Shown here: positions 1 through 35,010 of the stretch, in pieces
Layout of the letters: every line of letters begins with the position of its first letter
Numbering within the stretch: position 1 is the stretch's first letter
IMG/VR virus record: IMGVR_UViG_3300030098_003204
Location: 1-35,010 of that record
Length of the DNA: 35,010 nt
DNA from: a virus
Strand: one strand, 5' to 3'
Translations under genes and position numbers: made by a program
The notes under the pieces: model-generated
The model's input: only the letters and a program-made list of their open reading frames with translations
What the model was told of the DNA's origin: nothing
Database searches by the model: none

Positions 1-90
1 CCGCCCAAAATTTGCTCCGCGGCAGAGGCGATTTCCCCCGCGCATCCGACGTCACAAACACGCGCGAAGGCGATCTTCTCGCGGCTGCCA
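1..90. repeat. Terminal direct repeat (left copy), circular-genome join
   Basis: Bases 1-90 are the same as bases 34921-35010 except for one position, C78 here against G34998 there. The repeat sits inside a reading frame that continues without a break from the right end into the left end. This is the pattern of a circular or circularly permuted genome linearised with a short overlap, giving a unit of about 34,920 bp. The mismatch changes a Leu codon to Val, so it may be a real polymorphism between genome copies or an assembly error. Confidence 0.93.
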
Positions 91-629
91 GCGTTGACAA
101 ATTAACATACGAAATGTTGGACGACGCTCGCGCCAAAAGGCACGTTACCTTTGGCTTTTACCGCGAGATGGTAGCCAACCTCGAAACTGAATTTAACGAG
201 GCAACAAAGGCTGGAATACAAATTTTCAGGGATACCTTTAAGTACAGCGAATACGCAGACAAGGGGGAATTGTCGGACATTTCGCGGCAAGCGTTCAACA
301 AGGCAGCGCTGCAATTTAGGAAGTGGACTGAAGAAAACCGAAAAGCGCCGCGCGCTCTCATTTTGGAAACTGCGCGTGATATAGCACAAGGCAGCGTGGG
401 CAAATTTGAGGAGGTAATACGCAAGCAGCGAATGGCGGTTATCCGCGCAACGTATAAAAATTTGAGCGGCCCGGCAAAGAAAGGCATACCAGAACTCACG
501 GATACAAATTTTGACGCTTTCAAACAAGCCGTCGAAAAGGCCGCGGCAGCCCCCCACAGCAACAATATGTTGGTGAAGCGCTTGCTAAAGGCGGTCACCC
601 AAGAACTCGCAATTCGGGCGTTTGACTGA
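1..629 (+). CDS. Internal virion/ejection protein, 3' part (continues from 33939)
   Basis: This is the C-terminal part of a gene that begins at 33939 and crosses the genome join; joined, it encodes about 536 residues. The frame is open from the first bases of the window, so the TTG at 12 is not a real start. The protein is rich in Ala, Lys, Glu and Gln, mostly predicted helix, with no enzyme motif that I recognise. It lies between a gp14-like protein and two very large proteins, which is where T7-like phages encode the gp15/gp16 internal core. I infer a DNA-ejection or internal virion role from position and composition. The stop codon overlaps the next ATG by one base (TGATG), suggesting coupled translation. 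Confidence 0.8.
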   Translation, partial: AQNLLRGRGDFPRASDVTNTREGDLLAAASVDKLTYEMLDDARAKRHVTFGFYREMVANLETEFNEATKAGIQIFRDTFKYSEYADKGELSDISRQAFNKAALQFRKWTEENRKAPRALILETARDIAQGSVGKFEEVIRKQRMAVIRATYKNLSGPAKKGIPELTDTNFDAFKQAVEKAAAAPHSNNMLVKRLLKAVTQELAIRAFD

Positions 630-3277
630 TGACTGTCGGTGAATTTGCCACGCCGGGCAGCATCGATGACAACCTCGATGCCTACGAAAACGCTGAAATG
701 GTTTCGCAGCTAGACTTCTCGCACCTCACTGCAGACGACTTCGCTGAAATCCAGATCGACGATGAAGATGGCGCAGCCTACGGCATGGTGCAGGGGGTGC
801 CGGTTGCTATTAACACGCACCCCCCTGCCGCGCCACAGCCAGCCGCGCCCTCTGACCCAGGCTACGACGAGGTCGGGCGTGACATAGCGCGCGGCGCGCT
901 GACAGGCCAGCGCGACGCTGGCGAGGGCTTTATTCAAACGCTGGCGATGCTTGCGGGTGCGCCGGTCGATCTAGCGATTGAAAACGAAAAACTACGCGAG
1001 GCGAGAAGACAGGAACTGGCCCAGCGTGCTGCCCAGCCTGATGCTTCACTTGATACACGCCTTGCCAGCGCTATCGCCGAATTTGGTAGTTATATTCCTA
1101 ACCCGATTGCCGCAGTCTCTAAGGGAATAGAGGAAGGCCTGAGATATTTTGGTTTAGACTCTGGCAGCCCTCCTGGCGGCAGCGAAAGCATCCGCCACGC
1201 ACTCTCGGCTGTGGTCAATTTTGGCAACAGTCTGATCCCCGATGAAGCGATAGCTGCAGGCGAAAGTTTTGCAGCCGAAAAACCGCAAAGCCCAATCATC
1301 CAAAGTATTGTCAACGAGATCACCAAGTTTGGCATACAGGCAGTTTCGCCTGCGATGTATCTGCGGGCCTTTACGGTCGCGACACCGTTTGCCCGCAGCG
1401 TCGCCTGGAGCGGCATCGCCGATTTTATTAACGCCCAGCCCGATGATGAATCGGCGATAGCAACGCTGGCACAATTTATTTCGGGTGCCGAGGAAGAAGA
1501 CCGCAGTGCGTTTGCCAACGCAGCGCTGACGGTTTTACAGCGCAACAGCGACGACCCCAAATTCATTAACAAGGCGCGCGTCGCCCTCGACGCCATGGTT
1601 ATCGGCGGCGCGATTGAGAAGAGCCTAGAGGGTGCCGGGTATGTTGTGCGCGCCGTCAAATCAGGCGCACTGCGGCAAGCCATTGTCGATGCAGGCGCGG
1701 GTGCTGACAGGCGCCTGGGCGGCATGCGTGACACGTTGTCGGCCAACCCGATTGGTGTAGCCGGTGATCTGGCGTTGTCGGCGGCTGGTAAGCTGGCGTT
1801 AAAGATGGCGCCTGAAGGCAGTCGCGGGCATAAAATGCCGCACAATTTATTAGTAGAGGGGTCTGGTGAGAAGGCGGTCACGCCAGTAACTCAAGCCTTT
1901 AATGTTAACAACAAGGCGGCAAATTTTGCGGCTATTGATCAGCTAAAACAAGCCAACCCAGATGCGCTCAAATCTCCAGAAAACTGGTTGAAAATGGAAG
2001 CTGAAGCGTTCGGCGGGCAGTACCTGCCGGTGCCGCCGATGCAAGCTATTAATTACGCCAACGACCCAGCGCGCATGGCAGAAAAACTTCGGAACCTTTC
2101 GCCAGAAATGAAAGCTGGCGTAGACGAGGGTTTTAAAAATGTGCAGGCGATTAAGGCGCTGTACGATACTGGTGCCGCTGATGAAGAGATGACGGCAAAT
2201 CTTTTTGTGTGGGGTATTTTGTCGCGCGGCGCTGGGCCGGTCCAACAGGAAAGCGCGTACATCGACATCATTACGGACGCTGCGCCTCTAATTAAAAAGG
2301 TGCTGGACGGCACGTTTGATGACGCTGCGCGTAAAACCTGGGAAAAGGACATGCGCAAGTTGTTGCCGCCCGGTAGCCCTGCGCGACAGGTAACGATGAA
2401 TGTGAACGCTGCCGGTAAACTGTTACAGGCGTTATCGGTAATACCCGAAGGGAGCGACGCAACCGTGCTGCGTAGTGTCCATGACATGATTGGCGACCCC
2501 AATGCATCGGCAGCATCTATTAGGCGTAAATTTATGGAGTTAACTGATAAGGCAGGCATAGATAATAAGGTTGTAAGTTTTATTCTTTTGGTTGCCGGTC
2601 GAGATGACGTGCTGGTCATGGATAGGATTCAAAGTCGCCACCTGTGGGATGATGGCAGATTTGAAGGTGCTAATATTTATGACGGGTTTGTGAAAGAAGG
2701 CACCACTGCGGCAGAAGGCTTGCATGGAATTATGCGTGGCCCGCGAGGTCTGTTGATAACGGAAGCTCTGGAAGACGGTTTGCGAGGTAATGTCGCTGAA
2801 GCCTATAGAATGGTTGGCAGGGAACAAGACGCAAGTCTCGGAAGGTTTCACTGGGAAACTTGGGTCATCGACGGCGAACAGGTTGTTGACCATAGCACCC
2901 TACAAGCTGTCGCTACAAAAGATGTCATTGGTCAGGGAGTGACAGAAGGCAAACCGGGCACCTTTAGCAGCGGCGCAAGATATATGCGCGGTTCCGCTGG
3001 GCCGGTTGTAAAATACCCTTTGTCTGATGGTTCATCTGTTTATATGAAACCGGAAACGCAAAAGAAATTCGAAGCCTTTATAAAAAGGGAAAAGAACGGT
3101 ATAATCCCGAAAGGTTTCAAGGTTACGGAACGTAAGGATATCCCTTGGTATGAGCGACCAGAAGTTGACAGAAACGCCCTCGATGCAGCCGCGCGAAAAT
3201 TCGCCGACGCCGACGCCGATGGAGCAACTAAAGCAGGCGCTGCGGAATCTGGAAAAGGCGCCGACACCGCTAAGTGA
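629..3277 (+). CDS. Large internal virion / DNA-ejection protein (882 aa)
   Basis: The product is 882 residues with no obvious signal peptide. It has an acidic N-terminus, a helical Ala-rich middle, and a more globular part at about 650-780 holding aromatic-rich segments such as SRHLWDDG and RFHWETWVIDG. The last 40 residues are Ala/Lys/Asp-rich and look disordered. It lies between the gp15-like gene and a 1064-residue protein in the block where T7-like phages encode ejected internal proteins. I recognise no lysozyme or transglycosylase active site. The internal-virion call rests on position, length and composition. The ATG at 629 overlaps the previous stop; the gene ends shortly before a strong terminator at 3314-3337. 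Confidence 0.65.
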   Translation: MTVGEFATPGSIDDNLDAYENAEMVSQLDFSHLTADDFAEIQIDDEDGAAYGMVQGVPVAINTHPPAAPQPAAPSDPGYDEVGRDIARGALTGQRDAGEGFIQTLAMLAGAPVDLAIENEKLREARRQELAQRAAQPDASLDTRLASAIAEFGSYIPNPIAAVSKGIEEGLRYFGLDSGSPPGGSESIRHALSAVVNFGNSLIPDEAIAAGESFAAEKPQSPIIQSIVNEITKFGIQAVSPAMYLRAFTVATPFARSVAWSGIADFINAQPDDESAIATLAQFISGAEEEDRSAFANAALTVLQRNSDDPKFINKARVALDAMVIGGAIEKSLEGAGYVVRAVKSGALRQAIVDAGAGADRRLGGMRDTLSANPIGVAGDLALSAAGKLALKMAPEGSRGHKMPHNLLVEGSGEKAVTPVTQAFNVNNKAANFAAIDQLKQANPDALKSPENWLKMEAEAFGGQYLPVPPMQAINYANDPARMAEKLRNLSPEMKAGVDEGFKNVQAIKALYDTGAADEEMTANLFVWGILSRGAGPVQQESAYIDIITDAAPLIKKVLDGTFDDAARKTWEKDMRKLLPPGSPARQVTMNVNAAGKLLQALSVIPEGSDATVLRSVHDMIGDPNASAASIRRKFMELTDKAGIDNKVVSFILLVAGRDDVLVMDRIQSRHLWDDGRFEGANIYDGFVKEGTTAAEGLHGIMRGPRGLLITEALEDGLRGNVAEAYRMVGREQDASLGRFHWETWVIDGEQVVDHSTLQAVATKDVIGQGVTEGKPGTFSSGARYMRGSAGPVVKYPLSDGSSVYMKPETQKKFEAFIKREKNGIIPKGFKVTERKDIPWYERPEVDRNALDAAARKFADADADGATKAGAAESGKGADTAK

Positions 3278-3311
3278 TGTAGAAAAATAAACCAACACCA
3301 CTGGTTCATTT

Positions 3312-3337
3312 AAGGCGCCTTTCGGCGCCTTTTTTTA
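3312..3337 (+). terminator. Rho-independent terminator between ejection genes
   Basis: A GGCGCC stem (3314-3319), TTTC loop and matching GGCGCC (3324-3329) are followed by eight T residues. It lies in the 71-bp gap between the 882-residue and 1064-residue protein genes, inside the late block. It probably trims or attenuates late transcription, lowering expression of the downstream large protein unless there is read-through or a promoter in the gap. Confidence 0.88.
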
Positions 3338-3348
3338 TGGAATAACGC

Positions 3349-6300
3349 ATGGCAATCGACGACAGAGCCGCCGCGGCATCGCAGGCGGGCAGCACCCTTG
3401 TGCCTGACGAAGGTGTTCAGGTTGCTGGCAAGGGCAACGTAATATTTGAGATATTGAAAGCCTTAGGCGCCCAGCCGTCACGCGTGCGCACTACCCCCCG
3501 CGACGAACTGGTTGACCCCGACCAGGGTCGCATCCCCACAGCGTCCGAGGAGCGCCTTTTAAAGCCTGGAGAGTATCAGGCACGGCAGCAGCAGCAGGCG
3601 CCGCAGATGCTGTCGAAGGAAGGCCTGCAGCGTTTCGAGGAAGCAGGTTATAGCGCTACCGATGCGATCACCCCGCCGCCAACGGCGCAGGCGATTGACG
3701 CGCTCGACGCTGACCCGATGGCTGATACTGTCGCAGGGGCGCGGCAAAACCTGCAATACGCAGACCCAGCGGATATGTCGGTGCGGCCCGGCAAAACAGA
3801 CGCTGGCGCGGCAGACGAAGTGGATGCGCTGGGCGCCGCGAAAGCCGTCGAAGAAGAGAAGGTCAGTAATTTTGTTAACGCTGGCGCGGATGGTCTTGAT
3901 TTTAACTTCGGCAACCTTGAAACCGGCGACGATGTAAGGGCGATGATTAATGAGGTCAGCGAAATCTACGCTGACCCCATCACGGCGGCGAAGCGCGGCG
4001 TCGTCACGCAGCAGGAAACGCTGGCGGAAGCCGAGCAAATGCTTGCCGACGAGATGGGCTTCACGCGCCAGTTGCTCAAGCGCAAGCGCGGTGTGCCGTT
4101 TAACGCAGCCGAGGCCACAGCGTCGCGCATCGTCATGGTGCGGTCGATTGAGCGGCTGACCGATATGGCGCAGCAAATAAAAAACGGCGAGCGGTCGCCC
4201 GCATTTTTAGTGGCGTTTCGTCGGCAGATGTCAATCCACGCTGGCATCCAAATGCAGGTCAAGGGCATGCAGACGGAAATTGCGCGCGCCATGAACGCAT
4301 TCAACATCCCGGTCGGCGCACGCAACCCTGAAGCAATTGCCGACATGGCCGACTTAATGCTGCGCGAAACCGGCGGCGCACGCGAAGCGGTGAAGCTGGC
4401 GAAGGGTTTTCTCGATATTCAAAACCGCGAGGGCAAGGGCGCGGCGCACAAATTTGTGTTTGGCACCTATTTAAGCAAAGCCAACGGCGTCTTCAGCGAG
4501 TTCTACGTTAACGGACTTTTGAGTTGGACATATACGCACCTCAAAAACCTGTTAGCGACGCCCGCGTTTATGATGTATCAGACCGTGGAAGAGGTGATCG
4601 CCGGTTTGTACGGCGGCGTCGAAAGAGGCATTGGCAGAGCGCTTGGCGTGAAGCCTGAAGGCCTTACACGCGCGGGCTTCGGCAACACCGCAGACGGCGT
4701 TTATTCGGGTCAGGCGCTGGCCCGGCTGTTTGGTTGGTCGCGTGCCAGCAAAGAAGCGTGGATCACCGCAGCCGAAACATGGCGCACCGAAGTTGCCGCG
4801 GACTCGCTGACAAAAATTGAGACAGCGCAGCTACGCGCAATCGATGCTGAAAACCTGAACATTAGCGGTAAGGCAGGCCAATTTATCGATAAGCTGGGTC
4901 GCGCGATCCGCATCCCAGGCCGCGCCTTGATGGCGGCTGATGATTTCTGGCGCGTCTACGCGCAACGTGGCGAACTCAACGCTGAAGCATATCACCAAGC
5001 TATGACGGCGAAGTCGCTGGGGAAAAGCGACCAGGAAGCGCTCGACAACTTTGCGATGTCGTTGCTGGACCCGCGGTCTTACGCCAACCAGCTTGACGCG
5101 GCTGCGCGGTACAATGCGCTGACAACAGACACTGGGTTCCTGGGCGAGTTAACTGCCGGTTTCCAAAGTATCCCAGTGATTGGGCGGCTGATGCTGCCGT
5201 TTTCAAAAGTGCCCATAAACAGCGTGCTTCGCGTCATGGAGCGCTTTGCGCCGACGACCGGAATATTCAAAGACCCGGTAAAGCGTCAGAAGGCTATGGC
5301 GCGCGTCACGCTGGCCTGGGGCGCGGTGTACACGCTCTCCGAATACGCATACGACGGCAGGATCACCGGCAGCATGCCAGCAGACCAACGGCAGCGGGAC
5401 ATGCTCCCCCCTGGCTGGCGACCGTACAGCATAGTGTTCCGCGGCGACAATTGGCCGACCGACGCTGACGGCGATGACCTGCCTATTTTTGACCCGCGTA
5501 CCGGCGCTCCGAATGGCCCGCTGACATATGTCAGCTACGCGGGCCTGGAGCCTGTCGGCGCGATCCTGGGCATCGTGGCAAGCACGGCAGAGCGCATGCG
5601 CCGCAGCAACGACCCGCAATTATCAATTAGCCACGCCAGCGCCGCCATCGCGGCGTCGGCTGATTATTTTACGGACATGCCGATGATCAAGGTCATCGGC
5701 GACCTTATAAAAGCTTTCGATAAACATGATCTGACCGGCGTTATGTCAGGGCCGTTGCGCGGCTTTATGCCTTACAGCGCGGCGGTCAGGGCGGTCGAGC
5801 GCGCCGTCGATCCGACAGTGCGAAAGCCGTCGGGCCAGCCCGAATACTACACGCTGGCTGACGTGCAAAATAAAGATGTGGTGCCGTACCGCGACCTTGG
5901 CAACGGGCAGTCTGAACCGCGATACGAGTTATTCGGTCAAATCAAAGGCGGCATGGGGGCGACGGTTAGAGACTCGCTGCAAAAGTACGAAAGCATGCTG
6001 ACCGACCGCGTACTTTTCGGCGGTGCCGACGACGACACCAGCGCGGTCAAATACGATGTGTTTGGCGAAGTGCGCGAGGCCAATGTGCGGTTCGACGTGA
6101 ACCCGGTGCTGGCGATGCACAACATGATCATCCCGTTCAATGTGCGGCACGGGAAACAAATGACCGACGCGCAATTTGAACAGATTAGGCTTAAAGGTCC
6201 GCTGCGCGACACCAAACGAAAAGAGCAAGGTTTCGGTTTTAGCGAGGCCTTCCGGTCGCACTGGACGCGCGCGGCAAAGCGCGAGGTCTACATAGTCAAC

Positions 6301-6543
6301 GACAACACTAAAGAGCCTGAAAGATTCAATGACGCGCTTAACGCTTTAATCGCGTCGCTCGAATACGGCGGCATGACCGACAAGGAGCAGTTCGACGCGA
6401 TCCGCGATCTTGAAGACGAATACTTTGACGCGGGCCTGGAGATGACGCTGAGCATGCCGCAGTACGCAGATGTGCGTGTTGCTTACGAAAATTATTTAGA
6501 TGTTAAGGCCATGTTTAAGGAAGAAGGAAGGCTGCGCCGATGA
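3349..6543 (+). CDS. Very large internal virion protein (1064 aa), gp16-like position
   Basis: The product is 1064 residues and is the largest protein in the window. The first 170 residues are Pro/Ala/Gln/Asp-rich and low in complexity. The middle holds long amphipathic helices with hydrophobic patches near 390-440 (around FSEFYVNGLLSWTY) and 590-660, then a globular C-terminal third. Size, helical character and position just before the tail fibre match the membrane-spanning ejection protein of T7-like phages (gp16 position), but I see no transglycosylase motif, so function is inferred. The ATG at 3349 lies 12 bases after the terminator T-run. Its stop overlaps the tail-fibre start as ATGA. 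Confidence 0.65.
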   Translation: MAIDDRAAAASQAGSTLVPDEGVQVAGKGNVIFEILKALGAQPSRVRTTPRDELVDPDQGRIPTASEERLLKPGEYQARQQQQAPQMLSKEGLQRFEEAGYSATDAITPPPTAQAIDALDADPMADTVAGARQNLQYADPADMSVRPGKTDAGAADEVDALGAAKAVEEEKVSNFVNAGADGLDFNFGNLETGDDVRAMINEVSEIYADPITAAKRGVVTQQETLAEAEQMLADEMGFTRQLLKRKRGVPFNAAEATASRIVMVRSIERLTDMAQQIKNGERSPAFLVAFRRQMSIHAGIQMQVKGMQTEIARAMNAFNIPVGARNPEAIADMADLMLRETGGAREAVKLAKGFLDIQNREGKGAAHKFVFGTYLSKANGVFSEFYVNGLLSWTYTHLKNLLATPAFMMYQTVEEVIAGLYGGVERGIGRALGVKPEGLTRAGFGNTADGVYSGQALARLFGWSRASKEAWITAAETWRTEVAADSLTKIETAQLRAIDAENLNISGKAGQFIDKLGRAIRIPGRALMAADDFWRVYAQRGELNAEAYHQAMTAKSLGKSDQEALDNFAMSLLDPRSYANQLDAAARYNALTTDTGFLGELTAGFQSIPVIGRLMLPFSKVPINSVLRVMERFAPTTGIFKDPVKRQKAMARVTLAWGAVYTLSEYAYDGRITGSMPADQRQRDMLPPGWRPYSIVFRGDNWPTDADGDDLPIFDPRTGAPNGPLTYVSYAGLEPVGAILGIVASTAERMRRSNDPQLSISHASAAIAASADYFTDMPMIKVIGDLIKAFDKHDLTGVMSGPLRGFMPYSAAVRAVERAVDPTVRKPSGQPEYYTLADVQNKDVVPYRDLGNGQSEPRYELFGQIKGGMGATVRDSLQKYESMLTDRVLFGGADDDTSAVKYDVFGEVREANVRFDVNPVLAMHNMIIPFNVRHGKQMTDAQFEQIRLKGPLRDTKRKEQGFGFSEAFRSHWTRAAKREVYIVNDNTKEPERFNDALNALIASLEYGGMTDKEQFDAIRDLEDEYFDAGLEMTLSMPQYADVRVAYENYLDVKAMFKEEGRLRR

Positions 6544-9446
6544 CGATCTCATCAACAGTTACCAAGGTCAGTTTTGCCGGAAACGGTAGCACAACCGTTT
6601 TCGCCTACTCGTTTAAAATTTTCGCGGCGACTGATCTTGAGGTGATTGTCAGGACCGACGCGACCGGGGCTGAAAGCGTGCAGACGCTTACCACGCACTA
6701 CAGCGTCAGCGGCGCGGGCAACGCGAGCGGCGGCAATGTGACCTTCGGAAGCGCGCCAGCGTCTGGCACGACTGTCGTTATCCGCCGAGTGGTGCCAATC
6801 ACGCAAGGCACCGATTACGTGGAAAACGATTCCTTCGGCGCAGAAAGCCACGAGGACGCGCTCGACCGGCTAACTGTAATTGCGCAGCAGCAGCAGGAGG
6901 AACTTGACCGCGCCATCACAGCCCCAACGACTGACGCGTCACCGTCGCTGGAGTTGCCGAGTTCGACAGCTCGCGCCACCCGTCTGATGGCGTTCGACAG
7001 CGATGGCGACGTGACGACGGTCGCCACAGACAGCCTCAGTTTAGCGACCCTCCAGAGCTTTACCGACTACCGTATTTCGACGTTCACGGGAAACGGATCG
7101 ACGGCGTCGTTCACGCTGTCTGCCGAGCCGGGGCAGGAGGGGAACACGCAAGTATTTTTGGACGGTGTGTACCAGAGTAAAAATTCGTACAATCTTGTCG
7201 GCGCGGTTTTAACCTTTGACACCAATATCCCCAGCGGTGTTGCTATCGAAGTTGTGCATGGTCAAGCCGCCGCGACCTATTCTCCCGTCGCCGGGAGCAT
7301 CACGTTTGCTCATCTCGCCGACACGATCGACGAAGACAACATGTCGAGCAATTCGGCGACAAAAATTCCGACGCAGCAGAGCGTCAAGGCGTATGTCGAT
7401 GCGCAGGTCGATGCGGTCGATACGCTGGCTGAGGTGCTAGCGAACGGCAACGGAACCGGCGGCAACGACATCGCTGTTGGGGTAAACGACGACATCACGC
7501 TGGTCGATGGTGCAAACATTATATTTGGCACCGGCGGCGATGGCTTTTCGTTATTCCACAATGGCTCAGACAGCTACATAACCGAGACGGGAACTGGTAC
7601 GGGGAACCTCTTTATCCTCGCCACGGATTTGACGCTCGGGGACAAAGGAAACCAACACCACTACGCTCATTTTATTTCAGGCGGCGAAGCAAAGCTGTAT
7701 TACGACAATGGGTTGTCATTTGAGACGACCAGCGGCGGCGGTAAAGTTTATGGCGACTTACAGATCACTGGGGGCGACATTGAGCTTGGCAGCAGCAACG
7801 ATACGACCATCTCGCGCGCGTCCGCTGGCGTTGTAACCATCGAAGGGCAGACTGTTCGCACTGGCACTGTTGGAATCTCGGACGGCGGAACCGGCGCGAC
7901 GACTGCGGCTGCGGCAGCAAGTGCGCTCGGTGTTGGCACGGAGGACAGTCCTACCTTTACTGGTTTGACGACGACCGGGAACGCAACGCTTGGAGACGCA
8001 GCCGGAGACGTAAACCGCAGCGTCGGAGGCTTGGCGGCGCAAGGCACGGGTTTGCCAAGCGCAGGCGCTGGCGTTGAAATGGGGTTCGGCTTGGTCAGCG
8101 GCGAAGCTCACGTGCAGGCGTTTGACCGAGACGGGAGCGCGTGGGAAGAATTGCGGTTGCGCGGTTCTCAAATTAGTTGGGACATCGCGGGCAATGAAGG
8201 GATGCGGCTGGACAGCGCAGGGCGGCTCGGCGTTGGCGATAGCTCCCCCAACACAACCGCGAAGATGACGGTTACCGGGTCCGATGGTGCCGCCGGTTCT
8301 CTTAACTATGTCATGTGTGTTCGCAACAGCGATGCCTATAGCACCACGCCTGCGGGCGGCATCCTTTTCCAGAATAAATATAATTCTAGCGGGAGTTATG
8401 CTGATGCTGGTGGGATTGAGGTATTCAAAGAAAATGCAACTGATGGTCAATATGGATTTGGGTTAGGCCTGCACACTCGCGCAAACGGCGCTGCGGTTAC
8501 GGAAAAGGTTCGCATTGACCCGTCTGGCAACCTCATTGTGCAGCCAAGCAGCACAAGTCAGACCATCAGCGTTGAAGCGTCGGGGGGCGGCGCGAAAATA
8601 GAGATGAAGGCGAGCGGCGGCACGCTCACGACAATCGGCAGCACCAATAATGTGCCAACGGCCATCCAAGCGAACAGCGGCGAAGCGATTAGGGTGTTAA
8701 CCGATCAAAAGGTAGGAATTGGCACGTCGTCTGCAGCGACCAGAACTCATCTGGATGGCGACGCGAACACAATTCTGCGCATCGACTCACAGAACACTGC
8801 CAGCACGGCTGGCACTGTGATGGGCGAAATACGGCTGAACGGCAAATACCACACGGGCAGTGCGCTCCACACCAGCTACGCTGCGAGCGTGATAAAAAAC
8901 GTTAAAGATTCCGCCGACGGCACTGGCGGGTCAGCCTTGACTCTCTCCACCTCACAGAACGGCGGGTCTGGCATAAGTGAGAAGCTGCGGATCACAAAAG
9001 CGGGCATCGTTAGGCCCGGCGCAGACAACAGTCAGAGCCTTGGCGACGCCTCCTATCGTTGGTCTGAAGTGTTCGCGGGTAACGGCACGATCAACACCAG
9101 TGACGAACGCGAGAAAACCGAGATCGCTGCCCTTGATGAGGTGGAACAGCGTGTTGCTGTTGCGCTCAAAGGGCTAGTTAAAAAGTACCGATTCAAGGAT
9201 GCGGTCGCAGCCAAAGGCGACGCAGCGCGCATCCATGTCGGCGTCATCGCGCAGGAAGTTGTCGCCGCGTTTTCGAATGAAGGTCTTGACGCTACGCGAT
9301 ACGCGCTTCTCTGTCACGACGAGTGGGAAGCTGTCGAAGCGAAGGTAAACGACGACGGCGAAGTGGTGACACCGGCTCTCGAAGCGGGTGACCGCTATGG
9401 CATCAGGTACGACGAACTACTCGCTTTCATAATTTCAGCCGTGTGA
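6540..9446 (+). CDS. T7-type tail fibre protein with C-terminal S74 chaperone
   Basis: The product is 968 residues. Residues 1 to about 130 match the T7 tail-fibre N-terminal domain, which attaches the fibre to the tail: a beta-rich segment containing NGSTTVFAYSFKIF and later YVENDSFGAESHEDALDRL, then a helical QQQQEELDRA stretch. The central 600 residues are Gly/Ser/Thr-rich and suggest a trimeric beta shaft. Residues from about 851 look like a peptidase S74 intramolecular chaperone, starting at the NTSDEREKTEI motif whose Ser is the usual self-cleavage nucleophile, and containing HVGVIAQEV. The chaperone trimerises the fibre and then cuts itself off. The start overlaps the previous stop (ATGA). 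Confidence 0.9.
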   Translation: MTISSTVTKVSFAGNGSTTVFAYSFKIFAATDLEVIVRTDATGAESVQTLTTHYSVSGAGNASGGNVTFGSAPASGTTVVIRRVVPITQGTDYVENDSFGAESHEDALDRLTVIAQQQQEELDRAITAPTTDASPSLELPSSTARATRLMAFDSDGDVTTVATDSLSLATLQSFTDYRISTFTGNGSTASFTLSAEPGQEGNTQVFLDGVYQSKNSYNLVGAVLTFDTNIPSGVAIEVVHGQAAATYSPVAGSITFAHLADTIDEDNMSSNSATKIPTQQSVKAYVDAQVDAVDTLAEVLANGNGTGGNDIAVGVNDDITLVDGANIIFGTGGDGFSLFHNGSDSYITETGTGTGNLFILATDLTLGDKGNQHHYAHFISGGEAKLYYDNGLSFETTSGGGKVYGDLQITGGDIELGSSNDTTISRASAGVVTIEGQTVRTGTVGISDGGTGATTAAAAASALGVGTEDSPTFTGLTTTGNATLGDAAGDVNRSVGGLAAQGTGLPSAGAGVEMGFGLVSGEAHVQAFDRDGSAWEELRLRGSQISWDIAGNEGMRLDSAGRLGVGDSSPNTTAKMTVTGSDGAAGSLNYVMCVRNSDAYSTTPAGGILFQNKYNSSGSYADAGGIEVFKENATDGQYGFGLGLHTRANGAAVTEKVRIDPSGNLIVQPSSTSQTISVEASGGGAKIEMKASGGTLTTIGSTNNVPTAIQANSGEAIRVLTDQKVGIGTSSAATRTHLDGDANTILRIDSQNTASTAGTVMGEIRLNGKYHTGSALHTSYAASVIKNVKDSADGTGGSALTLSTSQNGGSGISEKLRITKAGIVRPGADNSQSLGDASYRWSEVFAGNGTINTSDEREKTEIAALDEVEQRVAVALKGLVKKYRFKDAVAAKGDAARIHVGVIAQEVVAAFSNEGLDATRYALLCHDEWEAVEAKVNDDGEVVTPALEAGDRYGIRYDELLAFIISAV

Positions 9447-9457
9447 GGGATAAACAC

Positions 9458-9793
9458 ATGACGACTTACAAATGGTCATTCGACTTAAAGGCCGCGACCT
9501 CGCCGGTCGCCGGCAAAACCGACGTTATTAAAGAGATCCATTGGCGACTGACCGCCACTTCCGAGGACAGCCCGCCCATCACGCCCAGTGCATATGGATC
9601 AGTACCTCTGGGCGATCCTGACGACAGTTTCGTTGCATTCAACGACGTTACAAAAGACATGTGCCGCGCGTGGGTTCTTGCGGTTCTCGACAAAACCGAA
9701 GACGAAATCAAGGCCGCGCTTGACCAACAAATCGCAGCTATTAAAACGCCGGCGTTGGCGAGCAAGGTGCCAAGCGGCTGGATACCGGAGTAA
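9458..9793 (+). CDS. Small protein downstream of tail fibre (111 aa), fibre accessory candidate
   Basis: The product is 111 residues, starting with YKWSFDLKAATS and containing EIHWRLTATSEDS, a pattern I associate with small proteins encoded next to phage tail fibres. I chose the ATG at 9458 over the in-frame GTG at 9443 because a GAGGGA ribosome-binding site lies seven bases upstream of it. No signal peptide or membrane helix is visible. It is probably a fibre accessory or assembly protein by position; the biochemical role is unknown. Confidence 0.6.
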   Translation: MTTYKWSFDLKAATSPVAGKTDVIKEIHWRLTATSEDSPPITPSAYGSVPLGDPDDSFVAFNDVTKDMCRAWVLAVLDKTEDEIKAALDQQIAAIKTPALASKVPSGWIPE

Positions 9794-9797
9794 AACA

Positions 9798-10637
9798 ATG
9801 GCATTGACAAAAGTCACGTCGGGCGTGCGCACGCTCGCCACAGGCGAAGTCGAGACGGCGAACATTGCGGACTCGAATGTGACGACCGCGAAGTTGGCCG
9901 ACGACGCGGTGACTGCCGCGAAGCTGGCCGATGACGCGGTTGGGCTGGCGGCTCTCGCGCCACAGACAGATGGCTCGCTGATCAGCTTTGACGCAAGCAC
10001 GAACCCGACACTGATCTCGCCGGGGACATCTGGTCACGTCCTGACATCCGCAGGCGCTGGCGCAGTGCCGTCCTTCCAAGCGCCCTCCAGTGGCATCGAA
10101 CTGTTGCAGTCGGTGACTGCATCGAACAACACGACCATCACGGTCGGTAGTGCCGGTGGCAGCAATCATTTCTCAAACAGCGCCTACAAGAAATTCCTAA
10201 TTCATGCGTACGATGTCGATCTGACAGCCGACAGCTTTTTCAAGATGAATTTTGGCACCGGCACCACGCCAACTATCGATGAGACTAGCTCGTACGGGTG
10301 GGCGATAAACCAGTACAACACGAACGCCGCCTCGGCTTCGTACACTAACGCAGACGGGAACTCGACAGAGATTCGCCTTATGAGCAGCCAGCAGGACGCA
10401 GCGAGTCCCACAGACGCGAGTTTTCACGTCGAGTTGATCAACCCTTCGAATGCAGATCAGTTCACGATGTGCACGGGCTGGGCCATGTTCGGCAGCATCA
10501 ACCTAGATGATTTTCATCGCAGCCTGTTTTTCGGTGTTTATGAGGAAATCACTGCCATCACCGCCGTAAGATTTTCGCTGGAAAGCGGTAGTTTTGAAAC
10601 TGGAGAATTTCGCTTGTACGGGGTAAAGGACTCCTAA
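9798..10637 (+). CDS. Second fibre-like / receptor-binding candidate (279 aa)
   Basis: The product is 279 residues. Residues about 10-55 carry short repeats of the form TAKLADDAVTAAKLADDAV, typical of phage fibre and receptor-binding shafts. A Ser/Gly-rich linker follows, then a beta-rich C-terminal domain from about residue 95. The frame stays open about 210 bases upstream, overlapping the previous gene, but the compositional break and the ATG at 9798 make that the likely start. Position after the S74 fibre suggests a tip or secondary fibre. The C-terminal domain is the likely receptor-contacting part; that is inference. Confidence 0.6.
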   Translation: MALTKVTSGVRTLATGEVETANIADSNVTTAKLADDAVTAAKLADDAVGLAALAPQTDGSLISFDASTNPTLISPGTSGHVLTSAGAGAVPSFQAPSSGIELLQSVTASNNTTITVGSAGGSNHFSNSAYKKFLIHAYDVDLTADSFFKMNFGTGTTPTIDETSSYGWAINQYNTNAASASYTNADGNSTEIRLMSSQQDAASPTDASFHVELINPSNADQFTMCTGWAMFGSINLDDFHRSLFFGVYEEITAITAVRFSLESGSFETGEFRLYGVKDS

Positions 10638-10639
10638 CA

Positions 10640-10924
10640 ATGAGAACTCATAACATTGACGGCCAGATTGTTGCATTCACGGCCGACGAAGAAGCTGCGG
10701 CAGATGCCGCTGACGCTGTGTTCAACAGTGAGGCCGAGGTCAACAAGCGTTTCAACGCCAAGGTGGATCGAAGAAGGATCGCTGGCTACGCGACGGACGG
10801 CGACAACTTCGACGCCATTTGGAAAGCAATAGATGCTTTGAGTCAAGGCAACGATTTGCCTTCTGAGGTCACCGACACTCTAGCGAGCCGCGCGGCGAAC
10901 AAAGCGGCGAACCCAAAGAGATGA
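10640..10924 (+). CDS. Small fibre-associated protein (94 aa), function unknown
   Basis: The product is 94 residues, acidic and Ala-rich, with a pattern of DGQIVAFTADEEAAADAADA near the N-terminus and RIAGYATDGDNFDAIWKAID in the middle. This resembles short proteins found directly downstream of fibre genes in phages that have an Asp/Glu/Ala-rich helix and a DAIWKAID-type motif. It begins two bases after the previous stop and its own stop overlaps the next gene (ATGA), so it is part of the same transcript. A tail-fibre assembly role is possible but unproven. Confidence 0.6.
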   Translation: MRTHNIDGQIVAFTADEEAAADAADAVFNSEAEVNKRFNAKVDRRRIAGYATDGDNFDAIWKAIDALSQGNDLPSEVTDTLASRAANKAANPKR

Positions 10925-11079
10925 CAGCAACCCGCGAAATAGGCGACCTCGCTGCGTTGGCAGTTGCGTGCGGATCGCTATTTGAGTTCCTGCCTGCCGT
11001 CGCGGCTGGGCTGTCGATCCTCTGGTACATCTGCCGGTTCGCCGTCTGGGTCGGGCGGCGCTGGAAATTCCTCGAATGA
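10921..11079 (+). CDS. Small membrane protein, holin candidate (52 aa)
   Basis: This short gene encodes 52 residues with a hydrophobic segment at about 18-40 (containing FEFLPAVAAGLSILWYICRF) and a basic tail (VGRRWKF). Both ends overlap their neighbours as ATGA, which supports real translation. A single or hairpin membrane segment with a short charged tail, at the head of the lysis block, is consistent with a small holin or holin-like membrane protein. A second holin candidate occurs at 12453, so one of the two may be an antiholin or have another membrane role. Confidence 0.6.
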   Translation: MTATREIGDLAALAVACGSLFEFLPAVAAGLSILWYICRFAVWVGRRWKFLE

Positions 11080-11381
11080 CCCGCATCGCCATCGCGTTCG
11101 CCGCCGCCGCCTTGGCGGTTTTTTTGTGCGCGCCCGCAGCCGCCGCGCAAGCCGTGTGCGGCCCATATACCGAAATTACCAAACGCTTGTCGGACAAATT
11201 TAAGGAGCGCGTCGTCGGGCGCGGAATAGATCAGCAAAACCGGATGTTTGAAATCTGGTCTGGGCCTGACGGCTGGACGATCCTGATGACCACAGCCCAG
11301 ATGGAAGCCTGCGTCATGGCGATTGGGCAAAAGACAACAACGTGGGAGACGTTGACGCCTGTAATTGGGCCGATTAACTAG
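11076..11381 (+). CDS. Secreted small periplasmic protein (101 aa)
   Basis: The product is 101 residues with a clear N-terminal signal peptide (MTR then a run rich in Ala, Leu and Phe, with likely cleavage near PAAAAQA). The mature part contains VCGPYTEITKRLSDKFKERV and ends with a WTILMTT...ACVMAIGQ segment. The two Cys residues of the mature protein could form a disulfide. I associate this arrangement with a small secreted protein family seen in alphaproteobacteria and their phages, with no known function. It may assist lysis or alter the lysogen envelope. The ATG overlaps the previous stop (ATGA). Confidence 0.65.
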   Translation: MTRIAIAFAAAALAVFLCAPAAAAQAVCGPYTEITKRLSDKFKERVVGRGIDQQNRMFEIWSGPDGWTILMTTAQMEACVMAIGQKTTTWETLTPVIGPIN

Positions 11382-11759
11382 ATGTCAACGAGGGTCGGTC
11401 GCGCGGGCGAATATCTCGTCGCCTGCTGCTTGGAGCAATTGGGCGCGCAGATCAGCGTCGTTCACGCCGACAATTTCGATCTGTGCGCCTGGGTCAGCGA
11501 CAACATTTTCCGCGTCGAAGTTAAAACATCCGCAGATTACGACCAGCAGAAACCGTCAACTTTTCATTTTAAAACGCGCAGCGGGCGCGACCGGCGACCG
11601 TTGTCGCACTGCGACGTTGTTGCTTTCGCCTCTTTAAATTTGAGGCGCGTGCATTTTCGACACGTCGATCTGGTCACCGGCACCAGCACTCGAATTCCGG
11701 CAAATCAATTTTCTGCGCAACATGAGTTGGACACTTGGCTGGCGGCGACTCGGCGATGA
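11382..11759 (+). CDS. PD-(D/E)XK nuclease-like protein in the lysis block
   Basis: The product is 125 residues. A small nuclease fold is suggested by Glu10 in GRAGEYLVACCLEQLG, Asp33 in NFDLCAW, and the E46-V-K48 pair in FRVEVKTS, an order matching the PD-(D/E)XK superfamily that includes archaeal-type Holliday junction resolvases. The C-terminal half is basic and contains the HFRHVDLVTG segment. It begins immediately after the previous stop and overlaps the next start (ATGA). Its place among lysis genes is unusual; a role in DNA processing late in infection is possible. The catalytic reading is from motifs only. Confidence 0.6.
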   Translation: MSTRVGRAGEYLVACCLEQLGAQISVVHADNFDLCAWVSDNIFRVEVKTSADYDQQKPSTFHFKTRSGRDRRPLSHCDVVAFASLNLRRVHFRHVDLVTGTSTRIPANQFSAQHELDTWLAATRR

Positions 11760-12052
11760 ATTTATCAGACCTCATTCCGGTCGCTGGCATGATCGTGTCG
11801 GTGATCGCTGCCGCCGCAGTGGCGCGGCATCAAATCCGCAAGCTGGAGATCGATGCCGACAAGAGCGCCGCGCGCCTCGACACTCAAGATATCCGGCTCG
11901 ACAAACTGACGACGGCAACCGAGGTGTTGGACCGTCGGACAGACACGCTCTCAAAAATTCTATCGCCCGAAAATTTGGAAGCGCGGACGCGGACAATCGA
12001 GTCGATCCGCGTCGATGTTGAGTGGATCAAAAAAAAGTTGGAAGCAAAATGA
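11756..12052 (+). CDS. Membrane-anchored coiled-coil protein (98 aa)
   Basis: The product is 98 residues: an N-terminal hydrophobic helix (IPVAGMIVSVIAAAAVA, about residues 7-23) followed by a charged, heptad-rich helix to the C-terminus. I chose the ATG at 11756 because it overlaps the previous stop as ATGA; an upstream in-frame start at 11735 is less likely. One membrane anchor plus a coiled coil is also the plan of an inner-membrane spanin, but a better spanin pair lies downstream. Its own stop overlaps the endolysin ATG. A lysis accessory role is inferred from position. Confidence 0.6.
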   Translation: MNLSDLIPVAGMIVSVIAAAAVARHQIRKLEIDADKSAARLDTQDIRLDKLTTATEVLDRRTDTLSKILSPENLEARTRTIESIRVDVEWIKKKLEAK

Positions 12053-12441
12053 AAGAGTGGCGCTGGCCCAACTTCTCGCCCGACGAGCTGCGTTGCAAAG
12101 GCAGCGGAATGCTGATCGTGGCGAACGAGTTCATGGACGAGCTGCAGCGGCTGCGTAACGAACTATCACGCCCAATGCGGCTGACATCTGCGTGCCGCAG
12201 TGCAGAGCATAACCGCAACGTCGGCGGTCATCCTCGCAGCCTGCATGTATGCGATGAACCCGCACGCAGCGAGCAAGACGGGTGCCTAGCAATCGATGTC
12301 GCAATCGTCGATGGCAGCTACCGCGGTCACCTAGTTGCGACTGCGTGGCGGCTTGGCTGGTCGGTCGGCTGGAACAAGTCGTTCGTTCATTTGGACCGGC
12401 GCGACTTTGTCGGTTTGAAACAAAACACCTTCGATTATTGA
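12049..12441 (+). CDS. Endolysin, peptidase M15 family (130 aa)
   Basis: The product is 130 residues and looks like an M15-type metallopeptidase, which cuts peptide crosslinks in peptidoglycan. It begins with WPNFSPDELRCKGSG, a common entry to these domains, then has SACRSAEHNRNVGGHPRSLH. Likely zinc ligands are His66 (SLH), Asp83 (AIDVAI) and His114 (FVHLD). The spacing between the first two is longer than the classic short form, as in some marine phage enzymes. No signal peptide is present, so export needs the holin. I prefer the ATG at 12049, which overlaps the previous stop, to an in-frame GTG at 12022. Confidence 0.88.
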   Translation: MKEWRWPNFSPDELRCKGSGMLIVANEFMDELQRLRNELSRPMRLTSACRSAEHNRNVGGHPRSLHVCDEPARSEQDGCLAIDVAIVDGSYRGHLVATAWRLGWSVGWNKSFVHLDRRDFVGLKQNTFDY

Positions 12442-12452
12442 AAGGAAGCAAA

Positions 12453-12644
12453 ATGAAATTCGTCGTACAGATGTTGCTCAATAGAGCAAAAGAGCCGAGT
12501 ACGTTTGCAGGGTTGGGCGGCGTCCTCGCCGCTGTCGGTATCTCCCTGCCGCCAGAGGCGACGACCTCAATCATCACAATCGTCGGCGGCGTCGCAGCGC
12601 TCGCCTCGATGTTTATGAAAGAGCGCGCGGAGAAGACCAATTAG
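12453..12644 (+). CDS. Holin candidate (63 aa)
   Basis: The product is 63 residues with two hydrophobic stretches, about 17-30 (TFAGLGGVLAAVGI) and 38-54 (TSIITIVGGVAALASMF), separated by a short SLPPEAT turn, and a charged C-terminus ending ERAEKTN. This is the pattern of small phage holins that permeabilise the inner membrane and release the endolysin. An AAGGAAG ribosome-binding site precedes the ATG at 12453. It follows the M15 endolysin by eleven bases and its stop overlaps the spanin-like frame, so endolysin, holin and spanin candidates form one cassette. Confidence 0.75.
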   Translation: MKFVVQMLLNRAKEPSTFAGLGGVLAAVGISLPPEATTSIITIVGGVAALASMFMKERAEKTN

Positions 12645-12831
12645 TGTCTGGGCTATTAGTGCGGTGCTTGCCGGAGTCGCAGCCGTCGCGGCGGGCGCCT
12701 TCATCGTGGCGCGGAAACTCGCAAAGGCCGGGCAACAGAAAGAGGTCGCCAGTGCGCGTGACCGCATGGACAGCGTGCGCGCTAGTACTCTGCGCGGTAC
12801 TACTGAGCGGCTGCGTCACGGCGGTTTCTAG
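12640..12831 (+). CDS. Inner-membrane spanin-like protein, probable AUU start
   Basis: A reading frame between the holin and the lipoprotein gene encodes about 63 residues with a clear membrane helix (AISAVLAGVAAVAAGAFIVA) followed by a Lys/Gln/Glu/Arg-rich segment with coiled-coil character. It has no ATG. The best-placed start is ATT at 12640, five to seven bases after GGAGAAG and sharing one base with the holin stop; it would give MSVWAISAVLAG. A GTG at 12664 is the alternative. The last 80 bases overlap the lipoprotein gene in another frame. One membrane helix plus coil upstream of an overlapping lipoprotein is the Rz/Rz1 pattern, though the periplasmic part is short. Confidence 0.6.
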   Translation: MSVWAISAVLAGVAAVAAGAFIVARKLAKAGQQKEVASARDRMDSVRASTLRGTTERLRHGGF

Positions 12832-13090
12832 CGGCCTGGGTGCGGTCGGCAGTTTAGCCTCTGGCTACTTCAGTTATAAGACGGCAGAGAAGGGTGCGGC
12901 GGTTATCGTGACGCCGCCGCTGGTCGAGTACTCGGCTGCAATCCAGACGACGGCAGCGGACAAGCTGCAGCAGCTCGGCCAGCCGTGCCCGCGCGATGTG
13001 GTTGTCGGCGACTGTTCCGCAATCGCCAGGATGATTATCGACTACGGCGATCTGCGCCGGAAAATCCGAGCGGCAAAGAAACCTGAGTGA
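12752..13090 (+). CDS. Outer-membrane spanin-like lipoprotein (112 aa)
   Basis: The frame is open from 12644, but the upstream part is basic and looks like the shadow of the spanin-like gene. I chose the GTG at 12752, six bases after AGAGG. The product starts with a signal peptide and lipobox (VLCAVLLSGC, lipidated Cys21), so it should be an outer-membrane lipoprotein. The mature part is about 91 residues, with two further Cys residues and a basic C-terminal helix. Overlap with an inner-membrane gene right after the holin supports an Rz1-like lysis role, fusing inner and outer membranes. It is longer than typical Rz1 proteins. Confidence 0.68.
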   Translation: MRVTAWTACALVLCAVLLSGCVTAVSSGLGAVGSLASGYFSYKTAEKGAAVIVTPPLVEYSAAIQTTAADKLQQLGQPCPRDVVVGDCSAIARMIIDYGDLRRKIRAAKKPE

Positions 13091-13109
13091 CCTTCAGGTT
13101 TTGCGTTTT
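13079..13109 (+). terminator. Terminator of the late operon, overlapping an att-arm repeat
   Basis: AAACCTGA (13079-13086) pairs with TCAGGTTT (13094-13101) across a seven-base loop, followed by TGCGTTTTC. It begins inside the last codons of the lipoprotein gene and would end the late transcript. The same bases contain TGACCTTCAGGTT, the reverse complement of a motif repeated around the attachment site. Confidence 0.7.
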
Positions 13110-13130
13110 CTGGAGCAAAAATGGAGCGTT
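13088..13130. repeat. Left attP arm repeat pair
   Basis: Bases 13088-13100 are TGACCTTCAGGTT, the inverse of AACCTGAAGGTCA found at 13401 and 23648. They are followed by TGGAGC at 13111 and TGGAGCGTT at 13122, matching pairs at 13353/13364 and 23692/23703 with the same 12-base spacing. These lie about 170 bp left of the tRNA core and are good candidates for integrase or excisionase arm sites. The bases from 13131 to 13253 hold no gene; they contain a near-palindrome at 13203-13220 (CTTAA-GCG-TTAAG) followed by a T-run, possibly another weak terminator. Confidence 0.6.
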
Positions 13131-13253
13131 GAGGTTTGACAATATATCCTGCCCTCTCCCAACCATTCCCGCTTGATACCGCAAAAAATGGCGGATATGC
13201 TGGGCCTTAAGCGTTAAGCCGTTGATTTTTTTTGTGGATCGTTTTCTGATTAT

Positions 13254-13303
13254 TCAGGCTCATAACCTGAAGGTCGTTGGTTCAAATCCAACCCCCGCAA
13301 CCA
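13254..13303 (+). other. attP: attP core: 3' half of initiator tRNA-Met
   Basis: This stretch reads as the 3' half of a tRNA: anticodon stem TCAGG/CCTGA around loop CTCATAA with anticodon CAT (13261-13263), a variable region, the T-arm with GGTTCAAATCC, and the acceptor end CCCCCGCAACCA. Anticodon arm and acceptor end are those of bacterial initiator tRNA-Met. There is no 5' half, so it is not a working tRNA gene. With an integrase starting 176 bp downstream, this is the expected form of attP for a phage that integrates in tRNA-fMet and restores its 3' end. Confidence 0.9.
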
Positions 13304-13312
13304 AACAAAGAC

Positions 13313-13347
13313 AAAGGCTTAGCCATAACCGGCTAGGCCTTTTTTTA
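13313..13347 (+). terminator. Terminator just after the attP core
   Basis: AAAGGCTTAGCC pairs with GGCTAGGCCTTT (one T-G wobble) over an ATAACC loop, followed by a run of T residues at 13340-13346. It lies ten bases downstream of the tRNA CCA. After integration this hairpin would sit directly behind the rebuilt host tRNA-fMet gene, so the phage would supply the tRNA with its terminator. Confidence 0.85.
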
Positions 13348-13351
13348 TTGT

Positions 13352-13413
13352 TTGGAGCGCGTGCGGAGCGTTTTGCTTTCCCGAAAATTCAGCGTCTGAC
13401 AACCTGAAGGTCA
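13352..13413. repeat. Right attP arm repeat pair
   Basis: TTGGAGCG at 13352 and CGGAGCGTT at 13364 form the tandem hexamer pair seen also at 13111 and 23691. AACCTGAAGGTCA follows at 13401-13413. The 16-base string GACAACCTGAAGGTCA at 13398 recurs exactly at 23645. The location between the tRNA core and the integrase fits the P' arm of attP. The same bases may also contribute to the integrase promoter. Confidence 0.6.
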
Positions 13414-13478
13414 TTTTTTTGTTGCAATGGTTAGAAAAACTGACCATATGTAATTACGAAATCAACGGGAGATCGAAA
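13407..13478 (+). promoter_or_regulatory. Integrase upstream region with motifs shared with the early promoter region
   Basis: AAGGTCATTTTTT (13407-13419) recurs at 17008-17020, and TGGTTAGAAAAACT (13428-13441) recurs inverted at 17050-17063 beside the divergent early promoter. Two exact matches of 13 and 14 bases between these two control regions suggest a common regulator for integrase and early genes. A GGGAGA ribosome-binding site at 13468 serves the integrase ATG at 13479. I see no strong -10 box. Confidence 0.45.
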
Positions 13479-14699
13479 ATGAGTGTACGAAAAGATAAAG
13501 AGCGCGGCGGTTACATCGCGGACCTGGGCAAGTTTGGCGGCAAGCGCAACATCCGTGTGGCGACCAAGGCGGAAGCTGATGCGATACACGCCCAGGCCGC
13601 TGAAGAGTTCCGCATCACCGGCAGCTACATTTCGCGCAGCGGCTCGCCGACGTTCGCGCAGGTCGCGGAAGAGTTCCTTGAGCATCAAGCGACGAACCGC
13701 CTGCAGGGTCGTCATGTCGCCGCGGGCGAAATCGCCAACAAGCGCACCAACGTGCGTCATCTGAACAAGTTGCCGTATCGCGGCAGCACGCTGGCCGAAA
13801 CCAAGGTTGCCGACATCCGCCTGGGCGAAGTTCAAAACACGTTGGTGCCCGCGTTGTTCGCCAAGCGCGCCAACAAAACCAACCGCAACATCTTCGCCGT
13901 GTTTGGTCAGGTCATCAAGTTCGCGATGGTCGCGGAGTACTTGTTGCACGATCCGCTGATGGTCAACCAGGGCAACAACAAGACGGGGATCGAACTGCCG
14001 CTGCCTGACGAGGCCGACAAGATCGATGCCATCGGCGAGCGCATCAGCAAATCGATTATCAATCAAATTCTCGACGCTGCCGGGCCAGCGCTCGACGCGC
14101 CTATCGACCTGGGCGATGACGACGAGCAGGTTGCAATGCGCAAATACAAGCGTCGGTTTTTCGCCCGCCTGCTGATCGCGGTGGGACGCGGCACCGGCAT
14201 CCGCGCGGGTGAACAGGCGGCGCTGCGCTGGCCGGAAGTGCACCTTGACCGTGGCGTGATTGACATTAAATTTTCGCGCAAGAAGGATGGCACTATTGGC
14301 AGGCCTAAAACCAAGGCAGGCGTGCGCCAGATTGAACTGGCACCGGATTTGGTCGCAGCCCTGCGTGTCTGGAAGGCGTTGCAGCCAGCCAAGGAAGCGG
14401 CCAATGGTTATGTCTTTGCGAATGAAGATGGCAACATGAATTTAGACAACAGCAACTGGCGCAATCGCGTCTTGCATGCCGCGTGCGACAAGGCTGGTGT
14501 TGAGCGCATCCGCTGGCACGACCTGCGTCACTTCTTCGCGTCGGTGCTGATCTTTGATTTGCAGGAGACCGAGATCGTGATTGCAAGCGTAATGGGCCAT
14601 AAAAACGCAGCCTTCACCCGCGAGCAATATGGGCACTGGCTGGATGACGTGAAGCCGACGACCGGCATGGGCGGGCGTCTGGCAGCGGTGATGTCATGA
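13479..14699 (+). CDS. int: Tyrosine recombinase (phage integrase)
   Basis: The product is 406 residues. I chose the ATG at 13479, preceded by GGGAGA, over an upstream in-frame TTG at 13419. The first 60 residues form a small arm-binding-type domain, residues about 55-200 are the helical core-binding domain, and the rest is catalytic. Catalytic residues can be placed: Arg242 (GTGIRAGEQAAL), a Lys near 277-279, His347 and Arg350 (WHDLRHFF), His374 (VMGHKN) and the Tyr384 nucleophile (REQYGHW). It should integrate the genome at tRNA-fMet using the adjacent attP. Its stop overlaps the next ATG (ATGA), so the small basic protein downstream is co-translated. Confidence 0.96.
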   Translation: MSVRKDKERGGYIADLGKFGGKRNIRVATKAEADAIHAQAAEEFRITGSYISRSGSPTFAQVAEEFLEHQATNRLQGRHVAAGEIANKRTNVRHLNKLPYRGSTLAETKVADIRLGEVQNTLVPALFAKRANKTNRNIFAVFGQVIKFAMVAEYLLHDPLMVNQGNNKTGIELPLPDEADKIDAIGERISKSIINQILDAAGPALDAPIDLGDDDEQVAMRKYKRRFFARLLIAVGRGTGIRAGEQAALRWPEVHLDRGVIDIKFSRKKDGTIGRPKTKAGVRQIELAPDLVAALRVWKALQPAKEAANGYVFANEDGNMNLDNSNWRNRVLHAACDKAGVERIRWHDLRHFFASVLIFDLQETEIVIASVMGHKNAAFTREQYGHWLDDVKPTTGMGGRLAAVMS

Positions 14700-14872
14700 A
14701 ACGCCGCGACCCAACATGGCGCTGGCGCCGGGCGCTGGGTCACAAAATTGTCAAAAGCAAAAAGGCGTACAGCCGAAAAGCGAAACACAAAAAGCCCCGG
14801 CCTCGCGCCGGGGCTTACTCATTTAACGCGCTGCAGCGCGTCTATGAGCGCCTCGCGATCTGCGGGCGTTAA
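14696..14872 (+). CDS. ArfA-like ribosome-rescue factor candidate with in-frame hairpin
   Basis: This short gene overlaps the integrase stop (ATGA) and encodes up to 58 residues. Residues 5-32 resemble the core of ArfA, which recruits RF2 to ribosomes stalled on stopless mRNA: a D-P-x-x-R-x-R start, then a Lys-rich segment and KKAYSRKAKHKK, comparable to the E. coli ArfA segment GSYMRKGKHGNR. A perfect 9-bp GC-rich hairpin (14792-14816) lies in frame directly after this motif, at codons 33-41, with no stop before it. E. coli arfA also has an in-frame hairpin that makes its mRNA stopless. The 3' end overlaps an opposing gene, so the short form is probably the functional one. The family assignment is from motif resemblance only. 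Confidence 0.5.
   Translation: MKRRDPTWRWRRALGHKIVKSKKAYSRKAKHKKPRPRAGAYSFNALQRVYERLAICGR
14792..14816 (-). terminator. Bidirectional hairpin terminator inside the ArfA-like frame
   Basis: AAGCCCCGG (14792-14800) pairs perfectly with CCGGGGCTT (14808-14816) over a seven-base loop. Leftward transcripts meet CTTTTTGTGTTT after it, a good U-tract, so it terminates the leftward immunity operon. Rightward transcripts meet only CTTACTCATTT, a weak tract, but the hairpin could still end transcription or be cut by RNase III. Confidence 0.85.
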
Positions 14873-14998
14873 GATGAGGCTGTAGTCGCCGCCATGCTCC
14901 CACGGGTCCGCTCCGCGCTGCAGGTGGTGCCTGATGCGCAGGCGGGCGTTACCGTTGCTGTCGGCCTCGATTTGGATGCTAGTATTTTGTTGCGGCAT
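14819..14998 (-). CDS. Small protein of the leftward operon (59 aa)
   Basis: The ATG at 14998 opens a 59-residue frame. The product begins MPQQNTSIQIEADSNGNARL, has a HHLQRGADPWEHGGDYSL middle, and ends in LTPADREALIDALQRV. It looks like a small beta-strand-plus-helix protein rather than random sequence. It overlaps the end of the DUF3310 gene by 20 bases and stops two bases before the terminator hairpin, so it is the last gene of the leftward operon. The function is unknown. No membrane segment is seen. Confidence 0.65.
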   Translation of the reverse strand: MPQQNTSIQIEADSNGNARLRIRHHLQRGADPWEHGGDYSLILTPADREALIDALQRVK

Positions 14999-15299
14999 CT
15001 TTTGCGATCATCAAGTTAATCAACCGATTTAAATTCCACTTGGCCTTTCGCAAATCGGTCACCGGCTGGTCGTGCTTCTTCCGATACCGCGTCACATATT
15101 CGATGATGGGGCGCACATAACACGCTTCGTCGCCGGGTAGGTCGCGGCAAATATCAACTATAAAATCGATGCTCTCCCGGCCGCCGCTCAGCTTGTAATG
15201 CTTTGGGTTGATTTCGTCAGGCGAGCAGCACACCGTGCATGTGGTTGTGGTCTTGCCGTCGCTGATATAGCCGTTGCCGTGACAGACCTTGCACGTCAT
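14979..15299 (-). CDS. DUF3310 protein with N-terminal Cys cluster
   Basis: The product is 106 residues. Residues 30-97 match the DUF3310 family common in phages: the NPKHYK motif, then SIDFI, a helix, IIEYVTRYRKK and DLRKAKWNLNRLI. The usual KY before the RY motif is EY here. In front lies a small Cys cluster, CKVCHGNGYI and CTVCC, resembling a DnaJ-type zinc ribbon. The role of DUF3310 proteins is not established. The gene overlaps its upstream HTH neighbour by four bases (ATGA) and is probably expressed with it under lysogenic or early lytic control. Confidence 0.85.
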   Translation of the reverse strand: MTCKVCHGNGYISDGKTTTTCTVCCSPDEINPKHYKLSGGRESIDFIVDICRDLPGDEACYVRPIIEYVTRYRKKHDQPVTDLRKAKWNLNRLINLMIAKDAATKY

Positions 15300-15469
15300 A
15301 GCATCTGCTCCAGCTTGTTGCGCAGCACCCAGTAGCGGCCCTTCAAAGCAACGTGCGGTATTTGATTTGCGTGGATCAGGCGCAACAATTTTTTATAGCT
15401 ATTGTGGTCGCGGCTACCGAAAAGTGTTTCTGCAGCCTCGCGGACATCCATCAATGCGGGCCGCGTCAT
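15296..15469 (-). CDS. AlpA/excisionase-like HTH protein (57 aa)
   Basis: The product is 57 residues. Its core LMDVREAAETLFG...LLRLIHANQIPHVALKGRYWVLRNKLEQML has the layout of MerR/AlpA-type excisionase HTH proteins: a helix pair, then a short wing with GRYWV. I chose the ATG at 15469 because it overlaps the stop of the upstream microprotein as ATGA; a GTG at 15487 is possible. In a phage with an integrase but no other obvious Xis, this is the best candidate recombination directionality factor. Its place in a leftward operon behind a palindromic operator would fit release upon induction. This role is inferred. Confidence 0.6.
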   Translation of the reverse strand: MTRPALMDVREAAETLFGSRDHNSYKKLLRLIHANQIPHVALKGRYWVLRNKLEQML

Positions 15470-15579
15470 CGCACAAAACTCTGCCACATGGGATCGCTGA
15501 GCGCGGCTATAAACACCAGCGCCATGCAGATCGTTGCCATCGCGCCAAAGAAAACCAGACCTTCAAAAATGTGTCGCAT
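15466..15579 (-). CDS. Membrane microprotein (37 aa)
   Basis: A 37-residue frame starts at an ATG (15579) preceded by a strong GGAGAGGGAA ribosome-binding site. Residues 5-27 (FEGLVFFGAMATICMALVFI and onward) form one membrane helix. The stop overlaps the HTH gene start as ATGA. The strong ribosome-binding site, first place in an operon and coupling make it likely to be translated. Function is unknown; phage membrane microproteins in immunity regions can affect superinfection or lysis timing, but nothing here proves that. Confidence 0.62.
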   Translation of the reverse strand: MRHIFEGLVFFGAMATICMALVFIAALSDPMWQSFVR

Positions 15580-15607
15580 ATTCCCTCTCCGATTGGTAAG
15601 AGAGGGG

Positions 15608-15655
15608 AAACTACGGGACTGACTTTTAGTAAGTCAAGTAATTACGCAAAGTAAG
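15608..15655 (-). promoter_or_regulatory. Leftward promoter with palindromic operators
   Basis: On the minus strand TTGACT (15637-15632) and TAGTTT (15613-15608) are 18 bases apart, a plausible promoter for the microprotein-HTH-DUF3310 operon. GACTT-TTAGT-AAGTC (15621-15635) is a perfect palindrome covering the -35 box. ATTACGCAAAGTAAG (15641-15655) has TTAC-N5-GTAA symmetry and matches a site next to cro at 17085-17099. Both are candidate repressor or Cro operators; the second overlaps the end of the repressor gene. Confidence 0.5.
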
Positions 15656-16274
15656 TTCCGACAATCGCATGGATCGCGCTGACCTCGTCTAGGCGATACT
15701 TCACCTCTCGGTCAGGCTGGTGCTGCCGCAGCGTGACGTGCGTGTCGGTGATTTCAACAAACTGCTTCACGATGGCGTGCGCCACGCCGTTTGCTTTAAG
15801 CTGCACGACGACATAGTCGCCGTCGCGATATGGTCGGCCTGGATGCACATATACAATTTCGCGGGGATTGAACCGCGGCTGCATCGACGTGCCGCTGACA
15901 AATACTGCGTATGCGTCAGGGACAGATTTTAGCCATGACGGCGTTTCGATGGCGTCGATTGGTTCTGTAACGTCGGTTATGTCAAAGCCGATCCCAGCCT
16001 GGGCGGCTCCATACAAAGGCATTGTTCTCGTCTCCCTCGCCTGTTGCGGGGGTGGCTCCAACCCCAGGTCAACGCCGATCACGTCTGAGAGAGTGACAGA
16101 CAGCACGTCAGCAATTGATTGTGCTAACTCGGTGCTTGGCTGCGCTTCTTGTGTGCCGTCGTCCCTCACCCGTGTGTAGCGTCGCAATGCGTGCGGATTT
16201 TTCCCGATCCGCCGCGCCAACTCGGCAACGCTAATATCGTGATCCGCGCATAGTTTTTTAATGCGGTTTCTCAC
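15642..16274 (-). CDS. CI/LexA-type repressor, S24 peptidase (210 aa)
   Basis: The product is 210 residues with the classic two-domain plan. Residues 1-65 form a HTH (MRNRIKKLCADHDISVAELARRIG) that should bind operators. Residues about 85-210 form an S24 self-cleavage and dimerisation domain: an Ala93-Gly94 cleavage site in AAQAGIGF, nucleophile Ser130 in VSGTSMQPRF and general base Lys170 in HAIVKQF. Such repressors cut themselves with RecA nucleoprotein after DNA damage, inducing the prophage. The start is a GTG preceded by GGGAGA. It lies downstream of a probable winged-helix protein on the same strand and faces a Cro-like gene. Confidence 0.94.
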   Translation of the reverse strand: MRNRIKKLCADHDISVAELARRIGKNPHALRRYTRVRDDGTQEAQPSTELAQSIADVLSVTLSDVIGVDLGLEPPPQQARETRTMPLYGAAQAGIGFDITDVTEPIDAIETPSWLKSVPDAYAVFVSGTSMQPRFNPREIVYVHPGRPYRDGDYVVVQLKANGVAHAIVKQFVEITDTHVTLRQHQPDREVKYRLDEVSAIHAIVGTYFA

Positions 16275-16292
16275 TTTAGTCTCCCAATGCTA

Positions 16293-16314
16293 CCCGCAGG
16301 ATTGCGGGATTTTT
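16293..16314 (+). terminator. Hairpin with T-run upstream of the repressor, antisense orientation
   Basis: CCCGC (16293-16297) and GCGGG (16304-16308) form a short stem followed by ATTTTT on the plus strand. Genes here run leftward, so it would stop rightward antisense transcription out of the repressor region, or act as a hairpin in the 5' leader of the leftward repressor mRNA. The stem is only five base pairs. Confidence 0.4.
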
Positions 16315-16321
16315 AAGGTTT

Positions 16322-16993
16322 TTATTTCCCTTTCTTTTTCGTTTTGTGAGAGCACGCTCTCACTTTTTGTGCCTCAAAATCAAACACGCCAGCGACGATA
16401 TCTTCAAACAGTGTCGCCTCTGTTACCCCCTCAAAATTCACGTCACCAGCCGTCGCCATCGCGTCGAATGCCATCTGTCGCTGGTCAGCCCACATGACTG
16501 CGAAACGGCAGAAGGCTTGCACGTCAGCGTGCATCAATTTCTCGGTCAGGCGCTCTTGCATTTCTGTGACCAACAGCGTGGTCGGTATGTAACCGCCAGT
16601 TACTCTTTTTAGCAATTTGAGGTCAATGCCTGCGCTGAAACATTTTTTGACAGACCCCTCCGATACCGTGGGTTTGAGCGCTTTCCAAATGATTTTGACG
16701 GTCGTCGGGCCGCGCTTCGCGTAACAGTCGCGTATAATATGATGGGCGATCAGCGCTTGCTTCTGGCTGGGTGCGCGCCATTGCGCGACAGTCGGCCCAG
16801 ATATTCCATCCCCTAGCAGCGCGAACATCGCGTCGGTCAGCAGCGCCTGCGCGTAAAAGCGATGCCGCCACAGGTAGCGATTGCTGGCAGTCTCGGCGCG
16901 CTGGTTAACGCGACAATAAAAGTCGTCTCGCTCCGCAGCGCGCGCGGCAATGCCCTCGACGCGCGCCATCAATTTCTCTCTATCGATTCTCAT
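16322..16993 (-). CDS. Unknown immunity-region protein, probable winged helix (223 aa)
   Basis: The product is 223 residues and starts at an ATG preceded by GGGAG. I do not recognise the family. Residues about 88-145 (APSQKQALIAHHIIRDCYAK, then IIWKALKPTVSEGSVKKC and LLKRVTGGYIPTT) look like a winged helix: a helical pair, a recognition-type helix and a beta wing. The N-terminal 80 residues are helical and rich in Arg, the C-terminus is basic (HKTKKKGK). It precedes the repressor gene on the same strand by about 48 bases, so both may come from the promoter near 17.05 kb. A regulatory role is likely but not proven. Confidence 0.6.
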   Translation of the reverse strand: MRIDREKLMARVEGIAARAAERDDFYCRVNQRAETASNRYLWRHRFYAQALLTDAMFALLGDGISGPTVAQWRAPSQKQALIAHHIIRDCYAKRGPTTVKIIWKALKPTVSEGSVKKCFSAGIDLKLLKRVTGGYIPTTLLVTEMQERLTEKLMHADVQAFCRFAVMWADQRQMAFDAMATAGDVNFEGVTEATLFEDIVAGVFDFEAQKVRACSHKTKKKGK

Positions 16994-17103
16994 TGTGTGT
17001 CTCCCAAAAGGTCATTTTTTGACCCTATGCGTCATTACTGCCTTTGACAAGTTTTTCTAACCAATGTACCGATGGGGTCTAATTATTACGTTTAGTAAGG
17101 ATC
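16994..17103. promoter_or_regulatory. Divergent promoter/operator region between immunity and early genes
   Basis: The 110-bp gap separates leftward immunity genes from the rightward Cro-like gene. GGTCA-TTTTT-TGACC (17010-17024) is a perfect palindrome. TTGACA (17044-17049) is a good rightward -35 box, though the -10 box about 17 bases on is weak (TACCGA); on the minus strand TTGTCA lies in the same place. ATTACGTTTAGTAAG (17085-17099) has TTAC-N5-GTAA symmetry and matches 15641-15655. These are the best candidates for early promoters and repressor/Cro operators. Confidence 0.55.
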
Positions 17104-17340
17104 ATGCTTTTCAGCGAGTGGATCACTAGCCGAGGCCTGACGCGACGCGACGCGGCTGCGCTGCTGCGCACAACGCCATCAACTATCACCAACTGGGTTC
17201 ACGGCACGCATCGTCCCGGCGCTGCGATGACGGCGCGCATCTACGCAATCAGCGGCGGTCGCGTGACGGTAGCCGACCTGCATCAAGCATACCAAGAGGC
17301 GAGGCAATATGAGCGCACGAAACAAGGCGCGCGGCTATGA
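17104..17340 (+). CDS. Cro/YdaS-like HTH regulator (78 aa)
   Basis: The product is 78 residues with a helix-turn-helix at about residues 5-35 (WITSRGLTRRDAAALLRTT then PSTITNWVHGTHRPG), the pattern of Cro and YdaS-type proteins. It continues with AARIYAISGG-type sequence and a VTVADLHQAYQEA helix. It is the first rightward gene facing the repressor, with operator-like palindromes directly upstream, which is the position of Cro in lambdoid phages. It should repress the immunity promoter and favour lytic growth. The ATG at 17104 lies only a few bases after the candidate operator at 17085-17099. It overlaps the next gene by 32 bases. Confidence 0.82.
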   Translation: MLFSEWITSRGLTRRDAAALLRTTPSTITNWVHGTHRPGAAMTARIYAISGGRVTVADLHQAYQEARQYERTKQGARL

Positions 17341-17617
17341 GCATGAACGCGAAATCGTTTTGTGGGCGCAGGCGAACGGCATTGAGTGCCGCCGCATCTT
17401 TGGGTCTGGCGCATTCAAACACCAACTCGGTGACGAGTTCGCTGGCGACATCGTGCTGGCAGGCCTGCGTGTTGAAGCCAAGCGGCGCAAGACCGGCTTT
17501 AAAGTCATTTACGACGCGTTCGATCAAGACGACAGCGATGTCGTTTGCGTTCGCGCTGACCGCAAAGAACGGCTGTGGATCGTCAAAGACGACCTGCTGC
17601 TGCGTCTTTTGAAATGA
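17309..17617 (+). CDS. PD-(D/E)XK resolvase-like nuclease (102 aa)
   Basis: The product is 102 residues. Motif order fits the small PD-(D/E)XK fold of archaeal-type Holliday junction resolvases and related phage nucleases: Glu11-Glu15 in YEHEREIV, the segment FGSGAFKHQLGDEFAGD with Asp47, and Glu56-Ala-Lys58 in LRVEAKRR. The C-terminus (RLWIVKDDLLLRLL) is a strand and helix. With an exonuclease and an ssDNA-binding protein downstream it belongs to the recombination and replication module. It overlaps the Cro-like gene by 32 bases, and its stop overlaps a small frame as ATGA. Confidence 0.72.
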   Translation: MSARNKARGYEHEREIVLWAQANGIECRRIFGSGAFKHQLGDEFAGDIVLAGLRVEAKRRKTGFKVIYDAFDQDDSDVVCVRADRKERLWIVKDDLLLRLLK

Positions 17618-17754
17618 GTTACCCGCCCACCCAACGGCTCCCCTTGTGCCGACTCCCAGGGGCTGACGGCGCAGCCCAGCAAACCAAGACGGGCACGGTA
17701 GGTGGCATCGGCGGTGCATGCCCGTCAACGCCGTTTTTTTTGAGGAACATATGA
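17614..17754 (+). CDS. Possible coupled 46-residue ORF between nucleases
   Basis: A 46-residue frame overlaps the upstream nuclease stop (ATGA at 17614) and ends overlapping the exonuclease start (ATGA at 17751). The product is rich in Pro, Gly, Thr and Gln and has no recognisable domain. The double overlap suggests coupling, but the sequence is low in complexity and covers hairpins, so it may instead be an untranslated spacer. I give it low confidence. Confidence 0.3.
   Translation: MSYPPTQRLPLCRLPGADGAAQQTKTGTVGGIGGACPSTPFFLRNI
17709..17741 (+). terminator. Weak terminator before the exonuclease gene
   Basis: CGGCG (17709-17713) can pair with CGCCG (17729-17733), followed by eight T residues. 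A competing stem, GACGGGCA (17688-17695) with TGCCCGTC (17719-17726), is also possible. The T-run is immediately followed by the GAGGAA ribosome-binding site of the exonuclease. It may attenuate transcription between the resolvase-like gene and the replication genes. Confidence 0.5.
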
Positions 17755-18488
17755 GCGTCTTTGAAAACTGGAACATCAAACACCTGTCGCACTCCAACAT
17801 CGATCTGGCGCGCAACGACCTGGGTCTGTGGGTACTGCGCTACATCTTCAAGGTCTACGACTCGCCTAACGCTGCGATGGCACGCGGCAACGCGGTCGAA
17901 CACGGGCTGCAGGTCGCGCTGCAGGGGGGCGAGTTCGATGACCCGGTCGATGAAGCCATGCGCGATTTCAACAAGCGCACCGCGCTAGGCGTTGACGGCG
18001 AGCGTCGCGAGAAGGAAGCAGCGAACATCGGCGGCATGGTTGCGCAGGCGCGCGAAGGCATGGGCGGCGCCGAGGTCGTCGGGTATCAGGAAAAGATCGA
18101 AGTCGAGATACCGGGCATCGACGTGCCGGTAATCGGTTACACCGACTTCACGCTTGAAGATGCAATCGTTGACCTAAAGACGACGACGCGGTTGCCGTCT
18201 GCAATATCTGCGTCGCATCGACGGCAGGGTGCAGTCTACCAGCGCGCGGCAGGCAACAAGGCTATCGACTTCCTGTATGCGACGCCGAAGAAGCACGCCA
18301 AGTATCGCCTCGAAAACAGCGACGCCGATTGGCTAGAGGTTTGCGAAACCGCCCTGCGGCTGCAGCGGTGGTTGTCGAAGTTCGACAGCAAGGACGACCT
18401 CGCCGCCTGCGCGATCCCCAACTACGACAGTTTCTACTGGTCGTCACCAGCGACCAGGGAAAAGGCCCGCGAAATATTCGGGTACTAG
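17751..18488 (+). CDS. RecB/Cas4-type PD-(D/E)XK exonuclease (245 aa)
   Basis: The product is 245 residues with the motif order of RecB/Cas4/lambda-exonuclease-like nucleases: His51 in RGNAVEHGL, Asp132 in VIGYTDFTL, Asp141 and Lys143 in IVDLKTTTR, and a Gln159...Tyr163 motif in QGAVYQRA. It probably degrades one strand of DNA ends for single-strand annealing or replication-linked recombination. I chose the ATG at 17751, with GAGGAA five bases upstream, over the in-frame ATG at 17718, which lies within a hairpin. A DNA-binding protein and a likely ssDNA-binding protein follow. Confidence 0.87.
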   Translation: MSVFENWNIKHLSHSNIDLARNDLGLWVLRYIFKVYDSPNAAMARGNAVEHGLQVALQGGEFDDPVDEAMRDFNKRTALGVDGERREKEAANIGGMVAQAREGMGGAEVVGYQEKIEVEIPGIDVPVIGYTDFTLEDAIVDLKTTTRLPSAISASHRRQGAVYQRAAGNKAIDFLYATPKKHAKYRLENSDADWLEVCETALRLQRWLSKFDSKDDLAACAIPNYDSFYWSSPATREKAREIFGY

Positions 18489-18538
18489 CGCCCCCGGCAC
18501 CGCGCTCAAAAAGACGTGCCTGAACAGTGAGGAAAATT

Positions 18539-18886
18539 ATGCGCACAAAACTAAACCAACAATCCCGTTTCCAAATTCAAAAGCATTTGGAAACAGTGCT
18601 CGACGTTCAAGACGACGGCGTCAAATACCATGATGGCTGGAGCGACGCGCGCGTTGCAGCCCACTTTGATGTTACCCCTAAAACGGTTTCCAACACGCGC
18701 GCGAACACCTTTGGAAAGCTGTGCGGCAGGGCGCCGCGCTTGAAGGAGCGCCTGGAGAAAATCGAGGCGCGGCTGCGGGTGTTGGAGAACACGCAAAACG
18801 TACATTTGAACCGGTACTTGCACGCCACGTCGTCGCTGTCGCCGGTCGAAGATTGCAATGAAGGAGACGACATACATGCCTCTTAA
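18539..18886 (+). CDS. HTH protein with coiled coil (115 aa)
   Basis: The product is 115 residues. Residues about 36-57 (ARVAAHFDVTPKTVSNTRAN) form a clear helix-turn-helix, and residues about 66-85 (RLKERLEKIEARLRVLEN) a short coiled coil that should give dimers. The ATG at 18539 has GAGGA six bases upstream and is preferred to the GTG at 18527. It lies in the replication module between exonuclease and ssDNA-binding genes and overlaps the latter by 11 bases. It could regulate early genes or act in replication initiation; I recognise no named family. Confidence 0.65.
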   Translation: MRTKLNQQSRFQIQKHLETVLDVQDDGVKYHDGWSDARVAAHFDVTPKTVSNTRANTFGKLCGRAPRLKERLEKIEARLRVLENTQNVHLNRYLHATSSLSPVEDCNEGDDIHAS

Positions 18887-19460
18887 TCTTGAAACTGCCG
18901 CCAGTGGCGATGGTGAATTTTTCAACAAGCTGCGCTTTAACTCGGTCGGTGGTCACTTCTGGATCACGACCGAGGAGGGCGAAAAGCGTTTCCCAAACGG
19001 CTTTAAGGCCGTGTTCGACATGGCGACAGTTGTCACCGGATGGGCACGCTACAACGGCACCTTTCTCGACTTTGAGCCGGACCCGGCGCTCGATAAGCCA
19101 GCGGCGCGACCTGCAGCCGCTGACGACGATGGCGGCGATAAAGCTTGGAAGCGGGCTTTCAAAGTGCGTGCGTTTTCCAAAGACGCCTTCGGCGGCGTCT
19201 GCGATTTCACGCACTCCGCAAACGTCGTCACAAGTGCGTTCTCTGCACTGTACGCAGAGTATGAGCAGCAGGCCGAGAACGGCATGGTGCCGGTCGTGGA
19301 TGTTTCCGGCACGCCGGTAAAGGCTGGCGATTACTACGCGCCGGTCTGGTCAATTGCGAAAATGATTGAGCGACCGACGTCACTACCGGACGCTGCCGCG
19401 GCTCCTGCTCCTGCGGCCCCTGCTGCGGCGCCTGAACCCGCAAGTGATGAAGAGTTCTAG
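18876..19460 (+). CDS. Putative ssDNA-binding protein (194 aa)
   Basis: The product is 194 residues. The N-terminal 150 residues are beta-rich with many exposed aromatic residues (GEFFNKLRFNSVGGHFWITT, FKVRAFSKDAFGG, YYAPVWSIAKM), as in phage single-stranded DNA-binding proteins of the OB-fold kind. An acidic, Ala/Pro-rich tail ends EPASDEEF, typical of SSB tails that bind partner proteins. The neighbours are an exonuclease and a primase-helicase, which supports the role. I chose the ATG at 18876 because AAGGAG lies nine bases upstream; an ATG at 18858 is possible. A terminator follows the stop. Confidence 0.68.
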   Translation: MPLNLETAASGDGEFFNKLRFNSVGGHFWITTEEGEKRFPNGFKAVFDMATVVTGWARYNGTFLDFEPDPALDKPAARPAAADDDGGDKAWKRAFKVRAFSKDAFGGVCDFTHSANVVTSAFSALYAEYEQQAENGMVPVVDVSGTPVKAGDYYAPVWSIAKMIERPTSLPDAAAAPAPAAPAAAPEPASDEEF

Positions 19461-19468
19461 CGACGATA

Positions 19469-19493
19469 GGGGGGCGCGAAAGCCCCCCCTTTT
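19469..19493 (+). terminator. Terminator after the ssDNA-binding gene
   Basis: GGGGGGC (19469-19475) pairs with GCCCCCC (19482-19488) over a GCGAAA loop, followed by TTTTACTT. It lies nine bases after the ssDNA-binding protein stop and upstream of the primase-helicase. It should give more ssDNA-binding protein than primase from the shared transcript. Confidence 0.88.
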
Positions 19494-19524
19494 ACTTATA
19501 CGCCAGCTTTATTTCGGTAGCCGC

Positions 19525-19605
19525 ATGTCTACCAAACAAGTGGCAGCGGTGGTCAACACGACCGAAGCAGAAGTCTGGAACGCGCTTGGGGATAAGGAAA
19601 AGTGA
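19525..19605 (+). CDS. Very small HTH-like ORF coupled to the primase gene
   Basis: From the ATG at 19525 the product is only 26 residues (MSTKQVAAVVNTTEAEVWNA and onward), which looks like half of a HTH. In the same frame the upstream codons read LIRQLYFGSR, which fit a longer HTH of about 35 residues, but no ATG, GTG or TTG is present between the terminator and 19525. The stop overlaps the primase GTG as GTGA, so it could couple translation of the primase. Either a non-standard start is used or it is a short leader peptide. Confidence 0.4.
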   Translation: MSTKQVAAVVNTTEAEVWNALGDKEK

Positions 19606-21578
19606 GCGGCAGATACGCAACCTTTGCGCCAAGGCTGGTGCAGAACAACTGGGACGTTACCCCGGTCAACGGTAAGCGAGCAGTATTATCGGGCTGGGCG
19701 TCGCGACCGGCGACCGCACTCGAATATCATAATTACGCAAACGCCAGCATCGGCGTGCTGACCGGCGGGCAGTACAACATTGTCGCCGTCGATGTCGATG
19801 TGCTGAACCCGTTTGCCTCGAACGAATTGCAGCGGCTTGCGACCGAGTGCCTGGGCACGGCACCGCAGCGCATCGGTAGAGCGCCGAAGTTCCTGATGCT
19901 GTACCGCTGCACCGAAAGCGTCAGGAAAACAAAGACAGGCGTCTATACCATCGACAATGACGACGCTGCAGTCGAGGTGCTGGCAGAGGGGCAGCAGTTC
20001 GTTGCCGCAGGCGTGCATCCAGATACGCAGCGCAAGTACGAATGGCCCGGCGACAGCATCCTTGACCTGACGCCTGACGACCTGACGCTGGTGACCCCAG
20101 AAGCGCTTGACACTTTCCTGGGGTCCGCGGCTGCAGTGCTGTCGCGGTACGGCACGCTCAAGGGCCGCGTGTCGGAGCGCGTGCCTACTATCAACATAAA
20201 AGAGCCAAGCGGCGGCTTGTCACTGACAGACCTGACCGGGGCCAGCGACGAGGTCGAGGCCGCGTTGGCGCACCTGCCCAATGCAGACGAACACTACGAC
20301 GATTGGATCAGCACGTTGCATGCGTTGAAGGGGGCACTGGGCGACGGTGGCCGCGACCTCGCGCATCGTTGGTCGCAGCAGTCGTCTAAATACGACGCCG
20401 CGGAAACTGACCGCGCCTGGGACTCAATCACGCAGGTCAGGCACATCGGTGCCGGGTCGATATTCCACTGGGCATCGCAGCACGGCTTCGACCTCAAGGC
20501 GCTGCGCACACCAATGCATGAGGGGCCGAAAGATGTTGTGCACGACGAAGAGTTTGACCCCCTGGCGGGGATCATGCGGGCCAGCGAGATCCGAGGTCCG
20601 GTGCCTGACCGGCAATGGTTGCTGCAGGATTGGTTCCCGGCACGCGCAGTCTCGTTGCTGTTTGGTCCCGGCGGTGTTGGCAAGACCCTGCTGGTGCAAC
20701 AACTCGCAAACTGTGTCGCGACCGGCGAACGGTTCATGGGGATCGACACGCGGCAGATGCCGGTGCTGGCGGTGCTGTGTGAAGACGACGCACTGGAGAT
20801 CAGCAGGCGGCAGCTATCTATAAACGATTGGCTTGGCGTCAACGAGATTACAGGCACGGGGCCGCAGAACCTGTTTGTTTGGCCCAGGGTGGGCGAGGAC
20901 AATATCCTAGTGACATTCCCCAACCAGGGAGAAGACCAACCAGGGGCGTTCTACGCGCTGCTGAAGGCCGCTGTGGAGCGGGTGAAGGGTGATGCCGACG
21001 ACATATTCATCGTGTTGGACACCGCTGCAGATATGTATGGCGGAAACGAAAACGTCAGGCGCGAGGTCAACACGTTTATCAAAACATATTTGGGTTCGTT
21101 TTGCGTAAATCATAACGCAACGGTGCTGGTGCTGGCGCACCCGTCGCAGGCTGGTTTGTCGTCTGGCAGTGGTTTGAGCGGGAGTACGGCGTGGGAAAAT
21201 TCGGCACGCGCGCGAGCCTATTTTCACCGCTCCGACGACGGCGATGACATCAGAATATTGAGTCGGAAGAAGTCCAATTACAGCAGCAGTGGCGACAGTC
21301 ACGACGTGACGCTGCTCTGGGATAAGGGCGTATATCAACTGCCAACGGCGCCCGATCAAGTGGACAGAATCGAGCAGCGGGCACTCAAAAATAAGGTGCT
21401 GACGGAGATACAGGAGTCGTTTGTGCGGGGTGCCGGATACCGAAAACAGGGGCCGCGCTCATACAAAATGGCGCTGCCAAAAGCCGTCGCTGACGCGCCT
21501 GCCAGGGTCGTGAAATTGGTGAACGAGATGTATGCGGACGGGGTGCTGGGATATGACGATAAAAGGGGCTTTTTTTAG
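19602..21578 (+). CDS. Fused primase-polymerase and RepA-like helicase (658 aa)
   Basis: The product is 658 residues and combines primase and helicase. Residues about 10-180 look like a bifunctional primase-polymerase domain: LTGGQYNIVAVDVDV with Asp64 and Asp66, and VHPDTQRKYEWPG. Residues about 225-295 resemble the primase C-terminal module (HYDDWISTLHALKGAL through GSIFHW). Residues about 335-560 form a RecA/RepA-like ATPase with Walker A GPGGVGKT at 355-362 and Walker B IFIVLDTAAD at 468-477. The C-terminus may be a winged helix. It should prime and unwind phage DNA. It starts with a GTG overlapping the previous frame. Confidence 0.9.
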   Translation: MSGRYATFAPRLVQNNWDVTPVNGKRAVLSGWASRPATALEYHNYANASIGVLTGGQYNIVAVDVDVLNPFASNELQRLATECLGTAPQRIGRAPKFLMLYRCTESVRKTKTGVYTIDNDDAAVEVLAEGQQFVAAGVHPDTQRKYEWPGDSILDLTPDDLTLVTPEALDTFLGSAAAVLSRYGTLKGRVSERVPTINIKEPSGGLSLTDLTGASDEVEAALAHLPNADEHYDDWISTLHALKGALGDGGRDLAHRWSQQSSKYDAAETDRAWDSITQVRHIGAGSIFHWASQHGFDLKALRTPMHEGPKDVVHDEEFDPLAGIMRASEIRGPVPDRQWLLQDWFPARAVSLLFGPGGVGKTLLVQQLANCVATGERFMGIDTRQMPVLAVLCEDDALEISRRQLSINDWLGVNEITGTGPQNLFVWPRVGEDNILVTFPNQGEDQPGAFYALLKAAVERVKGDADDIFIVLDTAADMYGGNENVRREVNTFIKTYLGSFCVNHNATVLVLAHPSQAGLSSGSGLSGSTAWENSARARAYFHRSDDGDDIRILSRKKSNYSSSGDSHDVTLLWDKGVYQLPTAPDQVDRIEQRALKNKVLTEIQESFVRGAGYRKQGPRSYKMALPKAVADAPARVVKLVNEMYADGVLGYDDKRGFF

Positions 21579-21712
21579 CTATGTCATTGAAATCATTGGG
21601 CGCATAGAAATCTTGCGCCAATTTGCGCAGAATATGACGAAAAAAAGGGTTTTTTTGGCGTATAACGTTGAAACAAAAGGGAAAACAAAGATTGCGCACC
21701 GCGATGCGAAAG
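21551..21712 (+). repeat. Imperfect tandem 81-bp duplication after the primase
   Basis: Bases 21551-21631 and 21632-21712 align without gaps, about 60 percent identical and closest in the first 50 bases; each begins ATATGACGA followed by an A-run, a GGG core and a T-run. The first copy includes the primase stop codon. The region is AT-rich compared with its surroundings. Repeats of this type next to a primase-helicase are candidates for a replication origin, but they may instead be a duplicated gene end or terminators. Confidence 0.7.
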
Positions 21713-21720
21713 ATTTCTAA
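21553..21720 (+). CDS. Possible 55-residue protein made of two repeats
   Basis: A frame from the ATG at 21553 overlaps the primase end and encodes 55 residues. Because the duplication is 81 bp, the protein consists of two 27-residue units, MTIKGAFFSYVIE and MTKKRVFLAYNVE being the matching starts. The second unit is very basic. There is no clear ribosome-binding site, so translation is uncertain; the frame may only reflect the DNA repeat. No family is recognised. Confidence 0.3.
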   Translation: MTIKGAFFSYVIEIIGRIEILRQFAQNMTKKRVFLAYNVETKGKTKIAHRDAKDF

Positions 21721-21760
21721 AATAGCAGCAGGATCAATGGGTTGTATGATTCCAAGATTT

Positions 21761-21803
21761 CCCCCCCCTACGGGGGGGGGTTATACCTACCCCCCGCAGG
21801 GGG
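21761..21803. repeat. Tandem G/C homopolymer hairpins upstream of a hypothetical gene
   Basis: Eight C, TAC and nine G (21761-21780) form a very stable hairpin. A second one, six C, GCA and five G, lies at 21790-21803. GGGGG recurs at 21808-21812 and CCCCCC at 21822-21827. Both strands therefore have several G-runs and could form G-quadruplexes or cruciforms. T-runs after the stems are missing, so these are not standard terminators. They lie between the candidate origin repeats and the start at 21819. Confidence 0.75.
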
Positions 21804-21818
21804 ATTTGGGGGTGAGAG

Positions 21819-22382
21819 ATGCCCCCCAAATTTAGGCGCCCCGATCCCATCACTGCGCCAGAGGGCATCGGTGATCCGATAGCCGAGGGGATCGCCAATG
21901 CGCTGCGACCGCTCGACAGGGTCGCGACCGAGATGGACGAGCGATGGGGTGTAGATCGATTGGCGACATTGGTCAGCCCGGACACGGCATCGCGGTTTGG
22001 TTCCGCGAAAGCGAAACTCGATACGGCGATCCGCGACAACGATGCTGCTGCGGTTGCGAAGCGTGCGTCGGTGATGATCAGGGGCTGGCAGGCGATGGAT
22101 GCCGAAGCGACGGCAGCGGGTGCGGTTTGGTCAGATCCGCAGGCCTGGGTCTGGGTTGATGATAGAGACAAGCCGCACGCGTTCGTTCGCGACACTGCCG
22201 AGGCTGCGAGGTACGGCAAGGCGAACCCTGGGGTGACGGTTTGGACGATGGCCGAGGTCGTTCGCGTCGCGGCATCGTTCTCCGAGAAGCAGCGACAGTT
22301 GATCGCGGCGGTCAAGTCAGAGTTCCCCGGTGCCGCGGTGCGAAGTGCGGGTCCGGTGCCTGACGATGATATTCCATTTTGA
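21819..22382 (+). CDS. Conserved hypothetical phage protein (187 aa)
   Basis: The product is 187 residues. It has a Pro-rich start, then a helical part with MDERWGVDRLATLVSPDTASRF and ASVMIRGWQAMDAEATAAG, then DPQAWVWVDD and VTVWTMAEVVRVA. I associate this pattern with a hypothetical family common in alphaproteobacterial phages and prophages; its function is unknown. The C-terminus ends PDDDIPF, an acidic-hydrophobic tail like those of SSB-type proteins, which may bind a partner. GGGGGTGAGAG precedes the ATG. Two small DNA-binding genes follow. Confidence 0.75.
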   Translation: MPPKFRRPDPITAPEGIGDPIAEGIANALRPLDRVATEMDERWGVDRLATLVSPDTASRFGSAKAKLDTAIRDNDAAAVAKRASVMIRGWQAMDAEATAAGAVWSDPQAWVWVDDRDKPHAFVRDTAEAARYGKANPGVTVWTMAEVVRVAASFSEKQRQLIAAVKSEFPGAAVRSAGPVPDDDIPF

Positions 22383-22391
22383 GGTGACGCG

Positions 22392-22571
22392 ATGCCGACA
22401 TGGACGACAAAGCAAATCGAAGAGTTGAGCGAGGCGTACCGCAACGGCGACGACCTGCGAGCGCTCGCCGAGCGCTTCAACCGCTCGCCGAGCGCAATCG
22501 CTGTGCGGTTGCATCGATCTGGCGTCAAGCGTTGTCGCAAGTCACGGGGTCGCCGTGACTCCGACAGCTAA
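22392..22571 (+). CDS. GcrA/Myb-like HTH protein (59 aa)
   Basis: This short gene encodes 59 residues. WTTKQIEELSEAYRNGDDLR followed by ALAERFNRSPSAIAVRLHRSG has the trihelical layout of GcrA- and Myb/SANT-type DNA-binding proteins that start with a Trp and end in an AV-R-H-R-x-G recognition helix. The C-terminus is strongly basic (VKRCRKSRGRR). GcrA is a cell-cycle regulator in alphaproteobacteria, so a phage mimic acting on host or late promoters is possible. The gene starts nine bases after the previous stop with GAGGTGA upstream. Confidence 0.7.
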   Translation: MPTWTTKQIEELSEAYRNGDDLRALAERFNRSPSAIAVRLHRSGVKRCRKSRGRRDSDS

Positions 22572-22572
22572 G

Positions 22573-22971
22573 ATGGTTGTGCGAGAGCAGTGCCCCGACG
22601 TGGATGCGTTGGCGGGCTTGTTTTTTGAAGCCGCCGAAGTCGAGGCTCGGTTGCCGCGTGTGCTGCGTGATAAAATCAGGGCGTGCTGGCCTGACGCGCC
22701 TGACGATTGGCAGGCCTTTGGATGGCATGAGGTGCAAGCACCGCCGCGCCCAGCGACGCCGTCCGAGGTGACACGCTACGACCTTGCCTTGCAGATCACG
22801 CCGCTGGTGCCGGAGGATGACCGGCGGTTGATCTGGGCGGTTGCACACAGCGCCGTGAGGCGCGAGCGTGGGCCAGCGTGGCATAAGCTGGCGCGGATCA
22901 TCGGCCTGCACCCCAGCACGATCAAGCGGAGGTTCGAGAGCGCGATTATCGAACTTTATTACAAAATTTGA
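22573..22971 (+). CDS. DUF6362-like DNA-binding protein (132 aa)
   Basis: The product is 132 residues. It begins with a Val/Glu-rich helix, has an RLPRVLRDKIRACWPDAPD segment, and a C-terminal half with TRYDLALQITPLVPEDDRRL and a final HTH (WHKLARIIGLHPSTIKRRFE). This fits phage proteins of the DUF6362 type, seen near the end of early regions. A late-gene regulator is plausible because it is the last early gene before the terminase block. The ATG at 22573 lies one base after the previous stop; a GTG at 22555 is possible. Confidence 0.68.
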   Translation: MVVREQCPDVDALAGLFFEAAEVEARLPRVLRDKIRACWPDAPDDWQAFGWHEVQAPPRPATPSEVTRYDLALQITPLVPEDDRRLIWAVAHSAVRRERGPAWHKLARIIGLHPSTIKRRFESAIIELYYKI

Positions 22972-23100
22972 AAATAATGTAATTTTTGTGCTTACCAAGC
23001 TGACGAAAATCGGTTAAAAAAAACTACACTGCGGCGGACAGTGTGACCCACAATCATCACTACGAAGAGGCTGGGCTGGCAATTGCTGGCCCTGTAAGCA
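22972..23100 (+). promoter_or_regulatory. Gap before the terminase genes: likely late promoter region with palindrome
   Basis: This 129-bp gap is AT-rich at its start and has no gene. ACACTG-CGGCGGA-CAGTGT (23026-23044) is a perfect inverted repeat with six-base arms. Because it stands just upstream of the small terminase gene, it could be an operator, a late-promoter element or part of the packaging site. No convincing -35/-10 pair can be singled out; TTGAAA near 22969 is one option. Confidence 0.4.
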
Positions 23101-23598
23101 ATGGCACTTGCGAAGCGCAAAAAACCAAGAGTGCAGGCGGCGGCATTCAGGGAGATTTGCGAGCGGATATCGAAGGGCGAAGCGCTGCGCCCGATGTGCG
23201 AGACATCCGACAACCTGCCCAGTTGGTCAACGGTGCTGCGGTTTGTTCGTGAAAACGACGAAGCCTACAAGCGCTACCGGGAAGCGCGGCAGCTTCAGGC
23301 TGAAACGATGCGCGATCAGATACTGACGCTGGTCGAAGCCCCGTTGCCAGACAATCCCAAGCTGGCGATGGCAGAGGTGCAGCGGCGTCGGTTGGAATGC
23401 GACTACAAGGACAAGCACATCAGGCAGATGCAGCCGAGCGGTGTGCGTGACCGGGCCGAAGATAACGGCAACCAAGCGGGCGGCGAGATCACGATCAAGT
23501 GGGGCGGCGGATCAGACGCTGCGATGCCTGTCGTATCGCCGCCGAAAGAACCTGTAAAAGAGGCGCCGGTCTTGACCGCAATCGCGCGAGAAATCTAG
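23101..23598 (+). CDS. Terminase small subunit (165 aa)
   Basis: The product is 165 residues. The N-terminal 70 residues (REICERISKGEALRPMCETS then WSTVLRFVRENDEAYKRYREA) have the HTH pattern of Sf6-type small terminase subunits. The helix with MRDQILTLVEAP and MAEVQRRRLECDYKDKH is the oligomerisation part. The C-terminal 50 residues are a Gly/Pro-rich flexible tail that would contact the large subunit. It should recognise the packaging site. It precedes the large terminase but is separated from it by about 640 bases holding an attachment-like repeat, an HNH gene and a small gene. Confidence 0.82.
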   Translation: MALAKRKKPRVQAAAFREICERISKGEALRPMCETSDNLPSWSTVLRFVRENDEAYKRYREARQLQAETMRDQILTLVEAPLPDNPKLAMAEVQRRRLECDYKDKHIRQMQPSGVRDRAEDNGNQAGGEITIKWGGGSDAAMPVVSPPKEPVKEAPVLTAIAREI

Positions 23599-23637
23599 CG
23601 CAACATCGAGCCAATTGCATACCCCAAGGCTTGGTTT

Positions 23638-23711
23638 TCAGGTTGACAACCTGAAGGTCACGCTAATGATTTCAATAACTTAACCCCAGGTTGGAGCGTC
23701 AGCGGAGCGTT
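23638..23711 (+). repeat. Second attachment-like site upstream of the HNH gene
   Basis: From 23638, TTCAGG, a seven-base loop (TTGACAA) and CCTGAAGGTC copy the anticodon-arm layout of the attP core, where the loop is CTCATAA. GACAACCTGAAGGTCA (23645-23660) is identical to the right attP arm. TTGGAGCG at 23691 and CGGAGCGTT at 23703 repeat the tandem hexamers found in both attP arms. There is no T-arm or acceptor end, so it is not a tRNA copy. TTGACA in the loop could also be a -35 box. The whole gap 23599-23860 holds no other clear gene. Confidence 0.65.
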
Positions 23712-23860
23712 CGACCCGCGGCGCCCTTGATAGGGTCGTTGATTTTCTGGCGACCCCCCCCCACCCCCCAAGCGATTGGGGCGCCCTCTACTACACCTAT
23801 AAGGGGTGCGCAATTGAGGCTCTGCGGCTCTGCCGGTCTGCCAACTTCACGCAGGAAACA

Positions 23861-24079
23861 ATGCGAAATTACAAGCGCGAATATTCGAGTTACCACTCGA
23901 AACCAGAGCAAAAAAAGAACCGCGCCAGCCGCAACGCCGCCCGCCGCAGCCTTGCGAAATCGGGCCGAGTAACCAAGGGCGACGGCAAGGATGTCGATCA
24001 CCGCAACGGCAACCCTCGCGACAACCGCAGGAGCAATTTAAGCGTCATGTCCAGGTCAGCGAACCGCTCAAAAAAATGA
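23861..24079 (+). CDS. HNH endonuclease-like protein (72 aa)
   Basis: The product is 72 residues, very basic. It begins with MRNYKREYSSYHSKPEQKKN and has the core GDGKDVDHRNGNPRDNRRSN, with an Asp-His pair and Asn residues as in the HNH active site; the second His is replaced by Asn, as in HNN/HNH variants. Proteins of this form are common in alphaproteobacterial phages next to terminase genes, where HNH proteins may assist DNA cutting during packaging. AGGAAAC precedes the ATG at 23861. The frame stays open about 180 bases upstream without a start codon. The stop overlaps the next ATG. Confidence 0.78.
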   Translation: MRNYKREYSSYHSKPEQKKNRASRNAARRSLAKSGRVTKGDGKDVDHRNGNPRDNRRSNLSVMSRSANRSKK

Positions 24080-24240
24080 GTTATAGCGCGTTCTGCGTAC
24101 CCGACCCCCTTGGCGGTGTGCGCCTCGCTTTATTCTTCGAAGGTTTCGAGGATACCGACGACGCGCAGATGTTCCTGCGCGTCCTCATGGCTCCCTACGA
24201 GGACCCGCAATATTACGACGAAAGCGACACGGTGCATTGA
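24076..24240 (+). CDS. Small acidic protein between HNH and large terminase (54 aa)
   Basis: The product is 54 residues and acidic, beginning MSYSAFCVPDPLGGVRLALF and containing FEGFEDTDDAQMFLRVLMAP. It overlaps the HNH stop (ATGA) and its own stop overlaps the TTG start of the large terminase. Double coupling indicates real translation. No domain is recognised. It may be a packaging accessory or only a coupling ORF. Confidence 0.6.
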   Translation: MSYSAFCVPDPLGGVRLALFFEGFEDTDDAQMFLRVLMAPYEDPQYYDESDTVH

Positions 24241-25541
24241 GCGGCGTCATTGAGATTGCATATACGCCGCGCCCGCTGCAGCAGGAACTGCACGCGATGC
24301 TCGACCAAAACCGCTTCAACGTCCTAGTCATGCATCGCCGCTTCGGCAAGACCGTCTGCGCCGTCAACCATTTGATCAAGCGCGCCATCGAACTGTCGGC
24401 TGACACAACCAAGCCCAACCCGCGGCTGCACTATTTAAGCCCGACCTATCGGCAATCCAAGGCCGTCGCCTGGGACTACATAAAGTTGTTCACGGCATCG
24501 ATACCCGGCACCAAGTACCATGAAACGGAACTCCGCTGCGACCTGCCGATGGGCGCTCGCATCACGCTACTGGGCGCCGAAAACCCAGCAAGTATTCGAG
24601 GAATTTACAGCGATTTTGTCGTCATGGACGAGGTCGCAAATATGCCGGAATCCATATTCCCGGAGATAATCAGGCCAAGTCTAAGCGACCGCAAGGGCAG
24701 TTGCGCCTTCATCGGCACCCCCCAGGGCCACAATTATTTTCACGATTTATGGCAAGCCGCCGCCGACACCAAGGGCTGGGCGCGGAAGATGTACAAGGCC
24801 AGCGAGACCGGCATCGTAGACGATGACGAACTTGAAGCTGCTCGCGCTACAATGACCGAGGATCAGTACAACCAGGAATTTGAGTGCAGTTGGGTCGCGA
24901 ACGTCCCAGGCAGCGTTTACGGCAAAGAGTTGCAGACCGCCGACGACAAGGAACGCATCACCAGCGTGCCGCACCTACCGCAGCATCGTGTTGATACGTT
25001 CTGGGATTTGGGCATGCACGACTACACCGCGGTCTGGTTTGTGCAGCAGGTCGGTCGCGGCGAGGTCCACGTCATCGACTTCTACCAGAACCAGGGCGAG
25101 GGCTTGCCGCACTACGCAGCCGTGCTCCAGGAAAAGGGATATCTCTACGGCACGCATTACGGGCCTCACGATCTTGAGGTCAGAGAGATGGGCACCGGCA
25201 AGAGCCGCCGCGAGGCAGCTTACGATCTAGGTTTGACGTTCCGCGTCGTGCCCAGGCTTCCAATCGAAGACGGCATACATGCGGCCCGCATGCTGATACC
25301 GCGCTGCTTCTTTGACCGCGACAACTGCCGCGAGGGGCTGGAAGCGCTGCGGCATTACCACCGCAAGTACAACGAGCGGACGCGGCAATTCCGCGACGCC
25401 CCTGTCCACGATTGGTCATCACATGCAGCCGATGCCTTCCGCACTTGCGCCATCGGCCTCGAAACTGAATCGACATGGAACGGCACCCCCCCACAGAGGG
25501 ACGCAATGATGGACTACAACGTATTTGAAGGAGCCGCATAA
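24237..25541 (+). CDS. terL: Terminase large subunit (434 aa)
   Basis: The product is 434 residues and is the packaging motor. Walker A is HRRFGKT at 33-39, Walker B VVMDE at about 128-132, and a coupling motif IGTPQGHN at 159-166. The C-terminal nuclease domain begins with TFWDLGMHDYTAVW (Asp257), and WSSHAADAFRT near the end supplies the last acidic residue. It is shorter than most large terminases but all motifs are present. The start is a TTG overlapping the previous stop, probably translated by coupling. Next comes the small Pro-rich protein and the portal. Confidence 0.95.
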   Translation: MSGVIEIAYTPRPLQQELHAMLDQNRFNVLVMHRRFGKTVCAVNHLIKRAIELSADTTKPNPRLHYLSPTYRQSKAVAWDYIKLFTASIPGTKYHETELRCDLPMGARITLLGAENPASIRGIYSDFVVMDEVANMPESIFPEIIRPSLSDRKGSCAFIGTPQGHNYFHDLWQAAADTKGWARKMYKASETGIVDDDELEAARATMTEDQYNQEFECSWVANVPGSVYGKELQTADDKERITSVPHLPQHRVDTFWDLGMHDYTAVWFVQQVGRGEVHVIDFYQNQGEGLPHYAAVLQEKGYLYGTHYGPHDLEVREMGTGKSRREAAYDLGLTFRVVPRLPIEDGIHAARMLIPRCFFDRDNCREGLEALRHYHRKYNERTRQFRDAPVHDWSSHAADAFRTCAIGLETESTWNGTPPQRDAMMDYNVFEGAA

Positions 25542-25753
25542 TGGGCCTGTTTAGCGCTCCCAAACCGCCACCGCCGCCACCAGTGCCCCCCGTGCCCCCG
25601 GTCGCGCCGATCAAGCCTGCCGACACCAAGGCCGAGGACCGCGAACTGAAGCGGGTACAGCGCAAGCGCGGCACGGCTGCGGCCCGCGTTACCGGCGGTC
25701 AGGGCTTATTGACCGAAGCGCCGACAGCCAAGAAAACCCTGCTGGGCCAATAA
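25541..25753 (+). CDS. Pro-rich small protein before portal (70 aa)
   Basis: The product is 70 residues: MGLFSAPKPPPPPPVPP and more Pro/Val repeats, then a basic helical half with RELKRVQRKRGTAAARV and a GGQGLLTEAP end. Such Pro-rich proteins are often encoded next to the portal in podoviruses of marine and alphaproteobacterial hosts. Function is unknown; the RGTAAARVTGGQGLL segment resembles the C-terminal repeats found in other tail or head-adaptor small proteins. The start shares one base with the terminase stop. Confidence 0.65.
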   Translation: MGLFSAPKPPPPPPVPPVPPVAPIKPADTKAEDRELKRVQRKRGTAAARVTGGQGLLTEAPTAKKTLLGQ

Positions 25754-25757
25754 ATAA

Positions 25758-27395
25758 ATGGCTGACGACCCGAGAACCGCTTCGCTGCTGAAGCGGTACG
25801 CTACGCTTATGCAGCAGCGCCAGAACTGGGAGCAGCATTGGCAAGAGGTCGCTGATTATATCTGCCCCCGCAAGGCGGATATTACCAAGAAGCGCAGCGG
25901 CGGCGATAAGCGTAGTGAGTTGATTTTTGACGGCACCGCCATCCATGCGGCTGAACTGATGGCGGCATCGCTGCACGGCATGCTGACCAATCCCAGCACG
26001 CCCTGGTTTGATTTGCGTTACGCGAACGACGATCTGAACAGCGACGACGAAGCCAAGGAGTGGCTGGAATCCGCGACCGACGTTATGTACCAGCACATGG
26101 CGCGCAGCAATTTCGCGGAGCAAATCCACGAGTTGTACAGCGATCTGGTCGTCTTCGGCACCGGGGTGATCTTTACGGAAAACGATGGCGACGACGGCTT
26201 CCGGTTTTCCACGCGTCACATAGCCGAGTGCTATGTGTCAGAGAATGAAATGGGCCGCGTCGATACCGTGTTTCGGAAGTACAAGACGACAGCGCGCGCA
26301 GCGGTGCGGCAGTTCGGTGAGCAAAACGTCACGCAGCGAATTGCAAAGTTACAAACTGATGACATGTATGCCGAGATCGAACTGCTGCACGTCGTTATGC
26401 CGCGTGACGACCGCGATCCCCGTAAGTCGAATACTAAAAACATGCCCTGGGCTTCGATCTACATCGACCCCGATGAAAAGCAGATCATCGGCGAAAGCGG
26501 CTACGACGAATTGCCGTATTGCATCCCGCGGTTTTTGAAGGCGTCGTTTGAGATGGGCTACGGCAGAAGCCCTTCCATGACCGCGCTGCCCGACACCAAA
26601 ATGATCAACAAAATGTCCGAGGTTGTGATCCGCGCGGCACAGCTTCAGATGCACCCCCCGCTCATGGTGCCCGACGACGGCTTCATGCTGCCGGTGCGCA
26701 CGACCCCAGGCGGGCTGAACTTTTACCGATCAGGCACCCGCGACCGGATCGAACCGCTCAATATCGGCGCGAACAATCCGCTTGGCGAACACATGCTGGA
26801 ACAGCGTCGGCAGGCGATCCGCTCCGCGTTTTATGTCGATCAGTTGACGCTGGGCACTGGTCCGCAGATGACGGCCACGGAGGTCATCCAGCGCACCGAG
26901 GAAAAGATGCGTTTGCTAGGCCCGGTTCTGGGGCGCCTGCAGGCCGAGCTACTGCAGCCATTGATCAACAGGTGCTTCGCCATCTTAGCGCGCCAGAAGG
27001 CCTTTGTACCGGCCCCAGAGGCGCTGCAGGACGGCAACATCGATATCGAGTATGTCAGCCCCCTGGCGAAGGCACAGCGCTCCAGCGAGGTCCAGGGCGT
27101 GATGCAGATGACCGAATTCCTGTTGCCGCTGATGCAGGTCAATACGAGCATCGTCGATCACATCGACTTCGACGGGCTGGCGAAGCACATCATCAAGGTG
27201 ACCGGCACGCCTGCGACGGTTGTGCGCGGCGAGGGCGAGGTCGCCGACATCAGGCAGCAGCGCGCCGAGCAACAGCAGCAGCAGGCTGAACTCGTCCAGG
27301 CAAGTCAGGTTGCCGAAGCCGCTGGTAACGCAGCCCCTGCCCTTCGCGCGGTCGATGAAACGCAGCTTGACCTAGAGGCGTTGGCTGGCGCGTGA
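25758..27395 (+). CDS. Portal (head-tail connector) protein, podovirus type
   Basis: The product is 545 residues, the expected length for a T7-type connector. Familiar features include RQNWEQHWQEVADYICPRKAD near the N-terminus, HAAELMAASLHGMLTNPSTPWFDL, and the C-terminal MTATEVIQRTEEKMRLLGPVLGRLQ helix region, all typical of podovirus portals. The C-terminus (about 500-545) is Gln/Ala-rich. It forms the twelve-fold ring through which DNA enters. It sits between the large terminase and the scaffold gene as in T7-like phages. Its stop overlaps the next start. Confidence 0.95.
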   Translation: MADDPRTASLLKRYATLMQQRQNWEQHWQEVADYICPRKADITKKRSGGDKRSELIFDGTAIHAAELMAASLHGMLTNPSTPWFDLRYANDDLNSDDEAKEWLESATDVMYQHMARSNFAEQIHELYSDLVVFGTGVIFTENDGDDGFRFSTRHIAECYVSENEMGRVDTVFRKYKTTARAAVRQFGEQNVTQRIAKLQTDDMYAEIELLHVVMPRDDRDPRKSNTKNMPWASIYIDPDEKQIIGESGYDELPYCIPRFLKASFEMGYGRSPSMTALPDTKMINKMSEVVIRAAQLQMHPPLMVPDDGFMLPVRTTPGGLNFYRSGTRDRIEPLNIGANNPLGEHMLEQRRQAIRSAFYVDQLTLGTGPQMTATEVIQRTEEKMRLLGPVLGRLQAELLQPLINRCFAILARQKAFVPAPEALQDGNIDIEYVSPLAKAQRSSEVQGVMQMTEFLLPLMQVNTSIVDHIDFDGLAKHIIKVTGTPATVVRGEGEVADIRQQRAEQQQQQAELVQASQVAEAAGNAAPALRAVDETQLDLEALAGA

Positions 27396-27586
27396 ACCCC
27401 AAGGAATTAAAGCAGGCATACCGCTCGTTGCTTGAAACTGACGACGGCATCAAGGTGCTGCGCGACCTAGAACACCGCTTCGGCATGTATCGCACCAGCT
27501 ATGTGCCCAACAGCGACGAAACAATATTTCGCGAAGGCCAGCGCGACGTTGTGCTGTTCCTGCGATCAACTTTAAAGAAGGAGTAG
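27392..27586 (+). CDS. Bbp19-like small phage protein (64 aa)
   Basis: The product is 64 residues. It contains YRSLLETDDGIKVLRDLEHR followed by FGMYRTSYVPNSDETIFREG and QRDVVLFLRSTL, a pattern typical of the Bbp19-type small proteins found between portal and scaffold genes. Function is unknown, but the position suggests head assembly. It overlaps the portal stop by four bases and is followed after six bases by the scaffold gene. Confidence 0.78.
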   Translation: MNPKELKQAYRSLLETDDGIKVLRDLEHRFGMYRTSYVPNSDETIFREGQRDVVLFLRSTLKKE

Positions 27587-27592
27587 TTTTGC

Positions 27593-28384
27593 ATGGCTGA
27601 CGAACAGGTAGCGGATGTTCCGGCAGATGCCGGGGAGGCACCGTCTGACAATTGGCGCGATGCGTTACCCCCTGAATTAATGACTGACCCCTCGCTGCAG
27701 CACATCGGCAGCGTCGAGGCGATGGCGAAGAGTTACATCAACGCGCAGAAGATGGTTGGCGCGGACAAGGTCGCGGTCCCTGGAAACTGGGCGACCGACG
27801 AAGATTGGGCGCTTGTGTACAACAAGCTGGGACGCCCCGAAGCACCTGATGGCTACGAGTTAGAAGATACTGGCGAGTTTGCGGATTGGTTCCGCGGTGC
27901 CGCGCACGGCGCTGGCCTGTCGGATCGTCAGGCGCAGCAGTTGGCGGCAGCGTATGGCGAGTTTAACGCTTCCGCGACAGCGCAGACCGAGGAGCAGCTT
28001 GACGCGCGCCGCAACGAAGTCGAAACCGAATTGCGGCAGGAATTTGGCGGTCAGTACGATGCGAAAATGGCGCGCACCAACGATCTGCTGAAGGAATTTG
28101 GCGCACCCGATCTGACCGAATTAACGATGTCAGACGGCACAGCTCTTGGCGATAACCCTGATTTGATCAGGTTTATGGTAAAGATGAGCGACTATATTGC
28201 GGAACAAGTCAGCGAAGATGGGCTTGCAGGACGCGATAGCCGCCCCACATTAAGCGACAGTGATTTGCAAAACCGCGTCAGTGAATTGACGGCAAAGAAC
28301 TCGCCATATTGGGAAAAGCAGCACCCTGATCACGACCGCATCGTGGAAGAGGTGCTGCAGTTACGCGAACAAATTTTCGGTTAA
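27593..28384 (+). CDS. Scaffold / capsid assembly protein (263 aa)
   Basis: The product is 263 residues, acidic and helical. The N-terminus is Ala/Pro/Asp-rich (DEQVADVPADAGEAPSDNWR), and the middle contains PGNWATDEDWALVYNKLGRPEAP, a motif common in podovirus scaffold proteins. A long helix with TEEQLDARRNEVETELRQEF follows. It should guide capsid assembly and be absent from the finished virion. It lies directly before the major capsid gene, separated from it by a structured 132-bp leader. GGAG at about 27580 precedes the ATG. Confidence 0.87.
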   Translation: MADEQVADVPADAGEAPSDNWRDALPPELMTDPSLQHIGSVEAMAKSYINAQKMVGADKVAVPGNWATDEDWALVYNKLGRPEAPDGYELEDTGEFADWFRGAAHGAGLSDRQAQQLAAAYGEFNASATAQTEEQLDARRNEVETELRQEFGGQYDAKMARTNDLLKEFGAPDLTELTMSDGTALGDNPDLIRFMVKMSDYIAEQVSEDGLAGRDSRPTLSDSDLQNRVSELTAKNSPYWEKQHPDHDRIVEEVLQLREQIFG

Positions 28385-28516
28385 GTCTACGGACAAGCAA
28401 CCGCCCCGTAGCGCAAGCCTGTGAGTCAGGCAGAGTGACGACTATATCGTAAGTAGGCCGGGCATAGCCCGATAACCCACGCACTTAACCTTGAAACCTG
28501 TAGGAGCATTTGAGTT
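28385..28516 (+). promoter_or_regulatory. Structured leader of the capsid gene
   Basis: This 132-bp gap has three possible hairpins in a row: CTACGG/CCGTAG (28387-28411), GCCTG/CAGGC (28417-28431) and CGGGC/GCCCG (28459-28471). None has a T-run, so they are not terminators. A GTAGGAGC ribosome-binding site precedes the ATG at 28517. The leader may stabilise the capsid mRNA, be an RNase processing point, or include a promoter for high capsid expression. Confidence 0.5.
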
Positions 28517-29374
28517 ATGAGCACTCAAATTACTACGGCGTTTGTTAACCAGTTTAGTGCAAACGTCGCTATGCTTTCGCAGCAAATGGGATCAAAGCTG
28601 CGAAGTGCCGTTGATGTGGAAAGCGTCACCGGCGAGAAGGCCTATTTCGATCAGGTAGGTAGTGTTGCCGCCATAGCGAGAGCTAGCCGGCACCAGGACA
28701 CACCCCTAGTTGAAACCCCCCACAGTCGTCGTCAGGTTAGCCTTACCACTTACGAATGGGCTGATCTGGTTGACGATTCTGACCGGGTTCGCATGTTGGC
28801 CGATCCCACCAGCAGTTATGCTCGCGCAGCCGCGGCGGCGATGGGCAGGGCGCAGGATGACGTTATCATCTCTGCAATGGGCGGCACGGCTAAGACCGGG
28901 AAAGAGGGTGCAACCAGCACCACTTTTGCGGCTGGTCAAAAGATTGCCCACGGGTCAGCAGGTCTTACAATTGCAAAGCTGGTATCGGCAAAGAAATTGC
29001 TCGATGCCAATGATGTCGATCCATCCATTAAGCGTTACATCGTTGTTTCGCCGGAACAGATCGAAGACCTGTTAAACAACACGACCGTAACTTCTTCTGA
29101 TTTTAACACCGTCAAGGCGTTAAGTCAGGGGGACATCTCTTCCTTTGTCGGCTTCGAATTTATCGTATCGAACCGCCTCAAAGACGATGGAACTTCGCGC
29201 CTTTGTTACGCATGGGCGCAGGACGGTCTGAAGATGGCTATTGGCAAAGATGTCATGGCTAAGATCGACGAACGCGCCGACAAATCTTATTCTACGCAGG
29301 TCTATTACTGCGCCACCTTCGGGGCGACCCGAATGGAGGAGAATAAGGTCGTCGAAATCGCGTGCAACGAGTAG
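28517..29374 (+). CDS. Major capsid protein (285 aa)
   Basis: The product is 285 residues, starting MSTQITTAFVNQFSANVAML, with GEKAYFDQVGSVAAIARASR, HQDTPLVETPHSRRQVSL and TYEWADLVDDSDRVRML, a sequence pattern typical of HK97-fold coats of podoviruses in this group. It has the helical spine (ATVAKLVSAKKLLDANDV-like region near 150-175) and ends ARMEENKVVEIAC-type beta strand. It follows the scaffold gene and is preceded by a strong ribosome-binding site. A smaller protein of similar expression level follows. Confidence 0.92.
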   Translation: MSTQITTAFVNQFSANVAMLSQQMGSKLRSAVDVESVTGEKAYFDQVGSVAAIARASRHQDTPLVETPHSRRQVSLTTYEWADLVDDSDRVRMLADPTSSYARAAAAAMGRAQDDVIISAMGGTAKTGKEGATSTTFAAGQKIAHGSAGLTIAKLVSAKKLLDANDVDPSIKRYIVVSPEQIEDLLNNTTVTSSDFNTVKALSQGDISSFVGFEFIVSNRLKDDGTSRLCYAWAQDGLKMAIGKDVMAKIDERADKSYSTQVYYCATFGATRMEENKVVEIACNE

Positions 29375-29386
29375 GAGGGCTGAGCT

Positions 29387-29893
29387 ATGGCTAATGCAAA
29401 CTCCACCTTGGTGACCAACTTTGAGGCCACCCCGCCGACGCCCAACGATGTTGCCAATCTTGGCGGCAAGATGCGCGTTGCGTGTGGCACCATCTCTCTC
29501 CCGGTCGATGACCTGTCTGCGACTGACACGGTCATGCTCGCTGGTATCCCGACGAACGCCGCCGTTGTTAGCATCAAGCTTTTCAATGATGACCTCGACA
29601 GCACGACGGGAAACATCACGACCGATGTTGGTCTGTACACCAGCGACGGCAACGTCACTGCGAAGGACGATGATTGCTATGCGTCTGCGATCACCGATCT
29701 GCGTGCGCCGGTTACCGCCGGCACTGAAGTCGCTTTCGAGGCCCGCGACATCAACAAGATGGGTCAAAAGGTCTGGCAAGACGCCGGCGACTCTAGCGAC
29801 CCAGGCGGCACCTACAATGTCGGCCTCAAATTTGACGCAGCCGGCAACACGGCTGGCGATTTATCGTGGCTGATCACCTACATCGTTGACTGA
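29387..29893 (+). CDS. Head-associated protein, decoration candidate (168 aa)
   Basis: The product is 168 residues, beta-rich, with many Thr, Asp and Gly residues. A long segment VSIKLFNDDLDSTTGNITTD then VGLYTSDGNVTAKDDDC looks like a jelly-roll or beta-sandwich. It lies directly after the major capsid protein (12-base gap) and before a strong terminator, so it is co-expressed at high level with the capsid. A decoration or minor head protein is likely; I recognise no named family. Confidence 0.6.
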   Translation: MANANSTLVTNFEATPPTPNDVANLGGKMRVACGTISLPVDDLSATDTVMLAGIPTNAAVVSIKLFNDDLDSTTGNITTDVGLYTSDGNVTAKDDDCYASAITDLRAPVTAGTEVAFEARDINKMGQKVWQDAGDSSDPGGTYNVGLKFDAAGNTAGDLSWLITYIVD

Positions 29894-29895
29894 TC

Positions 29896-29924
29896 AAAAG
29901 GGGGGCTTCGGCCCCCCTTTTTTT
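29896..29924 (+). terminator. Strong UUCG-loop terminator after capsid genes
   Basis: GGGGGGC (29900-29906), loop TTCG and GCCCCCC (29911-29917) form a very stable stem followed by seven T residues. It separates capsid genes from tail genes and should lower tail gene expression relative to capsid. Confidence 0.95.
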
Positions 29925-29939
29925 ATTTAAGGTTTTGGC

Positions 29940-30530
29940 ATGGCATCAGATGTAGACATCTGCAACAGCGCGCTGAACATGATCGGCGCCAGCAATATCA
30001 TTTCGCTGACCGAAGACAGTCGCGCCGCGCGCGTCTGCAACCAGCGCTATGAGTTTGTGCGCGATGCCGTGTTCCGCGCACACCCCTGGAATTGCCTGAT
30101 CAATCGCGTTGAAGTTGCCGCCGACGCGACGGCTCCAGCGTTTGAATTTGAGTATGCACACACGCTGCCCACTGACCCGTATTGTTTGCGGGTTTTAAGG
30201 CCGCAAGACCCCGATAGCGTTTTCAAAATTGAGGGGCGAAAATTACTGGCGAACAGCACGCCGTTTAAATTTATCTACATTGCACGCGTAACCGACCCCA
30301 ACGAATACGACCAGCTTTTGATTGAAGCGCTCGCCGCCCGGCTGGCGGCAGACATTAGTTACGCCCTGGTCAATTCGGCGACGCTGACGCAAAGCCTGTT
30401 TGCGATCTACGACGCTAAATTGAGCGAAGCCCGTTTTGTTGATGCGACTGAGGGCACCCCTGACAACGTCGTCAACATCGACCGCACCAGTTACATCGAA
30501 GCCGATACGTTTATAGCGTCAAGGTTCTAA
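29940..30530 (+). CDS. Tail tubular protein A (T7 gp11-like, 196 aa)
   Basis: The product is 196 residues, matching the length of T7 gp11. It begins with ASDVDICNSALNMIGASNII and continues with CNQRYEFVRDAVFRAHPWNC, the hallmark of the tail tubular A / gp11 family, and has LLIEALAARLAADISYALVN later on. It forms the adaptor ring below the portal to which the nozzle and fibres attach. It is directly followed by the tubular protein B gene with no gap. Confidence 0.93.
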   Translation: MASDVDICNSALNMIGASNIISLTEDSRAARVCNQRYEFVRDAVFRAHPWNCLINRVEVAADATAPAFEFEYAHTLPTDPYCLRVLRPQDPDSVFKIEGRKLLANSTPFKFIYIARVTDPNEYDQLLIEALAARLAADISYALVNSATLTQSLFAIYDAKLSEARFVDATEGTPDNVVNIDRTSYIEADTFIASRF

Positions 30531-32993
30531 ATGCCTAAAGTCTCAAAGGCATTTTCAAGTTTCACATCAGGCGAGATTACCCCGCGCCTGTTTGGCCGCA
30601 CCGACATTGCCAAATACGACACCGGCGCGGAGACGGTTGAAAATTTTATTGTCCAACCTCACGGCGGATTGACCCGCCGCCCAGGCACCCGGTTTGTCGC
30701 GGAAGTCAAAAACAGCGCCAACGCGGTGCGCCTTATTCCGTTCCAGTTCAACGTCGAACAATCTTACGTTTTGGAATTTGGCCCGTCCTATTTCCGCATC
30801 TACAAAGACGGCGGTCAGGTTGAGAGCGGCGGCAGTGCGGTTGAGGTCGCGACGCCTTACGCGGCTGGTGACCTTGACGGCTTAAAGTATGCGCAGGTCG
30901 CGGACATCATGTATGTCACGTCGCCTAGTCATGCGCCGCGCAAGATTACGCGCACCAGCCATACAGCCTGGACGATAACGGAGGTATCGCTGGCGCGCGG
31001 ACCTTTCGGCGACCTGAATATAACCGACACGACGCTGACCTGCAGCGCGGCGACTGGCTCGATCACTGTGACGGCAAGTGCCGACACGTTCGTCAGCACT
31101 GACGTTGGTCGTTTGATCAAGACGCAAGAGGGCTTTGTCAAAATCACAGGTTTCACGTCGGCAACTGTCGTGACCGGCACGGTGCAGGAATTGGAAGACG
31201 GCAGAACCGAATTGCTGCCGTCGTACACGGCGACCACAATTAGTTTCCATGAAGGCGACCCCGATAGCACCGGCCTGGAACACAACGACCGCATCGAAGA
31301 TACGGCGGCACAATTTGTCGATGAAGGCTTTAAGAAAGGTCAGACGGTCACGCTGGCCGGGTCAACCAGCAACAACACCACTGCCGGTTTCCTGGTAGTC
31401 GATGTCACCGACAGCGTCATTACTTTCGCGCCGGGCGCAGACCTTACGGCAGAGGCGGCGGGCGACACGGTCACCGTAGCAGGCAAGCTGATCGCCAGCG
31501 ACGAGTGGCAACTTGGCGCCTTTAGCGCGACGACCGGCTACCCGCGAGCCTGTACGTTTTACGAGCAGCGCCTTGTCATGGCGGGCACTGACGACCAGCC
31601 GCAAACGCTGTTTTTCAGTCAATCGGACGACTTTGAAAATTTCGAGGCTGGCGCCGAAGCAGACGACGCGATGGTCTACACCATCGGTTCGAACGAAGTT
31701 AACGTGATCAGGTTTCTGGCATCGACCCGAAACATGATTGTTGGCACCAGCGGCGGCGAATTTGTTGTCCGCGCCGGTTCAACGGACGAAGCGATCACGC
31801 CAACCAATATTCAGATCAAGCAGCAAACCGCGCACGGTGCGTCGGACCATACGCCGATCCAGGCGGGCAACGCGGTGCTGTTCATTCAGCGCGCCAAGCG
31901 CAAAATTCGCGAGTTACAATATAACTTTGATACAGACGGCTATATCGCGCCTGACATTACGCTGATCAGTGAGCATGCGACCGAGGGCGGCATCACCGAG
32001 TTGGCGTACCAACAGGAACCTGACTCGGTCGTGTGGTCGGTTCGCGCTGACGGTCAATTGACGACGACAACGTACAAGCGCGAGGAACAAGTTATAGGCT
32101 GGGCGCGTCAGGTTATCGGCGGCACCGACGTTGTCGTTGAACGCATAGCGACGATCCCCGGCGACCTAGACGAAGATCAGGTCTATATGGTTGTGCGGCG
32201 AACCATCAACGGCGCGACGAAACGGTACATTGAGTATATACGCGACTTTGATTTTGGTTCGGACGTTTCTGACGCGCGGTTTGTCGATAGTTCGCTGACC
32301 TTCACGGGCGTCACGTCTACCTTAAACGGTGCGATTACGAATAGCGCAACCACTATTGCCTTGGCTGACGCGTCTGCTTTTCCAAGTTCCGGTGCCATTA
32401 AAATCGGCACCGAGGTCATCACCTATAGCGGCAAAAGTACCAACGACTTGACCGGCTGCACCCGCGGCGTTGCAGGCGACGCTGCAGCGCACGCCAGTGG
32501 CGCTACGGTGACGCAGGCGTCGATCTCACTAAGCGGGCTGGCGCACCTTGAAGGGCAGACGGTGAGCGTCCTGGGCGACGGCGCGGTTCATCCAGACGTG
32601 ACGGTTTCGTCGGCTGCGGTCACGTTAAACCGCTATGTCACCAAGGCGCATGTCGGCCTGTCTTACAATTCAACGCTACGCACGTTGCGCGTAGACGCCG
32701 GATCTGCCGCTGGCACCAGCCAGGGCAAGACCAAGCGCATCAACGAGTTGACGGTGCGCCTGTACCGCAGCGTCGGCCTGCAGGTTGGTCGCGACGCAGA
32801 CAACCTTGATGTCGTGCCCTTCCGGTCGTCAGCGACGCTCATGGGCAGCGCCATCGGGCTGTACACAGGCGACAAGGACATCGAATTAAACGGCAACTAC
32901 GACACTGACGGGCAGATCACGATCAGGCAGACACAGCCCCTGCCGATGACCGTGCTTGCCGTGTACGCAACCGTCAGCACATTTGACCAGTGA
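30531..32993 (+). CDS. Tail tubular protein B (T7 gp12-like nozzle, 820 aa)
   Basis: The product is 820 residues, close to T7 gp12. The N-terminal region (FSSFTSGEITPRLFGRTDIA then VENFIVQPHGGLTRRPGTRF) is a recognisable beginning for the nozzle family, and YPRACTFYEQRLVMAGTDDQ is another conserved segment. The protein is mostly beta strand. Around residues 580-690 a Ser/Thr/Gly-rich insertion (NSATTIALADASAFPSSG) looks like a repeat often seen in phage tail proteins. It forms the tip of the tail tube. Its stop overlaps the next GTG. Confidence 0.93.
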   Translation: MPKVSKAFSSFTSGEITPRLFGRTDIAKYDTGAETVENFIVQPHGGLTRRPGTRFVAEVKNSANAVRLIPFQFNVEQSYVLEFGPSYFRIYKDGGQVESGGSAVEVATPYAAGDLDGLKYAQVADIMYVTSPSHAPRKITRTSHTAWTITEVSLARGPFGDLNITDTTLTCSAATGSITVTASADTFVSTDVGRLIKTQEGFVKITGFTSATVVTGTVQELEDGRTELLPSYTATTISFHEGDPDSTGLEHNDRIEDTAAQFVDEGFKKGQTVTLAGSTSNNTTAGFLVVDVTDSVITFAPGADLTAEAAGDTVTVAGKLIASDEWQLGAFSATTGYPRACTFYEQRLVMAGTDDQPQTLFFSQSDDFENFEAGAEADDAMVYTIGSNEVNVIRFLASTRNMIVGTSGGEFVVRAGSTDEAITPTNIQIKQQTAHGASDHTPIQAGNAVLFIQRAKRKIRELQYNFDTDGYIAPDITLISEHATEGGITELAYQQEPDSVVWSVRADGQLTTTTYKREEQVIGWARQVIGGTDVVVERIATIPGDLDEDQVYMVVRRTINGATKRYIEYIRDFDFGSDVSDARFVDSSLTFTGVTSTLNGAITNSATTIALADASAFPSSGAIKIGTEVITYSGKSTNDLTGCTRGVAGDAAAHASGATVTQASISLSGLAHLEGQTVSVLGDGAVHPDVTVSSAAVTLNRYVTKAHVGLSYNSTLRTLRVDAGSAAGTSQGKTKRINELTVRLYRSVGLQVGRDADNLDVVPFRSSATLMGSAIGLYTGDKDIELNGNYDTDGQITIRQTQPLPMTVLAVYATVSTFDQ

Positions 32994-33436
32994 GGGTTGT
33001 ACCGTTCGAGCCAGGGCACGGCGAGGCGATCCTAAACGGGCAGTTGAACGACGAGAAAAGCAGACCGCCGACAGGGTTTGGCAAATTTATCCCTGACCTT
33101 GTCATCGATGGCATGGCTTTTACCGGCCTCGAAAACGGACACGTCATTGCGTCGGCAGGCGTCTATCCGATGTGGGATGGCGTCGGTGAAGGATGGTTCA
33201 TCGCCGCCGCTGCATTAGACGCTCACCACATAGGCGTCGCACGCCAATTGAAAACCGGACTACGGCAGATTGCTGAAGAACAGGCGCTGCACCGCGTGCA
33301 GGCGGCAGTCCGAAGCGATTGGGAAAAGGCGATCCGCCTAGTGCGATTTCTAGATATGGAGCATGAGGGCCGGATGCGCCAATACAGCGCTGACGGCGCA
33401 GACTACGAGAGGTACGCATGGCTACTGCAGCCCTAG
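32990..33436 (+). CDS. gp13-like / GNAT-fold protein (148 aa)
   Basis: The product is 148 residues with a GTG start overlapping the nozzle stop (GTGA). It begins VVPFEPGHGEAILNGQLNDE and has beta strands followed by ALDAHHIGVARQLKTGLRQI and LHRVQAAVRSDWEKAIRLVR, the layout of GNAT folds. T7-like phages encode gp13 (DUF2833), a GNAT-like protein needed for virion morphogenesis, in this place. I therefore call it gp13-like. Acetyl-CoA binding is not shown. It overlaps the next gene by 19 bases. Confidence 0.75.
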   Translation: MRVVPFEPGHGEAILNGQLNDEKSRPPTGFGKFIPDLVIDGMAFTGLENGHVIASAGVYPMWDGVGEGWFIAAAALDAHHIGVARQLKTGLRQIAEEQALHRVQAAVRSDWEKAIRLVRFLDMEHEGRMRQYSADGADYERYAWLLQP

Positions 33437-33942
33437 TTATTGGCACCGCCGCATCGGTGATGGGTTCTATGTCAGCCGCGTCAGGGGCGAAAGCGGCAGG
33501 CAAGCAGGCGCTGCGCACAGCGCAATACAACAAGGCTATACGCGACCGCAACGCCAGGGTCGCAGACATGGAAGCCGACAACCGCGACCGCGTCACCGAG
33601 CGCCAGGAGGTGCGTGCGCGCGATGATTTTGCGGAACTTCAGGCGCGAGGTCGTGTCGCATACGCGAAGTCTGGCGCCGTCGCAAGCAGCGGCACGCCTC
33701 TGCTGGTGTTAATGCATAACGCCAACAATTTTGAAGAAGATATCGAACTCAACCGGCTGCAGGGCGACACTGAGTCGGGCCGAATCCGAGAGTCCGCGAC
33801 CGGCGAGCGGCTTGCTGGCGCCCTGACCCTGCTAGAAGGTCAATCTAGGAAAATGGCGAAAGACATCGAAGCGCGCGGCCACATGTGGAAGGCGGCAACG
33901 ACCGCGGCACGCGGTGCCTACCAGTACAGTCAGATCACATGA
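33418..33942 (+). CDS. gp14-like internal virion protein (174 aa)
   Basis: The product is 174 residues. A hydrophobic Gly/Ala/Ser-rich start (ALVIGTAASVMGSMSAASGA) is followed by an Arg/Ala/Glu-rich helix and the segment GAVASSGTPLLVLMHNANNF, then further helices. This is the pattern of T7 gp14-type proteins, which are ejected and form the outer-membrane part of the DNA channel. Position after gp13-like and before the gp15-like protein agrees. Its stop overlaps the next gene as ATGA. Confidence 0.82.
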   Translation: MATAALVIGTAASVMGSMSAASGAKAAGKQALRTAQYNKAIRDRNARVADMEADNRDRVTERQEVRARDDFAELQARGRVAYAKSGAVASSGTPLLVLMHNANNFEEDIELNRLQGDTESGRIRESATGERLAGALTLLEGQSRKMAKDIEARGHMWKAATTAARGAYQYSQIT

Positions 33943-35010
33943 AGGTGCCAACTTATCGAAGTCAAACCGCGATCCCCAAGCAGGGCCGCGGTTTGTTTCT
34001 AAGCGCGCAATTAAACCCTGGCGCGATGATGGCGCCCGGCCAAGCGGCTGAAGCGCAGGGGCTGAAGCTGGCGCAGGCTGGCAGTCAAATCGCAGAGTGG
34101 GGTTACAAAAAGCTGCAGATTAGCGCGCAGTCTGAAGCGCTTGGCGCGGCGAGTTCGATGGAGGTCGAACTTGCGCAAAAAAGCCACGACGCGTTGCAGG
34201 TTGCTGATATGGCGCAGGCGGAAAAACAATTCCGCCGCGACGCTAAATTATTGAGCGACCGATACAGCGCGACGCTAAAAACCCCGGCAGCGCGTCGCGC
34301 ATTTTCGGCGGAAGCCCTCAAGCTACAAACGCGTGCGCTGATTGGCTTTACCAAAGCAAACAATAAGCGTGTTGTCGAAGCGAACAAGGCAAACCTTGAT
34401 ACGGCAGTCGCCGCCGAGCAGCGCGCTATGTCAGACCTTTCAACCGGAACAAAAGCGCGCGAGAACGCATACGTTCACGCCATCTTGTCTGTTGACCATG
34501 CCAAGGCTGAACTTGGCGCGGAGGAACATGCCAAACGCATCAACAAAATAAACAAAGACGCGGTTACCAATACGCTGACCGCCTATCTAAACCAGCCCGA
34601 CGCCAAGGTGCTGCAAATCGTAAAGGCCTTTCGCGAAGGACGGCTTGACGACCCAATTATCCGCGAGGCGTCAAAACATTTGTCGGCTGATGATCTGGCA
34701 AAGGTCGCGGACAGCGGCGTGCAGCGCGCCAACCGCATTATCAAGTTGCGCCAAAATATCCGCGAAGAGCGAGAGGCGAAAGCGAGCGAAACAAACAACG
34801 CACTGTATCTAGATTTTATTAACACTGATTGGACTGATCCACTGCAAGTCCAACTCGCGCGCCATACTTTCGAGATATTGAAGTCAGCAAATTATTTCGA
34901 CACCGCCGATAAAATGAATACCGCCCAAAATTTGCTCCGCGGCAGAGGCGATTTCCCCCGCGCATCCGACGTCACAAACACGCGCGAAGGCGATCTTGTC
35001 GCGGCTGCCA
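33939..35010 (+). CDS. Internal virion/ejection protein, 5' part (continues at base 1)
   Basis: The gene starts with an ATG at 33939 overlapping the gp14-like stop and has no stop before the window ends. Through the terminal repeat it joins the frame open at base 1 and ends at 629, giving 536 residues. The visible part is helical: a short N-terminal stretch (VPTYRSQTAIPKQGRG), then long Ala/Glu/Lys/Gln-rich helices. Such length and position match the T7 gp15 group, which form part of the DNA-ejection channel. I recognise no enzyme motif. Confidence 0.82.
   Translation, partial: MKVPTYRSQTAIPKQGRGLFLSAQLNPGAMMAPGQAAEAQGLKLAQAGSQIAEWGYKKLQISAQSEALGAASSMEVELAQKSHDALQVADMAQAEKQFRRDAKLLSDRYSATLKTPAARRAFSAEALKLQTRALIGFTKANNKRVVEANKANLDTAVAAEQRAMSDLSTGTKARENAYVHAILSVDHAKAELGAEEHAKRINKINKDAVTNTLTAYLNQPDAKVLQIVKAFREGRLDDPIIREASKHLSADDLAKVADSGVQRANRIIKLRQNIREEREAKASETNNALYLDFINTDWTDPLQVQLARHTFEILKSANYFDTADKMNTAQNLLRGRGDFPRASDVTNTREGDLVAAA
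34921..35010. repeat. Terminal direct repeat (right copy)
   Basis: Matches bases 1-90 with one difference (G34998 against C78). Together the two copies show that the window is a circle opened within the gp15-like gene. Confidence 0.93.

Follow-up and report, generated by a model that had tools for sequence, protein, structure and literature searches.

What is the function of the noncoding DNA that separates a primase-helicase gene from the gene behind it in a phage genome, and could replication begin there? The question is raised by one locus in the window, by which we mean the whole stretch of DNA that was analysed (the virus record IMGVR_UViG_3300030098_003204, positions 1 to 35,010; 35,010 nt). 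The window is a temperate, podovirus-like phage, and the genes that matter for the argument are the following:

13419–14699: integrase
15642–16274, minus strand: S24-type repressor
19602–21578, plus strand: primase-helicase of 658 aa with Prim-Pol, PriCT_2, an AAA_25 (RepA-type) helicase and a C-terminal domain (assigned from Pfam and a structural model)
21819–22382, plus strand: ORF187, with the C-terminus DDDIPF, which resembles the tip of SSB
between ORF187 and the small terminase: DUF6362 protein gene
23101–23598: Sf6-type small terminase
24237–25541: large terminase
25758–27395: head-tail connector
28517–29374: major head protein

The noncoding interval at 21579–21818, together with a repeat that extends into the 3′ end of the primase gene, is probably the replication origin of this phage, a reading drawn from sequence comparison to which we assign a probability of about 0.8. 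An origin had been placed here in the original prediction as well. Comparison across loci supports the place, but the repeat pair that was offered in support does not carry the claim, and neither does GC skew. The skew shift anticipated near 21.6 kb does not appear: cumulative G−C amounts to +119 over the 2 kb before the site and +150 over the 2 kb after it, and the detrended cumulative skew has its maximum at 23,526. With no turn at the gap, GC skew was discarded as origin evidence.

The place is instead supported by a plan that recurs across IMG/VR, in which the stop codon of the primase-helicase is followed by noncoding DNA with repeats and palindromes (mostly 100–300 nt) and then by a homologue of ORF187. 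Loci were gathered by searches with the primase and with ORF187 (80 of 100 relatives were kept in the IMG/VR search with ORF187), and 112 of the 125 loci with an ORF187 match have a primase stop 20–700 nt upstream; the loci dropped comprise one on the minus strand, six without a primase match and six with a longer gap. ORF187 stands behind the gap in 112/112 of the retained loci, which reduce to 50 distinct regions, as judged by shared 9-mers, because overlapping loci of one contig were included. In MW202711 (L178), no homologue lies directly behind the repA gene. Known-phage records yielded 240 matches to the primase of the window, all of them partial and none covering over 80% of the protein, and no description of the gap in these phages was found in the literature, subscription papers lying outside the search.

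What the intergenic regions have in common is a plan, with little common sequence: repeats, often both direct and inverted, and then a palindrome before ORF187. Compared with shuffled sequences, the fold is exceptional in 38 of the 50 regions (at most 1 of 100 shuffles reaching the observed value), the repeats in 40 and either of the two in 42. For 65 further noncoding gaps from these loci, the corresponding counts are 17, 6 and 20; for 50 primase-coding segments, they are 3, 5 and 7. All 8 regions that fail both tests belong to the helicase class of the window. A search for the nearest hairpin with a strict short loop singled out 25 of the 50 regions (at most 1 of 60 shuffles); this is a weak test, and folding was used instead.

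In the window itself, the gap and its borders contain the following elements, some of which are shared with its nearest distinct relative, L048:

21551–21592, plus strand: first copy of a 42-nt repeat, made up of the primase 3′ end and the clade motif
21579–21599, plus strand: clade motif CTATGTCATTGAAATCATTGG (of the TAAGTCATTGAAA type), a candidate initiator-binding site
21605–21719, strand '.': inverted repeat with arms at 21605–21618 and 21706–21719
21613–21629: small inner palindrome TTGCGC...GCGCA within the inverted repeat
21632–21673, plus strand: second, diverged copy of the 42-nt repeat, with a degenerate clade motif at 21659–21680
21761–21780, plus strand: C8-TAC(G)-G9 hairpin, which represents the C-TANN-G palindrome in the window and is kept in L048
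21790–21803, plus strand: C6-GCA-G5 hairpin, whose C-run is also able to pair with the G-run of the first hairpin
21804–21831, plus strand: stem ATTTGGGGG / CCCCCAAAT around the ORF187 start codon

The repeat had originally been described as two imperfect 81-bp direct repeats starting at the primase stop. When full 81-nt units are compared, 50 of 81 positions match, and because the match is concentrated in the first 42 nt (32/42, or 76%, against 18/39 in the remainder), the element is better described as a single 42-nt repeat whose two copies are spaced 81 nt apart. Its start lies inside the coding sequence, 25 nt upstream of the stop codon (21576–21578), so that it overlaps the primase 3′ end. 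The score of this direct pair, found in a repeat search of the window, was not attained in any of 500 dinucleotide shuffles of the region and ranks second among 349 tiles of 200 nt, the first lying near 9.8 kb. Judged solely by direct 7-mer repeats, the region in the window is unexceptional (37 of 200 shuffles reach its score), and for inverted words 5 of 200 shuffles do so. The predicted AT-richness is borne out: 21551–21712 is 60.5% AT as against 42.9% for the window, a value that none of 431 tiles of equal length reaches. Both G/C homopolymer hairpins are likewise real, being the only hairpins of the window with runs of at least five C and five G around a 3–8-nt loop, and both are conserved in L048 together with their loops. 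The inverted repeat, whose 14-nt arms are 93% complementary, was missing from the original prediction. Folded as DNA, the whole gap has a z of −4.06, with 0 of 100 shuffles reaching the observed value.

L048, whose primase is 69–70% identical to that of the window, carries the repeated stretch only once, with an alignment gap opposite the window's second copy. The pair therefore appears to have arisen when the primase 3′ end and the motif that follows were duplicated, probably recently and in this lineage only, and its second copy need not be essential. Since this relative lacks it, the repeat pair is not the defining feature of the element; it is the layout that is conserved, namely clade motif (TAAGTCATTGAAA), inverted repeat and C-run/G-run hairpin ahead of the next gene. 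In shuffle tests, neither the repeats nor the fold of the L048 gap reaches significance. Relatives lacking both repeat and hairpins, which had been named as a finding that would speak against an origin, are represented halfway by L048 (repeat missing, hairpins kept), and most other relatives do not fit that description. That the 42-nt pair is a neutral tandem duplication without any contribution, so that only the remainder of the gap counts, is a serious possibility at a little under even odds: the second copy is missing from L048 and the repeated copy takes in primase coding sequence, but the motif of the pair is present in two or three copies in L146, L070, L071, L003 and L069.

Clustering of the last 360 residues of the primase-helicase gave groups of 23 (including the window), 17, 9 and 1, and three helicase classes are distinguished. 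The gaps of classes II and III carry dense iterons, for example CGGACA, ACCTACA and CTGATCC. The motif of class I, to which the window belongs, is sparser (AAGTYATTGAAA, with at most one mismatch allowed) and occurs 16 times in the 5,341 nt of gap sequence as against 6 times in 207,471 nt elsewhere; it is found in 11 of the 23 class I loci and in 1 of the 27 gaps of other classes. A second motif copy is seen within the terminase gap, which counts against the origin reading. The loop of the palindrome is often closed by C-G with TA at its edge (TATA, TAAA, TAAC, TACG); such hairpins are present in 20 of the 50 regions, 14 of them among the 23 of class I, while shuffles give a mean of 1.7 and a maximum of 8.

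Which part of the protein tracks the repeats was analysed in 31 loci, namely the 40 of 50 with at least 560 aa, minus 8 without an anchor and minus L003, which has no full ORF187. Given the Prim-Pol half and ORF187, similarity of repeat words tracks the helicase/C-terminal part (partial r 0.35, 0 of 1000 permutations), and it tracks the last 90 residues with a partial r of 0.43 (0 of 1000 permutations). Given the C-terminal part, no relation to the repeat words was found for the Prim-Pol half (partial r 0.03, 342 of 1000 permutations) or for ORF187 (partial r −0.01, 583 of 1000). Similar Prim-Pol halves (>0.6) are joined to unrelated C-terminal parts (<0.15) in 28 of 465 pairs. At the DNA level, L092 and L096 are 90% identical through the Prim-Pol half up to the helicase, have nothing alignable across helicase, C-terminus and gap, and return to 96% identity 10 nt ahead of the ORF187 match; L141 and L163 (the L048/L067 pair) show the same pattern of exchange, the right-hand border here falling 33 nt inside the match to ORF187. 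Across the 50 loci, gap DNA is similar (mean 0.47) only where the helicase and the last 110 residues are both similar (46 pairs); the mean is 0.06 in the 36 pairs whose helicases are alike but whose C-termini are not. The apparent exchange of helicase, C-terminus and noncoding gap as one unit is a notable finding. The linked inheritance of C-terminal part and repeats could partly reflect the physical linkage of adjacent DNA, yet ORF187, the other neighbour of the gap, shows no correlation with the repeats.

Homologues of ORF187 are also present in five records of cultured Roseobacter phages, four of which were compared (CRP-822 was left out). CRP-831 and CRP-821 have repeats of the TTTATAC type, CRP-823 and CRP-811 repeats of the TTTGTAG type, in a similar layout, and the palindrome core AAACCCTTTAGGGTTT is unchanged between the two. 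Of the fixed protein differences between the repeat types, 33 of 35 fall within the last 150 of 750 alignment columns, compared with 3 of 97 other variable columns (Fisher 2.9e-25, sites being treated as independent). Since one recombination event may explain all of these differences, the count is not independent evidence for each site. The words “primase,” “stem-loop,” and “repeat” each occur 0 times in the main text of the Roseobacter phage paper (PMC12629253). Homology between the neighbour at 18858–19460 and the Roseobacter “ssDNA-binding protein” was considered and rejected for want of a match (E 0.24).

The primase-helicase carries the Pfam domains Prim-Pol, PriCT_2 and AAA_25 on one chain. 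The best PDB match of its model, which has a pTM of only 0.42, is RSF1010 RepA (1g8y, 1g8y_A; E 2.6e-8), and RepA and DnaB are among its best structural matches. The last 60 residues are modelled at a pLDDT of about 90 as helices and a beta hairpin, a C-terminal domain compatible with a winged helix. The ORF187 family has no Pfam or PHROG match. Its complete homologues end in PF in 43 of 48 cases, mostly with DDEIPF-like tips (38 of 48 under a stricter pattern), and the acidic PF tip occurs in 0 of 4 Roseobacter homologues; the tip of SSB itself reads DDDIPF (PMC5872125). ORF187 is modelled as a helical bundle with an alpha/beta part. It is probably not a plain SSB, the model having no OB fold and no confident PDB match. 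A link of ORF187 to the host partners of SSB through its SSB-like tip would be our guess.

Origin activity itself, and every biochemical step of the initiation that we infer from this arrangement, may be pictured as follows. The C-terminal, probably winged-helix domain would bind the repeats specific to its class, which in the window are the TAAGTCATTGAAA-type motif and its partner copy, and with the bound protein on AT-rich, palindromic DNA the RepA-type helicase would assemble and open the duplex; that the gap is a putative site of helicase loading may reasonably be inferred. The C/G-run hairpin, extruded or single-stranded, would then be the first primer site for the Prim-Pol/PriCT_2 half, and a host polymerase would take over, possibly aided by ORF187 via its SSB-like tip. 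A wider proposal is put forward tentatively, as one that may well prove wrong. It envisages a two-part, swappable code in which the C-terminal domain reads class-specific iterons and the constant Prim-Pol/PriCT_2 half reads the palindrome with the C-TANN-G core. Helicase, C-terminus and origin would move between phages as one cassette in an otherwise unchanged gene pair, and ORF187 would hook host replication proteins by its SSB-mimicking tail.

The hairpins could instead act in RNA, with the gap controlling ORF187 and the late genes as a terminator of transcription, an attenuator or a leader. The C-run/G-run hairpins and the stem around the ORF187 start codon would suit such a role, as would the terminator-like sites found on the plus strand in 10 of the 50 regions (1.65 in shuffles) and on the minus strand in 25. 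No plus-strand site of this kind was found in the window's own gap, however; its hairpin stretch folds unexceptionally as RNA (z −1.21, 22 of 200 shuffles), and a scan of the window against Rfam and for tRNA gave 0 matches. Neither the dispersed repeats, direct and inverted, of 40 of the 50 regions nor their link to the helicase/C-terminal part would be expected of a terminator or leader, which we consider unlikely.

Equally, the repeats could be an operator at which the primase-helicase or another phage protein regulates downstream transcription while replication starts elsewhere. The C-terminal part and the repeats would then be inherited together just as observed, and in 5 of 6 cases a copy of the motif does precede the large terminase gene. 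Nonetheless, an operator would need neither the strong fold nor the constant palindrome core, and known replicons of this gene order have their ori at this place (PMC6092414, PMC4234260); we hold it to be quite unlikely. A packaging site (cos or pac) is brought to mind by the small terminase gene, which starts 1.3 kb downstream of the gap, but the repeat type tracks the helicase/C-terminal part, and in Roseobacter phages the same plan adjoins genes other than terminase. We regard this as very improbable, and a replication origin remains the preferred reading.

For most environmental phages the origin is unmapped, and the layout makes them findable from sequence, the place to look being between a Prim-Pol/RepA-type primase-helicase and its neighbour gene. 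The natural swaps (L092/L096, L048/L067 and CRP-831/CRP-823) suggest which protein part reads which DNA. How prim-pol replicons recognise their own origin, a question left open for pRN1, is therefore testable in cultured, harmless marine phages. If the origin reading is true, the ori position of PICIs extends to complete temperate phages.

The gap resembles, in variant form, an origin layout of an already known sort, that of PICI/SaPI elements and of pRN1. In PICIs and SaPIs (e.g., EcCICFT073), the ori lies directly 3′ of pri-rep, has element-specific iterons and is AT-rich, and it drives plasmid replication (PMC6092414). Noncoding repeats stand immediately 3′ of the primase gene here too, exceeding shuffles in 40 of 50 regions. 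Two iteron sets flank an AT-rich region in those elements; in the window, the motif is present in a good and a degenerate copy, and the 162 nt richest in AT lie at this place. PICIs and SaPIs are satellites without capsid genes of their own, whereas the window carries terminase, connector and major head protein; a RepA-type helicase and a palindrome of shared core before the next gene also set the present loci apart. For pRN1, a noncoding stem-loop just downstream of the gene for prim-pol, helicase and winged helix is required, and Bordetella phages of the BIP-1 type (PriCT_2, SF3) have been proposed as pRN1-like (PMC4234260). There as here, structure is kept while sequence changes: 38 of the 50 regions, which have few 9-mers in common, show a significant fold. 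However, pRN1 has an SF3 helicase, one stem-loop of ~100 nt, no iterons and an archaeal host, in contrast to the RepA-type helicase and iterons of the phages.

PrimQH proteins combine primase, PriCT and a variable ATPase, including the RepA type, with a winged helix at the C-terminus, for which the authors suggest a possible role in origin recognition; the source deals with protein architecture, and its main text contains “iteron” and “stem-loop” 0 times (PMC5862659). The domain architecture of the primase-helicase is similar. Phage P4 has crr besides ori. Its alpha protein is one chain with primase, helicase and a winged helix that binds origin repeats (PMC4234260). By description, P4 and the window thus share a single-chain protein and possibly a second site elsewhere, but the P4 primase is of the Toprim type. 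The oriV of RSF1010, finally, has iterons, a RepA helicase and primer hairpins served by the three proteins RepA, RepB′ and RepC, its primase priming at ssi hairpins (PMC4234260). A RepA-type helicase (1g8y_A being the best match), iterons and hairpins for a special primase are the points of likeness. RepC and RepB′ are separate proteins in RSF1010, whereas here there is one fused chain, with the candidate origin directly behind its gene.

The class-I motif, a sparse motif and candidate initiator-binding site in the noncoding gaps between primase-helicase and ORF187 in the window's helicase class, also occurs outside these gaps. All six such copies sit 1.85–2.8 kb downstream of the ORF187 start, five of them in or near the gap preceding a large-terminase-like or long downstream gene, and may represent a second site. 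Features noted in the window are:

19469-19489, G6-C7 hairpin directly upstream of the primase gene
21819-22382, ORF187, of a family with an SSB-like C-terminal tip
23668-23679, minus strand, extra class-I motif copy between the small and large terminase genes
29900-29917, G6-CTTCGG-C6 hairpin just past the gene ending at 29893

The terminase gap also holds a C9-A-C6 homopolymer (23754-23769), possibly prone to frameshift. The hairpins at 19469-19489 and 29900-29917 look like ordinary terminators. In the tile test, which scores repeats across 349 200-nt tiles of the window, short repeats at 9877-9922, within a tail-region gene, outscore the 42-nt direct repeat of the candidate origin.

The ORF187 family ends in PF in 43 of 48 complete homologues; despite this SSB-like tip, the predicted ORF187 structure is helical and non-OB. 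Between the relatives L092 and L096, which share the primase-helicase/gap/ORF187 plan, the helicase, the C-terminus and the gap are wholly different while the flanks on either side are near-identical, a natural cassette exchange inside one gene.

Follow-up and report, generated by a model that had tools for sequence, protein, structure and literature searches.

The virus genome analysed here, a single record of 35,010 bases (hereafter, the window), contains, apart from the phage attachment site attP, a complete attL-like site, denoted attX (23637-23708), that is located between the gene for the small terminase subunit (terS) and those for an HNH endonuclease and the large terminase subunit (terL). 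Comparison with related phages establishes that the putative arms and core halves of attX follow those of the attP in the same genome, that the two sites never share an overlap, and that the place of attX just upstream of terL is fixed. We give an even chance to the explanation that attX is a second site of the phage's own integrase, maintained by selection, that lies near the presumed start of packaging in the manner of P1 lox and would circularise genomes or resolve multimers. Under this explanation, the integrase probably has a second job, for example, closing or separating phage genomes.

Because its first bases recur from position 34931 onward, near the end, the window is a circular assembly. 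The key features are listed in Table 1. In attP, arm pairs flank the core on both sides, and an additional half-core is present at either far end, of which the right-hand copy lies at the int promoter. The CTCATAA overlap of the attP core matches annotated tRNA-Met genes, as does the adjoining 3' part of the tRNA. In G044, G047 and G021, three of the relatives described below, the half-core at the int promoter is closer to the attX half-site than to the tRNA-derived attP half-site, a likeness that suggests autoregulation by Int.

The catalytic residues of the integrase (R242, K268, H347, R350, H374 and Y384) are invariant. In the structure model (pLDDT 74, pTM 0.51), the N-terminus is predicted to consist of a three-stranded sheet and a helix (E3-5, E12-15, E24-27, H30-47; pLDDT about 72-77 for residues 1-40), as in arm-binding domains. 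The closest solved structures, by both sequence and fold searches, are those of Tn1549 Int and lambda Int, and the fold search also turns up SroF and YopR, repressors with a tyrosine recombinase fold. The proposed Xis candidate (15296-15487) yields a sub-threshold match to HTH_17 (E 0.009). A gene for an S24/HTH repressor-like protein (15642-16274, minus strand) and a Cro-like gene (17104-17340, plus strand) support a temperate life cycle.

The core of attX consists of two putative integrase half-sites separated by a 7-bp overlap and forms a 19-bp palindrome that is perfect except for the central base. Within the window, TTCAGG-N7-CCTGAAGG is perfect at 13253 (attP core) and 23637 (attX) only. 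An earlier sequence-only reading of this locus had noticed that the anticodon-loop overlap of attP, CTCATAA, is replaced with TTGACAA in the second site, and this is indeed the case; the site that it described is real but begins at 23637 rather than at 23638, since TTCAGG, the left half-site, belongs to it as well. The identity between the right side of attP and the second site, pointed out in the same reading, holds as well: GACAACCTGAAGGTCA occurs exactly at 13398 and 23645 only in the whole window, and with up to three mismatches there are five matches, against 0.12 expected from shuffles. The arm motif TGGAGC-N5-YGGAGC is found at 13111 and 13353, in the two attP arms, and at 23692, in attX, and nowhere else in the window; with one mismatch permitted, three copies appear in none of 100 shuffles. 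Thus, the pair recurs at all three places, as had been claimed, but the order of the parts is unlike that in the right attP arm, where the core motif comes after the arm pair, whereas in attX the core motif precedes it.

A core followed by a single P'-like arm is the layout of lambda attL. The features of a lambda-type attL that are found in attX are inverted half-sites with a 7-bp overlap, an IHF-like site between the core and the arm, and tandem arms of the type present in the phage's own attP. The one attL feature that is lacking is an overlap shared with attP and attB; in all 15 genomes compared, attX departs from it at 3-5 positions. Judged by its layout, attX would work like attL without being an integration product.

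Immediately downstream of attX, and strongly kept at the same place in close relatives (for example, L036, 1880-1900), is a C-rich element composed of CCCCCC-A-CCCCCC and GGGGCGC, with a TATAAT-like box and ACTGAGGCTC after it. This element is a candidate packaging site and/or late promoter region.

Table 1. Features of attP, attX and their surroundings in the window, followed by the arm motifs common to attX and the attP of the same genome
Feature or genome	Position	Strand	Sequence or remark
attP far-left half-core	13089..13099 (about 13088-13103)	-	ACCTGAAGGTC; motif search
attP left arm pair	13111..13127	+	TGGAGCAAAAATGGAGC; motif search
IHF consensus in attP left arm	13215..13227	-	AATCAACGGCTTA; sole perfect match in window
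attP core	13253..13271	+	TTCAGG-CTCATAA-CCTGAA; overlap is the tRNA-fMet anticodon loop
3' part of tRNA-Met within attP	13260..13303	+	matches annotated tRNA-Met genes
attP right arm pair	13353..13369	+	TGGAGCGCGTGCGGAGC; motif search
half-core at int promoter	13398..13413	+	GACAACCTGAAGGTCA; kept in L006, L007, L088-L091
tyrosine recombinase (integrase)	13479..14699	+	R-K-H-R-H-Y catalytic set present
terminase small subunit	23101..23598	+	Sf6-like; upstream of attX
attX core	23637..23655	+	TTCAGG-TTGACAA-CCTGAA; half-sites match own attP core
extended right half-site in attX	23645..23660	+	GACAACCTGAAGGTCA; identical to int-promoter copy
IHF-like site in attX	23670..23682	+	TTTCAATAACTTA; 1 mismatch to WATCAANNNNTTR; 14 bp downstream of core
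arm-type pair in attX	23692..23708	+	TGGAGC-N5-CGGAGC; 11-bp period; matches own attP arms
C-rich element	23753..23787	+	CCCCCCCCCACCCCCCAAGCGATTGGGGCGC; conserved downstream of attX in relatives
HNH endonuclease	23861..24079	+	
terminase large subunit	24237..25541	+	
head-tail connector	25758-27395		follows terL
window, G002, G004			TGGAGC
G001			TCCCCGCA
G003			CTGMCACA
G019			TGGACAA
G021			GGTGCCAA; 17th match, found later by blind scan
G022			GTACTAC
G024			GTGCCAC
G025			TGTGTTC
G041			GAGTCTG
G044			CGTAACA
G047			CAGTGACA
G049			GGTRCTG
G051			GTTGCA
G055			TYGCCAA
G064			TCACG

Relatives were gathered through searches of viral contigs with the large terminase and the connector (terL identity 41-100%), and integrase searches combined with whole records made attP readable in the same genomes as attX. 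The gap between terS and terL in these phages holds the same module architecture with a differing sequence; for example, the terL of L009 is 87% identical to that of the window, yet its attX arm pair is CCCCCGCAGAACCCCCGCA, not TGGAGC. The arm motifs vary from phage to phage, and each is common to attX and the attP of the same genome (Table 1). In G049, where attP lies in a tRNA T-loop, the core halves agree as well, with ACGGG-TTCGATT-CCCGTAG in attP versus ACGGG-TTACTTA-CCCGTAA in attX. The site is found in relatives both with and without the adjoining HNH gene, a comparison that the sequence-only reading had proposed, and its orientation relative to terL is inverted in at least five lineages (L018/L027, L185/L194/L218, G002/G004, G044 and G047).

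Co-variation between attX and the attP of the same genome was assessed by permutation. For the arms (16 genomes), the trace is 272, compared to a permuted mean of 211 and a maximum of 246; for the core half-sites (15 genomes), it is 142, compared to 111 and 138, and in both cases none of the 100,000 permutations reached the observed value. The test takes no account of kinship between genomes, such as that of the near-identical G002 and G004, so that these figures overstate the number of separate events, and the diversity of the motifs is the stronger argument for co-variation. Three genomes were left out of the comparison of attX with attP, namely G023 (attP cut off), G026 (attX cut off) and G039 (attP not located).

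A blind scan looked for exact 6-mers, whatever their sequence, that recur at a distance of 10-12 bp, flank attP on both sides and occur once upstream of terL; it was positive in 8 genomes and in none of 700 Markov simulations. In its strict form, the scan misses the left arm of the window's own attP, which reads GGAGCA/GGAGCG. For G049, G051 and G055, the detection of an attX pair at terL preceded the reading of attP, which then matched, whereas the other attX pairs were read by eye. A cutoff-based detector applied to the 1.6 kb preceding terL gave too much noise, and the later detector was anchored on the C-rich element. Among the 15 genomes examined for the IHF consensus, 7 have a perfect match 13-14 bp from the attX core, and SAR11-type and tRNA-Asp-type members lack it in attX.

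Tyrosine recombinases of the lambda Int type require matching overlaps. The overlaps of attX and attP differ at 3-5 positions in all 15 genomes where both are readable, so that recombination of attX with attP or with the host tRNA gene (attB) is unlikely, whereas recombination between two attX copies would be allowed. The attX overlap also changes among relatives, which include TTGGCAA, TTTGCAA and TTCAGAA in place of TTGACAA: half-sites of the CAGG/CCTG set enclose ten overlap versions, and in the AATCGG-N7-CCGATA set the half-sites are fixed while the overlap drifts (TTTATAA, TTTGTAA, TTCGTAA, TTTACAA). Such drift would do no harm only where attX recombines with an exact duplicate of itself, or where the overlap does nothing but hold the half-sites apart. 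The attX overlaps of relatives tend towards T-T-N-N-N-A-A/G, as in the anticodon loop of a tRNA, though no host tRNA is involved; this bias may reflect the preference of the integrase at the cleavage positions.

Several groups of genomes lack the module. There is no Phage_integrase match in HTVC010P, Greip, HTVC203P and Skadi-1, and no attX-like arrangement upstream of terL in HTVC010P, HTVC203P and Skadi-2; the integrase-less Greip has only a weak, A/T-rich match in this region. Upstream of terL, the integrase-less phages Greip (L100) and HTVC203P (L101) have inverted repeats that are rich in A/T and have spacers of 6-7 bp (TGATAA-TAAAAG-TTATCA and TGATAA-TCTTTTA-TTATCA); another recombinase, such as the host Xer, may act on them. 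Prophages in GTDB cellular genomes with terL 44-59% identical contain no matching attX. Rhodoferax P26218, Ochrobactrum OH and ctXG6705 have no annotated integrase and no arm-repeat triple, and no credible attX was found in the two of them that were tested; G031, G033, G035 and G037, members of other families with a similar integrase, likewise have no arm-pair triple. There are exceptions in the other direction as well: in the integrase-encoding G052 and G053, neither a clear attX nor arm pairs were found, and G050 keeps attX with GGTGCTG arms (terL-side pair at 30669-30686), while matching attP arms were not found in its record.

Contig ends near terL show no accumulation at a single position, which would be expected of physical genome ends. 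For Skadi phages, a 125-bp 'direct terminal repeat' at TerL has been described (PMC10504331); we dismissed it as evidence of genome ends given that the record is circular and the length fits an assembler overlap. The CRP-810-type phages (PMC11288001), considered as the family in question, were ruled out by their size of 57 kb.

An alternative role for attX is that of a control site, to which Int and IHF would bind without recombination, repressing or timing packaging and late genes or blocking the terminase at the C-rich element, which would keep genomes destined for integration from being cleaved or packaged, an arrangement akin in spirit to the binding of the Tn916 integrase to oriT. The location of attX between terS and terL, beside the C-rich element and the TATAAT-like box, would suit this role, the half-core at the int promoter suggests that Int can act as a regulator, repressors with the tyrosine recombinase fold exist, as SroF and YopR illustrate, and a site used for binding only could yield the identical co-variation. 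Furthermore, a TTGACA box overlaps the attX core in the window phage. A sigma-70 promoter using this box as its -35 element was predicted and rejected, TTGACA being confined to the window phage and near-identical copies. The sequence-only reading had also suggested a regulator site common to int and the late genes, which may apply, although a simple promoter role is made less likely by the loss of the -35 box through overlap drift in relatives and by the orientation relative to terL, which is flipped in five lineages or more. The full core of two half-sites with a 7-bp spacer is kept, although an operator needs less. On balance, we regard a control site as unlikely, albeit worth serious consideration.

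The other alternatives are weaker. That each genome has a single Int/IHF site at a distance from attP is compatible with titration, whereby additional sites on replicating phage DNA would soak up Int, so that a high copy number lowers integration and sets the lysis-lysogeny choice; this we consider improbable, given that titration leaves the fixed place beside the terminase genes and the perfect symmetry of the core unexplained. The sequence-only reading had proposed a secondary recombination site that could invert, delete or capture DNA, or else a relic of module exchange. Its view of the locus as attachment-like is supported, the enzyme concerned being the integrase of the phage itself. The core and arms of attX resemble attP, and satellites that embed themselves in a helper by entering the late genes of a prophage, for which such a site might be a landing pad, are known (PMC10111431). 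Nevertheless, inversion or deletion with attP and capture of host DNA are disfavoured by the 3-5 overlap differences in 15 of 15 genomes, no insert at attX is seen in the relatives read, and a relic is not borne out because attX is conserved family-wide and co-varies with the attP of each phage. A secondary or former attachment site, be it a relic or a landing pad for satellites or other phages, therefore appears highly improbable. Finally, although a palindrome alone could be an operator, the shuffle tests and the permutation test for co-variation leave almost no credence for a chance similarity or an unrelated operator.

Between a self-recombining attX and a site for binding only, recombination is favoured because the core is complete and symmetric and the overlap drifts freely. 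By sequence, attX is compatible with itself, and it adjoins terS, terL and the conserved C-rich element, where packaging presumably starts. Two Int protomers would bridge the attX core and the two arm sites through an IHF bend, as in lambda attL, and two attX copies would then synapse and recombine with each other. Because attX adjoins the presumed packaging start, a linear genome with terminal redundancy, or a concatemer, would likely offer two copies; attX may, however, lie outside any terminal repeat of virion DNA. Recombination of attX with attX would circularise infecting DNA ahead of integration through attP and attB, and/or resolve multimers, while the altered overlap would prevent reactions of attX with attP or with the tRNA gene of the host. 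In P1, multimers are resolved by Cre/loxP (PMC10999674). The complete scenario, in which the one-armed, self-compatible attX beside the packaging start is a dedicated second substrate of Int for circularisation or de-multimerisation, the diverged overlaps insulate two reactions of one enzyme, and the arrangement is family-wide in integrating T7-like podoviruses, is put forward tentatively, our confidence in it falling slightly short of even.

How the linear virion DNA of integrating T7-like podoviruses becomes a circle is not settled in the open-licence literature searched, in which we found no described second integrase site at the terminase genes either. An integrase site conserved beside the packaging genes would provide a direct and testable answer to the circularisation question, and integrases would gain a second function; if attX is regulatory instead, the decision to integrate would be tied to packaging. 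The relatives also provide a natural series of co-evolving integrase, core and arm specificities with insulated overlaps that could be useful for studying and engineering orthogonal recombination sites.

The closest isolates by terL (53%) are the HTVC010P-type pelagiphages (HTVC010P, HTVC203P, Greip and Skadi), which share the podovirus gene order but differ in having neither an integrase nor the attX module, apart from the weak A/T-rich match in Greip. With lambda attL, in which the IHF bend allows bridges from P'1 and P'2 to C' and B (PMC4880445), attX shares two half-sites around a 7-bp overlap, an IHF site by the core and then tandem arms. Similarly, the integrase resembles the heterobivalent tyrosine recombinase of lambda, the chains of which are found by both sequence and fold. 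In contrast to lambda attL, which arises only upon integration, attX is permanent in the phage genome, 10 kb from attP, and has an overlap of its own. The closest solved structure to the window integrase is that of Tn1549 Int. Among elements of this kind, the Int of Tn916 has been reported to bind oriT, away from the ends of the element; here, however, conjugation is absent, and attX has a full core rather than arm repeats alone. In phage P1, loxP is a palindromic, self-compatible recombinase site beside the packaging functions (pac) that serves both circularisation and multimer resolution, and attX resembles it in being palindromic, self-compatible and adjacent to packaging functions, the location of pac being presumed in our case. 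P1 relies on a dedicated simple recombinase that is not used to integrate, whereas in the phages described here the integrating enzyme, with its arms and IHF, would do both.
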